The translations under genes were made by a program, and so were the position numbers. Shown piece after piece: positions 1 through 52,695 of a DNA stretch of 52,695 bases. Numbering within the stretch: position 1 is the first letter of the stretch; each line of letters starts with the position of its first letter. The notes under the pieces are model-generated. The model was not told the origin of the DNA. It worked only from the letters and a program-made list of their open reading frames with translations, and made no database searches. Source of the DNA: an uncultured Hyphomicrobiales bacterium (lineage in GTDB: Bacteria; Pseudomonadota; Alphaproteobacteria; Rhizobiales; Devosiaceae); contig CAIMLX010000072.1 in NCBI GenBank assembly GCA_903842455.1, forward strand, positions 1 to 52,695, read 5' to 3'.

Positions 1-493
1 GGTAGGTGGCATCGATCCACAGATACGGCCAGTCGCCTTCGATCGGTCGCTCGAGGAAGGCCTTCACCTTGACGTCGATCTCCTCGCACAGCCGGCTCAC
101 CTGGCTTTTGGAGATGCCGCTCATGCCCATCGCCTTGACCAGGTCGTCGACCGAGCGGGTCGAGATGCCCTGGATGTAGGCCTCCTGGATCACCGCTGTC
201 AGCGCCTTCTCGGCCAGCCGCCGCGGCTCGAGGAACCCGGGGAAGTAACTCCCCTTGCGCAGCTTGGGGATGCGCAACTCGACGGTGCCGGCCCGCGTCT
301 CCCAGTCCCGCTCCCGGTAGCCATTGCGCTGCGCCAAACGGTCGGCGCTCTTCTCACCATAACCGGCGCCGGTGGCCCCGCCGACCTCCAACTCCATCAG
401 CCGCTCGGCGGCAAAGCCGATCATCTCGCGCAGAATATCGGCGTCGGGGGTCTTCTCCACCAGCGTGCGCAGGTTCATCATCTCGTCGGTCAT
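1..493 (-). CDS. IS256-family transposase, N-terminal part (cut by window edge)
   Basis: About 164 N-terminal residues of a mutator-type DDE transposase, which moves the insertion sequence by a copy-out mechanism. Visible family marks are the [14 protein letters not shown] stretch, the [13 protein letters not shown] strand and the helix-turn-helix-like segment [14 protein letters not shown]. The visible part ends at WIDATY, whose aspartate is expected to be the first catalytic residue. The start is the ATG at 491-493. The remaining catalytic residues lie beyond the window, so whether the gene is intact is unknown. Confidence 0.88.
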
Positions 494-594
494 CGGTTGT
501 CCTTCCGGTCAGGGGTTGTGTTGCAACCAGACCCTACCGAAAAGCGCCGATGACCACCGCGCTACTCAGCTACACCACGTCCGGGGACACGACC
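1..594 (-). mobile_element. IS256-family insertion sequence, right part only
   Basis: The left edge of the window cuts an insertion sequence whose transposase is read on the minus strand. The outer end is placed near 570-594, where a GC-rich stretch containing CACGTCCGGGGACACGACC resembles IS256-family terminal inverted repeats. The partner repeat lies outside the window, so the boundary is inferred and no target-site duplication can be checked. Confidence 0.6.
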
Positions 595-991
595 AGTTTG
601 TTTGGGTTCGCGGCTCACCCGTTCGTTATCCACACTGCTGCGGTGCACCGCCTCACGGTGGTCAGCTAGGAGGGGTGCGGGGGAGATCCGCCAAGCCCAT
701 ACCCCCGACGTCTGTGACGCCATGAGGGTCGAGTGCATGGGCTTAATGTAAGCGGAGTGATCAAGGCGCAGGCTTGGGTTATCGGCTAGCGCCCCGACGT
801 CGCTATGGCAGCAGCTACCCCCCCTCCCCCTTTAGGGACCGTACAGCGCCGCCCTTAGCTGCGGAGGCGAGACCCCCCGGTTTCTCACTGTTTTTGGGCT
901 GCCAAAAATCGGGTTTTGGTTGGAGAAACTTAAAAGGCTACAGCCACGTCCGATGATGTGGGGTGGGGGCCTGCGTTACGGCGGCGTTACC
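595..991. other. Interval without a supported gene
   Basis: Short open frames exist here but none has a ribosome binding site or protein-like composition. A small hairpin (CCAAAA/TTTTGG around 900-920) and a C-rich tract near 828-838 are visible. The stretch lies between the IS end and the island-like small gene and may be eroded flanking DNA. Confidence 0.4.
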
Positions 992-1237
992 TTACCAGGT
1001 CGGTAACTGGACCGGACGCTTACGAAGCGGGCTGATATGAGCCGCTGCCGTAGCCAGAGCCCGGTCCACGAGGGCAGCAGTCGAGGCGGTGCCGAAGTTG
1101 GCGGCCCCCAAGCATTCCACAGCGGCCTCGCGGCGAGTGGGCCGCTCCGCCCGCAGCACCGACCCCATCTGCTCGATCAGGTACTTGGAGATGAGTTCGC
1201 GAAGCTCAGGGGAGGCGGCGACTTTCCGGATTGCCAT
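992..1237 (-). CDS. Small hypothetical protein (81 aa)
   Basis: Not recognised. The start at 1237 was chosen because AGGAG lies 4 bases upstream on the minus strand; a longer frame begins at 1267 but lacks such a site. The protein begins MAIRKVAASPELRELI, is mostly helical by eye, contains a recurring Glu-Ala/Arg-rich middle, and has no signal peptide or membrane segment. It sits between the IS256 copy and the tRNA-fMet terminator, a position typical of accessory DNA. A plus-strand frame overlaps it, but it is arginine/proline-rich and looks like a shadow. Confidence 0.5.
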   Translation of the reverse strand: MAIRKVAASPELRELISKYLIEQMGSVLRAERPTRREAAVECLGAANFGTASTAALVDRALATAAAHISPLRKRPVQLPTW

Positions 1238-1392
1238 GGCGCTCCTCTTGGTTGTGCGCCTCGTCATCGAGGCCTCGCCAACTATCCTCGCCTTGGGCGG
1301 TCAAACCGACGACCGCCGACCCCAAGCGCGGTGGCGCACAGGTGGCGCACGGGCGATTTCGGCCCACCACCAGTGGTCGGGCGCTAGAAACG

Positions 1393-1413
1393 AAAAACCC
1401 CGCTTTCGCGGGG
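1393..1413 (-). terminator. Rho-independent terminator of tRNA-fMet
   Basis: On the minus strand CCCCGC-GAAA-GCGGGG is followed by TTTTT. It is a perfect 6-bp stem with a GAAA tetraloop, 19 bases past the tRNA 3' end. Confidence 0.9.
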
Positions 1414-1431
1414 CTTTCGTGAGGCTTAGAT

Positions 1432-1508
<77 letters not shown>

Positions 1509-1657
1509 CCAATGTCTTGTAAGCCTTGGGCTTTTTGCGCTTTCAAGTGGCGGTCCATCAACCGCGGCGCAACGGGTATATAGGTCGTGCGGCCGGTAAG
1601 CTCAAGGACAAAAGCGCAGTGGCGTGACACTTTTTTGAACCGCCTTGAAAAGCCCCG

Positions 1658-1678
1658 GAAACCGGCACTTCCGGTTTC
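1658..1678. terminator. Perfect hairpin downstream of the secreted hypothetical gene
   Basis: GAAACCGG and CCGGTTTC form 8-bp arms around a 5-base loop. It lies 52 bases past the stop of the minus-strand gene ending at 1730. There is no strong U tract, so termination is possible rather than certain. Confidence 0.4.
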
Positions 1679-1729
1679 ATTCGCAAAGCTGTGCGGTTTT
1701 CGCCCCGATGGTGAACGTCGGCTGAACGC

Positions 1730-2524
1730 CTATTCAGGCTGCTTGGGATCGGTGGTGGCGCCCGATGGTTCGGACGTCGGTGCCTTGCACTTTTCGCCGA
1801 ACTCGGCCTGCAACTGGTCGAGCGCGGCGACGAGTTGCCGGCGTGAGACTTCGAGACCACGCCGGCTGGCGCGTGGGCCGAGCACTTCCGGTCGCTTTTC
1901 GGTGTCGGCCAGCAGTTTCTGGATATAGGGCAGGAGCAGGGCGATGTTCTGGCCGGCGGCGATCGCTTCGGGGCATTTCCCGCTGATGCCGGCACCGACC
2001 GCGATGGCGAGATTGGTCTCGGCCGTCTCCCGCGCATCGATGACGGCGTCGGTGTAGTCGGCGCTGGAGACTTCGAGCGGGGTGGCGTAGCGCGGATCGG
2101 CGGCGTGGTCGGCCGGGACGGCGAAGTTGCGGCAGCGCTGCGCAAGCCACTCCTCGGCGCGAACGCGCGCGGCAAAGGTGGTGACACGGGTCTGCACGGC
2201 CTTCGCACGCACGATCGGGGCTTCCTTGTCGGGACGCCCGGCGGCGACACTCTTCACTTCGGCCAGGGACGAATAGGCGAGCGCCAGGGAGTTGGAGGCC
2301 CGAAAGAGGTCGAGGCAATCGTTGGACTGGGCGAAGCCCCGCAGCTTGAGCGTGTCCTGGTTCACCGCGGCGGCAACAGAGTTCACCAGGGTATCGAGTT
2401 CCTTGACCGACATGGTGGCGATGCCCGCCACTTGCGGATCGCCTGGGGCTGCATCCTCCTGCGCCATCGCCGACTGGGCTGTGGCGAGGATGGCGATGAC
2501 GGTAAGCAAGAATTTGCGGAGCAA
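1730..2524 (-). CDS. Secreted hypothetical protein (264 aa)
   Basis: Function not recognised. The N-terminus MLRKFLLTVIAILATAQSAMAQ is a clear Sec signal peptide with cleavage after AMA. To include it the start must be the TTG at 2522-2524, which has GGGGA about 8 bases upstream; longer in-frame extensions are not signal-like. The mature protein is alpha-helical, with conserved-looking cysteines (NDCLDLF, QRCRNF, GKCPEA, EKCKAP) that could form disulfides in the periplasm. The last 20 residues are Pro/Thr-rich. It is monocistronic, with the aldo/keto reductase gene divergent. Confidence 0.7.
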   Translation of the reverse strand: MLRKFLLTVIAILATAQSAMAQEDAAPGDPQVAGIATMSVKELDTLVNSVAAAVNQDTLKLRGFAQSNDCLDLFRASNSLALAYSSLAEVKSVAAGRPDKEAPIVRAKAVQTRVTTFAARVRAEEWLAQRCRNFAVPADHAADPRYATPLEVSSADYTDAVIDARETAETNLAIAVGAGISGKCPEAIAAGQNIALLLPYIQKLLADTEKRPEVLGPRASRRGLEVSRRQLVAALDQLQAEFGEKCKAPTSEPSGATTDPKQPE

Positions 2525-2696
2525 GGCATTTCCCCGGTTGGCGGAGCGCAATCTCCCCCATAAGGCGGACGCGCGCAACCCGCGGTCCGCTATCCGTGAT
2601 GCGTCGGCGGTGATCCGGATTTGTCGTGGTCTCTTGCCGGAAAGGCCTGCACCTTTTCGGTAAACCCCTCTAGGGTGCGCGCCGGATTGAACGGGG

Positions 2697-3743
2697 ATGC
2701 CGCGAATGAAGATGAAGAAGCTGGGCCGCACCGACGTGATGGTGTCGGAGATCTGCCTGGGGACCATGACCTGGGGCAAGCAGAACAGCGAAGCCGACGG
2801 CCATGCGCAGATGGACTATGCGATCACGCAGGGCATAAACTTCTTCGATACCGCCGAAATGTATGCCGTGCCGCCCGATGCCTCGACCTTCGGCAAGACC
2901 GAGGAGATCATCGGGACGTGGTTCCAGAAGACCGGCAAGCGCAACGAGGTCGTGCTCGCTTCGAAGGTCGCGGGCGGCGGGCGGCCCTGGGTGCGCGGCG
3001 GCCGCGGCATCGATGGGCCGAGCGTGCGCGAGGCGGTGGAAGACAGCCTGCGCCGGCTGCAGACCGATCGCATCGACCTCTACCAGATCCACTGGCCACG
3101 CCGCGGGCATTACCACTTCGAAGGCTCGTGGGACTACAACCCCTACACGCAGGACAAGGCGGCGGTGCTGCCCAACATGCTCGAAGTGCTGCAGGTGATG
3201 GGCGAACTGGTCAAGGAAGGCAAGATTCTGCATTTCGGCCTCTCCAACGAGACCGCGTGGGGCACCATGCAGTATCTCAAGTTCGCCGAAGCGCATGGCC
3301 TGCCGCGCGTGCAGACCATCCAGAACGAGTACAACCTGCTGCGCCGCTACTACGATCTCGACCTCGCCGAGCTGGCCTATCACGAGGATATCGGGCTGCT
3401 GGCCTACTCTCCGCTGGCCGCCGGTGCGATCAGCGGCAAGTACCTGGGCGGCGTGCTGCCGCCGGGCACGCGTGGCGCGGTCTCCGGGTCGTCCTATCGC
3501 AACAACCAGTACACCGAGCCGGCAATCCGGGCCTATATCGAGCTGGCCAAGCAGCACGGGCTGGACGTGAACCAGATGGCGATTGCCTTCTGCCTGACCA
3601 AGCCGTTCATGACCTCGGTGATCATCGGCGCCACGACGATGGAACAGCTGCAGGCCGATATCGCCTCGGCCGACGTGACGCTGGGCAAAGAGGTGCTGGA
3701 CGGCATCCAGGGGATCTTCATGAAGTACGCGCGGACGCTCTGA
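2697..3743 (+). CDS. Aldo/keto reductase, Tas-like (348 aa)
   Basis: NADPH-dependent carbonyl reductase of the AKR superfamily, TIM barrel, cytosolic. The N-terminus KKLGRTDVMVSEICLGTMTWG is typical of the Tas/YghZ-like branch. The catalytic tetrad is visible as D and Y in FFDTAEMYAV, K in VLASKV and H in YQIHWP. The C-terminal VIIGATTMEQLQ forms part of the cofactor pocket. The length matches E. coli Tas (346 aa). An in-frame ATG at 2706 is better spaced from GGGGA and may be the true start. The substrate cannot be read from context. Confidence 0.9.
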   Translation: MPRMKMKKLGRTDVMVSEICLGTMTWGKQNSEADGHAQMDYAITQGINFFDTAEMYAVPPDASTFGKTEEIIGTWFQKTGKRNEVVLASKVAGGGRPWVRGGRGIDGPSVREAVEDSLRRLQTDRIDLYQIHWPRRGHYHFEGSWDYNPYTQDKAAVLPNMLEVLQVMGELVKEGKILHFGLSNETAWGTMQYLKFAEAHGLPRVQTIQNEYNLLRRYYDLDLAELAYHEDIGLLAYSPLAAGAISGKYLGGVLPPGTRGAVSGSSYRNNQYTEPAIRAYIELAKQHGLDVNQMAIAFCLTKPFMTSVIIGATTMEQLQADIASADVTLGKEVLDGIQGIFMKYARTL

Positions 3744-3744
3744 C

Positions 3745-3765
3745 GGGGCCGGACTGACCGGCCCC
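3745..3765 (+). terminator. Hairpin after the aldo/keto reductase gene
   Basis: GGGGCCGG and CCGGCCCC pair around ACTGA immediately after the stop codon. The strong GC stem has no T run, so it may act as a weak or Rho-assisted terminator. Confidence 0.5.
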
Positions 3766-3787
3766 TCACCCGTCCGCTTCGCGTCCA

Positions 3788-3810
3788 CCCTCTCCCTCAA
3801 GGGGAGAGGG
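3788..3810. repeat. CCCTCTCCC/GGGAGAGGG palindromic repeat
   Basis: Nine-base arms CCCTCTCCC and GGGAGAGGG with a 5-base loop, preceded by CGTCCGCTTCGCGTCCA. The style (C-rich arm, TTCG turn, G-rich arm) recurs at 7808-7979, 33605-33663 and 35839-35895, suggesting one dispersed palindromic family. Confidence 0.6.
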
Positions 3811-3889
3811 GCGAAGGCTCCGGCGCCAACAGGTGCAAACCGCCTCCGTGGCGCGCTAAGGTGCCCGCGAATCCCAGGGAGCCGGCGCC

Positions 3890-4618
3890 GTGACGTTGTT
3901 TTCTACGCTTTTTCCGTTGATCTGCTGGTTTGCCTACAATTACGGGGTGCCGCTGCTGGAAAAGCTGCGGCCGTCGCTCAGCACGATCATGTCGATGCAG
4001 CGGCGGCGCTGGGTGGCGAACGCGGTGAACCGCGAGACGCCGCTCGATGCCATTCTCGCCGGCAACCTGATGGGGTCGGTGAGCTTTCTGGCCTCGACTT
4101 CAGTGCTGCTGATGCTGGCGGTGTTCACCGCTTTCGGCAACCTGACGGCGCTCATGGACACGCTGGCGACGGTGGGGCTCCGCGCGAGCTATTCGACCCC
4201 CGACGTGCAGGTGCACCTGTTCACCATGCTGGCGGTGTTCGTGCTGAGCTTTTTCGCCTTCACGCTGGCGCTGCGGCAGTTCAACCACTTCTGCATCCTG
4301 ATCGGGGCGATCGACCATTCCGGGCACACCTCGGCCGAAGAGGTGATCGCCATCGCGCAGCTGAATTCGCTGGCGGCCAAGAACTTCAACAACGGCATTC
4401 GCGCCTATTATTTCGCGGTGCCGATGGTGTTCTGGTTTGCGTCGGAATGGGCGGCGATAGCGGCGACCGTGATCACGGTGGCGTTCCTCATCCACCGCGA
4501 GTTCTTCTCGACGGCCCACCGGGTGGCGGCATCCGTCGCGGTGCTGGCGAGCCGGCGGGAGCAGGAGCATGGCACCGGTAGCGGCCAGCCGGTGCGGAAG
4601 GATACGAGCGGGTTGTGA
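3890..4618 (+). CDS. DUF599 family membrane protein (242 aa)
   Basis: Integral inner-membrane protein of unknown function. The DUF599 signature is visible in the N-terminal RRRWVANAVNRE loop, the following SFLASTSVLLMLAVFTAFG helix, and the QLNSLAAKNFNNGIRAYYF segment. Four to five hydrophobic helices can be traced: about residues 5-25, 65-90, 105-130, 170-185 and 185-205. The start is GTG at 3890 with AGGGAG about 9 bases upstream. It ends 9 bases before the convergent Sel1-repeat gene. Confidence 0.85.
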   Translation: MTLFSTLFPLICWFAYNYGVPLLEKLRPSLSTIMSMQRRRWVANAVNRETPLDAILAGNLMGSVSFLASTSVLLMLAVFTAFGNLTALMDTLATVGLRASYSTPDVQVHLFTMLAVFVLSFFAFTLALRQFNHFCILIGAIDHSGHTSAEEVIAIAQLNSLAAKNFNNGIRAYYFAVPMVFWFASEWAAIAATVITVAFLIHREFFSTAHRVAASVAVLASRREQEHGTGSGQPVRKDTSGL

Positions 4619-4627
4619 GGGCGGCGG

Positions 4628-5965
4628 CTAGTTGTCGATCTTGCTCCTCGGGTAGTATTTCGGGCCGGCCAGCGGGGCAACGGGGGCGGTGATGATCGTG
4701 GGTTCGTCGGCCGGGGGCGGTTCGATGATCATGGCGGCCTCGAGCCGCGCCAGGTTGTCGGCGCCGGGCTGATAGCTGAGATCGGCGGCGCGCTGGTAGT
4801 TTTCGCGCGCAAGCTGGAGGTCCGCCGAAATGCCGAGGCCGTTCTCGTAGAGATAACCGAGATTGTTTAGCGCCACCGGGTTGCCGGCATCGGCAGCCCG
4901 CTGAGTGTAAAACAGTGCCTTGTCGTAGTCGGCGATGTCGCCGCTATGGCCGAGGTAGAGCAGGCCCAGGTTGGCTGCGGCGTCGGAGAGGCCGTTGTCC
5001 GAGGCCTGGCGGTAGAGCAGGCGGGCCTGGGCGAAATCGCGCTCCACACCGATCCCGTCCTCGTAGAGCATGGCGAGGTTGAGCTGCGCCTGGGCGACGC
5101 CATTGTCGGCGGCATACTGATAGAGTTGGGCGGCGTAGGCGGGGTCGGCCGTGGTGCCGTAGCCGTGCTGCATGAGGTAGCCCAGCGCCAGTGAGGCGAG
5201 GGGATAGCCCGCATCGGAGGCCTGCTGGTACCAGCTGACGGCGGCCAGATAGTTGGGCAGGTCGGCCAGTTCGCCGCTTTCGTAGAGCTTGCCGAGATTG
5301 TAGGCGCCGCGCGCATCGCCGTCACGCGCCGCGCGCAGCAGCCAGGCTTCGGCGGCGACCGGGTCGCGGTCGGTGCCGAGGCCTTCGAGATACATCAACG
5401 CGGTATTGGTGGCGGCGCGGGGCAGGCCGGCGACCGCTGCCTGCCGGTAGTAGCCGAGGGCGGTGGCGGAGTTCTGCTCGACGCCTTCGCCGTAGTCGTA
5501 GGACAGGCCGAGGCTGTTGAGGGCGGGGGCAAAGCCGATCGTGGCGGCCTGGGAGAGCAGGTCGTTGCCGCGCGTCCAGTCGCCGGGCACCTGTTCGCCG
5601 ACGATCAGCAGGTCGCCATAGATGGTCAGCGCGAGGGGGACGCCGCCGTTCGCCGCCTCCTCGAGCAAAGGCAAGGCGTTGGTGGGGTCGTCGGCGACAT
5701 CGTAGACGCGGCCAAGCCAGGCCTTCACCTGCAGCGAGGCGGGGTCTTCGGCGAGCGCCGCCTGGCAGGCCTCGGTGGCAGCGGCAATGTCGATCTGGCT
5801 GCTGTCGCGGCCGATATCGGCATAGCCCGGCTCGTACTGGCTGGAAGCCGCTTCGGCGCAGGCCATGAATGCTTCGGACTTCCCATCGATCGGAGCGATA
5901 CCGGCAAGTCCCGATGTGGTCACGGCCGCCATGCTGGCTGCGAGTGCCAGATGCACGATTTTCAT
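4628..5965 (-). CDS. Sel1-like repeat (SLR/TPR) secreted protein (445 aa)
   Basis: The start at 5965 is chosen because GGGAGCAGGAA lies just upstream and the resulting MKIVHLALAASMAAVTTSGLAG is a signal peptide. The mature part is an array of roughly ten 36-residue Sel1 repeats with units such as AQLNLAMLYEDGIGVERD and ALNNLGYLYENGLGIS. These build an alpha-solenoid scaffold for protein-protein contacts, presumably in the periplasm. The C-terminal 40 residues are Pro-rich and outside the repeats. In alphaproteobacteria SLR proteins serve envelope signalling or polysaccharide regulation; the partner here is unknown. Confidence 0.85.
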   Translation of the reverse strand: MKIVHLALAASMAAVTTSGLAGIAPIDGKSEAFMACAEAASSQYEPGYADIGRDSSQIDIAAATEACQAALAEDPASLQVKAWLGRVYDVADDPTNALPLLEEAANGGVPLALTIYGDLLIVGEQVPGDWTRGNDLLSQAATIGFAPALNSLGLSYDYGEGVEQNSATALGYYRQAAVAGLPRAATNTALMYLEGLGTDRDPVAAEAWLLRAARDGDARGAYNLGKLYESGELADLPNYLAAVSWYQQASDAGYPLASLALGYLMQHGYGTTADPAYAAQLYQYAADNGVAQAQLNLAMLYEDGIGVERDFAQARLLYRQASDNGLSDAAANLGLLYLGHSGDIADYDKALFYTQRAADAGNPVALNNLGYLYENGLGISADLQLARENYQRAADLSYQPGADNLARLEAAMIIEPPPADEPTIITAPVAPLAGPKYYPRSKIDN

Positions 5966-6025
5966 TGGTTCCTGCTCCCTGTCACCCCGGCCGATGATAG
6001 CCACAGGCGGCCGGGCAATTCCAGC

Positions 6026-6820
6026 CTAGAGGTTCCGGGCGAGGAAATCGCGGAGGTCGGCGAAGAGGCTGGAACGGCCGCGGATCAGGCTGCCCAGTTC
6101 CATCACCGGGCCGGCGTGACCCAGTTGCGGATAATTGTGGACTTCGACGGCGACGCCGGCGGAGCGCAGGCGGCTCGACAGCGACTCCGCGTTCACCCGG
6201 CCTACCAGTGTGTCGCGGTCGCCGTGGGCGAGGAACATCGGCGGGGCGTCGGGGGAGACGTGGTTGACGGGCTGGGTCGAGAGGGGGTCGGGCACGTCGC
6301 CGAAGGTGCGCTCGCCGATCGGTTCGTTGAACGGGTAGAAATCGTATGGGCCGGACAGGCCGGCCACCGCCGTGATGCGGCCATGCAGGCGATAGCGTGG
6401 GTCGAGCGCCAGCATCACCGCATTGTAGGCGCCGGCGGAGTGCCCAGCCAGCGCGAGGCGCGACGGATTGCCGCCATGGCGGGGGAGATGCTCGAGCGCC
6501 CAGTGCACGGCGAGGGCGCAATCCTCGAGGAAGGCCGGATAGGCCACTTCGGGCAGCACGCGGTAGTCGGGCACCGCGACGACGTAGCCGAGGCTCGCAA
6601 GGGCGCGGGCGGCGAAGGCGAAGTCGCGCCGGTCGCCGACATCGGTCCAGGCGCCGCCATAAAAGAAGACGATCGCCGGATGCGGTCCGGGAGTCCGCGG
6701 GCCGTAGAGGTCAAGCAGGTGGTTGTCCGCGGGGCCATAGCGCAGCGCGGTGGCGATGCGGGTGGAGGCGCTGGACTTGGGGCTTACGGTGTTGAGGAGG
6801 CCGACGAGGGAAAGGGACAT
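6026..6820 (-). CDS. Alpha/beta hydrolase, BD-FAE/esterase type (264 aa)
   Basis: Predicted carboxylesterase. The oxyanion motif appears as FFYGGAW (about residue 53), where Tyr stands in place of the His of the usual HGG. The nucleophile is Ser in GHSAG (about 124-128), the acid Asp in AHGDRDTL and the base His in QLGHAG near the C-terminus. The length suits the alpha/beta-hydrolase-3 group. There is no signal peptide, so it is cytosolic. Substrate unknown; kynurenine formamidase-like and lipase-like enzymes share this layout. Confidence 0.85.
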   Translation of the reverse strand: MSLSLVGLLNTVSPKSSASTRIATALRYGPADNHLLDLYGPRTPGPHPAIVFFYGGAWTDVGDRRDFAFAARALASLGYVVAVPDYRVLPEVAYPAFLEDCALAVHWALEHLPRHGGNPSRLALAGHSAGAYNAVMLALDPRYRLHGRITAVAGLSGPYDFYPFNEPIGERTFGDVPDPLSTQPVNHVSPDAPPMFLAHGDRDTLVGRVNAESLSSRLRSAGVAVEVHNYPQLGHAGPVMELGSLIRGRSSLFADLRDFLARNL

Positions 6821-6894
6821 CTGCTTGGCTGGTCAGGGCGGGGTAGCGCAGGAACGTACAATACCCGGGGCCGGGTTTCCTTCCCGCCGCCGGT

Positions 6895-6935
6895 TTATAT
6901 CTGACGTTGACATTCAAGTTTGCCGGGCGTTTTAT
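6895..6935 (+). promoter_or_regulatory. Candidate sigma-70 promoter of bfd-bfr
   Basis: TTGACA at 6907-6912 and TTTTAT at 6930-6935 are separated by 17 bases, 31 bases upstream of the bfd start. The 18 bases ending in the -35 box (TTATATCTGACGTTGACA) match 15 of 18 bases upstream of the MhqO-like gene at 21475-21492. No textbook Fur or Irr box was recognised. Confidence 0.5.
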
Positions 6936-6965
6936 GCCGCCACTTCCGCGGCCTACGGACGCTCG

Positions 6966-7295
6966 ATGCTTGTCTGCAGTTGCAATGTGATCACCGATCG
7001 GGAGATCAAGCAGATCATCCTGACGCTGCTCACGGCCGACCCCTGGCAGATCGTCGTGCCCGCCATGGTGTACCGAGAGCTGGAAAAGCGCTTCAAGTGC
7101 GCCGGCTGTGTACCGAATGTGGTGGACTTGATTATCAAGGTGACAGAAGAGTACCACCTCCACATGGCGAATGGCGCTGCAGAGGGACCGGTGGTCTCTC
7201 CGCGGCTTTCTGCCATGCGACGCATTAGAACCGGAGGTCGGCATGAAAGGCGAAGCACAGGTCATCGAGCGACTCAACGAGGCGCTGTTTCTTGA
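6966..7295 (+). CDS. bfd: Bacterioferritin-associated ferredoxin (109 aa)
   Basis: BFD-type [2Fe-2S] protein that delivers electrons to bacterioferritin so that stored Fe(III) is released as Fe(II). Cluster ligands are C-x-C at the N-terminus ([10 protein letters not shown]) and C-x2-C in [10 protein letters not shown], the standard BFD spacing. The start is ATG 6966, well placed for the promoter at 6907-6935. The frame stays open to 7295, 53 bases inside bfr. The last 35 or so residues are Arg-rich and unlike the family, so the tail is either a genuine overlap or the product of a small frameshift after residue 70. Confidence 0.85.
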
Positions 7296-7728
7296 GCTGG
7301 GCGCGGTGAACCAGTACTGGGTGCACTTTCGCATCCTGCAGGACTGGGGCTACTCCAAGCTGGCGGCCAAGGAGCGGGCAGAGTCCATCGAAGAGATGCA
7401 CCACGCCGACAAGCTCATCGAGCGCATCATCTTCCTTGAAGGCCATGCGAACCTGCAGCGCGTCGCGCCGCTCCGCATCGGCCAGACGATCAAGGAAGTG
7501 CTCGAGTGCGACCTCGCCGGCGAGTACGACGCGCGCAAGGCCTACAAGGCCAGCCGCGAGCTCTGCGAGTCGCTTGGCGACTACGTGAGCAAGAACCTGT
7601 TCGAGGAACTGCTGGCGGACGAGGAAGGCCACATCGACTTCCTCGAGAGCCAGCTGCAGCTGCTGAACGCCATTGGCGTCGAGAAGTACGGCCAGCTGAA
7701 CGCGACTTCGGCTGACAAGGCCGAGTAG
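7243..7728 (+). CDS. bfr: Bacterioferritin (161 aa)
   Basis: Heme-containing 24-mer iron storage protein, cytosolic, that oxidises and stores iron. Ferroxidase ligands are all present at the E. coli positions: E18, E51, H54, E94, E127 and H130. M52, the heme ligand at the subunit interface, is also present. The start at 7243 has GGAGG 7 bases upstream. It overlaps the 3' end of bfd by 53 bases in another frame, so the pair is very probably co-transcribed. A strong terminator follows. Confidence 0.96.
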
Positions 7729-7752
7729 GCCTGACCATTCAGAATTCCAGAA

Positions 7753-7781
7753 GGCCGTCGGGGCGACCCGGCGGCCTTTTT
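7753..7781 (+). terminator. Rho-independent terminator of bfd-bfr
   Basis: A 10-bp GC-rich stem (GGCCGTCGGG with CCCGGCGGCC, one G-U pair) with a GCGA loop is followed by TTTTTG, 24 bases after the bfr stop. Confidence 0.9.
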
Positions 7782-7807
7782 GTTTGCCATTGCGCGTCGA
7801 CGTTGCC

Positions 7808-7979
7808 GACCCCCACCCCAGCTCTGCTAAGTCGCTGCGCGACTAGCGGCGCTACCCTCCCCACAAGGGGGAGGGAGGTCGGTGGCACGGAGCAGGCAAC
7901 AGTGGCTCCCTCCCCTTGATGGGGAGGGTAGCGGAGCTGTCGCGAAGCGACCTAGCGCAGCTAGGGTGGGGTGGGCGAC
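7808..7979. repeat. Two inverted copies of a C-rich palindromic repeat
   Basis: The unit at about 7808-7876 reappears in reverse complement at about 7907-7979. Each copy holds an inner CCCTCCCC..GGGGAGGG hairpin, a TCGCTGCGCGA- or TCGCTTCGCGA-type turn, and an outer CCCACCCC arm. The two copies are about 80 percent alike and face each other across a 30-base spacer, so the whole region can fold into a long cruciform. Confidence 0.7.
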
Positions 7980-7984
7980 GACTC

Positions 7985-8007
7985 CAGTTCACGAACGCGA
8001 TTGCGGT
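7985..8007 (-). repeat. Copy of the 3' end of the lactonase gene
   Basis: CAGTTCACGAACGCGAT followed by one mismatch and GCGGT equals the last codons of the lactonase gene at 8386-8408. It is in the same orientation as the gene end, so the two copies form a 401-bp-spaced direct repeat. Confidence 0.7.
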
Positions 8008-8252
8008 CCGGGCGAGAGGGCGGCGCGGATCGACGTGCGAAACTTATCCCCGCGATTCCACCCCCATGCGACTATGCCCTCGCTCCCCGCAGGGCGGTCG
8101 CTCGCGACGAACGAAGGGCGGGGGCGTCGAGGGCCGGAGGAGTCGTCCACCGGCGGGCTGCGGCGATGGGTTGGAGACCCAAGATGGTGCGGGATGTGCC
8201 TTTCGGCTCCAGCTTAAGCCCCGTGTCCAAATCAGACCTCGATCACGACCGG

Positions 8253-8275
8253 CGAGGCGCAAGCCTCGTTTTTTT
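8253..8275 (+). terminator. Strong plus-strand intrinsic terminator without an assigned gene
   Basis: CGAGGC-GCAA-GCCTCG, a perfect 6-bp stem, is followed by seven T residues. The only plus-strand gene upstream, bfr, already ends at its own terminator at 7781. This one therefore implies a further transcript in 7800-8250. Confidence 0.85.
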
Positions 8276-8384
8276 GCGGACTACCGCGTTGGGGCAACCG
8301 CCTCGCCGGTCCCGCCCACCTCTCACCAACCCGAGGCCAATGGCCGGCGGGGGCTTCTGCACGTCCCGCCGGCCTCGAGATGCC

Positions 8385-9458
8385 TCAGTTCACGAACGCG
8401 ATCGCGGTAACGCCGCCGCTTGGGATCGGGGCGCCGAAGCGGGTCAGGCTGCCGTCGGCGCCGATGTGGAACAGGCGGATGTCGTGGCTCTGCTGGTTGC
8501 CGACCGCCAGCACCTTGCCGGATTTGTCGATGTCGAAGTCGCGGGGCCAGTCGCCCTCGGTGGAGGTGGTGTCGACGAACTTGGCGATGCCGTCCGCACC
8601 GATCGCGAAGCGGGTGATGGAGTTGTGGCCGCGGTTGCCGGCGTAGAGGTGCTTGCCGTCGGGCGAGATTTTGAGCGCCGAGCAGTAGCTCGTGACCTCG
8701 GTGCCGGCGGGCAGGGAGGACTCGGTGTGCAGCAGGGTCAGGACGCCGTCGGCGGCGTCGTAGGCAAAGCTGGACACTGACGAGATCAGCTCGTTGACGA
8801 CATAGAAGAACTTGCCATTGGGGTGGAAAACGAGATGGCGGGGGCCGGAGCCGGGCGGCACCTCGGCCTTGCGCTTGAAGGTGATCTTCCCGGCGTCGAA
8901 GCCGTAGATCATGACGCCGTCGAGGCCGAGATCGGCGACGAAGAGGTGGCGGGCATCGGGCGACCAGACGGCGCAGTGGGCGTGCGACCGCTCCTGGCGC
9001 TGCGGGTTGGGGCCGGTGCCGGAGTGCACGGCTTCGCCCGAGACGGGGCCGAGGCCCGACGCGCTGACCGGATACACCGCCGTGCCGCAATCGGGCGGGG
9101 TGCCGGCGGCGAGCGTCGAGTAGTTGGCGATGGCGCCGAAACGGCCGTCGGGCGAGAAGTTGAAGTGGCAGGTGATCGAGCCACGCGTCGCCTGCTTGTT
9201 GAGGTAGGTGAGGGCGCCGGTCGCTTGGTCGATGGCGTAGAGGATGGCGTTGCCCTCGTTCCAGCCGCCGACCTCTTCCACCGCGGCCAGCAGGGTGCCG
9301 TCGGGGGAGACCTTCACGTAGCTCGGGTTCTCGATGCCGGTAATGGTGGCGAGCTGCTCGGCGGCACCGGTTTGGCTGTCGACCGACCAAGCTTCGATGC
9401 CCTTGCCGGGGTCGCCGCCGCGGTTGTTGCTGCCGGTGTACATGAGGAGCTTAGCCAA
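8385..9458 (-). CDS. Lactonase, 6-phosphogluconolactonase (YbhE/Pgl) type (357 aa)
   Basis: Seven-bladed beta-propeller lactonase that hydrolyses a sugar lactone, classically 6-phosphoglucono-1,5-lactone. Family marks are the N-terminal YTGSNN strand, repeated VSPDG/FSPDG/ISPDG/FHPNG blade starts, the SHAHCAVWSPD segment, GPRHLVFHPNGKFFYVVNE, and the C-terminal IRLFHIGADGSL blade. The start is a TTG at 9456-9458 preceded by GAGG at 5 bases; the next ATG would cut the first strand. Its last codons are repeated at 7985-8007. Substrate is uncertain: related proteins act on gluconolactones or muconolactones. Confidence 0.88.
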   Translation of the reverse strand: MAKLLMYTGSNNRGGDPGKGIEAWSVDSQTGAAEQLATITGIENPSYVKVSPDGTLLAAVEEVGGWNEGNAILYAIDQATGALTYLNKQATRGSITCHFNFSPDGRFGAIANYSTLAAGTPPDCGTAVYPVSASGLGPVSGEAVHSGTGPNPQRQERSHAHCAVWSPDARHLFVADLGLDGVMIYGFDAGKITFKRKAEVPPGSGPRHLVFHPNGKFFYVVNELISSVSSFAYDAADGVLTLLHTESSLPAGTEVTSYCSALKISPDGKHLYAGNRGHNSITRFAIGADGIAKFVDTTSTEGDWPRDFDIDKSGKVLAVGNQQSHDIRLFHIGADGSLTRFGAPIPSGGVTAIAFVN

Positions 9459-9574
9459 GATAGCCTCGAATAAATGAGTGTGAACAAGCCCGGGTTATGG
9501 GCAGTGGCATTCGCTCACGTCAAGCTAGCCATGCATCCAACGCGGGTTGTGGATTGTCACCGAAGGGTCACACG

Positions 9575-10471
9575 ATGGGCCTCAAGAAATCCGGGGGGAC
9601 TTCGGAAATGGGGCATTCCAAGACGCTCGCGCCGGCGCTGCGCGACCTGTGGCACGTGATCGCCGCCTCGCAGGAGGTGCCGATGGGCGGCCGGCGCGTC
9701 ACGACGCTGTTCGACACCGGCCTTACGGTGTCACGGAATGAGCGGTTGCGGGTGGCGCGCAATGACGATGGCACGCTGTTGCCGGTGATCGAGCGCTATG
9801 GGTGCATCTGGACGAGCTTCGGATCGCCGAGCGCCGACCTGTTCCCGATCCTCGAGTATGGCGAGAGCGACCGGCGGAACATCATTGCCGGATCGATCGG
9901 GGTGAATGTCTCGGCGCCGCGCGCGATCGAAAACTTCCTCGACATGGGCCATTTTCCCTACGTGCACACCGACATCCTCGGGGCGGAGCCGCATACCGAG
10001 GTGAAGGAATATGACGTCGAGATCAGCTTCGAGCGCGACGAGATCTTGGCGACGCGCTGCCGGTTCTTCCAGCCCAAGGCGGCACTGACGGCGACCGAGG
10101 GGCAGGACGTCGATTACATCTACCGCGTGCCGCACCCCTATTGCTCGGTGCTCTACAAGAGCTGCCCGACCGACGAGAGCCGGCTCGACGTGATCGCCAT
10201 CTTCTGCCAGCCGATGACCGAGGAGACGATCCGGGCGCACCTGATGCTGTCGATGATCGATGCTGACAACACCGACGCGGGCATCCGCCGGTTCCAGCAG
10301 ACGATCTTCGGACAGGACCGGCCGATCCTCGAAAACCAGTACCCCAAGCGCCTGCCGCTCGACCCGCGCGCCGAAACACCGATCCGCGCCGACAAGTCGG
10401 CCATCGCCTACCGCCGCTGGCTGAGCCAGAAGGGGGTCAATTACGGCGTGATCCCGCAGCAGCTGAGCTGA
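9575..10471 (+). CDS. Rieske-type oxygenase catalytic subunit lacking the Rieske cluster region (298 aa)
   Basis: Resembles the catalytic domain of vanillate-demethylase-like oxygenases. The mononuclear iron motif N-x2-D-x2-H-x4-H is intact (N120, D123, H126, H131 in IENFLDMGHFPYVH), with a likely third ligand D248 in FGQDRPILENQ. The strands that normally flank the Rieske domain remain (LWHVIAAS near residue 25 and ERYGCIWTSFG near 73). The CxH...CxxH segment expected between them is absent and only about 40 residues fill the gap. Its stop overlaps the next start as TGATG, so the two are translationally coupled. An alternative start is ATG 9608. Catalysis would need an electron donor in trans; the next gene provides a Rieske domain. 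Confidence 0.8.
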   Translation: MGLKKSGGTSEMGHSKTLAPALRDLWHVIAASQEVPMGGRRVTTLFDTGLTVSRNERLRVARNDDGTLLPVIERYGCIWTSFGSPSADLFPILEYGESDRRNIIAGSIGVNVSAPRAIENFLDMGHFPYVHTDILGAEPHTEVKEYDVEISFERDEILATRCRFFQPKAALTATEGQDVDYIYRVPHPYCSVLYKSCPTDESRLDVIAIFCQPMTEETIRAHLMLSMIDADNTDAGIRRFQQTIFGQDRPILENQYPKRLPLDPRAETPIRADKSAIAYRRWLSQKGVNYGVIPQQLS

Positions 10472-12177
10472 TGGGGCTGGGTGTCGCCGAACTCAGGCAG
10501 GCCGCCTGGTATCCTGTCGCCTCGAGCGACGACCTGCCGTTCCGGCACGTCTATCACGGACAGCTGCTGGGGCAGGAACTCGCCATCTGGCGCGCCGACG
10601 ACGGCTACGTGAACATCTGGGAAAACCGCTGCCTGCATCGCGGGGTGCGGCTCTCGATCGGCATCAATGACGGCGCCGAACTGAAGTGCCAGTACCACGG
10701 CTGGCGCTACGCCAACCGGACGGCGGGCTGCACCTATATTCCGGCGCACCCCGCCGATGCGCCGGCCCGACGGATCACCAACCGGACCTATCCGGTCAAG
10801 GAGCGGTTCGGGCTGGTCTGGGCGGCGCTGAGCGCCGATGCGCCGGAGATGGATGTGGCCGAGGCTGGCTTTGCGCTCAGGCCGATGCCGGTGAACGCGC
10901 TGCCGGAGATGGTGCTGTCGGCGCTGGTGGCGCGGGGCGAGGCCGTGACTCAGCTGCCGCCGCTCGGGGCGGCGCTGGTGCTGGCGGGAGCCCCGGGGCG
11001 GGCGACGTATTTCGTGCAGCCGGTGGATTCGGCGCGCGCGGTGATCCGGGGCGTGCTGGACGCCGAGCCGGATGTCGATACGCTGATGGCGTTCAACGCG
11101 GTGCTGGCGAGACTGCGCGACGCGGTCGAAGCGGAGGCGCGGGCGATCGAACTGCCCGATCCGATCGTGCCGCGCTACGAGCCGGTGTCGGTCGAACTGG
11201 CGACCATGCCCGACAGGGTGATCGGGCGGCAGGCCACGGTACGGGTGATGGTGAGGCGGCGCTGGCAGGCGGCGCTCGACGTCACCGGCATCGAACTTGC
11301 GCCGCTGTCGGGGCACCTGCCGACCTTCCAGCCGGGGGCGCATATCGACCTGCATCTGCCCAATGGGCTGGTGCGGCAATATTCGATCACCAACGGGCCG
11401 GGGGACCTCACGGGCTACACCATCGCGGTGAAGCGCGAGGCGGGATCGCGGGGCGGGTCGGCGGCGATCGCCGAAACGCTGCGCGAGGGCGATGTGCTGG
11501 CGGTGTCGGAGCCGCGCAACAACTTTCCGCTCAGGCGTGATGCGGTGCGCACGACGTTCATCGCCGGTGGTATCGGGCTGACGCCGCTGCTCTCGATGGC
11601 GCGGGCGCTGCAGCGGCAGGGGCTGGCGTTCGACTTCCACGCGTTCGCCCGCTCGGCGGAGCATCTGCCGCTCGGGCCGGAACTGGAGGCGCTGGGGGAC
11701 CGGGTCAGCCGGCATTTCGGGCTTGGGCCGCCAGAGACGGCAGAGGCGATCCGGCAGGTGCTTGGGGCGCACAGCTTCGCGCGGCACGTCTATATCTGCG
11801 GGCCAGGGCCGATGCTGGAGCTGGCGCGGGGCATCGCTTCCGAACTGGGCTGGCCGGACGAGGCGGTGCACTACGAGTATTTCAAGAACACCCACGAGAT
11901 CGACACATCGTCGAGTTTTACGGTGGAGCTGGCGCGCTCGGCGCTGAGCCTGACGGTACCGGCGGGCAGGTCGATCCTCGAGGTGATGCGCGAGAACGGC
12001 ATCGAGGCGCCGTCGTCCTGCGAGCAGGGAGCCTGCGGCACCTGCCTGACGCGGGTGCTGGAGGGCGAGATCGACCATCAGGACGTCTACCTCAACGGCA
12101 CGGAAAAGGCGGCCGGCAACGTGATGATGACCTGCGTGTCGCGCGCCAAGTCGGCGCGGCTGGTGCTCGATATCTGA
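10471..12177 (+). CDS. Rieske domain fused to VanB-type reductase (568 aa)
   Basis: Domain order: Rieske [2Fe-2S] domain (about 10-120; ligands C54, H56, C73, H76); a 120-residue middle part resembling a C-terminal oxygenase fragment (YFVQPVDSARAVIRG); a flavin-binding barrel (RQYS at 303-306); an NAD-binding fold (GGIGLTP at 366-372); and a plant-type [2Fe-2S] ferredoxin (C517, C522, C525, C555). A phthalate/vanillate reductase has only the last three parts at about 320 aa. Electrons could pass from NAD(P)H via flavin, ferredoxin and Rieske to the iron of the partner oxygenase. Both gene junctions are TGATG overlaps. The Rieske domain appears to have moved from oxygenase to reductase; this is inference from layout. 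Confidence 0.85.
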   Translation: MGLGVAELRQAAWYPVASSDDLPFRHVYHGQLLGQELAIWRADDGYVNIWENRCLHRGVRLSIGINDGAELKCQYHGWRYANRTAGCTYIPAHPADAPARRITNRTYPVKERFGLVWAALSADAPEMDVAEAGFALRPMPVNALPEMVLSALVARGEAVTQLPPLGAALVLAGAPGRATYFVQPVDSARAVIRGVLDAEPDVDTLMAFNAVLARLRDAVEAEARAIELPDPIVPRYEPVSVELATMPDRVIGRQATVRVMVRRRWQAALDVTGIELAPLSGHLPTFQPGAHIDLHLPNGLVRQYSITNGPGDLTGYTIAVKREAGSRGGSAAIAETLREGDVLAVSEPRNNFPLRRDAVRTTFIAGGIGLTPLLSMARALQRQGLAFDFHAFARSAEHLPLGPELEALGDRVSRHFGLGPPETAEAIRQVLGAHSFARHVYICGPGPMLELARGIASELGWPDEAVHYEYFKNTHEIDTSSSFTVELARSALSLTVPAGRSILEVMRENGIEAPSSCEQGACGTCLTRVLEGEIDHQDVYLNGTEKAAGNVMMTCVSRAKSARLVLDI

Positions 12178-12848
12178 TGGTGACGCTGTACGATTTCGAG
12201 CTCTCGGCGAACTGCTACTCAGTGCGGCTAATGCTAAGCATTCTGGGCGTGCACTACGAAACCGTATCAGTCGACATCTACCCGGGAAGCGACAACCGGA
12301 GCGAGTGGTTCGGAAAGCTCAACCCGGAGGGCACGCTGCCGGTGCTTGTCGACGGCGGGTACATCATCAGCGATGCCAATCCCTGCCTGATCCATCTTGC
12401 CGGCAAGTACGATGACACGGACCGGTGGCATCCCATCCAGGACTGGATGGTCTATCCCCTGATGCTCGGCTGGTTCGACTTCGCGCGGCGGCTCACGGCC
12501 AGCGCAGGCGTGGCGCGGACTGGCGTGGCGTTCGGCTGGAATGCCGACCTGCCAGCGTTGCAGGCCGAGGCGCACCGGCTGCTGCGGCGGCTCGACGAGC
12601 ACCTGTGGTTCGGCGAAAAGCAAGGGCGGGACTGGCTGGTCGCGGGCGAACATCCGACGATCGCCGATATCGCAGTGTTCCCCGACGTGGTGCTGTCGGA
12701 GGAGGGCGGGGTGTCGCGGCAGGACTATCCGGCGGTCCGCCGCTGGCTCGATCGCGTGCGGCGAATCCCGGGTTTCGTGGTGATGAGCGGCGTGTTCCCA
12801 GCCGCTCCGGAGCGCTCGACAGTACCATTGGATCTGCGGCGGTCCTGA
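12177..12848 (+). CDS. Glutathione S-transferase family protein (223 aa)
   Basis: Thioredoxin-fold N-terminal domain (VTLYDFELSANCYSVRLMLSILG, about 1-80) with the cis-proline motif in EGTLPVLVDGG and the ESDA-like SDANPCLIHLA. It is followed by a helical C-terminal domain with the N-capping motif HPTIADIAVFPDV. The start overlaps the previous stop as TGATG, placing it in the split-Rieske operon. GSTs in such operons often conjugate, isomerise or dehalogenate the ring-oxidation product; the actual reaction is not readable here. Confidence 0.88.
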   Translation: MVTLYDFELSANCYSVRLMLSILGVHYETVSVDIYPGSDNRSEWFGKLNPEGTLPVLVDGGYIISDANPCLIHLAGKYDDTDRWHPIQDWMVYPLMLGWFDFARRLTASAGVARTGVAFGWNADLPALQAEAHRLLRRLDEHLWFGEKQGRDWLVAGEHPTIADIAVFPDVVLSEEGGVSRQDYPAVRRWLDRVRRIPGFVVMSGVFPAAPERSTVPLDLRRS

Positions 12849-12870
12849 GCCGCGGCAGAGGTCCTGCGGA

Positions 12871-14091
12871 TCACGCGTGGGCTGGTGCCAGCTCCCAGCT
12901 CGCCATGTCGCGCAGGTCGCGCGAAAAATATTTGCGGAAGATCGGCATGAACGCGGCACCGAGCGGCATGGCGTCCCGGCCGAGGCGTCCGGTGAGCACC
13001 TTTGGCGGCTCGGACGTCAGGACCGGCAGTTCGCTCAAGGCGCGCCGGGTTTCGAGCAGCAGGCGCTCAAGGATCGGACGCGGCATGGCGCCGTCGAGGA
13101 TGGCGAGATCGCACTCGATGACCGCGGCGCTGTTCATGATGATCTGGGCCAGCGCGTCGCCACATTCGGCCAGCCAGGGCGCGACATGGGTTTCCCATTC
13201 GTCCCATGGCCATTCGGCCGGGTTGGTGGCGGGATGGGCGATGCCGGCGGCACGCAGGCGGCGGTCGAGCGCCATGGTGGACGCGAGGACGTGGCCGAAC
13301 TCGCGCCCGGAGCCATCGCTGCGGCAGACCAGCATCGAGCCGAGATTGGCCGAGTTGCCGGTGGGGCCCTCCCACAGATTGTGCTCGGCAATCAGGCCGG
13401 CGCCGAGGAAGGTGTCGACGAACAGGTAGATGAAATTTTCCGGCCGCGGCGCTGGCCGCATGACCAGCTCGGCCCAGCAGCCGGCATTGCCGTTGTTGAA
13501 CCACAGGGTCGATATGCCGGTGGCCTTTTCCACCTCGGCGGCGAGGTCGAGCGACTTCCACAGTTCGGCCTGTTCGGCCGGTGCGTCGAGGAGGCCGACC
13601 TTGCGGGCGATCCTTGTGGGGCTGGCAACGCCAATCCCGATCAGGCGCGACCGCTGCGCGCGGTCGAGCTTGCCGAGGAGTTGCTCGAGAGCGCCGACCA
13701 GTTCGGGTATGACGGTGCGGGCGTCGAGATAGTCGAAATCGCGCCGGTAGCGGGCGAGGGGCCGGGCCGACAGATCGACGAGCACGATGTCGATGTGCTG
13801 CCAGCCGACATCGATGCCGATTGAATAGGCCGAATCCAGCTTCAGGAACAGCGGGGTCGCGGGCTGGCCGCGGCGGCCGCGCAGCACATCGCCGCGGCTG
13901 AGCAGTCCTTCGTGCTCCAGCTCGCCGACTATGGCGGAAGCCGTTTGCGGCGCGAGACCCGTCCGCCGCGAAACGTCGGCATTGGAAATGCCGGGATTGA
14001 AGGCAATAGTCGACAGAACTGCCCGCCGATTGGCGGCACGCAAGCTGGCATGCTGCACGCCCCGGCTGGCCGGCTCAAAAAAATCGGTCAC
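12871..14091 (-). CDS. ROK-family transcriptional regulator (406 aa)
   Basis: N-terminal winged helix-turn-helix (about 25-80, NPGISNADVSRRTGLAPQTA) followed by a ROK sugar-kinase-like domain (YSIGIDVGWQHIDIVLVDLS). The ATP- and zinc-site motifs of true ROK kinases are weak, which fits a NagC/XylR-like repressor that senses a sugar. The start is GTG 14091, preceded by GGGGG; the frame extends further but the added residues have no domain character. It lies 176 bases downstream of the dehydratase gene in the same direction and is a natural candidate to control it. It is convergent with the GST gene. Confidence 0.85.
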   Translation of the reverse strand: MTDFFEPASRGVQHASLRAANRRAVLSTIAFNPGISNADVSRRTGLAPQTASAIVGELEHEGLLSRGDVLRGRRGQPATPLFLKLDSAYSIGIDVGWQHIDIVLVDLSARPLARYRRDFDYLDARTVIPELVGALEQLLGKLDRAQRSRLIGIGVASPTRIARKVGLLDAPAEQAELWKSLDLAAEVEKATGISTLWFNNGNAGCWAELVMRPAPRPENFIYLFVDTFLGAGLIAEHNLWEGPTGNSANLGSMLVCRSDGSGREFGHVLASTMALDRRLRAAGIAHPATNPAEWPWDEWETHVAPWLAECGDALAQIIMNSAAVIECDLAILDGAMPRPILERLLLETRRALSELPVLTSEPPKVLTGRLGRDAMPLGAAFMPIFRKYFSRDLRDMASWELAPAHA

Positions 14092-14266
14092 TTCGCAGAC
14101 CCCCGCACCGAAAATGTCATGGAAGCAGACAAAATCCCGCGAGCTCTCGCCGTCGCGTGCGACACGCGGGCGGTTCGACTTCTCGATTCTGCGTCCGAGC
14201 ACAGTAAGGGGCGTGGCGGGCTGATGCGTCAACCCGCCAGCATGAAAATTCACTCGCCTTAATGAC

Positions 14267-15418
14267 TTACCAGTTGGTCACCGAGCCATCGCGGCGGAAA
14301 AGCATCGGCGCCTGCCAGTACTTGAAGCTCTGCTTCTCAATCAGCGCCTCGTTGACCTCGACGCCGAGCCCCGGGGCGTCGCTGACGGGGTAGTGGGCAC
14401 CCTCGAGCCGCGGCTGCACCGGGAAGAAATCCGAGTTGTCGAAGCCCAGGTGGGTTTCGGCCGGACTGGAGCGTGTTTCGAGCCAGCTGAAATTGGCGAC
14501 GGCGGCGGAGAAGTGCACCGTGGCGGCGGTGCAGACCGGGCCGAGCGGATTGTGCGGCATCATGTCGACGTAGTGCGCCTCGGACCAGCCGGCGACCTTC
14601 ATCGATTCGGTGAGGCCGCCGACATTGCACACGTCGATGCGGTTGAACTGGTGGATGCCGCGCTCGATGAAGGGCAGGAACTGCCACTTCGATGCAAATT
14701 CCTCGCCGATGGCGAAGGGGATGTCGGTGAGGGTGCGAAGCGACTCGTAGGCCTCCGGCGTCTCGTCGCGGATTGGTTCTTCGAGGAAATCGAGGGTGCC
14801 CGACGGCATCTTCTGGCAGAAGCTGGCGGCTTCGGCGACCGACAGGCGGTGGTGGTAGTCGATGCCGAGGACGACGTCCTCGCCCAGCACCTCGCGGGCC
14901 TTCACCATCCATTTGGCAGTCGGGCCGATGTGCTCGCGCGGCTCGTAGAGGGTTTCGCCGTGGCCGGAGGGCGAGAGGCGCATGGCGGTCCAGCCGTGCT
15001 CCATGAGCATCTTCGCCTGCTCGATCATCGCTTCGCCGGGTTCACCCGAGGTGGTGGCGAAGGTGGGGATGCGGTCGCGCTGCTTGCCGCCGAGCAGTTC
15101 GTAGACCGGGACGCCGAGCGCCTTGCCCTTGATGTCGTAGAGTGCGATGTCGATGGCCGAGATCGCCGCCTGCAGCACGCGGCCGCCCTCGAAATACTGG
15201 CTGCGATAGAGCAACTGCCAGATGTGGCCGATATCGAACGGGTTCTTGCCGATGAGAATCTGCGCGTAGTGATCGAGCGCACCGGCCACGGCCTTTTCGC
15301 GGCCCGACAGGCCACTTTCGCCCCAGCCGAACACCCCCTCGTCGGTCTCGATCTTGACGAGCAACTGGTTCCTGATCCCGACCCAGACAGGGTAGGACTT
15401 AACGGCGGTTATCTTCAT
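14267..15418 (-). CDS. Enolase-superfamily dehydratase, galactonate-dehydratase-like (383 aa)
   Basis: Mandelate racemase/muconate lactonising fold: capping domain (about 1-115) and barrel. Metal and acid/base residues visible are D and H in GIDYHHRLS, E in FLEEP, E in AIGEE and the base His in MMPHNPLGPV. The last motif is the hallmark of the D-galactonate dehydratase group. The KxK motif of racemases is replaced by MRLSPSG. The expected reaction is dehydration of a sugar acid to a 2-keto-3-deoxy acid. Starts at 15418 (MKITAVK) or 15433 are both possible; neither has a strong binding site. KDPG/KDPGal aldolase (eda) lies at 50352. Confidence 0.85.
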   Translation of the reverse strand: MKITAVKSYPVWVGIRNQLLVKIETDEGVFGWGESGLSGREKAVAGALDHYAQILIGKNPFDIGHIWQLLYRSQYFEGGRVLQAAISAIDIALYDIKGKALGVPVYELLGGKQRDRIPTFATTSGEPGEAMIEQAKMLMEHGWTAMRLSPSGHGETLYEPREHIGPTAKWMVKAREVLGEDVVLGIDYHHRLSVAEAASFCQKMPSGTLDFLEEPIRDETPEAYESLRTLTDIPFAIGEEFASKWQFLPFIERGIHQFNRIDVCNVGGLTESMKVAGWSEAHYVDMMPHNPLGPVCTAATVHFSAAVANFSWLETRSSPAETHLGFDNSDFFPVQPRLEGAHYPVSDAPGLGVEVNEALIEKQSFKYWQAPMLFRRDGSVTNW

Positions 15419-15514
15419 CGTTCTGCTCTGGTTCATCCGGCAGGCACCATCCTCCATGGTGCCGAAGTGCCGACTACGAATGGTTCCATGCCGTTACGTC
15501 AAGTTGGCCAAGCG

Positions 15515-15532
15515 ACGGATAGCGTTATCCGT
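15515..15532. promoter_or_regulatory. Inverted repeat between divergent sugar genes
   Basis: ACGGATA-GCGT-TATCCGT has perfect 7-bp arms. It lies between the divergent dehydratase and epimerase genes, 97 bases from the former and 49 from the latter. It is a candidate operator, perhaps for the ROK protein. A TATACAAT-like -10 box for the epimerase gene lies at 15549-15556. Confidence 0.45.
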
Positions 15533-15580
15533 TCTTAAGTTCGGGTGGTATACAATTGGCCCTGAGTTGGGGAATGCGGC

Positions 15581-16486
15581 GTGGACGGCAGGCAGGGTAC
15601 GATACTGGTGACGGGCGCCTCCGGGTTCGTGGGGCGCAATCTTGTCGCGGCGCTATCGGCTAGCGGCCGGCCCTTCGAAACGCGGGGCCGTGAAGCCGGC
15701 GCGGCCGATGCTACAACCGACTGGAGCCCGATGCTCGAAGGGGCCCGCTCCGTGGTGCACCTGGCGGGCCGGCATGTCGGCGACGCGGATGCCTTCAAGC
15801 GCGATATCGAGATGACGCTCAACCTGGCGCGGCAGGCTGCCGGACAGGGCGTGGAGCGGTTCGTCTTCCTCTCGTCGATCAAGGTCAACGGGGAGCGGAC
15901 CTTGCCGGGTCAGGTGTTCAGCGAAGCGGACACGCCCGAACCCCTCGACCTTTACGGGCAGGCCAAGCTGCGGATCGAGCAGGAGCTCGGCGATCTCGAC
16001 CTGCCGGTGACGATCGTGCGGGCACCACTAGTCTACGGCCCCGGGGTCAACGGCAACTTCCGCAAGCTCATCAACGCGGTGGATCGCGGCTGGCCGCTGC
16101 CGCTGGGGGCGGTGGATAACCGCCGCTCGATGGTGGCCGTCGGCAATCTCTGCGATTTCATCATGCGCGTGCTCGACGAGCCGGCAGCGGTGGGGGAGAC
16201 CTATGTGCTGGCGGACGGCGAGGACGTCTCGATGCCACAGCTTCTCCGGCGGATGGCTCAGGTCATGGGGCGCCCATCGCGGCTGTTTCCGGTTGCCCCG
16301 GGCCTGCTCGAATCCGGGTTGCGCGCGGTTGGCCTCGGCGGCGTGGCTGACCGGCTGCTAGGCGACCTGAGGGTCGATATCGGCAAGGCGCTGGGCCTGG
16401 GCTGGCAGCCACCCCTCAGCGTTGATGACGGGCTGGCCACTGCCGTGCGGCATCCCCGGTACGATCAGGGTCTGTCGAACTCATAG
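15581..16486 (+). CDS. NAD-dependent sugar epimerase/dehydratase (301 aa)
   Basis: Extended short-chain dehydrogenase acting on a nucleotide-activated sugar, probably UDP-linked. The N-terminal TGASGFVG binds NAD. The catalytic residues are Ser in FVFLSSIKVNGE and Tyr/Lys in DLYGQAK, with the RAPLVYGPGVNGNF strand downstream. The start is GTG 15581 with GGGGA 7 bases upstream. It resembles C4-epimerases of surface-polysaccharide clusters. Its end overlaps the convergent DUF6311 gene by 22 bases, and the neighbouring membrane protein could belong to the same envelope function. Confidence 0.87.
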   Translation: MDGRQGTILVTGASGFVGRNLVAALSASGRPFETRGREAGAADATTDWSPMLEGARSVVHLAGRHVGDADAFKRDIEMTLNLARQAAGQGVERFVFLSSIKVNGERTLPGQVFSEADTPEPLDLYGQAKLRIEQELGDLDLPVTIVRAPLVYGPGVNGNFRKLINAVDRGWPLPLGAVDNRRSMVAVGNLCDFIMRVLDEPAAVGETYVLADGEDVSMPQLLRRMAQVMGRPSRLFPVAPGLLESGLRAVGLGGVADRLLGDLRVDIGKALGLGWQPPLSVDDGLATAVRHPRYDQGLSNS

Positions 16487-18189
16487 CCGGGCTTGATGCC
16501 GCGACCGTCGATGAATGGATCGAGGGTGATGCCGGCCGCATCGAGCCATGGCTTGCCGCCCCGGGCGAAGACGATGGCGCCGTCGACGCGGCCGAAGGCG
16601 TCGTCGGGGCGGAGGTGGGCAATGGTCGCCTGCGCTTCGGCCTGGCCCAGCGTGTAGATGGCGTCCTCGTCGTAGGCGCCGGTGCGGACGATTTCCCTGC
16701 CACGGGCGCGTTCGCTGGCGGCTACCTTCGGGTCGATGCGACCGAGCGACACGGTGGCGGTCTCGAGGTGATTGCGGAAGGCGAACCAGCTCAGGTCGCG
16801 CCAGAGCGGGGTGTTGTTCTCGATGGGGAGGGCGCGGACGCGGGCGTAGTGCGGGGCGAGCGCATCCCAGGCGGGAGAATCGAGATAGGTGCGGAAGGCG
16901 TCGTACTCCGCGGTGCGCGCCGCGTTGATATACATGCCGCGCCAGCCCCGCTGCTCGTCGTAGATCTGCACCAGCGCCAGGATGAGGACGATTGCCGTTG
17001 CCCAGCGCGGCTTCAGGCGCTGCGCCACGATCACCAGCACGGCGAAGATGATGAGGTAGCCGAGCGGCCAGAAGAAGCGGCCGGAGCTGCGGAAGGTGGT
17101 CAGGAACCGCATCAGCCAGTCGGGCAGGGGGATGGTGAAGAGTTCGATCGAGCCAAAAGCGACCTTGTTGGAGAGCGCGAAGACCGCCATGGCGATGGTG
17201 GCGAGGGCCAGCGGCGCCCACTTCGCGGTCGCCAGGCGGCGGAAGCGGTTGGCCGAGAACAGGGCGAAGAGCAGCAGGGCGCCGATGCCGATGCCGACGA
17301 AATTGGCGCCTTCCCATTCCTCGGGGTCGGTGCGGACGCGCGGCAGGGTCAGCGACCAGAAGTCGGGGTTGAAGGGGCCGAGCAGGTTCATGCGCCAGCG
17401 GCCGAAACCGAAGCTCTCGTAGGAGCCGGCCATCAGCACGCCGCAGGCCCAGAGCGTCGCGACGATGGCGACGGCCGACAGTGCCGCTTCGATGACAAGG
17501 CGCGGCAGTGGTACGCTGCGCTGCCAGAGGCGCTGGACCGCGGCAGCGAACCAGACGGCAAACACCATCACCAGCAGGTAGCCATGGATGGCGGAGACCG
17601 TGGCGAGCAGCAGCGGCCAGGCCCAGAGCGGCGGCGTGGGCTTGCGGACGTAGAGGTAGATCGCCGCGAGGATGATCCAGTGGCCACTGAGGGCCAGGTG
17701 CACGTCGATCCGGGCGAGGAAGGCGGGCTGGATCAGGCAGAAGATCGCCGCAGCCAGCTGCAGGATGCGGCTGAGGCCGAGGTGGTGGGCGATGAGGACG
17801 GCGAAGGTCGCCTGCAGCACGAAACTGGTGAGGTGCCACCAGCCCCAGTACTGGAAGGTTTCGGGCAGCCAGGGCGACAGTGCCTTGAACGGGATGGCGA
17901 AGAGCGGCAGGCCATCGACGAGGGCGATGGAGTTGCCGAGTTCGAGGCCGTAGTTGCTGGCACCGGGCGGCCAGCTCCAGGGGGAGAGACGGTAGAAGAA
18001 CCAGCCCAGCGTGTGCATGGCCCGGTCGTCGAGGTCGAGCCAGCCGATATTGCCGACATCGAGCGAGGCGGGGCCGCGGATCAGCCAGAACAGCACGAGC
18101 GCGATGAGAACGGCCGGCAGGATGGCCGGGCCTTCGGCGGCGCGGGCGTTCGACGCGGTGGTGTCGCGGGTATCGAGTGCGGTGCTCAT
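16465..18189 (-). CDS. DUF6311-like polytopic membrane protein (574 aa)
   Basis: About ten to eleven transmembrane helices are visible between residues 22 and 420 (for example ILPAVLIALVLFWLIRG and LGYLIIFAVLVIVAQ), followed by a soluble C-terminal domain of about 150 residues. The first periplasmic loop holds DLDDRAMHTLGWFFYRLSPWSWPPG, like the acidic loop of lipid-linked glycosyltransferases. This is the DUF6311 layout, thought to include glycosyltransferase-like proteins. The start at 18189 (MSTALDTRD) is preferred; the upstream extension is arginine-rich and lies in intergenic sequence. Confidence 0.75.
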   Translation of the reverse strand: MSTALDTRDTTASNARAAEGPAILPAVLIALVLFWLIRGPASLDVGNIGWLDLDDRAMHTLGWFFYRLSPWSWPPGASNYGLELGNSIALVDGLPLFAIPFKALSPWLPETFQYWGWWHLTSFVLQATFAVLIAHHLGLSRILQLAAAIFCLIQPAFLARIDVHLALSGHWIILAAIYLYVRKPTPPLWAWPLLLATVSAIHGYLLVMVFAVWFAAAVQRLWQRSVPLPRLVIEAALSAVAIVATLWACGVLMAGSYESFGFGRWRMNLLGPFNPDFWSLTLPRVRTDPEEWEGANFVGIGIGALLLFALFSANRFRRLATAKWAPLALATIAMAVFALSNKVAFGSIELFTIPLPDWLMRFLTTFRSSGRFFWPLGYLIIFAVLVIVAQRLKPRWATAIVLILALVQIYDEQRGWRGMYINAARTAEYDAFRTYLDSPAWDALAPHYARVRALPIENNTPLWRDLSWFAFRNHLETATVSLGRIDPKVAASERARGREIVRTGAYDEDAIYTLGQAEAQATIAHLRPDDAFGRVDGAIVFARGGKPWLDAAGITLDPFIDGRGIKPGYEFDRP

Positions 18190-18340
18190 GGCCTGACGTG
18201 TGCGCGGTTCCGTTACCGGGATAGCGCGGCCGGGTGAAGGAAGCGTTGGCGGGGCTTCATCGGCGGTTGCCGATGGGCGCTGGATTTTTCGGATCGATCC
18301 GCCTAGGAACACTCGCCGCGAGGAAAGAAGGCCCAAGCCG

Positions 18341-19648
18341 ATGACGACGACCGATATTGCCAGGCGGGTCTACGACCACACGTGGAAGCTCGATCCCATC
18401 GTGCGCAGCCTGCTGGACACCGATTTCTACAAGCTGCTGATGCTGCAGATGATCTGGGGGCTCTACCCCAAGGTCGAGGCGACGTTCTCGCTGATCAACC
18501 GCAAGCAGACGGTGCGGCTCGCCGACGAGATCGACGAGGGGGAACTGCGCGCCCAGCTCGACCATGCGCGGTCCCTGCGCTTCTCCAAGAAAGAGATGAT
18601 CTGGCTGGCGGGCAACAGCTTTTATGGGTCGAAGCAGATCTTCGCGCCGGAGTTCCTGCGCTGGCTCGAGGGCTTCCGGCTGCCGGAATACCACCTCGAA
18701 AAGCGCGACGGGCAGTATGAGCTGACCTTCCCCGGACCGTGGCTCTACACCACGATGTGGGAGATTCCGGCGCTCGCCATCATCAACGAGTTGCGGAGCC
18801 GCTCGGCGCTCAAGGCCTACGCGCCGTTCGCGCTCGACGTCGCTTATGCGCGGGCGAAAGCCAAGATGTGGGAGAAGGTGGAGCGGCTGAAGAAGCTGCC
18901 GGACCTGCGCATCTCGGATTTCGGCACGCGGCGGCGGCACTCGTTCCTGTGGCAGCGCTGGTGCGTGGAGGCGCTGAAGGAGGGCCTGGGGAGCACGGTG
19001 TTCACCGGCACCTCGAACGTGCTGCTCGCCATGGACACCGACCTCGAGGCGCTCGGCACCAACGCGCACGAACTGCCGATGGTGCTGGCGGCGATCGCAC
19101 CGAACGACGAGGCGCTCAAGGCATCACCCTACCAGGTGCTGAAGGACTGGGAGAGCTACTATGGTGGCAACCTGCTGATCGTGCTGCCCGATGCGTTCGG
19201 CACCGACTCGTTCCTGCGCAACGCGCCCGACTGGGTGGCGGACTGGACCGGCTTCCGCCCGGACAGCGCGCCGGCCATCCCTGGCGGCGACAGGATCATC
19301 CAGTGGTGGAAGGAACGCGGGCGCGATCCGCGCGAGAAGCTGTTGATCTTCTCGGACGGGCTCGACGTCGACATGATCGAGGAGGCCTACCACCACTTCC
19401 ACGGCAAGGTGCGCATGGCCTTCGGCTGGGGCACCAACCTCACCAACGATTTCGGCGGCGTGTCGCCCATACGCAATCCGAAGCTCGACCCGATCTCGCT
19501 GGTATGCAAGGTCAGCGAGGCGGACGGGCATCCGGCGGTGAAGCTTTCGGATAATCCCGAGAAGGCCACTGGAACGCGTGAGGAGATCGCGCGCTATATC
19601 CGCATCTTCGGCGACAAGGGTCGCGTTTCGCACACCGTAACCGTCTGA
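18341..19648 (+). CDS. pncB: Nicotinate phosphoribosyltransferase (435 aa)
   Basis: Joins nicotinate and PRPP to give nicotinate mononucleotide in NAD salvage; ATP-coupled and cytosolic. Family marks are [14 protein letters not shown] near the N-terminus, [16 protein letters not shown] (substrate loop with the regulatory histidine), [15 protein letters not shown] and [11 protein letters not shown]-like [13 protein letters not shown], then [12 protein letters not shown] for phosphate binding. The start is ATG 18341 behind AGGAAAGAAGG. The length matches the proteobacterial enzyme. It is followed 6 bases later by the isomerase gene and probably co-transcribed with it. Confidence 0.95.
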
Positions 19649-19654
19649 GGTCAC

Positions 19655-20419
19655 ATGCGCTATTCTGCCTGCATCGAGCTGCTGTTCGCCGCCGAGCACC
19701 CTGACTTCGCCGATCGCATCCGCGCCGCCAAGGCGGCGGGACTCGATGCGGTGGAGTTCTGGCGGTTCTCCAACAAGGACCTCGATGCGGTGAAGGCGGC
19801 GCTCGACGAGACCGGGATGCCGCTCGCCGGTATCCTCTGCGAGCCGATCGCGCCGCTGACCAACCCGGAGTCGCATGCCGGATTCCTCGACGGGGTGCGG
19901 ACCTCGCTTGCAGCCGCACAGAAGCTGGGCGCCAAGATGATGATCGCGCAGTCTGGCGACGACCAGCCGGGCGTGGCGCGGACGGCGCAGCATGCGTCGA
20001 TCGTCAAGGTGCTGAAGGAAGCGGCGAAGATCCTCGAAGGCACGGGCGTGGTGCTGGTGCTCGAGCCGCTGAACGACCGGGTGGATCATCCGGGCTACTA
20101 CCTGACTTCGACCGAGGAGGGGCTCGACATCGTCGACGAGGTGGCGCGGCCCGAGGTCAAGCTGATCTACGACATCTACCACTCGGCGGTGATGGGCGAG
20201 CGGATCGAGGACGTACTGGAAGGCCGGGTGGACCGCGTGGTGCACGCGCACCTCGCCGATGCGCCGGGCCGTCACGAGCCGGGCTCGGGGGCGATGGACT
20301 ATGCCGACCGGCTGAAATGGCTGTTCGGGCAGAGCTATGACGGGCTCGTCGGGCTCGAATACAAGCCGGTGAAGCCGACCGTTGAGGGGCTGGGTTTCCG
20401 GGACGGGCTGTTAGTGTAG
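19655..20419 (+). CDS. Hydroxypyruvate isomerase family TIM-barrel protein (254 aa)
   Basis: Xylose-isomerase-like barrel of the Hyi family, interconverting hydroxypyruvate and tartronate semialdehyde or acting on a related keto sugar. Metal ligands are expected at E in LVLEPLND, D in YDIYHS, H in VVHAHLAD and E in GLEYKP, all present. The N-terminal CIELLF and EFWRF motifs are typical. It starts 6 bases after pncB. The pairing with NAD salvage is not functionally obvious; the true substrate may differ from hydroxypyruvate. Confidence 0.85.
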   Translation: MRYSACIELLFAAEHPDFADRIRAAKAAGLDAVEFWRFSNKDLDAVKAALDETGMPLAGILCEPIAPLTNPESHAGFLDGVRTSLAAAQKLGAKMMIAQSGDDQPGVARTAQHASIVKVLKEAAKILEGTGVVLVLEPLNDRVDHPGYYLTSTEEGLDIVDEVARPEVKLIYDIYHSAVMGERIEDVLEGRVDRVVHAHLADAPGRHEPGSGAMDYADRLKWLFGQSYDGLVGLEYKPVKPTVEGLGFRDGLLV

Positions 20420-20437
20420 CACTGCAACAGACGCTGT

Positions 20438-20525
20438 TATCCCGGCGAAGGCCGGGATCCAGCTTGAGAGGTTGCGCTTGTGCTCCGGCCGCTCAGGATG
20501 GGCCCCGGCCTTCGCCGGGGTGATA
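20438..20525. repeat. REP-like doublet in inverted orientation
   Basis: CCCGGC-GAAG-GCCGGG at 20441-20456 and CCCCGGC-CTTC-GCCGGGG at 20503-20520 are near-mirror copies separated by 46 bases. They lie between the isomerase gene and the convergent siderophore-interacting gene, where such repeats often act as mRNA-stabilising or terminating hairpins. Confidence 0.75.
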
Positions 20526-20562
20526 CCTCAGCGGAGCGTTGCCGCCGTGGCCCGACCCGACA

Positions 20563-21360
20563 TCACTCCGACGCCTCACCCCTCAGCCAGTACCCGGCCG
20601 CCCTGATGGCGTCGTTGGGGAAGTCGCGGGCGGCGAGGTGGGCGCGGAGGGATTTGGCCATCTGGGCCTCGCCGGCGACGAAGGCGAAGCCTTCGCCGGG
20701 CGGGAAGGCGGTGCTGGCGGTGGCCTCGAGGATGAGGTTCTCGACGCCGGCGGCAAGACCGTTGCGGTTGATCCAGTGGATCGCGAGGTTTTCGCGCGGG
20801 GCGAAGGGCTGCTGATCGGCGGCCTCCGGCACCTCGATGATGGCGATGACTGGCTTTTCGGCCGGCAGTTCCTCGATGCGGCGGCCGATGGCCGGCAGCG
20901 CGGTCTCGTCGCCGGCGAGGAAGTACCAGTCGAAGGCTTCTGGGACGCGGATGGTGCCGCGCGGGCCGCCGATCATCAACGGCTCGCCGACTTTTGCGTT
21001 GGTTGCCCAGGTGGAGGCCGGGCCATCGCCGTGCAGCACGAAATCGAGGTCGAGGGTCAGCGCGACGGGGTCGAAGTAGCGCGGGGTGTAGTCGCGCATG
21101 AATGGTTTTGGCACCTCGTCGGGCCAGACGAGACCGTCGGGATGGCGCTCGGGGCGGGGCAGCGGCCGGCCGTCGGCGCCCAGGAACACCTTGATGTGGT
21201 CGGCGTGGCCGGGAGACTGGAAGCCTTCCAGTTCCGGCCCGCCGACGCGGATGCGCCGCATGTGCGGGGTGATGTCGGTGACCGAGATGACCGTGAGGAT
21301 GCGGGTGCGGGTTTCGAGCCGGATGCGCTCGATGGTTTTATTTATGACTAACATAGTCAT
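20563..21360 (-). CDS. Siderophore-interacting protein, FAD ferric-siderophore reductase (265 aa)
   Basis: SIP/ViuB-type flavoprotein that reduces ferric siderophores with NAD(P)H so that iron is released in the cytosol. The FAD-binding motif is visible as R-x-Y-T in MRDYTPRYFD, followed by DFVLHGDGPASTWA and GGPRGT. The NAD(P)-binding domain starts at WYFLAGDETALPAIGR, and the family C-terminus reads FAFVAGEAQMAKSLRAHL. ATG 21360 and ATG 21354 are both possible; neither has a ribosome binding site, and both lie inside a palindrome. Iron-dependent control is likely but not proven by a known box. Confidence 0.9.
   Translation of the reverse strand: MTMLVINKTIERIRLETRTRILTVISVTDITPHMRRIRVGGPELEGFQSPGHADHIKVFLGADGRPLPRPERHPDGLVWPDEVPKPFMRDYTPRYFDPVALTLDLDFVLHGDGPASTWATNAKVGEPLMIGGPRGTIRVPEAFDWYFLAGDETALPAIGRRIEELPAEKPVIAIIEVPEAADQQPFAPRENLAIHWINRNGLAAGVENLILEATASTAFPPGEGFAFVAGEAQMAKSLRAHLAARDFPNDAIRAAGYWLRGEASE
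21344..21360. promoter_or_regulatory. Palindrome overlapping the siderophore-interacting gene start
   Basis: ATGACTA-ACA-TAGTCAT has perfect 7-bp arms within an AT-rich patch that stands out in this GC-rich window. It covers both candidate start codons, suggesting an operator with leaderless or translation-level effects. Confidence 0.5.
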
Positions 21361-21428
21361 GTAATTAAGAGGGCAGCCGCAAACGGTCAAGCGGTCAGCG
21401 GCTGGCGGAACGATTGTTTCTAAATTTC

Positions 21429-21448
21429 GAACGATGCGTGCGTCGTTC
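21429..21448. promoter_or_regulatory. Inverted repeat upstream of the MhqO-like gene
   Basis: GAACGA and TCGTTC arms are spaced by 8 bases, 82 bases before the gene; a further GGAACGA lies at about 21408-21414. It is a candidate site for a quinone-sensing MarR-type repressor, none of which is encoded nearby. Confidence 0.4.
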
Positions 21449-21529
21449 CAGGCTTTTGTCTCTCCATGGCGGCCTTATATCTAGCGTCGACAAGAACGCG
21501 GCGAGGGCGCTGCGAATGGAGACAGAGCG

Positions 21530-22477
21530 ATGCTCACTCAGATCAAGGGGCTGCACCACGTCACCTCGATGGCGCGCGACGCGGCCGAGAACAACCACTT
21601 CTTCACCCAGGTGCTGGGACTGCGCCGGGTGAAGCAGACCGTCAATTTCGACGCTCCCGACGTCTATCACCTCTACTATGGCGACGAGGCCGGCACGCCC
21701 GGCACGGTGATGACGCATTTCCCGTTCCCCAACATCATCCGCGGCCGGCAGGGCACGGGCGAGGTCGGGACCACCGCCTTCGCGGTGCCGAAAGGGTCGC
21801 TGAAATACTGGGAAAACCGGCTGGCGGCGGCGCGCACCGGCGACCTCGAGGCGACCGAGAGCTTTGGCGAAAAGCGGCTGACGTTCCGGGCGCCGGAAGG
21901 CGACTCGATGGCGCTGGTCGAGGTGCCGAACGACGTGCGCGTACCGTGGACCGGCAATGGCGTGGACGGCGAGAGCGCCATCCGCGGCTTCCATTCGGTG
22001 TCGATGCGGCTGCGCGACGGCGGAGCGACCGAGGAATTGCTGCGCTACATGGGCTACCAGAACGCGGCGAGTTCGAAGGGGATCAACCGGCTGATCCGCC
22101 CGGACGGCAACGGCGCCGACTTCGTCGATATCGAGGTTCTGCCGGATGTCGGGCATGCCGATCTCGGTTCGGGTTCGGTGCATCACGTGGCGTTCGCGGT
22201 GGAGAACCGGGCAACGCAGCTCGAAGTCCGCAAGGCGCTGCTCGATACCGGCTACCAGGTGACACCGGTGATCGACCGGGACTATTTCTGGGCGATCTAT
22301 TTCCGGACGCCGGGCGGCGTGCTGTTCGAGATCGCCACCAACGAGCCCGGCTTTGACCGGGACGAGGATACGGCGCATCTGGGCGAGACGCTGAAGCTGC
22401 CGGCGCAGCACGAGCACCTGCGCAGCTATCTCGAGGGCCACCTGCAGCCGCTCGAAGACAAGAAGGAGGCGGCATAA
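21530..22477 (+). CDS. Ring-cleaving dioxygenase-like VOC protein, MhqO-like (315 aa)
   Basis: Two vicinal-oxygen-chelate repeats (about 1-150 and 150-290) form the metal site. Ligands visible are His in LHHVTSM, His in VHHVAFAVEN and Glu in LFEIAT. Relatives are MhqA/MhqO-type hydroquinone or catechol dioxygenases and LinE. In Bacillus mhqO with mhqD protects against quinones, and here the gene after it is an MhqD-like hydrolase starting right at its stop. It is divergent from the siderophore-interacting gene. Confidence 0.88.
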   Translation: MLTQIKGLHHVTSMARDAAENNHFFTQVLGLRRVKQTVNFDAPDVYHLYYGDEAGTPGTVMTHFPFPNIIRGRQGTGEVGTTAFAVPKGSLKYWENRLAAARTGDLEATESFGEKRLTFRAPEGDSMALVEVPNDVRVPWTGNGVDGESAIRGFHSVSMRLRDGGATEELLRYMGYQNAASSKGINRLIRPDGNGADFVDIEVLPDVGHADLGSGSVHHVAFAVENRATQLEVRKALLDTGYQVTPVIDRDYFWAIYFRTPGGVLFEIATNEPGFDRDEDTAHLGETLKLPAQHEHLRSYLEGHLQPLEDKKEAA

Positions 22478-23071
22478 ATGGCCGACTACACCACTGTTGA
22501 CATCCCCGGCGCGTCGGAAGGCGCGCCGGCCTTCTTCCTGTTCCACGGCACGGGTGGTGACGAGAACCAGTTCACCGACCTCGCGGCGGAGCTGAAGCCA
22601 GGGGCGCGGCGGATCGGGGTACGGGGCGATGTGTCGGAAGGCGGCGCGCTGCGCTACTTCAGGCGCGTCGGCGAGGGCCGCTACGACATGGCGGACCTGA
22701 AGCGGGCAACACAGAAGCTGGCCGCTTGGGTGCCCTCAGTGGCGCCCGAGGGCGAGCGGATTGCGCTTGGGTATTCGAACGGGGCGAACATCATCGCCGC
22801 GACGCTGTTCGAGGCGCCGCAAACGTTCGACGTGGCGGTGCTGATGCACCCGCTGATCCCGTTCACGCCGCAGCCGCAGCCGGGACTGAAGGGCAAGCGG
22901 ATCATCATTACGGCGGGGCGGCGCGACCCGATCGTGCCGGTTCACTCGGCCGAACTGCTCGTCGCTTACCTGAAGGAGCAAGGGGCGGAGGTGACGCTGT
23001 TCTGGCACGACGGCGGACACGACATCCGCCGCGAGGAGCTGCTGGCGGTACAGCAGTTCCTCAAGAACTGA
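22478..23071 (+). CDS. Phospholipase/carboxylesterase, MhqD-like (197 aa)
   Basis: Small alpha/beta hydrolase of the YpfH/MhqD carboxylesterase group. The nucleophile is Ser in GYSNGANI (about 106), the acid Asp in TAGRRDPIVP and the base His in HDGGHDI. The N-terminal LFHGTGGDEN forms the oxyanion loop. AAGGAGG lies 8 bases ahead of the start, and the ATG directly follows the TAA of the MhqO-like gene, so the pair is an operon. Expected role: hydrolysis of ring-cleavage products or quinone adducts. Confidence 0.9.
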   Translation: MADYTTVDIPGASEGAPAFFLFHGTGGDENQFTDLAAELKPGARRIGVRGDVSEGGALRYFRRVGEGRYDMADLKRATQKLAAWVPSVAPEGERIALGYSNGANIIAATLFEAPQTFDVAVLMHPLIPFTPQPQPGLKGKRIIITAGRRDPIVPVHSAELLVAYLKEQGAEVTLFWHDGGHDIRREELLAVQQFLKN

Positions 23072-23181
23072 CAGACACTTACGTCGCCGTCCCGAAGAAA
23101 TTCGGGGCGGCTTTACGACCGGTTCGCGGAAGTAACTTAGCGACCCCGCTAACTGCTGACTGATTAGTCTTGCGCCCTTGA

Positions 23182-23436
23182 ACGGGGGACACGGCGACAG
23201 GCGAGCTACAGCCGATCGCCAACGCGGTGCGACTGGCGCTGACGTCGCGGCCGGTGACGCTGGGCGACAAGGATATCTCGATCACCGTGTCGATCGGGGC
23301 AAGCGAGATCGCCGAAGGCGACACGCTCGAAACGGTAGTGGACCTTGCGGACGCGGCTCTCTACCGGGCCAAGGCCGAAGGCCGCAACCGGGTGGTGGCG
23401 TTCGATCCGGCCTGGGGCATGAAGCAGAGCGCCTAG
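23182..23436 (+). pseudogene. C-terminal remnant of a GGDEF (diguanylate cyclase) gene
   Basis: The frame after a stop at 23179-23181 encodes about 84 residues matching only the last third of a GGDEF domain: VRLALTSRPV, then ITVSIGASEIAEGDTLE, then ADAALYRAKAEGRNRVVAF. The GGDEF motif and all upstream sequence are absent, and there is no credible start or binding site. It is therefore a truncated relic. Its stop overlaps the stop of the convergent L,D-transpeptidase gene, so it has not been trimmed further at that end. Confidence 0.85.
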
Positions 23437-24437
23437 TCGAGGAAGACCACCGGCACGCCGGGCGTCACCATGGCGGCAAGTTCGTTGGCGTCCCAGTTGG
23501 TGAGGCGGATGCAGCCGTGCGAGCCGGTCTTGTCGATCTTCGAGGGCTCGGGCGTACCGTGGATGCCGTAGGTGGGTTCGGAAAGGTCGATCCACATCGA
23601 GCCGACGGGGCCGTTGGGGCCGGGCGGGATGGTGAGGACCGATGTGTTTTCGCCCTGCTGGAAATTGATGCTCGGATTGTAGGTGTAGTTCGGCATCGGC
23701 GCGACCGCTTCAACGATATGGGTGCCGGTGGGCGAGGGATTGTCCTCCGAGCCGATGGTGGCCGGGTAGGCGGCGATCAGCCGATCCTCGGCGTCGTAGG
23801 CGCGGACCTGGCGCAGGGTCTTGTCGGCCTCGATACGGACGACTTCGCCCTCGAGGTCGGGGCCGTAGGCGGCAACGAAGATCGTGTCGCCGACGGCAAA
23901 GCCTGAGCCGGGATTGATCGCCGTGAGGAGGCTCTCGGCCATGTGGAAGCGCTCGCCGAGCGCCTCTCGCACGCCGGTGTAGCCGAGGAAGTCGCGCTGG
24001 GCCATTTCAGCATAGTCGCTCGGGATGGGCGGGACGATGTCGGCGACATCCTCGTCGGTGACATCGTAAGTGCCGATGACCTGGTCGCCCGATTCGAGGG
24101 CACCGAGCACATCGTCATCCAGTTGGCCGTCGGCGGCGAGGCCGCGCATCGTCTCGAAAGCGAAGATCGCCTTGCGGACATTGTCGCCGTCGTAGCCGTC
24201 AATGACGCCGGGGGAGACACCGGCGCGGTCGAGGAGGATCTGCAGGCGAACCATGGCGGGATCCGGGGTCGCCACGCGCTGGCTCGCAGGGGTCCAGGCG
24301 GGCACGTTCAAGGCGGCGTATAGCAGGGTGCCGATATCGGCGGCATTGATGGCGTCGGCAGTCAGCGCAGGCTGGGCCATCGCGGGGGTCGCCAGCAGCA
24401 TCGCGAGGCCGAAGGACATGAGAGGCGCAGTGCGCAT
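23433..24437 (-). CDS. L,D-transpeptidase, YkuD family (334 aa)
   Basis: Periplasmic peptidoglycan cross-linking enzyme forming meso-DAP to meso-DAP or D-amino-acid exchange bonds. Signal peptide MRTAPLMSFGLAMLLATPAMAQ, then a peptidoglycan-binding-like helical part (about 60-115, LDRAGVSPGVIDGYDGDNVRKAIFAF), and the YkuD domain from about 220. The catalytic motif H-x-SHGCIRL is complete: H in YGIHGTPEPS, then SHGCIRLTN with the nucleophilic Cys. The length and PGB-YkuD order fit Hyphomicrobiales enzymes. Monocistronic. Confidence 0.93.
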   Translation of the reverse strand: MRTAPLMSFGLAMLLATPAMAQPALTADAINAADIGTLLYAALNVPAWTPASQRVATPDPAMVRLQILLDRAGVSPGVIDGYDGDNVRKAIFAFETMRGLAADGQLDDDVLGALESGDQVIGTYDVTDEDVADIVPPIPSDYAEMAQRDFLGYTGVREALGERFHMAESLLTAINPGSGFAVGDTIFVAAYGPDLEGEVVRIEADKTLRQVRAYDAEDRLIAAYPATIGSEDNPSPTGTHIVEAVAPMPNYTYNPSINFQQGENTSVLTIPPGPNGPVGSMWIDLSEPTYGIHGTPEPSKIDKTGSHGCIRLTNWDANELAAMVTPGVPVVFLD

Positions 24438-24550
24438 GGTTAGCGGTTCCTTTTGGTGGCAGAACCATCTTGCGGCTGGCCGGTTGCACCGCCGTGGGGC
24501 GGACGGGCCGTCATGGTTAGCAATTGCCTAAAATGCTGCGCTTTCGCGCC

Positions 24551-24925
24551 TCACGCGTCGCCGGCAGTTTCGGGCGTCGCCGCCTTGGCCTCGCCATGCG
24601 GCAGGCCCGAATGCACGCTGTAGAGGCGGATGCCCAGTTCGGTGATTTCGAGCAGGACGAGATGCAGAGCGTCGCTGGCAGCCGCGAGTTCGGACGCTGC
24701 CGCCGGGCTCTTCGCTGCTACCTCGTCGATCGTGGCCTTGAAGGCGGTGATGTCGGCATAGATCGCCCCCGCGGTCTCCTCCAGCGCCGTCAGTTCGGTA
24801 AGGCCGGCGGGGCGCTGGCGCGACTGCGTCGCCAGGAGGGTCAGCCGCGCCGCCTCATCGCGCCATTTCTGGATGTTGGTGCCAAAATGCGTCAGCCGCT
24901 GCGCAATTTCTTCGTTGGATGACAT
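24551..24925 (-). CDS. Small helical hypothetical protein (124 aa)
   Basis: Not recognised. The start at 24925 has GAGGG about 7 bases upstream. The protein is predicted helical throughout, rich in Ala/Glu/Leu, with no signal peptide or membrane segment. The last 15 residues are Ala/Glu/Thr-rich and probably disordered. It sits between the L,D-transpeptidase gene and a small acetyltransferase gene, both in the same direction but too far away to be certain of an operon. Confidence 0.65.
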   Translation of the reverse strand: MSSNEEIAQRLTHFGTNIQKWRDEAARLTLLATQSRQRPAGLTELTALEETAGAIYADITAFKATIDEVAAKSPAAASELAAASDALHLVLLEITELGIRLYSVHSGLPHGEAKAATPETAGDA

Positions 24926-25010
24926 CGTTGGCCCTCAAGATGGATACCGCTCAACGGGCGCGCAACGGTTTCGATCCATCTGTGGCCAAGAAGTGTCCGC
25001 CGAGCGGCGT

Positions 25011-25307
25011 TCACTCAGCCTTGAGGTCGGCCCATTCGGGGTGGCGGCGAAACTGGGCAACGACGTAGGAGCAGACCGGGACGATCTTCTGGCCCCGGGC
25101 GCGGGCATCGGCCATGGCGGTGGCGACGAGCTTTTCGGCGATACCCTGGCCGCGATACTGCGACGGGACGCCCGTGTGGTCGGCGACGATGGTGTCGGGA
25201 TCGCGGCGAACATAGGTCATCTCGCCCTCGGTGCCATCAGGCAGGTGCATGACGTAGCGGCCGCGACCAGCTTCTTCTTCGTGTTCGACTTGGAGATCGA
25301 GGGGCAT
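25011..25307 (-). CDS. Small GNAT-fold N-acetyltransferase, NATD1 type (98 aa)
   Basis: Compact acetyltransferase of the Acetyltransf_CG family. The acetyl-CoA motif is visible as VPSQYRGQGIAEKLV, followed by the conserved Cys-Ser-Tyr segment VPVCSYVVAQFRRHPEW typical of the family. The length (about 95 aa) is normal. The acceptor substrate is unknown for the family. It is the same strand as the DedA gene upstream, with an 81-base gap. Confidence 0.9.
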   Translation of the reverse strand: MPLDLQVEHEEEAGRGRYVMHLPDGTEGEMTYVRRDPDTIVADHTGVPSQYRGQGIAEKLVATAMADARARGQKIVPVCSYVVAQFRRHPEWADLKAE

Positions 25308-25388
25308 CGATGGACCTTTCTGACGCGAAAGCGCGTCGCCAGCATCCGCACCATATGGGGCTTGGATGCCGGCTGTGAAGGGCGACCG

Positions 25389-26096
25389 TCAGTGTGGCGT
25401 TTCTGCGCCGGGCTTGCTCAGCCGCGCGGTGAGTTTGCGCCCGAACCCGCCGAGGAACGGGGCGAGCGCGAGCGCAATGCGCTTCCAGAAGTGGATGAGC
25501 ACGAACAGCACGGTGAGAACGAGAGCGCCGACGATGATCACCAGTTCGAGGCTGAGGCCGATCGACTTGAGCCAGCCGGTCAGCAGCACGCCGGGCAGGA
25601 TGTGCGCGGCGGCCCAGACGAAGGCAGAGATGACGTTGATAATGGTGAAGTGCCGGTAGGACATGCCCATCATGCCGGCGACGCCCGGGATCACGGCTTT
25701 CACCCCGGTGATGAAGCGGCCGATGAAGATGGCCTTGCCGCCGTGACGGGCGAAGAACCGCTCGCCCTGCTCGATCAGCGCGATGTTCTTGTTGAATGGC
25801 CAGACCGACTTGATGCGGTCCTTCAGCAGATACCCGACCGAATACGAGATGGCGTCGCCGATGATGGCGCCGATGGCGGCGGCAAAGAAGATGGGCCAGA
25901 AGGGCAGGGCGCCCTGGGCGATCAACCCGCCGGTGAGCAGCAGGATGGGCAGCGATGGCACCAGCAGCCCCAGGATGAACACGGCCTCGCCGATGCAGAC
26001 GAGGAAGATGAAGAGGAGCGACAGCCAGAAATTCGAGGAGATGGCCGTGAGGATGGCCTCGAGCCAGAGCGAGATGTCGTGGATGAACGAAAACAT
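25389..26096 (-). CDS. DedA family membrane protein (235 aa)
   Basis: Inner-membrane protein of the DedA/VTT superfamily, linked to lipid-carrier recycling and membrane homeostasis. Family marks are the FLVCIGEAVFILGLLVPS segment, GDAISYSVGYLLKDRIK, and the FIGRFITGVKAVIPGVAGMMGM stretch with its conserved Arg and Gly-Val-Pro. The start at 26096 (MFSFIHDISLWLEAI) is chosen because GAGGAG lies upstream and longer starts lose hydrophobic character. The C-terminal tail is Lys/Arg-rich and cytosolic. Confidence 0.9.
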   Translation of the reverse strand: MFSFIHDISLWLEAILTAISSNFWLSLLFIFLVCIGEAVFILGLLVPSLPILLLTGGLIAQGALPFWPIFFAAAIGAIIGDAISYSVGYLLKDRIKSVWPFNKNIALIEQGERFFARHGGKAIFIGRFITGVKAVIPGVAGMMGMSYRHFTIINVISAFVWAAAHILPGVLLTGWLKSIGLSLELVIIVGALVLTVLFVLIHFWKRIALALAPFLGGFGRKLTARLSKPGAETPH

Positions 26097-26254
26097 GAAG
26101 GCGGGAAACTCCTCGGCGCCCGGCGTGTCGGATGCGGTCCCGACACAATGGTAACGGGGCGATGAACTATCGGTGAATGGTGTCTGAACGGCGGCTTGAC
26201 ATTGAGACGTCCGGGACGGCGACATCCTTGGCCAAACCACGGAGACAACCGACC

Positions 26255-26650
26255 ATGAGCCTGCCCATCCACCACATGATCTCAGCGGGCCCGCGGCCCG
26301 TGGCGCCGTTCAGCCACGCGGTTGAGGCGGACGGGTGGGTGTTCATTACCGGGCAGATGCCGACCGACCCTGCGGCGCCCGACGCGCCGCTGCCCGAGGG
26401 CGTGGAGGCGCAGACGCGCCGGGTGGTCGAGAACCTGAAGGTCGTGCTGGGCGGTGTCGGGCTCGGACTCGAGCATGTGACGATGGCGCGCATCTACCTC
26501 ACGCAGTTCGAACGCGACTATGCGGCGCTGAACGCGGTGTGGCCGAGCTTTTTCGAGCCGGGCAAGCTGCCGGCGCGAACGACGGTGGGGGTGACGGCGC
26601 TGGCGGTGGGCGCGCTGGTAGAGATCGACCTCGTGGCCCGGCGACCCTGA
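26255..26650 (+). CDS. RidA family protein (131 aa)
   Basis: YjgF/YER057c/UK114 fold; members deaminate reactive enamine or imine intermediates. Visible marks are PVAPFSHAVEADGWVFITGQMP and the C-terminal ARTTVGVTALAVGALVEID with the conserved Arg that binds the carboxylate. The start at 26255 follows GGAGACAACC. The trimer-forming length is normal. It is convergent with the chromate transporter gene, with 7 bases between stops. Confidence 0.9.
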   Translation: MSLPIHHMISAGPRPVAPFSHAVEADGWVFITGQMPTDPAAPDAPLPEGVEAQTRRVVENLKVVLGGVGLGLEHVTMARIYLTQFERDYAALNAVWPSFFEPGKLPARTTVGVTALAVGALVEIDLVARRP

Positions 26651-26657
26651 TCGGGCC

Positions 26658-27818
26658 CTAGACGAACGACAGGCCGGCGCCGAGCAGAGCGCTCAGGAGG
26701 ACGACCAGCGGCGGCGGGACTCTGCGAAACAGCAGGACCAGCGCGGCGGCGGCCCAGACCAGGTTGGGCCAGCCGGCTATGCCGCTTGTCGCCACCGGAT
26801 CGTAGAGGGTGGCAAGGAGCAGGCCGACGACGGCGGCATTGGCGAGGGTCAGGCCGTTGCGGAGGCGCACGTTCTGCCGCAGCGACTGCCACCAGTCGAG
26901 GGTAGCGAAGACCAGCAGGAAGCTCGGCAGGTAGATCAATACCAGAGCGAGGGTGGCTCCCCAGAGGCTGTTAGGCGGATGGCTGAGCAGCGCGCCGGCA
27001 TAGGCAGCGAAGCTGAAGAGCGGGCCGGGGACCGCCTGCGCGGCACCGTAGCCGGCGAAAAACAGGTCGCGCGAAATCAGGCCGGGCTCGACGAGTTCCG
27101 CCTCGAGCAGCGGCAGCACGACATGGCCGCCGCCGAAGACGAGCGAGCCGGTACGGTAGAACTTCTCGGCGACGGTGACGGTCGGGTCGCCGCCGAGGGC
27201 GAGGACAGGAAGTGCCACCAGCAGCACCAGGAACAATCCGAGCCAAACGAGGTCGGCGCGGCGCGGTGGCATCAGGGGACTGTGGGCGGCAGGGCGAGCG
27301 AGGCCGATGGCGGCTGCTGCGGCGATGAGGCCGACCTGGGTGATCGGGGAGGGGAAAAGCAGGGCAAGAAGAGCCGTCGCCAGCGCGAGGGCGCGGCGCG
27401 GCCAGTCGGGCGTCAGCGACTTCGCCATGGCCCACAGGGCCTGCGCGACGACGGCGAGGGCAGCCATCTGCAGGCCGTGCAGGGCGCCCTGGGCCGCGGG
27501 ACCGGTCAACGCCGTCGCACCATAGGCGAAGGCGAGGATGAGCAGCACCGACGGCAGGGTGAAGCCGATGAAGGCGGCGATGGCACCGGGATAGCCGGCG
27601 CGCAGCTTGCCGAGCGCCATGCCGACCTGGCTCGAGGCCGGGCCGGGCAGGAACTGGCAGAGCGCGACGATATCCGCATAGGCCGCATCGTCGAGCCAAC
27701 TGCGCCGCTCGACGAACTCGGTGCGGAAATAGCCGAGGTGCGCCACTGGCCCGCCGAAGCTGGTGCAGCCGAGGCTGAGGAAGGCGAGAAAGACTTCGGT
27801 GACGGTGCCGCGCTGCAT
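26658..27818 (-). CDS. chrA: Chromate transporter ChrA-like (386 aa)
   Basis: Long-chain CHR-family protein with two homologous halves, predicted to export chromate or a similar oxyanion. The first half carries FLSLGCTSFGGPVAHLGYF and QFLPGPASSQVGMALG; the second carries TGSLVFGGGHVVLPLLEAE and AQAVPGPLFSFAAYAG. These are the paired FGGP/GPA-like signatures. About ten membrane helices are visible. The start at 27818 (MQRGTVTEVFLAF) is the family-like N-terminus. Specificity for chromate as opposed to sulfate-like ions is assumed from the family. Confidence 0.9.
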   Translation of the reverse strand: MQRGTVTEVFLAFLSLGCTSFGGPVAHLGYFRTEFVERRSWLDDAAYADIVALCQFLPGPASSQVGMALGKLRAGYPGAIAAFIGFTLPSVLLILAFAYGATALTGPAAQGALHGLQMAALAVVAQALWAMAKSLTPDWPRRALALATALLALLFPSPITQVGLIAAAAAIGLARPAAHSPLMPPRRADLVWLGLFLVLLVALPVLALGGDPTVTVAEKFYRTGSLVFGGGHVVLPLLEAELVEPGLISRDLFFAGYGAAQAVPGPLFSFAAYAGALLSHPPNSLWGATLALVLIYLPSFLLVFATLDWWQSLRQNVRLRNGLTLANAAVVGLLLATLYDPVATSGIAGWPNLVWAAAALVLLFRRVPPPLVVLLSALLGAGLSFV

Positions 27819-27869
27819 GAGACGCGGATGCCTCAGGCGCGGGTCACAATCAAGGGGCACCGCAATCGA

Positions 27870-27896
27870 GAAAGGGCGCCACGGGGGCGCCCTTTC
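27870..27896 (-). terminator. Terminator of the FAH-hydrolase operon
   Basis: GAAAGGGCGCC and GGCGCCCTTTC form a perfect 11-bp stem with a 5-base loop, 23 bases after the hydrolase stop on the minus strand. The stem ends in a CTTTC run and no longer U tract follows. Confidence 0.7.
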
Positions 27897-27918
27897 GATT
27901 TCGTCGCTGCGACGGACC

Positions 27919-28770
27919 TCAGCCCTTGTAGGCGTAAGTGGTCTGCTGCTGTTCGCCGAGGCCTTCGATGCCCAGCCGCATGACCTGGCCGGGCTTCAGC
28001 CAGACCTGGACCGGCTTCTGGCCCATGCCGACGCCCGGAGGGGTGCCGGTGGTGATGACGTCGCCGGGCTGCAGGCTCATGAACTGGCTGAGATACGCCA
28101 CGATGTGGGCGACGCCGAAGATCATGGTCTTGGTCGAACCGTCCTGGTAGCGGTGGCCATCGACTTCGAGCCACATCTTCAGGTTCTGCGGATCGGCGAC
28201 TTCGTCCTTGGTGACGAGCCACGGGCCGATCGGGCCGAAGGTGTCGGACGACTTGCCCTTGGTCCACTGGCCGCCGCGCTCGGTCTGGAAGTGGCGCTCG
28301 GAGAGGTCGTTCACGACGCAGTAGCCGGCGACGTAGTCGAGGGCGTCCTTCTCGTCGATGTACTTGGCGGTCTTGCCGATGATGACGCCGAGCTCGACTT
28401 CCCAGTCGGGCTTCAGGGTGTTCTTGGGCAGCTCGACATCGTCGTTCGGCCCGATGATGGCGCTGGTGGCCTTCATGAACAGGATCGGCTCCTCGGGGAT
28501 CGCGGCGCCGGTTTCGGCGGCGTGATCGGCGTAGTTGAGGCCGATGCACATGAACTTGCCGACATCGCCGACACAGGGGCCGATGCGCGAGGACTTGTCG
28601 AGGACCGGCAGGCTGCCGTGATCGGCGGCGGCGATCTTGGCGAGGCCCTCGGCGCCGATGGTGGCGCCGTTGATGTCGGACACCACCGACGACAGGTCGC
28701 GGTAGGTGCCGTCAGTGTGCAGGATGGCGGGCTTTTCGGAGCCCTTGGCCCCAACGCGCAGCAGTTTCAT
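27919..28770 (-). CDS. Fumarylacetoacetate-hydrolase family, 2,4-diketo-3-deoxy-L-fuconate hydrolase-like (283 aa)
   Basis: FAH-fold hydrolase cleaving a carbon-carbon bond in a diketo acid. Metal ligands are visible in DWEVELGVIIG (two Glu) and CVVNDLSERHFQ (Asp), with the lid KFMCIGLNYADHAAETG. The closest recognisable group is the diketo-deoxyfuconate hydrolase of the non-phosphorylative L-fucose route, which gives pyruvate and L-lactate. The neighbouring FucU homologue supports that reading. The start follows GAGGAGA. Related proteins are often labelled ureidoglycolate lyase, which the context does not support. Confidence 0.85.
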   Translation of the reverse strand: MKLLRVGAKGSEKPAILHTDGTYRDLSSVVSDINGATIGAEGLAKIAAADHGSLPVLDKSSRIGPCVGDVGKFMCIGLNYADHAAETGAAIPEEPILFMKATSAIIGPNDDVELPKNTLKPDWEVELGVIIGKTAKYIDEKDALDYVAGYCVVNDLSERHFQTERGGQWTKGKSSDTFGPIGPWLVTKDEVADPQNLKMWLEVDGHRYQDGSTKTMIFGVAHIVAYLSQFMSLQPGDVITTGTPPGVGMGQKPVQVWLKPGQVMRLGIEGLGEQQQTTYAYKG

Positions 28771-28851
28771 GGAGTTCTCCTCAAGTGTGGCGGGATGGAT
28801 ATTGCCCGGGGGCGCCCGAGTCGAGGGCGACGTTCGGCGAATCCGTTCGGC

Positions 28852-29283
28852 CTATTCGGGCCGGATGATGCCCTTCTTGAGCAGGATGTTGCCGTAGAGG
28901 CGGCGCTCGCCGGTCTGCACGACGGCGTAGGCGTCGCTGACGCGGTCGTAGAAGGCGAAGCGCTCCATCACGGTGAAGGTCATTCCCGGCTCGTGCTTTT
29001 CGACGATGGACGCGAACGTACCGTGGATTTCGACCCGCGTGTCCGGCTCGCCGACCACGGCCATGCCGATCGCCGGCTCATCGACGAAGGTATCGAGCGG
29101 CAACAGGGTCAGCACGGCTTCGAGCACCTCGGTGGCGCTGATGCCGTCGAGCCGCACGAGTTCGGGACCGGCACTGTCGCCGGGGTAATTGGCATCGACG
29201 ATGGCAATCTCGTCGCCATGGCCCATGGCACGGAGGATGTGCAGCAGGTCGGGGCCGAGGATCGGCGGAATGTTCTTGAGCAT
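28852..29283 (-). CDS. RbsD/FucU family sugar mutarotase (143 aa)
   Basis: Pyranase/mutarotase that interconverts sugar anomers. MLKNIPPILGPDLLHILRAMGHGDEIAIVDANYP contains the family His (in MGHGD) and Asp (in VDANYP). The C-terminal FAFYDRVSDAYAVVQTGERRLYGNILLKKG is FucU-like, which points to L-fucose. The start at 29283 has AAGGGAGA upstream; a longer frame is not conserved-looking. It lies between the hydrolase and GntR genes in one direction. Confidence 0.9.
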   Translation of the reverse strand: MLKNIPPILGPDLLHILRAMGHGDEIAIVDANYPGDSAGPELVRLDGISATEVLEAVLTLLPLDTFVDEPAIGMAVVGEPDTRVEIHGTFASIVEKHEPGMTFTVMERFAFYDRVSDAYAVVQTGERRLYGNILLKKGIIRPE

Positions 29284-29308
29284 GGGGTCTCCCTTGGAAT
29301 TGTGCCGT

Positions 29309-30064
29309 TCAGCCGAACGGGAAGCTGGCGTAGGCGGGGTCGTTGTTGAGCAGGTCGCCATCGGCGAACAGTTCGGCATTGTCCCTCGCGAACTCGATGA
29401 GTTCAGCCATCACCGAATCGATATGGGCCCGCATGGCGGCGGAGGCGCGACCGGCGTCACCGCCCGCGATGCCGTCGAGGATGGCCTGGTGCTCCGAGAG
29501 CGTCGTCGACAGGCGGCGTGGCGTCAGGATCAGGCGGCGGGCGCGGTCGAGGTTGGCGCGGGTGTTCTCGATGACGCCCTTCACCTTGGTGAAGCGCATG
29601 TCGCCGAAGATGATGTCGTGGAATTCGAGGTCGCGCTCGTGGAAGCCGTTCTGGTCGTCGATCTGCACGGCGGCGCGCTGGTAGCTCATGTTGCGCTGCA
29701 GGGTCTCGACCAGTTCGGGCGAGTGGTTGCCGGTGACGACGCGAACAGCCTCGGCTTCGAGCGACTTGCGGATCAGCATGTACTCGAGCACGTCGGCGAT
29801 GCGCACCAGCGACACGGTGGAGCCGCGCTGCGGCAGGATATCGACGAGGCCCTCGGCCTGCAGCCGGGCCAGCGCCTCGGAGACGGGGAAGCGGGAAACG
29901 CCCAGCCGCTCGCAGATGGCGCCCTTGTCGATCACCTCGCCGGGCTGCAGGTCGAGCGCGACGATCGCCTGGCGCAGCAGGTCGGTGACGAAAACGGTGA
30001 CGTTGCCGCGGGTGGGACTCGCGGGCACGGCCAGAAACTGGTAGGGACTTGCTTCCATCTTCAT
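29309..30064 (-). CDS. GntR/FadR-family (FCD) transcriptional regulator (251 aa)
   Basis: N-terminal winged helix (about 25-85, VIDKGAICERLGVSRFPVSEALARLQAEGLV) and a C-terminal FCD effector domain (about 95-235). Its metal-binding histidines are visible in FHERDLEFHDIIFG and LSEHQAILDGIA. FCD regulators of this type usually sense sugar acids or other organic acids. The first ATG sits 2 bases from the palindrome at 30066-30077 with no ribosome binding site, which suggests autoregulation and perhaps a leaderless message. It is divergent from the UxaA-like gene. Confidence 0.92.
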   Translation of the reverse strand: MKMEASPYQFLAVPASPTRGNVTVFVTDLLRQAIVALDLQPGEVIDKGAICERLGVSRFPVSEALARLQAEGLVDILPQRGSTVSLVRIADVLEYMLIRKSLEAEAVRVVTGNHSPELVETLQRNMSYQRAAVQIDDQNGFHERDLEFHDIIFGDMRFTKVKGVIENTRANLDRARRLILTPRRLSTTLSEHQAILDGIAGGDAGRASAAMRAHIDSVMAELIEFARDNAELFADGDLLNNDPAYASFPFG

Positions 30065-30065
30065 G

Positions 30066-30077
30066 CTAACATGTTAG
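30066..30077. promoter_or_regulatory. GntR-type operator between regulator and UxaA-like gene
   Basis: CTAACATGTTAG is a perfect 12-base palindrome, abutting the start of the GntR gene and 66 bases before the UxaA-like start. It is ideally placed for the regulator to control both directions. Confidence 0.7.
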
Positions 30078-30142
30078 TTGGACGCGAAGGCCAATTCAAC
30101 GGCCGTCTACAGTCCCGACGCAACCTGCCAAGAGCTTCTTCC

Positions 30143-31693
30143 ATGTCCGACGTGATGTCCCGCCCCGCCGCCCGCACGCTGTTGCTCAATCCACAGGACA
30201 ATGTGGCCGTAGCGCTCGGCAACCTCGATGTCGGCACCGACACCGCCGAAGGCGTGCGGACCATCAGGCGCGTGCCCAAGGGGCACAAGTTCGCGGTGCG
30301 GACGATCGGTGCCGGAGAGACCATCGTCAAGTTCGGGCAGATCATCGGTCGCGCCAAGGTGGAGATTCCGGCGGGCGACTGGGTGCATGAGCACAACGCG
30401 GGCATCGGCGAGGACCACGGCGCCTTCGAGCGAGACTATGCTTTCTGCGAGGGCGTGCAGCCGGTCGACTTCGTCACCGGGGCGGCGCAGGCGACCTTCC
30501 AGGGCTTCAAGCGGGCCAACGGGCAGGTGGGCACGCGCAACTATATCGGCATCCTGACCTCGGTGAACTGCTCGACGACGGTCGCGGGGTTCATCGCCCG
30601 GGAGGTCGAGCGCTCGGGCATCCTCGCCCAGTATCCCAATGTCGACGGCATCGTGGCGCTGAAGCAGGCCAATGGCTGCGTGATCGACTATCGTGGCGTG
30701 ATCTTCGACATCCTCAAGAAGACCACCTGGGGCTATGCCACCAACCCGAACATGGGCGGGGTGATCATGGTGGGACTCGGCTGCGAGGGGTTCCAGATCC
30801 CCAAGCTCAAGGAAGCCTATGGGGTGACCGAGAACGAGACGTTCCGGACCATGACCATCCAGGAAGTGGGCGGGACGCGGAAGACCGTCGAGGCCGGGGT
30901 CGAGGCGGTGAAGGCGATGCTACCAATCGTCAACCGGGCGACGCGGACGACGCAGCCGGCGAGCGAACTGATGCTGGCGCTGCAGTGCGGCGGCTCGGAC
31001 GGCTATTCGGGCATCACCGCCAATCCGGCGCTGGGCGTGGCGGCGGATATCCTCGTGCGGCATGGCGGTACGGCCATCCTGTCGGAGACGCCGGAAATCT
31101 ACGGCGCGGAGCACCTGCTGACGCGGCGGGCGAAGTCGCGCGAAGTCGGGCAGAAGCTCATCGACATCATCCACTGGTGGGAAGACTACGCCGAACGCAA
31201 CAACATGGAGATGAACAACAACCCGTCGCCGGGCAACAAGCTGGGCGGGTTGACGACCATTCTCGAAAAGTCGCTGGGCGCGGCGGCCAAGGGCGGCACG
31301 ACGCCGCTCAACGCCGTCTACCACTACGCCGACCCGGTGACCGAGAAGGGTTTCGTGTTCATGGACACGCCCGGATACGACCCGGTTTCCGCGACCGGGC
31401 AGGTGGCTGGCGGGGCCAACATCCTCTGCTTCACCACCGGTCGCGGCTCGGCCTATGGCTGCAAGCCGACCCCATCGATCAAGATCGCCACCAACTCGGA
31501 CATCTACCACAAGATGATCGACGACATGGATATCGACGGGGGCGACGTGCTGGACGGGGTGTCGCTCGAGCAGAAGGGCCAGGAGATATTCGACAAGATC
31601 CTGAAGGTCGCCTCGGGCGAAAAGAGTAAGTCGGAAGAACTGGGCTACGGTGACAACGAGTTCGTGCCGTGGCAGATCGGCGCGACGTTCTAG
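30143..31693 (+). CDS. UxaA-family (altronate/galactarate) dehydratase (516 aa)
   Basis: Iron-dependent sugar-acid dehydratase. An N-terminal SAF domain (about 10-100, VRTIRRVPKGHKFAVRTIGAGETIVKFGQIIG) is followed by the large catalytic part with GTRNYIGILTSVNCS, GVIMVGLGCEGFQ, QCGGSDGYSGITANPALG and NNNPSPGNKLGGLT. Cysteines in VNCS, GLGCEG and LQCGG are likely cluster or metal ligands. Altronate gives 2-keto-3-deoxygluconate in the classical case. Beside a FucU and a diketo-deoxyfuconate-type hydrolase, the substrate may instead be a fuconate or related acid. No uxaB or uxaC is present. Confidence 0.9.
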   Translation: MSDVMSRPAARTLLLNPQDNVAVALGNLDVGTDTAEGVRTIRRVPKGHKFAVRTIGAGETIVKFGQIIGRAKVEIPAGDWVHEHNAGIGEDHGAFERDYAFCEGVQPVDFVTGAAQATFQGFKRANGQVGTRNYIGILTSVNCSTTVAGFIAREVERSGILAQYPNVDGIVALKQANGCVIDYRGVIFDILKKTTWGYATNPNMGGVIMVGLGCEGFQIPKLKEAYGVTENETFRTMTIQEVGGTRKTVEAGVEAVKAMLPIVNRATRTTQPASELMLALQCGGSDGYSGITANPALGVAADILVRHGGTAILSETPEIYGAEHLLTRRAKSREVGQKLIDIIHWWEDYAERNNMEMNNNPSPGNKLGGLTTILEKSLGAAAKGGTTPLNAVYHYADPVTEKGFVFMDTPGYDPVSATGQVAGGANILCFTTGRGSAYGCKPTPSIKIATNSDIYHKMIDDMDIDGGDVLDGVSLEQKGQEIFDKILKVASGEKSKSEELGYGDNEFVPWQIGATF

Positions 31694-31706
31694 TAGAGCG
31701 GTTCTC

Positions 31707-31991
31707 GTGGCAACAGTGCGGGTCATCGTGCGCGGCAAGGTGCAGGGCGTAGGATTTCGCGACTATGCCCAGATGCAGGCGCAGGCGCTCCGGCTCGACG
31801 GCTGGGTGCGGAACCGCATCGACGGCACGGTGGAAGCGCTGCTATCGGGCGAACCGGCGGTGATCGAGCGGATGCTGATCGCGCTACGTGTCGGCCCGCC
31901 GCACTCGGCAGTGACCAATGTGCGCTCGATGCCGGAGGACGGCACGGCGGTGGGGCCGGGGCCGGGGTTCCAGGTGCTGCCGACGGAGTGA
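31707..31991 (+). CDS. acyP: Acylphosphatase (94 aa)
   Basis: Small alpha/beta enzyme hydrolysing acyl phosphates. The GTG start at 31707 gives the standard N-terminus VRVIVRGKVQGVGFRDYA, holding the phosphate loop and catalytic Arg. The catalytic Asn lies in GWVRNRIDGTVEALL, and the family end GPPHSAVTNV is present. No good binding site precedes the start, and the gene begins 13 bases after the UxaA-like stop, so it may be translated from the same message. Confidence 0.93.
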   Translation: MATVRVIVRGKVQGVGFRDYAQMQAQALRLDGWVRNRIDGTVEALLSGEPAVIERMLIALRVGPPHSAVTNVRSMPEDGTAVGPGPGFQVLPTE

Positions 31992-32151
31992 TTCTGCATG
32001 CCGCTCCGCGGATCGGCAGCATGGCATCCGATTGTATCGCATCATCAATGGCTTGAGCTGTCACAATCGGTTGCCGAACTGTCATGAACCCGGCACCGGT
32101 TATGGTTAATCCTTGGTTACCGCAGATGCGGTTCGCTCCATGGAGGCCGTG

Positions 32152-32367
32152 ATGACTCTCGACCGCGCCCACCCGACAACCAGCCTCTACCGTTCGACCA
32201 CCGGGCAGGCGCTCGCCGTGCGTTACGACGGCGCCAGCAATACGCTGGAATTCGTCGAGGACGACTGGGCGGCGGGAGGCTTTCGCAGCGGCGTCGTGCC
32301 ACGCTCGATCGTCCGCCAGCGACTGGCGCCGGGCAACGTGACGAAGCTCCGGACGCGCCGGCGCTAG
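32152..32367 (+). CDS. Small hypothetical protein (71 aa)
   Basis: Not recognised. The start at 32152 has GGAGG 5 bases upstream. The chain reads like a single small beta-rich domain with a basic tail ending KLRTRRR, which could bind nucleic acid. Its stop overlaps the stop of the convergent acetyltransferase by 4 bases. Confidence 0.6.
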   Translation: MTLDRAHPTTSLYRSTTGQALAVRYDGASNTLEFVEDDWAAGGFRSGVVPRSIVRQRLAPGNVTKLRTRRR

Positions 32368-32771
32368 GCGGGCCTGGTCAGGTCTATCAACCCGGCCGCT
32401 GTCGGGCGAAAGCCGCAGCTTTCGTAGAAGGCAGCGAGGTGGGGCTCGTAGTCGACGTGGAGCCATTCGGCGCCGCGGGTCCTGGCTTCGGCGGTGACGA
32501 GGCTGACGAGTTCGCGGGCGATGCCGCGGCGCTGGAACTTGGGATCGACCGTGGTGTCGAGCAGGAAGGCGTGGACGCCGCCGTCCCAGGCGACGTTGAC
32601 GTAGCCGACGAGGCGGTCGCCAAAATAGGCGCAGGCGTGGACGAGGCTGCGGGTCAGGATGAAGGCGAGGTCGCCGGACCAGCGACTGCCCCACGCCGCC
32701 TGCCAGATGGGTTGCAGCTCTTCTTCCGACGGGAATGGATCGACGCGGTAGGTGACGTCAGTGGTGGGCAT
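32364..32771 (-). CDS. GNAT family N-acetyltransferase (135 aa)
   Basis: Acetyl-CoA-dependent acetyltransferase. Motif A is visible as VDPKFQRRGIARELV, preceded by the VNVAWDGGVHAFLLDTTV strand and followed by the C-terminal YEPHLAAFYESCGFRPT motif B. The acceptor is unknown. The start overlaps the 3' end of cueR by 14 bases, so it is probably translated from the cueR message. Confidence 0.9.
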   Translation of the reverse strand: MPTTDVTYRVDPFPSEEELQPIWQAAWGSRWSGDLAFILTRSLVHACAYFGDRLVGYVNVAWDGGVHAFLLDTTVDPKFQRRGIARELVSLVTAEARTRGAEWLHVDYEPHLAAFYESCGFRPTAAGLIDLTRPA

Positions 32772-33165
32772 GCGGCTCGTCGCCGGCGAGGCTCTGGATG
32801 ATCGGGCAGTGGGGGCGGTGGTTGCCGTCGCAGGCGTTGGCGAGGTGAGTGAGGGTGTCGCGCATCTCGGTCAGCAGCGCGATCTTGCGGTCGAGCTCGG
32901 CGACATGGCCGAGCGTGAGGGCCTTTACATCGGCGCTGGAGCGCGACTGATCCCCCCACAGACGGAGCAGGTCGCGGATCTCGTCGATGGAGAAGCCGAG
33001 ATTGCGGGCCCGGCGGATGAAGCCGAGCCTGTGGACGTCGTGGTGGCCGTAGTCACGGTAGTTCGAGTCGCGGCGGTCGGCCGAGGGGATCAGGCCGATC
33101 GACTCATAGTGTCTGATCATCTTGGCGGAAACGCCGGTAAGCCTTGCGGCTTCGCCGATCTGCAT
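32758..33165 (-). CDS. cueR: MerR-family copper-sensing regulator CueR (135 aa)
   Basis: Transcription activator that distorts promoter DNA when Cu(I) is bound. Winged helix MQIGEAARLTGVSAKMIRHYESIGLI at the N-terminus, then the dimerisation coiled coil (about 78-115), then the metal loop with C112 and C120 spaced C-x7-C. The two cysteines and S77 match the positions seen in E. coli CueR, so monovalent-metal sensing is well supported. The start at 33165 is the family N-terminus. It is divergent from copA, with its operator between. Confidence 0.95.
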   Translation of the reverse strand: MQIGEAARLTGVSAKMIRHYESIGLIPSADRRDSNYRDYGHHDVHRLGFIRRARNLGFSIDEIRDLLRLWGDQSRSSADVKALTLGHVAELDRKIALLTEMRDTLTHLANACDGNHRPHCPIIQSLAGDEPHAHH

Positions 33166-33193
33166 GGGATCACCTCGTCCAGCAACAATGTGC

Positions 33194-33217
33194 TTGACCT
33201 TACCATGATGGGAAGGT
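33194..33217 (+). promoter_or_regulatory. CueR operator/promoter of copA
   Basis: TTGACC (-35) overlaps the dyad ACCTTACC-ATGAT-GGGAAGGT at 33197-33217, which has one mismatch in 8-bp arms. This is the MerR/CueR box form, lying between divergent cueR and copA. The -10 box after the long spacer is poorly defined. Confidence 0.85.
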
Positions 33218-33250
33218 GCAGGACAATGTTGCATTGAACGGAGCCTCGCC

Positions 33251-35824
33251 ATGAATTCTCACTCGCACCCCCACTCTGCCGGACCCGCGACCCGCGACCC
33301 GGTGTGCGGCATGAGCGTCGACATGGCGAAGACGGCCCACCGGACGACTCATGACGGGCGCGAGATCGGCTTCTGCTCGGCAGGGTGCAAGAGCAAGTTC
33401 GAGGCAGCGCCGGAGCAGTATCTCACCGCCACCGATCCGGTATGCGGGATGCAGGTGGATCGGACCATGGCGCAGCACATGCTGAAGCACGAGGGGACGC
33501 GCTACTATTTCTGTTGCGAGGGGTGCCGGACGAAGTTCGAGGCTGACCCGGCGAAGTACCTCAATGCGAAGCCATTTGTGCTGCCGGTGCGGAAGGCGGC
33601 GTCCGACGCCCCCTCCACCAGCTTCGCTGGTCCCCCTCCCCCGTCTTCGACAGGGGAGGACCACGTCCACCCTCACCGGCACAACCACGACCACTCTGCC
33701 GCCCCGGCGGGGTCGAAGTGGACGTGTCCGATGCATCCGGAGATCGTCAAGGATGGGCCGGGGGATTGTCCGCTGTGCGGGATGGCGCTCGAGCCGATGG
33801 TGGCGTCGCTCGATGATGGGCCGAACCCGGAACTGATCGACTTCACGCGGCGGCTGTGGGTGAGCGCGCTGCTTGCCGTGCCGATCGTGGTGCTGGCGAT
33901 GGGCGGCATGGTGGGGCTGCCGGTGCGCGAGTGGGTCGGTGAGCCGCTGGCGAGCTGGATCGAGCTGGTGCTGGCGACGCCAGTGGTGCTGTGGGCGGCC
34001 TTCCCATTCTTCCGGCGGTTCTGGAACTCGCTGGTCAACCGCTCGCCGAACATGTGGACACTGATCGGGCTCGGGGTCGGCGCGGCCTACCTGTTCTCGG
34101 TAGTGGCCGTGCTGGCGCCGGGCCTGTTCCCGATGACGATGACGCACATGAACGGCGCGCCGCCGGTCTATTTCGAGGCTGCGACAGTGATCGTGGCGCT
34201 GGTTTTCCTCGGGCAGGTGCTGGAACTCAGGGCGCGCGAGGCGACCGGCAAGGCGATCCGGGCGCTGCTCGACCTCGCGCCGAAGACGGCGCGGCGGGTG
34301 TGGCGGGGCAAGGATATCGAGGTGCCGATCGAGGCGGTGCAGCCCGGCGACTGGCTGCGGGTGCGGCCGGGCGAGGCGGTACCGGTCGATGGCGTGGTGC
34401 TGGAAGGGCAGAGCTTCGTCGATGAGTCGATGCTGACCGGCGAGCCAGTGCCGGTGGAAAAGCTGAAGGACGCCGACGTGACCGGCGGCACACTGAACGG
34501 ACAGGGCAGCTTCGTCATGCAGGCGACGCGGGTCGGGGCCGAGACGCGGCTCAGCCAGATCGTGACGCTGGTGGGCAAGGCGCAGCGCAGCCGCGCACCG
34601 ATCCAGGGGCTGGCCGATCGGGTGGCCAACTGGTTCGTGCCGCTGGTGGTGGTGGTGGCGGGGCTGGCCTTCGGCGCGTGGTACGCCTTCGGGCCGTCGC
34701 CGCAGCTGTCGTTCGCGCTGGTGGCGGCGATGTCAGTGCTGATCATTGCCTGCCCGTGTGCGTTGGGGCTGGCCACGCCGATGTCGGTGATGGTGGCGAC
34801 CGGGCGCGGCGCGCGGGACGGAGTGCTGGTGCGCGAAGCGCAGGCGCTCGAAGTGATGTCGCGGGTGACGGTGCTGGTGGTCGACAAGACCGGCACGATC
34901 ACCGAGGGGCGGCCGGTGCTCGACCAGGTGATCGCGGTGAAGGGCGTCGACGAAGGCTTCGTGCTGTCTGTTGCGGCGGCGCTGGAGCGCGGCTCTGAGC
35001 ACCCGATCGGCAGTGCGATCGTCAAGGGCGCCGAGCAGCGCAATGCCCGGGTCTACGAGGCGACGGGGTTCCAGTCGGTGACCGGCAAGGGGATTGTCGG
35101 TTCGGTGGGCGGCAAGCGCGCGGCGCTCGGCAACCCCAAGCTGATGGCCGACGAAAAGGTGGCGATCGACGACAAGTTGCTGGCATTGCTGCGGCAACAG
35201 GCATCGGCGGGCCGCACGGCGGTGCTGGTGGCGCATGACGGCGAGGCGATCGGCCTCGTCACGGTCAGCGATCCGATCAAGCCCGGCGCGGCAGAGGCGC
35301 TCAGGGCGCTGAAGGCGGACGGCATCGAGATCATCATGGCGACCGGCGACGCGCAGGGAACGGCCGATGCGGTGGCGAAGGCGGTGGGCCTGACCGAGGC
35401 GCGCGCCGGGCTGTCGCCGGAGGACAAGCAGGCGCTGATCGCGTCGCTGAAGCAGCAGGGCAAGGTAGTGGCGTTCGCCGGCGACGGCGGGAACGACGCG
35501 CCGGCGCTGGCCGAGGCCAATGTGGGCATAGCGATGGGCACCGGCTCCGACGTGGCAATCGAGTCGGCCGGGATCACCCTGCTCACCGGCGATATCGGCG
35601 GGGTGGTGAAGGCGCGGCGGCTGTCACGGGCGGCGCTAGCCAACATCATGCAGAACCTCGCCTTCGCCTTCGGCTACAACGCGCTGGGGATTCCGGTGGC
35701 GGCGGGCGTGCTCTACCCGTTCACCGGCTGGCTGCTGTCGCCGATGGTCGCCGCGGCGGCGATGGCGCTGAGTTCGGTCAGCGTCATCGGCAATGCGCTG
35801 CGGTTGAATGGGGTGAAGCTCTGA
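33251..35824 (+). CDS. copA: P1B-type copper-exporting ATPase (857 aa)
   Basis: ATP-driven Cu(I) exporter of the inner membrane. N-terminus: His-rich start, YHS/TRASH-like domain 1 (16-58), domain 2 (62-106), a low-complexity linker (117-150) made partly by a DNA repeat, and a heavy-metal-binding TCPMHPE...CPLCGM domain (158-183). There is no classical CxxC HMA domain. The core has TGEP, the membrane CPC ([13 protein letters not shown]), phosphorylation [14 protein letters not shown] and the hinge [10 protein letters not shown], which is GDGGND in place of the usual GDGIND. It is preceded by the CueR box. Some relatives with this layout export other metals. Confidence 0.95.
33605..33663 (+). 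repeat. Palindromic repeat embedded in the copA reading frame
   Basis: A 59-base element whose first 39 bases are identical to 35839-35877. It holds the hairpin ACCAGC-TTC-GCTGGT and ends GGGGAGGACCA. It is read in frame as a Ser/Pro-rich linker (residues 119-137) between the metal-binding domains of copA. Confidence 0.85.
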
Positions 35825-35838
35825 GGTCGGTGCTTGTG

Positions 35839-35895
35839 GACGCCCCCTCCACCAGCTTCGCTGGTCCCCCTCCCCCGCTACGCGGTGGAGGACCA
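35839..35895 (+). repeat. Second copy of the copA palindromic repeat, intergenic
   Basis: Begins 15 bases past the copA stop. It shares 39 identical bases with the in-frame copy, then differs in the loop and rejoins at GGAGGACCA. It also carries the ACCAGC-TTC-GCTGGT hairpin. The rest of the 35825-36003 gap shows no gene. Confidence 0.85.
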
Positions 35896-36003
35896 AGGCG
35901 GCGGCGGTGCCAATCCCCCAACGTCGCATTGACCACTGACATGTCACTGCCTAGAACCGCCTGAAGATTTCCCGCGCGGGCGGGATGGAGCGGGGCGCCC
36001 TTT

Positions 36004-37176
36004 ATGCCGAACATGGACAAGTATCTGACGATCGAAGACCTGATGAAGGCAGCCAAGCGGCGCGTGCCGAAGATGTTCTTCGACTATGCGGATTCGGGCT
36101 CCTACACCGAGGGCACGTACCGCGCCAACACCACGGACTTCGACCAGATCAAGCTGCGCCAGCGCGTGGCGGTGAACCTCGAGGACCGCAACCTCGCGAC
36201 CACCATGCTGGGGCAACCGGTGTCGATGCCGGTGGCGATCGCGCCGGTCGGTTCGACCGGCATGCAGTCGGCCGACGGCGAGATCAAGGCGGCGCGGGCG
36301 GCCGAGAAGTTCGGCATCCCGTTCACGCTCTCGACCATGGCGATCTGCTCGATCGAGGACGTGGCCGAGAATACGAGCAAGCCGTTCTGGTTCCAGCTCT
36401 ACGTGATGAAGGACCGGCCGTTCGTCGAGCGGCTGATCGACCGCGCCAAGGCGGCCAAGTGCCCGGTGCTGGTGCTGACGATGGACCTGCAGATCCTCGG
36501 GCAGCGGCACAAGGATATCCGCAATGGCTTGAAGGCGCCGCCGCCGATCACGCCGAAATTCCTGTTCGAGATCGCGACCAAGCCCGCTTGGGCGCTCGGC
36601 ATGCTGGGGACACAGCGGCGCACTTTCCGTAACATCCAGGGGCACGTAACCGAGGCGACCAATCTGGGCACGCTCAGCCGCTGGACGGCAACGCAGTTCG
36701 ACCTGTCGCTGAACTGGAAAGACATCGCCTGGATCAAGAAGCGGTTCGGCGGGCCGGTGGTGGTGAAAGGCGTGCTCGACCCCGAGGACGCGCAGCTGGC
36801 GCTCGACCATGGCGCCGACGGCATCATCGTTTCGAACCATGGCGGGCGGCAGCTCGATGGCGCGCCAAGCTCGATCCGGGTGCTGCCCGAGATCGTCGAT
36901 GCGGTGGGCCACAAGACCGAGGTGCTGATGGATTCGGGCATCCGCTCGGGCCAGGACGTGCTGAAGGCGCTGGCGCTCGGCGCCAAGGGCACCTTCGTCG
37001 GTCGCGCCATGGCGTTCGGGCTCGGTGCCGGGGGCGAGGCGGGCGTGGCCCGGGCGCTCGAGATCATCCGCAAGGAGACCGACACGACGATGGCGCTGAT
37101 GGGCGAGCGCGACATCAAGAACGTCGGGCCGCACAACATCTACTCGAACGAACTGGTGCGGCGGCAGGGGTATTGA
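36004..37176 (+). CDS. lldD: FMN-dependent alpha-hydroxy-acid dehydrogenase, LldD-like (390 aa)
   Basis: TIM-barrel flavoenzyme oxidising L-lactate or a similar 2-hydroxy acid to the keto acid, membrane-associated in bacteria. The N-terminus DLMKAAKRRVPKMFFDYADSGS is family-typical. FMN and active-site motifs are PVAIAPVGSTGMQS, LTMDLQILGQR, VVKGVLDPEDA and the catalytic SNHGGRQLDGAPSS (His base, Arg). DSGIRSGQDVLKALALGA and VGRAMAFG bind phosphate. L-lactate is one predicted product of the fucose-type route at 27919-31693, which would give a link, but the enzymes are not co-transcribed. Confidence 0.92.
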   Translation: MPNMDKYLTIEDLMKAAKRRVPKMFFDYADSGSYTEGTYRANTTDFDQIKLRQRVAVNLEDRNLATTMLGQPVSMPVAIAPVGSTGMQSADGEIKAARAAEKFGIPFTLSTMAICSIEDVAENTSKPFWFQLYVMKDRPFVERLIDRAKAAKCPVLVLTMDLQILGQRHKDIRNGLKAPPPITPKFLFEIATKPAWALGMLGTQRRTFRNIQGHVTEATNLGTLSRWTATQFDLSLNWKDIAWIKKRFGGPVVVKGVLDPEDAQLALDHGADGIIVSNHGGRQLDGAPSSIRVLPEIVDAVGHKTEVLMDSGIRSGQDVLKALALGAKGTFVGRAMAFGLGAGGEAGVARALEIIRKETDTTMALMGERDIKNVGPHNIYSNELVRRQGY

Positions 37177-37216
37177 AGCGGGGGTGATATGCGCCCGAGG
37201 TTAGGGTGTGGGGCGG

Positions 37217-38281
37217 CTACCCGTGTCTATGGCGGTGGTGAAGGTCAGGGTAGTGTGCGTGAGCGTGGGTCAGGGGCTCGTGCCTATGCCGGTGCGAGTG
37301 CGGTTCGATCACCGGGCCCTCATGAGGGTGCTGGTGATGTGCGTCGTGAACGTGCGCATGCTCATGCTCAAGCGCCTCGTGGGTGTGCTGGTGCTCGTGT
37401 CGCTCCGACACGTGCAGCCATAACCCGACGGCCATCAGCGCCCCCGCGATGACCAACTGCACCGTGAGTGCATCTTTGAAGATGACCAGCGAGAGCAACG
37501 CGCCGATGAACGGGGCCAGCGAGAAGTAGGCTCCGGTCCGGGCGGTGCCGAGGTGGCGAAGCGCCAGCATGAACATTACAAGGCTCACGCCAATCCCGAG
37601 GAAACCGGCAAGCCCCCCGGCTGCGACGATGCCCACGGAGGGGAGCTTGGCGCCGAGCAGAATGGCCAGGAGGAGGTTGGTGATACCGGCCGCCAACCCC
37701 TTGATCGTGGCGATCTGGAAAGGGTCCGCCGAGGAGAGCCGCCGGGTAAGATTGTTGTCGATGCCCCACGCGAGGCATGCCCCTGCGATCAGAAAACTGC
37801 CCATGTCGAGGGAGGCCCCCCGTCCCTGCCAAGAAAGGACCACGGCACCGGCAAGTATGGCTCCAGCGCCGAGCAGCAGCCGGCGGTCGACGTTCTCGCG
37901 GAACACCAGCCACGCGATGCCCATCGTCATCAGCCCCTCAAGGTTGAGCAGCAAAGACCCCGATGCAGCAGAGGTGAGTGACAACCCGAATACTAGCATC
38001 AACGGCCCTATCACCCCGCCGAACAGCACAACCGCCGCAAGCCATGGAAGATCTGCCCGGCGAATCGGTGCCTCTTTGTGGCCCAGCCCGATGGTTGCGC
38101 GGATGAACTGGATCGCGCCAAGCCCAAGGCCAGCGCCGAGATAGAGCACCCCCGCGAGCAGCCACGGGTCGATCGAGCCGACGAGCAGTTTGGTAACCGG
38201 CGCTGACGCACCGAAGAGGAGGGCGGATCCCAGAGCCAATGGGACGCCCGGCCAGAGATGCGAAGTGCTGAATTGAGACAT
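37217..38281 (-). CDS. DMT/EamA transporter with histidine-rich tail (354 aa)
   Basis: Ten predicted membrane helices in two EamA halves (about 10-140 and 150-288), for example VPLALGSALLFGASAPVTKLL and FSLAPFIGALLSLVIF. The last 65 residues hold about 24 histidines in HxH runs (HEHQHTH, HEHAHVHDAHHQHPH, HRHRH), suggesting metal binding or buffering on one side of the membrane. Related proteins are usually annotated only as EamA transporters. Metal export, for example nickel, cobalt or zinc, is an inference from the tail. It is convergent with lldD. Confidence 0.88.
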   Translation of the reverse strand: MSQFSTSHLWPGVPLALGSALLFGASAPVTKLLVGSIDPWLLAGVLYLGAGLGLGAIQFIRATIGLGHKEAPIRRADLPWLAAVVLFGGVIGPLMLVFGLSLTSAASGSLLLNLEGLMTMGIAWLVFRENVDRRLLLGAGAILAGAVVLSWQGRGASLDMGSFLIAGACLAWGIDNNLTRRLSSADPFQIATIKGLAAGITNLLLAILLGAKLPSVGIVAAGGLAGFLGIGVSLVMFMLALRHLGTARTGAYFSLAPFIGALLSLVIFKDALTVQLVIAGALMAVGLWLHVSERHEHQHTHEALEHEHAHVHDAHHQHPHEGPVIEPHSHRHRHEPLTHAHAHYPDLHHRHRHG

Positions 38282-38342
38282 TCGCGAAGTATGCCCTATT
38301 GCTGGAAAGTCGCAATTGCACGAGGGCGTGGGTCCCTCGAAC

Positions 38343-39149
38343 TCAGGTCCGCGCCGCGTCGGGGCGCCAGGTGAGTTGGGTGTAGATCTTCTTGGCTACC
38401 GCCTTCATCTCATCTTCCGGGAGCGAGCCGACGACGGTGCAGGTGATGTGGTCGTTGCTCCAGTAAAAGGCGTCGAGGTTTTCGCGGTTGGCGAACTGGT
38501 AGGCGGCCTTCTCGTCGGGCAGGGCGGCGGTGATGTAGACGGTGACGCGGTCGCTGGCGGCGTTCTGGTACATCAGTTGTGCGGCGGGGCCGCCGTCGTC
38601 GCTGTCGTAGTCCCCGGGGAGGAGGCGGCCGCCAACGAGCTCAAAACCTTCCGGCAAGAGGTCGGGCGGGGTGATGGGGCGGGCGACGCGGTTGGAGAGC
38701 CACGAGACGAGATGGTCGCGGTCGGCGGCGGCAACCTCCACGGCGTGGCGGTTTTCCTTGACGTAGAGCGCGTGCGCGGTGACGGCCGAGGCGATGAGCC
38801 CGGCGGTTTCGGACGGGCGGTCGAGTTCGCGCAGGGCCCAGCCGGCGCCGGTGCCGCTAGCCAGCAGCAACACGGCGGCGGCCGCCAGTTGGGGCCAGCC
38901 GAGCGTAACGCCGCGGGAGCGCAGGGCGAGCCGGCGCGGCTTCAGGCGGTCGGGGACGGGCTCGGCGTCCGCCGGCGGAAACAGGGCATTGAGGGCCTCG
39001 TTCTGGCGCTGCCAGAGGGCGATCTCGGCAGCCCTGTCGGGATGCGCGGCCAGCCAGGCCTCCACTTCGGCGGCGCGGGCAGGCGGCAGCAGCCCGTCGA
39101 CATGGGCGTGGAGGTCATCCTCGGTGATGGGAGCGGGACGGGGCGTCAT
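38343..39149 (-). CDS. Anti-sigma factor, membrane-anchored (268 aa)
   Basis: N-terminal anti-sigma domain (about 8-65; ITEDDLHAHVDGLLPPARAAEVEAWL, of the zinc-less RsiW/RskA-like type), a single transmembrane helix (about 84-105, LAAAAVLLLASGTGAGWAL), and a periplasmic sensor domain ending near residue 260. It holds back the ECF sigma factor encoded just upstream, with which it shares a 4-base ATGA overlap. What it senses is unknown. Confidence 0.88.
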   Translation of the reverse strand: MTPRPAPITEDDLHAHVDGLLPPARAAEVEAWLAAHPDRAAEIALWQRQNEALNALFPPADAEPVPDRLKPRRLALRSRGVTLGWPQLAAAAVLLLASGTGAGWALRELDRPSETAGLIASAVTAHALYVKENRHAVEVAAADRDHLVSWLSNRVARPITPPDLLPEGFELVGGRLLPGDYDSDDGGPAAQLMYQNAASDRVTVYITAALPDEKAAYQFANRENLDAFYWSNDHITCTVVGSLPEDEMKAVAKKIYTQLTWRPDAART

Positions 39150-39652
39150 TTGACGGTTCGCAGTCTGGGTTCGTCGCCGGTGCCGGTCAATGCGCGCAAT
39201 GTCGCGCGGGCGCGGCTGAGGCGTGACATGACGGTGCCGATGGGGATGCCGAGGATGGCTGCGGCCTCTTCGTAGGAGACGCCTTCGAGGACGACGAGCA
39301 GCAGCGTCTCGCGCTGGTCGTCGGGTAGCCTGTCGAGGGCGCGGTTCATTTCACCCAGCGCCAGCCGGCCATGCTGCGGCGCCGGAATCGACGGTTCGAT
39401 CACCAGCGCGTCGTAGGCGACATGCTCGCCGCGGCGGCGCTCGGAGCGCAGCGAATTGCGCCACAGGTTGACGAGGATGCGGAACAGCCAGGCCTGCAGC
39501 GGCCCGGTGGGGCGGAACAGGCCCCGCTTGCGGATGGCGCGTTCGAGGCAATCCTGGACGAGGTCGTCGGCGCGATCGACATTGCGCGTCAGGGCGCGGG
39601 CGTAGCGGCGCAGGGCCGGCACGCAGGTCTCGATCTCGTCCAGGAAGTCCAT
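39146..39652 (-). CDS. ECF RNA polymerase sigma factor (168 aa)
   Basis: Two-domain extracytoplasmic-function sigma factor. Region 2 is ALTRNVDRADDLVQDCLERAIRK (binds core enzyme and the -10 box), and region 4 is LPDDQRETLLLVVLEGVSYEEAAAILGIPIGTVMSRLSRAR (binds -35). The start at 39652 (MDFLDEIETCVP) is the natural N-terminus; a longer frame adds an arginine-rich shadow. It follows the secreted-protein gene by 23 bases and precedes the anti-sigma gene, forming a three-gene unit. Confidence 0.92.
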   Translation of the reverse strand: MDFLDEIETCVPALRRYARALTRNVDRADDLVQDCLERAIRKRGLFRPTGPLQAWLFRILVNLWRNSLRSERRRGEHVAYDALVIEPSIPAPQHGRLALGEMNRALDRLPDDQRETLLLVVLEGVSYEEAAAILGIPIGTVMSRLSRARATLRALTGTGDEPRLRTVK

Positions 39653-39675
39653 GTCGGCCGGTGCCGTTGCTACGA

Positions 39676-40065
39676 TTACTCGTAGGCAGTGTGCCAGACT
39701 TCGCCGACGCCGTCGCCGGTGGTGTCGCCGGGGGCTGCGTCCTTGATCCAGAGGTAGAGCGGCTTGCCCTCGTGCGCCCACATCTTGGTGCCGTCGGTGC
39801 GGGTCACGATGGTGAACTCGCCCTCATCGGCAGCGCCATCGGCGGCAAACAGCGGCGGCCAGTTCACGGCGCACTGCTCGTAGCAGTTGGAGACGCCGGC
39901 GGTGTCCTTGTCGAAGGTGTAGAGGGTCATGCCGTTGGCATCGGTCAGCACTTCCTTTCCGGCGATCTCCATCGTCTTGATGGCGCCAGCGGCGTAGTCG
40001 GCGGCGAAGGAAGTGGTGGTGAGGGCGGCGAGCGCGGCAGCGCCGAGCAGCAGTGCGAGTTTCAT
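39676..40065 (-). CDS. Secreted COG4315-type protein (129 aa)
   Basis: Signal peptide MKLALLLGAAALAALTTTSFA followed by the repeat domain of the Lipoprotein_15/COG4315 family. NGMTLYTFDKDTAGVSNCYEQCAVNWPPLFA and GKPLYLWIKDAAPGDTTGDGVGEVWHTA are the two hallmark segments, with a Cys pair (NCYEQC). GGGAGAGAC lies ahead of the start. The role of the family is unknown, but it is often found with ECF sigma genes under oxidative or envelope stress. It is the first gene of the sigma operon. Confidence 0.9.
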   Translation of the reverse strand: MKLALLLGAAALAALTTTSFAADYAAGAIKTMEIAGKEVLTDANGMTLYTFDKDTAGVSNCYEQCAVNWPPLFAADGAADEGEFTIVTRTDGTKMWAHEGKPLYLWIKDAAPGDTTGDGVGEVWHTAYE

Positions 40066-40111
40066 GGTGTCTCTCCCGAGGGTGACCGGTCGAACGCCCG
40101 GTCTCACTGGG

Positions 40112-40139
40112 ATCAACACCGGTGTCGCCGGATTATTCC
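40112..40139 (-). promoter_or_regulatory. Candidate ECF-type promoter for the sigma operon
   Basis: On the minus strand GGAATAA (40133-40139) and GTTGAT (40112-40117) are 15 bases apart, the form and spacing of ECF promoters, 47 bases ahead of the secreted-protein start. It suggests autoregulation by the sigma factor at 39146-39652. Confidence 0.55.
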
Positions 40140-40191
40140 GGGCCGGCCGATTTCGTGGCAAGCTGACCGGGATCGAGAGCGGAGACGTGGC

Positions 40192-40899
40192 ATGAGCGAA
40201 GATCGGGAGATCACCGAGGTTGAGATTGCGGCCCCACGGGAAGTGGTGTGGCGGGCGCTGCGGGAGCCGGCAGAGGTGCGCAATTGGTTCGGCTGGGAGG
40301 CACCCACGCTGGACGAGGAAATCAGGATGATCTTCGTCGATGGTGCCGAGGCCGACGAGGCGAAAGGGATCATCCAGTTCGGCGAGTGGGAGGGGGTGTC
40401 GGACCGGTTCGAGCTCTCCGAGCGCGACGGGAAGACCGTGGTCCACGTAGTCCGGCACGGGACGCCGCCTGCCGAGGGCTGGGGCGTGGGCTATGACGAG
40501 GTGGTCGAGGGCTGGATCACGTTCTGCCAGCAACTGCGCTTCTACCTCGAAACGCATTGCGGCGACACGCGGCGGACGCTGTGGTTCTCGTCGAAATCCG
40601 GGCCGGGGACGATCGAGGCTGTCGGCCTGATCGGGGTTGGCGAGGCGGGCAGCCGCTACGAGCGCGAGCTGTCGCCGGGCGACCGGGTGTCGGGCGATGT
40701 GTGGCACTGGTCGCGGCACCAGCTCGGCGTGCTCGTCGAGCAGTGGAGCGGCGGGCTCATCGTGGTGGCGGACAGGACGGGCGGCGGCGGGACGGCGCTG
40801 CTGACGATCTACGGCCTCAGCGATGCGGAATTCGGTGCGTTGGAGGCGCGCTGGCGGACCTGGTGGGAGGCGGCCTACCCCCAAAGCGCCGGTACCTGA
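40192..40899 (+). CDS. SRPBCC/AHSA1-domain protein (235 aa)
   Basis: START-like hydrophobic-pocket fold. The N-terminus REITEVEIAAPREVVWRALREPAEVRNWFGWE and the closing EGWITFCQQLRFYLETH are the AHSA1 signature (about 5-130). A second, less conserved half (about 130-235) resembles a degenerate repeat of the same fold. The family includes ATPase-binding and polyketide-like ligands, so the function here is open. It is divergent from the ECF operon, with its start 52 bases from the candidate ECF promoter. Confidence 0.85.
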   Translation: MSEDREITEVEIAAPREVVWRALREPAEVRNWFGWEAPTLDEEIRMIFVDGAEADEAKGIIQFGEWEGVSDRFELSERDGKTVVHVVRHGTPPAEGWGVGYDEVVEGWITFCQQLRFYLETHCGDTRRTLWFSSKSGPGTIEAVGLIGVGEAGSRYERELSPGDRVSGDVWHWSRHQLGVLVEQWSGGLIVVADRTGGGGTALLTIYGLSDAEFGALEARWRTWWEAAYPQSAGT

Positions 40900-40998
40900 A
40901 GCAGAGAGTAGACAGCGGGCGCGAAGCTTGGTCAGTTAGCGTCAGCTCGGTCGCCGCGCAGAAAGGGGGCCGATGTTAAAGCAATTGGGAGGAATTCA

Positions 40999-42093
40999 GT
41001 GAAGAGACGCGAGTTTTTCAAGTCGGCGGCCATTGGTGGCGCAGCCGCAACGGTGGGCCTGGCGGCCCCGGCACTTGCACAGGGCAATATCACCTGGCGC
41101 ATGGTCACGACGTGGCCGAAGAACTTCCCTGGCCTCGGCGTTGGCGCGCAGAACCTCGCCGACCGCATCACCCGGGCATCGGGCGGCCGGCTCACCGTGC
41201 AGGTGTTCTCGGCCGGTGAAATGGTGCCGCCGCTGCAGGCACTCGACGCAGTGATCGACGGCTCGGCCGAAATGAGCCACGGCACGCCCTACTACTGGCA
41301 GAACAAGAGCCAGGGCCTCAGCTTCTTCACCGGCGTGCCGTTCGGCATGACCTCGCGTGAGCTGACGGCCTGGGTGCGCTACCTCGGCGGCCAGCAAATC
41401 TGGGACGAAATCTACGACCAGTTCGGCATTGTCGGCTTCCTGTCGGGCGATACCGGCACGCAGGCAGGCGGCTGGTTCCGCAACGAGCTGACCGGCGTTG
41501 CCGACATCCAGGGCCTGCGCTTCCGTACTCCCGGCCTCGGCGGCCAGGTGTGGGGCAAGCTCGGCGCCTCGGTGACCAACATGGCGGCGGGCGAAATCTT
41601 CGCGGCGCTGCAGTCGGGCACGCTCGACGCGGCCGAGTTCGTCGGCCCGTACAACGACCTGGCACTCGGCTTCTACCAGATCGCCAAGAACTACTACTTC
41701 CCCAGCTTCGTCGAGCCGGGCCTTGCCACCGAAGTTGCGGTGTCGAAGTCGAAGCTCATGGAACTGCCGGAAGACCTGCAGGAAATCGTCCGCACCTGCT
41801 CGCAGGCCGCCTATGACGACGTGGCCTCCGATATGTATGCCAACGATCCGCGTGCGCTGGCGGCGCTGGTCAACGAACATGGCGTGCAGATCCGTCGCTT
41901 CCCGGATGAAATCCTGGAGGCCGGCGCCAAGGCGTCGATGGAACTGATCGGCGAAATCCGCGAAGGCGGCGATCCGCTGACCAAGAAGGTGGCGGAGAGC
42001 TTCGTGTCGGCGTTCAACCTGCTGCGCACCCGCACCGAGGGTACCGACATGCCGTACCTGGCGGCCCGCGAGAAATACATCAAGTACAGCTGA
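40999..42093 (+). CDS. dctP: TRAP transporter periplasmic binding protein, 2-oxoacid type (364 aa)
   Basis: Substrate-binding component of a TRAP transporter. The twin-arginine signal MKRREFFKSAAIGGAAATVGLAAPALA implies Tat export. The mature part follows the TakP/DctP7 pattern: WRMVTTWPKNFPGLG, GGRLTVQVFSAGEMVPP, SHGTPYYW and the helix-capping TPGLGGQVWGKLGAS. The Arg of FRTPGLGG binds the carboxylate in this family, so 2-oxo or hydroxy acids are likely ligands. The start is GTG 40999 with GGGAGGA upstream. It ends at a terminator facing the permease genes. Confidence 0.93.
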   Translation: MKRREFFKSAAIGGAAATVGLAAPALAQGNITWRMVTTWPKNFPGLGVGAQNLADRITRASGGRLTVQVFSAGEMVPPLQALDAVIDGSAEMSHGTPYYWQNKSQGLSFFTGVPFGMTSRELTAWVRYLGGQQIWDEIYDQFGIVGFLSGDTGTQAGGWFRNELTGVADIQGLRFRTPGLGGQVWGKLGASVTNMAAGEIFAALQSGTLDAAEFVGPYNDLALGFYQIAKNYYFPSFVEPGLATEVAVSKSKLMELPEDLQEIVRTCSQAAYDDVASDMYANDPRALAALVNEHGVQIRRFPDEILEAGAKASMELIGEIREGGDPLTKKVAESFVSAFNLLRTRTEGTDMPYLAAREKYIKYS

Positions 42094-42117
42094 TCGCAGG
42101 GTTCTGCTCGAAAAGGA

Positions 42118-42146
42118 AAGGCCCCGGCACTGCGCCGGGGCCTTTT
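42118..42146. terminator. Bidirectional terminator between dctP and dctM
   Basis: AAGGCCCCGGC and GCCGGGGCCTT form an 11-bp stem with an A-rich left flank and T-rich right flank, so it can end transcription from both sides. Confidence 0.9.
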
Positions 42147-42163
42147 CACATCCGGGACCTCGA

Positions 42164-43552
42164 TCAGTAGATGAGGCGGGGCAGCCAGGTCGCGATCTGC
42201 GGGAACAGCATCAGGATGGCGATGGCGACGATCTGCAGCCCCACGAACGGCAGCACGCCCTTGTAGATCATGCCGGTGGTCACCCGGGGTGGGGCGACGC
42301 CACGGAGGTAGAACAGGGCGAAGCCGAAGGGGGGAGTGAGGAAGCTGGTCTGCAGGTTCACGCCGACGGCGACGCCGAGCCAGATCGGATCGACGCCGAG
42401 CGCCAGCAGCACCGGCGCGGTGATCGGGATGACGATGAAGACGATCTCGAACGTGTCGAGGATGAAGCCCAGCACGAACATGATCAGCATGACGACGATG
42501 GTCGCGCCGATGGCGCCGCCCGGCATGGCCGAGAGGAACTCGTGCACGAGGTTGTCGCCGCCCATCAGCCGGAACACGACGGAGAAGACCGCGGCGCCCA
42601 TCAGGATGATGAAGACCATCGAGGTGATGGTGGCAGTGGAAATGACAGTTTCCTTCAACACCTTGAAACTGAACCGCCGCTTGATCGCCGCAAGCAGCAT
42701 GGCGCCGACCGAGCCGACCGAGGCGGCCTCGGTGGGCGTGGCGATGCCGACGAGGATGGAGCCGAGCACCGCGATGATGAGGGCGAGCGCCGGCACGAGG
42801 GCGACGAGCACCTCGCGCATCAGGTGCTGCTTCTCGTCTTCAGGCACCGGGGTAGCCGGGCAGGATTTCGGGTCGGTGATCGCCTTGAAGATCATCCAGC
42901 CGATATAGAGCCCGACCAGCAGCAGGCCGGGGAGAAAAGCGCCGGCGAACAGCGCGCCGACCGAGACCGGCTCCGGGGCGAAGTTGCCCTTCTCCATTTG
43001 CACCTGGGCGTTGATGCCGCTCAGCATGTCGCCCATGAAGATCAGCACGGTGGAAGGCGGAATAATCTGCCCAAGGGTGCCCGAAGCAGCGATGACGCCG
43101 GAGGCGAGCTTGGGGTCGTAGCCCGCGCGCAGCATGGCCGGCAGCGAGATGAGGCCCATGGTCACGACGGTGGCGCCGACCACGCCGGTGGAGGCCGCAA
43201 GCAGGGCGCCGACCAGCACGACGGAGATCCCTAGGCCGCCCCGCAGGTTGCCGAACAGCTTGCCCATGGTGGTGAGCAGCGCTTCGGCGATGCCGGTCCG
43301 CTCGAGCATCACCCCCATGAAGATGAACAGCGGCACGGCGACCAGCACCTCGTTGGTCATGGTGCCGATATAGCGGTTGGCGAGCGAGCCGAAGTTCGAG
43401 GGGTCGAACACGCCGAAGGCCATGCCGGCGAGGCCGAACAGCAGCGCGGTACCAGCCAGCGAGAACGCCACCGGGAAGCCGAGCAGCAGCACGCCGATGA
43501 CGCCGAGGAACATGGTGCCGGCGAGGATTTCGCCGAGGAGCTGCTGCGTCAT
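42164..43552 (-). CDS. dctM: TRAP transporter large permease DctM (462 aa)
   Basis: Twelve-helix, sodium-coupled large membrane subunit. Family signatures are GFPVAFSLAGTALLFG, NEVLVAVPLFIFMGVMLERTG, GVVGATVVTMGLISLPAMLRAGYDPKLASGVIAASGTLGQIIPPS and GIATPTEAASVGSVGA. The start overlaps the dctQ stop by 4 bases (ATGA). The length is slightly above the usual 425 aa because of an extended cytosolic loop (about 215-250, containing DPKSCPATPVPEDEKQ). Confidence 0.95.
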   Translation of the reverse strand: MTQQLLGEILAGTMFLGVIGVLLLGFPVAFSLAGTALLFGLAGMAFGVFDPSNFGSLANRYIGTMTNEVLVAVPLFIFMGVMLERTGIAEALLTTMGKLFGNLRGGLGISVVLVGALLAASTGVVGATVVTMGLISLPAMLRAGYDPKLASGVIAASGTLGQIIPPSTVLIFMGDMLSGINAQVQMEKGNFAPEPVSVGALFAGAFLPGLLLVGLYIGWMIFKAITDPKSCPATPVPEDEKQHLMREVLVALVPALALIIAVLGSILVGIATPTEAASVGSVGAMLLAAIKRRFSFKVLKETVISTATITSMVFIILMGAAVFSVVFRLMGGDNLVHEFLSAMPGGAIGATIVVMLIMFVLGFILDTFEIVFIVIPITAPVLLALGVDPIWLGVAVGVNLQTSFLTPPFGFALFYLRGVAPPRVTTGMIYKGVLPFVGLQIVAIAILMLFPQIATWLPRLIY

Positions 43553-44103
43553 TCCGCGGTCTCCGTCCGGTAGCGAAGCGTCTCGGGCAGCAGGTCTTCA
43601 CGGCCGGCGAGAACGAGGATGGAGCGGCAGACCCAGGCGATGCCCTGTAGCCCGACGAGGACGCAGAACACGAGGATGAAGCTCTTGAGGATGAAAAGAC
43701 CCGGCATGCCGCCGACGTTCGCCGAGCCCTCGTAGATGCGCCAGGAGCGCTGGACGAAGGGCATGGCGTACACAGCGACGACCACGACGAAGGGCAGCAG
43801 GAACAGGACGACACCGACGAGGTCGGCGATCGCCTTGCCGCGCACCGACCAGCGGCCGTAGAAAATGTCGACCCGCACATGGTCGTTGCGCAAGAGCGCG
43901 AAGCCGGCGACGCCGGTGAACATGGCGCCACTCAGCCACACATAGAGATCCTGCATCCACAACTGGGTGGCGTGAAGGAAGTAGCGCTGCACCACGACGG
44001 TGAAGCAGACCAGAACGACCGCTAGCGCCAGCCAGGAGAGCGTCAGCCCCACCCAGCGGTTGATGGCGCTGACGGACCGGATGTAGCCGGCAAGCAGTTG
44101 CAC
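43549..44103 (-). CDS. dctQ: TRAP transporter small permease DctQ (184 aa)
   Basis: Four-helix small membrane subunit that braces DctM. Helices are about 15-40, 50-75, 90-115 and 140-160, with the family motif WMQDLYVWLSGAMFTGVAGFALLRNDHVRVDIFY. A GTG at 44103 with GGGGGGA 7 bases upstream is preferred over the GTG at 44121. It overlaps dctM by 4 bases. A palindrome lies just upstream at 44140-44161. Confidence 0.93.
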   Translation of the reverse strand: MQLLAGYIRSVSAINRWVGLTLSWLALAVVLVCFTVVVQRYFLHATQLWMQDLYVWLSGAMFTGVAGFALLRNDHVRVDIFYGRWSVRGKAIADLVGVVLFLLPFVVVVAVYAMPFVQRSWRIYEGSANVGGMPGLFILKSFILVFCVLVGLQGIAWVCRSILVLAGREDLLPETLRYRTETAE

Positions 44104-44139
44104 CTGATGTCCCCCCGTCACGTCCCGCGTTGAGCGCGG

Positions 44140-44161
44140 CTGATCTCATTTTTCAGATCAG
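44140..44161. promoter_or_regulatory. Palindrome upstream of dctQM
   Basis: CTGATCT and AGATCAG arms are separated by 8 bases, 37 bases ahead of the dctQ start. It is a candidate repressor site for the transport genes; it could also act as a hairpin for the VOC gene end. Confidence 0.5.
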
Positions 44162-44213
44162 ACCGCAACACGTCCCACCGGGGCGCGTCAATGCAAGATC
44201 ATCGATCGGCCGA

Positions 44214-44612
44214 TCAGGTCATGCTTTCGGCCGTCGCCTGGCCGATGGCCCAGGTGATGCCGTAGGGGTCCTGCAACTGGCCGTAGATATCGCCCCAGAA
44301 CTGCTTTTCGAGCGGCATGGTGGCAACGCAGCCGGCGCCGATGGCCCGATCCCACCACTGCTGGGCGTCATCGACGTTGAGGTGAAGGTTGAAGCCCTGC
44401 GGCTGCACCCAGGGCACGCCGTACTCGGGGAACGAGTCGCTCATGTAGACGAGGCCGCCATTCACCACGAACGAGCAGTGCATGTAGCGCTTGCCGTCAT
44501 CGGCCATCATCGGCGTGACGTCGGTGGCGCCAAAGGCGGTCTTGTAGAACTCGGCGGCGGCAACGGCGTCGGATGGGGCGATATAGGCCACGAGGCCTGG
44601 AAGCTGCGGCAT
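44214..44612 (-). CDS. VOC/PhnB-like glyoxalase-fold protein (132 aa)
   Basis: Single-domain VOC protein. Marks are VAYIAPSDAVAAAEFYKTAFGA, MHCSFVVNGGLVYMSD and the C-terminal WGDIYGQLQDPYGITWAIG, as in the PhnB/DUF1428-type group. Metal-binding residues of true glyoxalases are only partly kept, so catalysis is uncertain. Monocistronic, same strand as its neighbours. Confidence 0.88.
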   Translation of the reverse strand: MPQLPGLVAYIAPSDAVAAAEFYKTAFGATDVTPMMADDGKRYMHCSFVVNGGLVYMSDSFPEYGVPWVQPQGFNLHLNVDDAQQWWDRAIGAGCVATMPLEKQFWGDIYGQLQDPYGITWAIGQATAESMT

Positions 44613-44702
44613 GGTTTCCTCCTTGGGTGCGGACAGAAGTATGGCACGGCGGAGGGGACGGATGAAGGCGGGGCGACTACCACCCCGCCTCCCGTTGGGT
44701 CA

Positions 44703-46715
44703 TCAGCCTTCCAGCCACTTCACCTGTTCGGGCGTGAGCTTGATGTCGAAAGCCTGGAGGCTGTCGTCGAGTTCGTGCAGCGTGCGCGGCCCGATCAGCG
44801 GTATCGACGGGAAGGGCTGGGTGAGGACGTAGGCCAGCGCGATGTGGATCGGGCTCTTGCCGAGCTGGTTGGCGAGCTCGATGGCGCGGTCGCGGCGGCC
44901 GAAATTCTGGTCGTTGTACCAGGTCTCGACCAGCTCGGCGTTGCCGAGCTTGTCGCGGCCGGCGCGGTCGGTGAAGAAGCCGCGGGCCTGGCTCGACCAG
45001 GAGAAGTTCGGGATCTGCCGGTCGATCAGCCACTGCTTGAAGTCGGGCGTCGAGGACGTGACGCAACCGGCCCAGAGCGGCTTCAGCATTTCGGCGAGGG
45101 CGAAGTTGTTGCTGAGCGCTCCCGGCCGCTGCTTGCCGTGCTTGTCGGCATAGGCGATCGCTTCGTCGAGGCGGGCCTGCGTCCAGTTCGAGCCGCCGAA
45201 CGGTCCGCGGATGCGACCCTTCTTCACCTCGGCATCCATGGCGTCGACGAACTCGCCCACGGGCACATCAAGATTGTCGCGGTGCATGAAGTAGAGATCG
45301 ACATAGTCGGTCTGCAGGCGGTTGAGCGACACGTCGAGCTGCTTGCCGATGACGTCGGGGTAGCAGAGCGGGCTATGCGCGCCCTTGGCGATCAGCACCG
45401 ACTGTTCGCGGGTACCGCGCGAGGTGTGCCACTCGCCGAACAGCTTCTCGGTAAAGCCGCCGGCGTAGATGAAGCCGGTGTCGAACAGGTTGCCGCCGCG
45501 CTCGAAGAACGCATCGAGCAGGATGGCGCCGGAGGCGAACGTGCGGAAATCCTCGAAGCCGAGGGCGACGGCGGAGGCCGGCTTGCCGAGGCCGGGGATA
45601 GCGCGCTTCGGGATCACGGTACCGTCGGTCTTCAGCGGGCGGCCGGAGAGCGTGTTGACGCGGTGCGAGGACTTCTCCACCAGGTATTCGATGCCGGCAT
45701 CGGCACGCCACTTGTCCAGCACGCGGGCGTTGCCGAGGCTGTCGGCCCAGGTCATGCCTGGCGCGGTGAATTCCTGGCGGCCGGCGAACACTGCCTCGGC
45801 CACCGCATCTGCCTCGTAGGCGTAGAGATGCTTGGACTGGCCAGCCACTACGGTTTCGCGGCTGCCATCCTTGCGGATGATGTCGATCTTGCCCTGGCCG
45901 CCGGTGCGGTCGCCGTTGGCGAACCAGAAGTTCGGCACCTCGATGGTGCCTTCGCTGCCATAGATGCGCGCGGTGTTGGCGAGGTTGATCATGATGGCGC
46001 AACTGATCTGCGCGGTGATGCCGTTTTCGAACTGCAGCACGGCGGCCGCGGTGTTGTCGGTGCCCCCGGCGTTGATCGTGGCGGTGCCCATCACCTTGAC
46101 CGGATCGAGGAACGGCTTGCCCGATGCGGCACCGGCGATGAAGCGGGCCATCGAGGCGGCATAGCCGCCGACATCGGGGATGCCGCCGCCGGCAAACGCC
46201 GAGTCGAACAGCCGGTGCTCGGGCATGTAGCGCGGCATCTGGAAGCCGAAGCTCGTTTCGATGAAGCGGATTTCGCCGATGGTGCCGGCGGCCAGCAGTT
46301 CCCACAGCTTCTGGGTCTGCGGGTGCAGGCGATACATGAAGGCCTCGCCGCAGAAGGTGCCGGCTTTCTTGTGGGCGTGGAAGATGGCGTCGGTCTCAAA
46401 GGCGCTGAGGGCGATCGGCTTTTCCACCAGCGCGTGCTTGCCGGCCTCGGCGGCCTTGATGGCCCATTCGGCGTGGCCGGTATGCGGGGTGGCGATATAG
46501 ACCGCATCGACGTTCGGGTCATCGAGCAGCGCCTGGTAGCCGTCGTGGATGCGAGCCTCGGGGAAGTCGGTCTTGAGCGATTCCTTGGCGGGATTGCGCG
46601 AGGCGATGGCTTCGAGCGTGCCGTACTGCGAATCGAGGACGCCGCGGCGGAAGTCCTTGGCGATGGCGCCGGGTCCGATGATGCCCCAGCGCAGGGTGTT
46701 TCCGTTCGTCGTCAC
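44703..46715 (-). CDS. Fused Gfo/Idh/MocA dehydrogenase and aldo/keto reductase (670 aa)
   Basis: Two complete oxidoreductases in one chain. Residues 1-340 are a Gfo/Idh/MocA enzyme: Rossmann GIIGPGAIA, the catalytic EKP (ALVEKPIALS), and the VGGYAASMAR and GMTWADSLGN segments. Residues about 350-670 are an aldo/keto reductase with its tetrad D and Y in FDTGFIYAGG, K in VLIAKGAH and H in YFMHRDN, plus the C-terminal IPLIGPRTLHELDDS. The GTG start at 46715 has GGAGGAG 7 bases upstream. Both active sites look intact, so sequential sugar oxidation and reduction without release is possible. Divergent from the kinase gene. Confidence 0.9.
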   Translation of the reverse strand: MTTNGNTLRWGIIGPGAIAKDFRRGVLDSQYGTLEAIASRNPAKESLKTDFPEARIHDGYQALLDDPNVDAVYIATPHTGHAEWAIKAAEAGKHALVEKPIALSAFETDAIFHAHKKAGTFCGEAFMYRLHPQTQKLWELLAAGTIGEIRFIETSFGFQMPRYMPEHRLFDSAFAGGGIPDVGGYAASMARFIAGAASGKPFLDPVKVMGTATINAGGTDNTAAAVLQFENGITAQISCAIMINLANTARIYGSEGTIEVPNFWFANGDRTGGQGKIDIIRKDGSRETVVAGQSKHLYAYEADAVAEAVFAGRQEFTAPGMTWADSLGNARVLDKWRADAGIEYLVEKSSHRVNTLSGRPLKTDGTVIPKRAIPGLGKPASAVALGFEDFRTFASGAILLDAFFERGGNLFDTGFIYAGGFTEKLFGEWHTSRGTREQSVLIAKGAHSPLCYPDVIGKQLDVSLNRLQTDYVDLYFMHRDNLDVPVGEFVDAMDAEVKKGRIRGPFGGSNWTQARLDEAIAYADKHGKQRPGALSNNFALAEMLKPLWAGCVTSSTPDFKQWLIDRQIPNFSWSSQARGFFTDRAGRDKLGNAELVETWYNDQNFGRRDRAIELANQLGKSPIHIALAYVLTQPFPSIPLIGPRTLHELDDSLQAFDIKLTPEQVKWLEG

Positions 46716-46846
46716 GTCGATGCTCCTCCAGGTTTTGCGCCGCACTATCAGCAGGAGAGCAGGCGCGATGCAACTGGATCGGCTTGCGGGCGCTCGTGGC
46801 GGCATTGTAACGGTTTGCCAGATGCAAAGCCGCGAGGGAGACGGGC

Positions 46847-47842
46847 ATGTTCGTGGTGGGTGGCGAAAGCCTGATCGACCTCATTTCCGAGCCGGTGGGC
46901 GCCGACGGCGTGATCCGCCTCGTCGCGCACCAGGGTGGCTCGCCGTATAACTGCGCCATAGCGCTGTCGAAGCTCGGCAACGAGACGGGGTTCATGTGCC
47001 CGATCAGCGCCGACGGGCTCGGCACCTACCTGCTCGGGCCGCTCGCCGCGGCGGGGGTGAAGCCGCTGCTGGGCGAGCGGGTATCTGCCTACACGACGCT
47101 GGCGGTCGTGACCTTCGACGAGAAAAAGAGCGCGCAGTACGGGTTCTATCGCAATGCCGACCGGGCCTTCACCCGCGAGGGGATGATCGCGGCGCTGCCC
47201 GAGCGGCTCGAGGTATTCCAGGTCGGCGGATTCTGCCCGATCGATCCGGTTGACGCCGAGGCGTGGATGGCGGTGGCGCGCGAAGCCGCCTCGCGTGGCG
47301 CGACGCTGTCGATGGACCCCAACGTGCGCCCGTCGCTGGTGCCGGACTTTGCCGGCTACAAGGCGCGGCTCGGCGAGTTTCTCGACATCGTCAACCTCGT
47401 GAAGGTGTCGATCGAGGACCTCGGGGCACTGGAGCGCAACAGGGCGGTGAAGGCGAGCGACTTTTCTGCCGAAGAGACCGAGGCGATAGTGGCGAAATAC
47501 GTCGACGAGTTCCTGCGCCGGTCCAACATGGGGCTGGTGATCGTGACCTTCGGCGACGAGGGCAGCCGGGCCTTCACCCGGGCGGGATCGGCGAAGGCCG
47601 AGATTTTTCCGGCAGTGCCGTTCGGCGACACGGTCGGCGCCGGCGACAGTCTGATGGCGGGCGTGCTGACCTGGCTCAACGAGCGCGGGGCGTTGCGGCC
47701 GGCGATGCTGTCGACGCTCGACAGTGGTGCACTTGGCGAGATGCTGCGCTTCGGCGCGGTCGTGGCGGGCCTCAACTGCCAGCATGTCGGCTGCGTGCCG
47801 CCGACGCGGCCCGAGGTCGATGCGGCGCTGGCGAGCGCCTGA
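46847..47842 (+). CDS. PfkB-family carbohydrate kinase (331 aa)
   Basis: Ribokinase-fold sugar kinase. Substrate-side motifs are GESLIDLISEP and HQGGSPYNCAIALSKLG. The ATP/anion-hole motif is FGDTVGAGDSLMAG, with the catalytic Asp in GAGD. It is most like fructokinases; 2-keto-3-deoxygluconate kinases are similar, and the nearby Eda makes that option worth testing. GAGGGAG lies ahead of the start. It is divergent from the dehydrogenase-reductase fusion, a plausible partner in polyol or sugar use. Confidence 0.88.
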   Translation: MFVVGGESLIDLISEPVGADGVIRLVAHQGGSPYNCAIALSKLGNETGFMCPISADGLGTYLLGPLAAAGVKPLLGERVSAYTTLAVVTFDEKKSAQYGFYRNADRAFTREGMIAALPERLEVFQVGGFCPIDPVDAEAWMAVAREAASRGATLSMDPNVRPSLVPDFAGYKARLGEFLDIVNLVKVSIEDLGALERNRAVKASDFSAEETEAIVAKYVDEFLRRSNMGLVIVTFGDEGSRAFTRAGSAKAEIFPAVPFGDTVGAGDSLMAGVLTWLNERGALRPAMLSTLDSGALGEMLRFGAVVAGLNCQHVGCVPPTRPEVDAALASA

Positions 47843-47914
47843 CGCTCACGCGCACGTCAATTGCGCATCGGCCGGTTAGCTGATGCCTTTTCGTTCATAG
47901 GGCAGGGAGTCGAT

Positions 47915-48805
47915 ATGCGGATCTGGCAGTGGTTGGGACTGATCGTTGTCGTGCTCGGTATCGGGGTGGCGGTGTTCTTCCTTCGCCCGGTCAACGGCCC
48001 CGCCCGCGACCTGACGCTGGTGGGTGATGCGACGCGTGGCGAGTATCTGCTGCGGCTTGGAGGCTGCATCGCCTGCCATACCGATGGCAGCAGCGGCGGC
48101 GGCATGCTGTCTGGCGGGCCCGGAGGCCCCGGGCTGACCAGCCCGTTCGGCACCTTCCACGCCCCCAACATCACGTCGCACCCGGAAGCGGGCATCGGCA
48201 ACTGGACGCTGGCGCAGTTCTCGCAGGCCATGAGCGACGGGGAGGGGCCGGAGGGCCATCTCTACCCGGCCTTCCCGTACGAGAACTACACGCTTATGAG
48301 CGACCAGGAGATCGCCGATCTCTATGCGGCGCTGATGGCCGTGCCGGCCGATCCGACGCCGTCGAAGGCGCACGAAGTCGGCTTCCCATTCAACATCCGC
48401 CTGGCGCTGGCCGGGTGGAAAAACCTGTTCTTCGCGCCCGCCCGATACGAGGCCGACCCGGCGCATTCGGACAAGTGGAACCGTGGACGCTACCTCGTCT
48501 ATGGCCCTGCCCACTGCGTCGCCTGCCACTCGCCGCGCAACCTGCTCGGGGCGATCGACAGGGGTGCCGAACTCACCGGCAATCCGGGTGGCGGGGTCGG
48601 CGGCAAGGCCCCGGCACTGACGCAGGCGGTCCTGCTCGAGCGGGAATACGACGTTGCATCGTTGGCGAGTGCGCTGAACGACGGCTTCACCCCGGACTTC
48701 AACGTGCTCGGCGGCGCGATGGGCGAGGTGATTTCCGATGGCACGTCGCAGTGGACGGAGGAAGACCGCGAGGCGGTGGCGAGCTACCTGCTGGGGGTGG
48801 AGTAG
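47915..48805 (+). CDS. Membrane-anchored diheme cytochrome c (296 aa)
   Basis: N-terminal uncleaved anchor MRIWQWLGLIVVVLGIGVAVFF, then two c-type heme sites, CIACH near residue 49 and CVACH near residue 207. Each is followed by a typical helix and a likely axial Met. This matches the diheme cytochrome subunit type that accepts electrons from periplasmic alcohol, sorbose or gluconate dehydrogenases, though no such dehydrogenase is in the window. The start at 47915 follows AGGGAG. Confidence 0.9.
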   Translation: MRIWQWLGLIVVVLGIGVAVFFLRPVNGPARDLTLVGDATRGEYLLRLGGCIACHTDGSSGGGMLSGGPGGPGLTSPFGTFHAPNITSHPEAGIGNWTLAQFSQAMSDGEGPEGHLYPAFPYENYTLMSDQEIADLYAALMAVPADPTPSKAHEVGFPFNIRLALAGWKNLFFAPARYEADPAHSDKWNRGRYLVYGPAHCVACHSPRNLLGAIDRGAELTGNPGGGVGGKAPALTQAVLLEREYDVASLASALNDGFTPDFNVLGGAMGEVISDGTSQWTEEDREAVASYLLGVE

Positions 48806-49108
48806 TCAGTCCGAGCCGAAGCTACCGGGAGAGATATCGCGAGCAGAATGCATGACACGAACGATCCGCAGGACAGTTGGCTCAAGCTCGTAAAAGATCA
48901 CGTAGCGATCAACAACAAAGCTCCTGAGCTTTTCACCGAACTCCGGGCGAGGCCTGCCATTCATCGGGACCTGCGACGTCTGGATTATCCTCTCGGCGAT
49001 ACGCCGCAACTGCCGATCCGCAGCCCCAGTATCTGTCTGGTCGATATAGTCCCAGATTTCCCGCAGGTCTTGGCGTGCCTGCTTGGTGTGGCGGATTTCA
49101 AGCTGCAT
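48806..49108 (-). CDS. parE: ParE/RelE-family toxin (100 aa)
   Basis: Small toxin of the ParE type, which blocks DNA gyrase in characterised members. The fold marks are IRHTKQARQDLREIWDYI at the N-terminus, GRPRPEFGEKLRSFVVDRYVIFYE and IVRVMHSARDI at the end. It overlaps the antitoxin gene by 11 bases, the usual toxin-second order. Its stop lies one base past the convergent cytochrome gene. Confidence 0.93.
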   Translation of the reverse strand: MQLEIRHTKQARQDLREIWDYIDQTDTGAADRQLRRIAERIIQTSQVPMNGRPRPEFGEKLRSFVVDRYVIFYELEPTVLRIVRVMHSARDISPGSFGSD

Positions 49109-49379
49109 CGGAGCGCTTCAAGGAGTCGCGCTTGGCCTTCTCGCGCTTCGCCTCGGCAATGATCTCCTCCATATCAAGCGGTCCATGGTCGCCGCTATCA
49201 ATGCCCTTCTGAATCTCTCCACGCAGATACCGGAGCTTGATTTCGCGCACCCACTCCCGCTCCTCCATCAGACGCAGCGCATCGCGCAGCACTTCGCTGG
49301 CGCTGGCGTAGCGGCCGCTCTCGACGAGGTCGCGAACGAATTTCTCGTAGTGTTCGCCGATGGTGTAGCTGGATGGCAT
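49098..49379 (-). CDS. parD: ParD-family antitoxin (93 aa)
   Basis: Ribbon-helix-helix DNA-binding N-terminus (MPSSYTIGEHYEKFVRDLVESGRYASASEVLRDALRLMEERE, about 1-45) and an acidic/basic helical tail that wraps the toxin. The start at 49379 has AAGGAGAT directly upstream. The perfect palindrome at 49402-49420 lies where a ParD dimer would bind to repress the pair. Confidence 0.94.
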   Translation of the reverse strand: MPSSYTIGEHYEKFVRDLVESGRYASASEVLRDALRLMEEREWVREIKLRYLRGEIQKGIDSGDHGPLDMEEIIAEAKREKAKRDSLKRSDAA

Positions 49380-49401
49380 GGCTATCTCCTTTTGGGGGTA
49401 G

Positions 49402-49420
49402 ACTATCATTTAATGATAGT
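49402..49420. promoter_or_regulatory. parDE operator palindrome
   Basis: ACTATCAT-TTA-ATGATAGT, perfect 8-bp arms in AT-rich sequence, 22 bases upstream of parD. It is the expected autoregulatory site. Confidence 0.8.
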
Positions 49421-49460
49421 ACTCGGAAGCAAGAATCCCGTACGTACTTGCTCCATCCGG

Positions 49461-50255
49461 ATGTATGGTCATCCCCGTACGGGGGTGGTGTTGGTCAAGC
49501 TGGCGCTCGCGGCGGGACGGGGATCGGAGCTTGCGGAGACGCGGGCGCTGCTTGCCGTGGATGCCCGTACAGCCTCCGCCGCCTTCGACCGGCTCGGCGA
49601 CACCGTGCTGGTCTACCTGCACGTCGACGGCGTTATCCTGGATTTTGTCGGACAGGGGCGAGTGGCGGCCGTCGGCATCGGGACAGGCGCGGGGCGGACC
49701 TTGACGATCGACCCCTATACCCCGTTCGCCGCACCGGTTTCGGGCGAGGCGGAGCGTGGCGTGCCGGGAACCCGGCGATTGCTGGAGTTGCCGGACGCCC
49801 GCTTCGACGCGATCCTGACGCAGGTGCGGGAGGCCGAGCGGGCCGGAGCGGCAGAGGCAGGCACCAGCTTTGCATCAGTCCCCACTGAGGCGACGTATGT
49901 TGCTATCCGCGATCAGGTGCTGCGGAGCTTCCGGCACCAGTGCGCCTTCACCGGGGCCGCGGATGTGCCCGGCGCGAGGCTGAGCATCGTGGCGATCCGT
50001 CCGCGGGCGGATGGCGGTCCGCTGCATGTGGCAAACTACCTGCCGATGGTGCCGGGGCTGGAGCGGCCGTGGCGCAGCGGGCATTTCAGCGTCGGCGCGG
50101 ACTATCGCATCCTCGGCGATCTGTATCGCCTTGCGCCTGAGCTACAGGACAGCATGGTCGCGCTGTTCAGGATGCTGCTGCCGGACCATGCGGCGGATTA
50201 CCCGAACCCCGATCTGCTCGCCTGGCATCGCGCCAACGTGTTCGGCCGCTCCTAG
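49461..50255 (+). CDS. Hypothetical protein with degenerate HNH-like C-terminus (264 aa)
   Basis: Start uncertain: ATG 49461 has no clear binding site, and GTG codons at 49485 and 49488 are alternatives. The C-terminal 105 residues follow the layout of HNH_2 nucleases: FRHQCAFTGAADVP (where nucleases have a Cys and Thr-Gly), LSIVAIRPRADGGPLHVANYLPM, then a SGHFSVG helix end. The histidines of a working HNH site appear replaced (VAIRPRA where AAHI-type is expected), so activity is doubtful. The N-terminal part has no recognised domain. It lies next to the ParDE locus. Confidence 0.6.
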   Translation: MYGHPRTGVVLVKLALAAGRGSELAETRALLAVDARTASAAFDRLGDTVLVYLHVDGVILDFVGQGRVAAVGIGTGAGRTLTIDPYTPFAAPVSGEAERGVPGTRRLLELPDARFDAILTQVREAERAGAAEAGTSFASVPTEATYVAIRDQVLRSFRHQCAFTGAADVPGARLSIVAIRPRADGGPLHVANYLPMVPGLERPWRSGHFSVGADYRILGDLYRLAPELQDSMVALFRMLLPDHAADYPNPDLLAWHRANVFGRS

Positions 50256-50351
50256 GTCGCGACCGGGTCTCCGGCATCTCGGCGCGGTAATTTGGCTTGA
50301 TCGCGGCGGCGTCACCCCCTAACGCTCGGACAACAGCTCAAGAGGTTTTCC

Positions 50352-50990
50352 ATGCCGCAAGACGCCGCCGCCCTTCGCCAGATGCTGTCGCTGGCACCGG
50401 TCATTCCGGTCATCATCATCAACGACGTGTCGCAGGCGCGGCCACTGGCGGAAGCGCTGGTTGCCGGAGGCCTGCCGATACTCGAGGTGACGCTGCGCAC
50501 ACCGCAGGCGCTGCAGGCGATCGAGGAAATGGCCAAGGTGCCTGGCGCGATAGTCGGCTCGGGGACGGTGCGGACGCCGCTGCAGATGGGCCATTCGGTC
50601 GATGCCGGCTGCCAGTTCATGGTGTCGCCGGGTGCGTCGCCGCGGCTGCTGGAAGCGGCGGAGGAGCACAGGATTCCGCTGCTGCCCGGGATCGGTACCC
50701 CGACCGAGGCGATGACGGCCTCCGAGCATGGATACACGTTCCTCAAGTTCTTCCCGGCCGAGGCGCTGGGCGGGGTGAAGGTGCTGAAGGCATACGCCTC
50801 GCCGCTGCCCGACATCACCTTCTGCCCCACCGGTGGCATCGACATGGCGAAGGCCGCCGAGTACCTGGCACTGCCCAACGTGATCTGCGTCGGCGGATCG
50901 TGGGTAATGCCGGCCGATGCCATTGCTGCAGGCGATTGGAAGCGGATCGAGCAGCTGGCGCGCGAAGCCTCGCAACTGGGTAAGAACTGA
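50352..50990 (+). CDS. eda: KDPG/KHG aldolase (212 aa)
   Basis: Class I aldolase splitting 2-keto-3-deoxy-6-phosphogluconate (or the galactonate isomer) into pyruvate and glyceraldehyde-3-phosphate. Schiff-base Lys132 lies in FLKFFPAE; E45 and R49 lie in LEVTLRT; GSGTV and PGIGTPTE are conserved phosphate/loop segments. Trimeric, cytosolic. AGAGG precedes the start. A galactonate dehydratase-like gene at 14267 and a PfkB kinase at 46847 could supply its substrate. Confidence 0.95.
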   Translation: MPQDAAALRQMLSLAPVIPVIIINDVSQARPLAEALVAGGLPILEVTLRTPQALQAIEEMAKVPGAIVGSGTVRTPLQMGHSVDAGCQFMVSPGASPRLLEAAEEHRIPLLPGIGTPTEAMTASEHGYTFLKFFPAEALGGVKVLKAYASPLPDITFCPTGGIDMAKAAEYLALPNVICVGGSWVMPADAIAAGDWKRIEQLAREASQLGKN

Positions 50991-50996
50991 CGCCTG

Positions 50997-51770
50997 ATGC
51001 GTGCGCTGGGGCCGGGCCGGTCGAGGCGTCGCAGCGGCCGGTTGGTTGGCGCAAGCGTGCTGGTGCTGCTTGGTATGCCGAGCCATGCGGCCGAGGTGAG
51101 TGTGGCGGTGGCCGCCAATTTCACCCGGCCGGCCGAAGCGATCAGCGCCGCGTTCACTGCCCTGACGGGCGACACGGTGGTGCTCTCGTTCGGTGCCACC
51201 GGCGCGCTCTATGCCCAGATCACGCAGGCCGCCCCGTTCGACATCCTTCTTGCGGCAGACAATGAGCGGCCCCAACTGGCAGTAGCGAACGGCTTCGGCG
51301 TCGAGGGCACCGTGTTCACCTACGCGGCAGGCAAGCTGGCGCTCTACTCGCCGACCATCGATGTCAGCGATGGCCCCGCAGTCCTCGCGGCCGCCTCGTT
51401 CCAGCACATCGCGATTGCCGATCCCCTGTCGGCGCCCTATGGCCGCGCAGCGGTGGAGACCATTGCCGCGCTGGGGCTTGCCGATCTCCTCGTGCCCCTC
51501 CAGGTGACGGGGCAGAGCATCTCGCAGACACTGCAGTTCGTCGACAGCGGCAATGCCGAGCTCGGTTTCGTTGCCCTTGGCCAGGTGAGCGAGAAGCCGG
51601 CCAGCCAGGTCTGGGTCGTCCCGGCAGCCTATCATGCGCCGATCCTGCAGGATGCGGTGCTGCTGAAACAGGGCGAAGCCAATCCGGCCGCCAGAGCCTT
51701 CCTCGCGTTCCTGCGGGGGCCCGAGGCAACTGTCATCATCAGGCAATACGGCTACGATCTGGCGCAGTGA
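50997..51770 (+). CDS. modA: Molybdate ABC transporter binding protein (257 aa)
   Basis: Periplasmic molybdate/tungstate-binding protein. A long basic leader (MRALGPGRSRRR) precedes a hydrophobic segment with cleavage after SHA, then EVSVAVAANFTRPAEAI, SFGATGALYAQI, PFDILLAADNERP and the anion-site YGRAAVE/ELGFVALGQ segments. No ribosome binding site is seen; the start lies 6 bases after the eda stop, so translation may depend on upstream ribosomes. It is followed by modB. Confidence 0.93.
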   Translation: MRALGPGRSRRRSGRLVGASVLVLLGMPSHAAEVSVAVAANFTRPAEAISAAFTALTGDTVVLSFGATGALYAQITQAAPFDILLAADNERPQLAVANGFGVEGTVFTYAAGKLALYSPTIDVSDGPAVLAAASFQHIAIADPLSAPYGRAAVETIAALGLADLLVPLQVTGQSISQTLQFVDSGNAELGFVALGQVSEKPASQVWVVPAAYHAPILQDAVLLKQGEANPAARAFLAFLRGPEATVIIRQYGYDLAQ

Positions 51771-51787
51771 GGCGATGCGGATGATCC

Positions 51788-52465
51788 ATGCTGAGCCTTA
51801 GCGAAATCGCGGCGCCGGTTGCCCTGTCGCTGACGCTCGCCCTTATCGTGACGTTGCTGCTCGTCGTCATCGCGACGCCGATCGCCTGGTGGCTGTGCCG
51901 GTCGACCTGGCGCGGGAAGGAGGCCGTCGCGGCGATCGTGGCGCTGCCACTGGTGCTGCCGCCGACGGTGCTCGGTTTCTACCTGCTGATCGCACTCGGC
52001 CCAAGCGGCCCCGGCGGTGCGCTCGCCTCGCTATGGGGAGCGAGGACGCTGGCCTTTTCCTTCGAGGGGCTGGTCATCGGCTCGGTGATCTACTCCCTGC
52101 CCTTCATGGTGCAGCCGCTGCGCAATGCGTTCGAGGCGTTCGGCGACGAACCGATCGAGGCGGCGCACACACTGGGCGCCTCCCGAATGCAGACCTTCTT
52201 CCGTGTAGCGATGCCGCTGGCCCGCCGCGGCTACCTGGCCGGCGCGGTGCTGACCTTTGCGCATACGGTGGGCGAGTTCGGCGTGGTCCTGATGATCGGC
52301 GGCAACATCCCTGGTAAGACCAAGGTGTTGTCCATCGCCATCTACGACTATGTGGAGCGGCTGGAATGGGGCAGCGCCCACATCCTCGCCGCGGGCATGG
52401 TAGTGTTCGGCTTCGTGGTGGTGACGGCGGTGATGATGATCGAGAAGCGGGTGGGGAACCGCTAG
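51788..52465 (+). CDS. modB: Molybdate ABC transporter permease (225 aa)
   Basis: Inner-membrane channel subunit with about five to six helices. The ABC-interacting EAA loop is visible as [25 protein letters not shown], preceded by [15 protein letters not shown] and [21 protein letters not shown], and followed by [22 protein letters not shown], all ModB-typical. An ATPase gene modC would be expected next but the following gene is on the other strand, so modC is not within reach here. Confidence 0.95.
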
Positions 52466-52494
52466 AGCCGATCCCTACTAGCCGCGACGGACAC

Positions 52495-52695
52495 TCACTT
52501 GTGTGGAGCCATCGCCGCCCGAACGTCGGCGCTCGACACTGTCGCGATCCAGGCTTCGCTGTCCCGGGCGCCGAAGCTGACGATGAGACGCTCGCCATCC
52601 TCGTGCCAGGCGAGCCCCGCTGCGAACTCGATCCCACGGGCGAGGAGCACGAATGGCTCGGTCAGTTGGCGGACCTGATCGCCGGTATCGAGCCA
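52495..52695 (-). CDS. Unidentified C-terminal fragment (66 aa seen, cut by window edge)
   Basis: The minus-strand frame runs off the right edge and ends at the TGA at 52495-52497. The visible tail has PFVLLARGIEFAAGLAWHEDGERLIVSFG, then EAWIATVSSADVRAAM. The pattern of an IEFAAGLAWH strand followed by a serine-glycine strand resembles the end of some glycan-acting proteins in Hyphomicrobiales, but the family is not established. It ends 30 bases beyond modB, convergent. Confidence 0.65.
   Translation of the reverse strand, partial: WLDTGDQVRQLTEPFVLLARGIEFAAGLAWHEDGERLIVSFGARDSEAWIATVSSADVRAAMAPHK

What the first reader, a model, noticed from the sequence alone, without database searches (positions are those of the whole stretch)
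9575..12848. Split Rieske oxygenase: Rieske domain moved from oxygenase to reductase
The oxygenase-like protein at 9575-10471 keeps the mononuclear iron motif (N120, D123, H126, H131) and the strands that flank a Rieske domain, yet it has no CxH/CxxH. The next gene starts with a complete Rieske domain (C54, H56, C73, H76), then a partial oxygenase-like segment, flavin, NAD and plant-type ferredoxin domains. TGATG overlaps join all three genes. In known Rieske oxygenases the cluster sits in the catalytic subunit and feeds the iron of the adjacent subunit. Here the electron route would be rewired through the reductase. I know of no characterised enzyme with this division.
Basis: partly seen in the sequence, partly recalled or inferred. 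Interest (0 to 1): 0.85.

Follow-up and report, generated by a model that had tools for sequence, protein, structure and literature searches.

The report
NdmCDE-type split Rieske oxygenase operon
Three overlapping bacterial genes encode an oxygenase whose iron site and iron-sulphur cluster sit in two different proteins, the same unusual layout already known from the caffeine-degrading NdmCDE enzyme; the relatives suggest that it arose from two copies of one enzyme that each lost a different half.

Summary
C (9575-10471) has a mononuclear-iron oxygenase domain and no Rieske motif; D (10471-12177) has a Rieske domain, a short middle segment and a phthalate-dioxygenase-type reductase; E (12177-12848) is GST-like; TGATG overlaps join them. 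The claim that no characterised enzyme has this division is wrong: P. [quoted passage not shown]

The split is no sequencing error. Of 156 ORFs in fetched loci matching C at 160 bits or more, 154 keep the iron motif and 0 have a Rieske motif. In 46 of 46 sampled genomes with C, a Rieske half lies on the same contig, within 8.4 kb.

Beyond the papers I found: D's middle segment is a reduced catalytic domain, and C's N-terminus a Rieske domain without its cluster lobe, so the pair looks like complementary degenerate paralogues. In 30 of those 46 genomes the Rieske half stands alone, unfused. Neighbours in relatives point to methylated purines; the window has none of them near. Activity, complex and cluster-to-iron distance are untested.

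The parts
9575..10471 (+). C: NdmC-like oxygenase subunit without Rieske cluster (298 aa)
   Evidence: Pfam VanA_C 111-285; full-length profile match to intact Rieske oxygenases with a gap where the cluster lobe should be
9632..9814 (+). Remnant Rieske base strands in C (about residues 20-80)
   Evidence: profile alignment with intact oxygenases; matching strands in the model of the Devosia elaeis homologue
9932..9967 (+). Iron-site motif N120-D123-H126-H131
   Evidence: invariant in alignment A1 of 19 sequences
10316..10318 (+). Asp248, presumed third iron ligand
   Evidence: aligned with the D of EDKPVIESQ in NdmA; invariant in A1; ligand role recalled
10469..10473 (+). TGATG overlap of C stop and D start
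10471..12177 (+). D: NdmD-like Rieske-reductase (568 aa)
   Evidence: Pfam and PDB matches; AlphaFold2 mean pLDDT 90.8, pTM 0.88
10507..10755 (+). Rieske domain of D (residues 13-95; C54, H56, C73, H76)
10885..11142 (+). Reduced catalytic (SRPBCC-like) domain in D, residues 139-224, without the iron motif
   Evidence: strand, helix, four strands, long helix in the model; profile match to C 43.5 against at most 17.4 in 60 shuffles
11239..12174 (+). Flavin, NAD and plant-type [2Fe-2S] reductase part of D (residues 257-568)
   Evidence: 2pia E 2.8e-65 over 257-568
12175..12179 (+). TGATG overlap of D stop and E start
12177..12848 (+). E: NdmE-like GST-fold protein (223 aa)
   Evidence: GST_N/GST_C Pfam domains; 44% identical to the GST beside the NdmC/D-like genes of a Klebsiella plasmid

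Best explanation
The three genes encode one enzyme complex of the NdmCDE kind. Electrons would run from NADH to flavin to the plant-type [2Fe-2S] cluster to the Rieske cluster, all in D, and then across the D-C interface to the non-haem iron of C, where O2 is activated; E would be a structural GST-fold subunit that holds C and D together. C and D are two degenerate copies of an ordinary Rieske oxygenase alpha subunit: C lost the cluster lobe, D lost the iron site and shrank, then was fused to a reductase. The likely reaction is mono-oxygenation ending in N-demethylation, most likely of a methylated purine or a similar N-heterocycle. Shown here: domain content, conservation, co-occurrence, remnant domains. 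Taken from the literature on NdmCDE: complex, role of NdmE, electron flow. Inferred: interface, substrate.
For: Domains and motifs. Complementary motifs across homologues (first count). In 46 of 46 genomes of the order that have C at 200 bits or more, a Rieske-half match lies on the same contig, in 41 within 2 kb start to start, in all within 8.4 kb (coordinates typed). In the window's genome PF00355 finds only two Rieske domains, D and one in a 189-aa frame, so D is the only evident donor. D residues 118-256 match C's catalytic C-terminal part, score 43.5 against at most 17.4 in 60 column shuffles, and intact oxygenases, 29.2 against at most 14.9. Foldseek aligns the model of D with GxtA/SxtT at TM 0.50-0.59 of the target, more than the Rieske domain alone would give (inference, aligned ranges are not reported). 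Predicted masses add to 120.2 kDa, 360.6 for 3:3:3, against 360 kDa reported for NdmCDE (PMC10380055, passages). Purine context in relatives: BMP-type ABC transporter genes in 54 of 113 loci, guanine deaminase in 14 loci (representative above NCBIfam cut-off), formaldehyde-detoxifying FrmA in 7 loci (representative above cut-off).
Against: No activity, complex or structure was tested. The window itself has no purine, FrmA or transporter gene beside the operon; its neighbours are a lactonase, a ROK regulator and a sugar-acid dehydratase relative. The ABC transporter representatives score below all NCBIfam cut-offs, best for 'putative B6' models. The window is not closest to NdmCDE: its ferredoxin domain matches CBB5 NdmD in 36 of 86 residues, against 55 of 86 for the Klebsiella plasmid protein, and 7ylr and 2pia score higher than NdmD. 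The one-chain model did not resolve the interface. A first shuffle control gave maxima of 136.4 and 133.9, above the real scores; one search left out gap-rich columns and read the score column differently, so which change removed them is not known.
Confidence: 0.78

Rival explanations
1. Same split complex, but the substrate is not a purine: an O-demethylation or hydroxylation of another aromatic or of a sugar-linked compound, as the local neighbours might suggest.
For: C's only Pfam match is the vanillate O-demethylase C-terminal domain; best PDB matches by sequence are the saxitoxin hydroxylases SxtDIOX/SxtT; neighbours of the window are lactonase, ROK regulator and a galactonate/mannonate dehydratase relative.
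Against: NdmA/NdmB match in the same search; purine genes beside many relatives, and BMP-type genes in 54 of 113 loci; the window's genome holds two guanine deaminases above cut-off, FrmA and four BMP proteins elsewhere.
Confidence: 0.35
2. C receives electrons from another protein and D serves only as reductase or has another partner.
For: NdmD also serves full-length NdmA and NdmB (PMC4408171, passages), so a Rieske-reductase can have more than one partner; 13 of 113 loci have C without D in the fetched stretch, 3 of them at contig ends.
Against: Only two Rieske domains in the window's genome and no second oxygenase match to C there; C and a Rieske half on one contig in 46 of 46 genomes; NdmCDE precedent.
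Confidence: 0.08
3. The operon is decaying or an assembly artefact, C having lost its Rieske domain recently.
For: None found; a broken relative does exist (P. putida pPp1290, D in three annotated ORFs).
Against: The same lack in all 156 ORFs matching C at 160 bits or more; intact overlapping frames.
Confidence: 0.02

Closest known systems
NdmCDE, 7-methylxanthine N7-demethylase of Pseudomonas putida CBB5
   Same: Rieske-less iron oxygenase, reductase with an extra N-terminal Rieske domain, GST-like third protein, adjacent genes (PMC4408171 and PMC10380055, passages).
   Different: The window set is not nearest to it: 47.6, 35.4 and 44.3% identity to the NdmC/D/E-like proteins of a Klebsiella plasmid whose ferredoxin domain matches CBB5 NdmD in 55 of 86 residues; the window has no ndmA/ndmB, purine permease or formaldehyde gene beside it; substrate unknown.
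Stand-alone Rieske-half clusters of Rhizobium and relatives (annotated only as Rieske protein, ring-hydroxylating dioxygenase alpha subunit, GST)
   Same: Same two degenerate halves and GST; R. leguminosarum L154: C 47.6% identity.
   Different: Rieske half of about 190-265 aa not fused to a reductase; order usually D-C-E. No description found.
Micromonas chlorophyllide a oxygenase, found in two chains
   Same: A Rieske oxygenase divided over two polypeptides (PMC9615114, passages).
   Different: Eukaryotic chlorophyll enzyme, no fused reductase, no GST; not compared by sequence here.
Phthalate dioxygenase reductase and other VanB/PDR-type reductases
   Same: Order and sequence of flavin, NAD and ferredoxin domains (2pia).
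   Different: No Rieske domain or oxygenase remnant at the N-terminus.

Membership tests
NdmCDE-type complex | oxygenase subunit with iron site and no Rieske motif | tested here: met
NdmCDE-type complex | reductase with additional N-terminal Rieske domain | tested here: met
NdmCDE-type complex | GST-like third gene next to them | tested here: met
NdmCDE-type complex | single C-D-E gene block | tested here: met
   L151 for comparison
NdmCDE-type complex | 3:3:3 complex; GST needed for solubility and activity | not testable with these tools
   masses agree with 360 kDa, no more
7-methylxanthine N7-demethylase proper | N7-demethylation of 7-methylxanthine | not testable with these tools
   no assay
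7-methylxanthine N7-demethylase proper | nearest kin of the Pseudomonas/Klebsiella NdmC | tested here: not met
   C tree: window with Devosiaceae (100/99); Klebsiella and P. putida C lie with the stand-alone group (95/87); true CBB5 NdmC was not available
7-methylxanthine N7-demethylase proper | ndmA/ndmB, purine permease or formaldehyde genes beside it | tested here: not met
   flanking genes; seven neighbours or nearby genes and nine more distant ORFs scanned, not every ORF of the window
Rieske oxygenase alpha subunit (C alone) | N-terminal Rieske [2Fe-2S] domain | tested here: not met
Rieske oxygenase alpha subunit (C alone) | 2-His-1-Asp iron site in an SRPBCC-type domain | tested here: met
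   motif; homologue model aligned with GxtA/SxtT, TM 0.71-0.75 of target

The most novel reading that the evidence does not exclude
The NdmCDE type is the fused branch of a wider class of heteromeric Rieske oxygenases made of two complementary pseudo-alpha subunits, one keeping only the iron site and the other only the cluster, each with the ruin of the domain it lost, held by a GST-fold scaffold. The unfused form is the commoner one in this order, a single pair of halves can serve two or three different iron subunits, and the class demethylates methylated purines from nucleic-acid turnover or plants rather than only caffeine.
Probability: 0.5. Interest if true: 0.62.

Novelty: new member of a known kind. 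Interest (0 to 1): 0.4.

Why it matters
The electron path of Rieske oxygenases crosses a subunit interface. Here the two partners of that step are on different genes, so each side can be mutated, swapped or counted on its own. The NdmCDE structure was still called unsolved in 2026 (PMC13237722, part 1 of 2 of the text), and the many relatives, including short unfused Rieske halves of about 220 residues, offer smaller or better-behaved systems for it. The purine neighbourhood in relatives gives a testable role for clusters that the 2015 review lists as of unknown function.

Tried and rejected
Frame error hiding a Rieske domain in C: no motif in six frames of 9301-10600. Direct comparison with CBB5 NdmC/NdmE: their sequences were not in the collections used; a Klebsiella plasmid (L151) served as stand-in, and only the ferredoxin domain of CBB5 NdmD (6icm_D) could be compared. 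Co-folding: alignment A3 was dropped because its consensus showed D-only rows aligned on the N-terminus of C; A6 (57 rows, only 22 of them holding both halves) gave pTM 0.60, pLDDT near 40 at the cluster loop, and no coordinates, so the 15 A question stays open. The first count of motifs was partly circular, because ORFs matching both queries had been set aside as intact oxygenases (4: L054, L070, L124, L147) and lengths were filtered; one search repeats it by score alone. The first shuffle control exceeded the real scores; see the Against line. The automatic class count (79 fused, 21 stand-alone, 13 without D) includes two stand-alone cases that are not clean: L080 ends in D, and L110's D frame runs out of the reductase. 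A first 46-to-46 comparison used a hand-picked D cut-off (69.9 bits, next row 69.8), so only the same-contig count is used. Literature absence of the stand-alone form rests in an open-access library only; with six phrases found 0 papers. Summers et al. 2013, Kim et al. 2019 and Kunugi et al. 2013 were not read, only cited in other papers.
Full report
What is there. Three + strand genes overlap by TGATG. C (9575-10471) matches the vanillate O-demethylase C-terminal domain and has the iron motif at residues 120-131 and a QDR at 247; it has no Rieske motif. D (10471-12177) has a Rieske domain at 13-95, then about 140 residues without a Pfam match, then a flavin/NAD/ferredoxin reductase close to phthalate dioxygenase reductase. 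E (12177-12848) is GST-like. By sequence, C's best solved matches are SxtDIOX and SxtT, then NdmA and NdmB.

Known precedent. The review PMC4408171 (passages) describes NdmC, NdmD and NdmE of P. putida CBB5 in the same terms and calls them the first reported case of a Rieske domain split off the oxygenase and fused to the reductase, with 18 further organisms, mostly Sinorhizobium and Mesorhizobium, holding homologous clusters of unknown function. PMC10380055 (passages) gives a 360-kDa 3:3:3 complex, an essential Rieske domain of NdmD for electron transfer to NdmC, and a structural role for NdmE. PMC13237722 (part 1 of 2) says the structure is unsolved. So the division was known; this window holds a new member.

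Conservation. In 297 genomes of the window's order 61 match C at E 0.001 or better and 46 at 200 bits or more; in 398 genomes drawn from the phylum 44 match at E 0.001, 15 of them at 198 bits or more. Counted by score alone, 156 ORFs of the fetched loci match C at 160 bits or more: 154 have the iron motif, 0 a Rieske motif. 106 match D's Rieske half at 100 bits or more: all have the Rieske motif, 0 the iron motif. Just below these scores stands an intact oxygenase (L070, 158 and 98 bits) with both.

Two architectures. In the 46 genomes a Rieske half lies on C's contig in all, within 2 kb in 41 and at most 8.3 kb away in the other five. In 16 it is in an open frame of 550 aa or more, long enough for the fused form, and in 30 in a frame of 400 aa or less, too short for the reductase. 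Fetched examples of the second kind show D-C-E blocks with short overlaps and a Rieske half of about 190-265 aa; a named one is Rhizobium leguminosarum L154, with guanine-deaminase-like amidohydrolase and BMP transporter genes next to it. In two (L054, L068) a reductase gene is near; for the others the electron donor is not known. 27 of 79 fused loci have two or three C genes for one D and one E.

Origin. Profile comparison aligns C with intact oxygenases over the whole length, with the gap just where the cluster-binding lobe would be. The segment of D after the Rieske domain aligns with the last part of C's catalytic domain, QDRPILE matching RLRDAVE, with a score of 43.5 against at most 17.4 in 60 shuffles, and with intact oxygenases at 29.2 against 14.9; an earlier shuffle set had outliers above the real score. 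The window's D folds confidently (pLDDT 90.8, pTM 0.88) and that segment forms strand, helix, four strands and a long helix. Foldseek matches D to GxtA/SxtT at TM 0.50-0.59 of the target; most superpose at 3.7-8 A, five of those listed at about 11 A. In the model of the Devosia elaeis homologue, C's N-terminus has six strands in the same order as D's Rieske base. Both halves therefore contain pieces of both domains, which a simple gene fission or domain transfer would not give. Trees of 60 and 51 rows separate C (100/99) and D (96/89) from 16 intact oxygenases; the nearest intact clade is the same four rows (L070, L155, L156, L157), firmly for C (97/86), weakly for D (46/81). In the D tree stand-alone (98/91) and fused (99/94) forms part, except L110; in the C tree the Klebsiella and P. 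putida proteins side with the stand-alone group (95/87).

Mechanism. The window's genome has two Rieske domains by PF00355, D and a short one, and one match to C. So D is the evident donor. The bridging Asp of the motif, recalled to link the Rieske His of one subunit to the iron His of the next, is kept, as expected if D's cluster docks where a neighbouring subunit's cluster would in a normal trimer. Whether it does was not measured.

Substrate. Relatives sit beside BMP-type ABC transporter genes in 54 of 113 loci, guanine deaminase in 14, a xanthine-dehydrogenase-like subunit in 8, FrmA in 7 (representatives: guanine deaminase and FrmA above cut-off, the others below). With four BMP genes in 4.56 Mb about 1.4% of random 16-kb stretches would hold one (rough estimate). 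The intact relative L070 also lies near a permease of this set. S. meliloti pSymA has the C-C-D-E block next to BMP genes and an aminotransferase, with xanthine-dehydrogenase-like genes further on. The window's genome has two guanine deaminases, FrmA and four BMP genes, none beside the operon. N-demethylation of a methylated purine is the best guess, at about 0.55.

Verdict. Real, functional-looking, and a member of a kind described in 2013. The new content is the spread, the stand-alone form and the sign of complementary degeneration.

Noticed in passing
L038, L041, L077, L096, L102, L105, L107 and others: Two or three C genes in tandem or near one D and one E (27 of 79 fused loci); the upstream copies form their own clade.
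   Followed up: partly
L110:8888-10840: Pseudonocardia dioxanivorans: the D frame leaves the reductase after the oxygenase remnant and runs into unrelated sequence that by eye resembles a urate-pathway OHCU decarboxylase; frameshift or rearrangement.
   Followed up: no
L152:9844-11599: P. putida pPp1290: the NdmD-like gene is annotated as three separate ORFs, beside a full-length oxygenase, hpxO and a nucleobase symporter.
   Followed up: no
L070:4545-5576 and 8843-10102: The intact oxygenase nearest to both halves lies about 3.3 kb from a permease of the BMP-type transporter set.
   Followed up: no
L057, L058, L062, L063, L143, L149 and others: C genes with no Rieske half in the fetched stretch (13 of 113 loci; 3 at contig ends), some beside amidohydrolase and molybdenum-hydroxylase-like genes; they may share a distant D.
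   Followed up: partly
window 7171-7728: Ferritin-like (bacterioferritin-type) protein two genes upstream.
   Followed up: no
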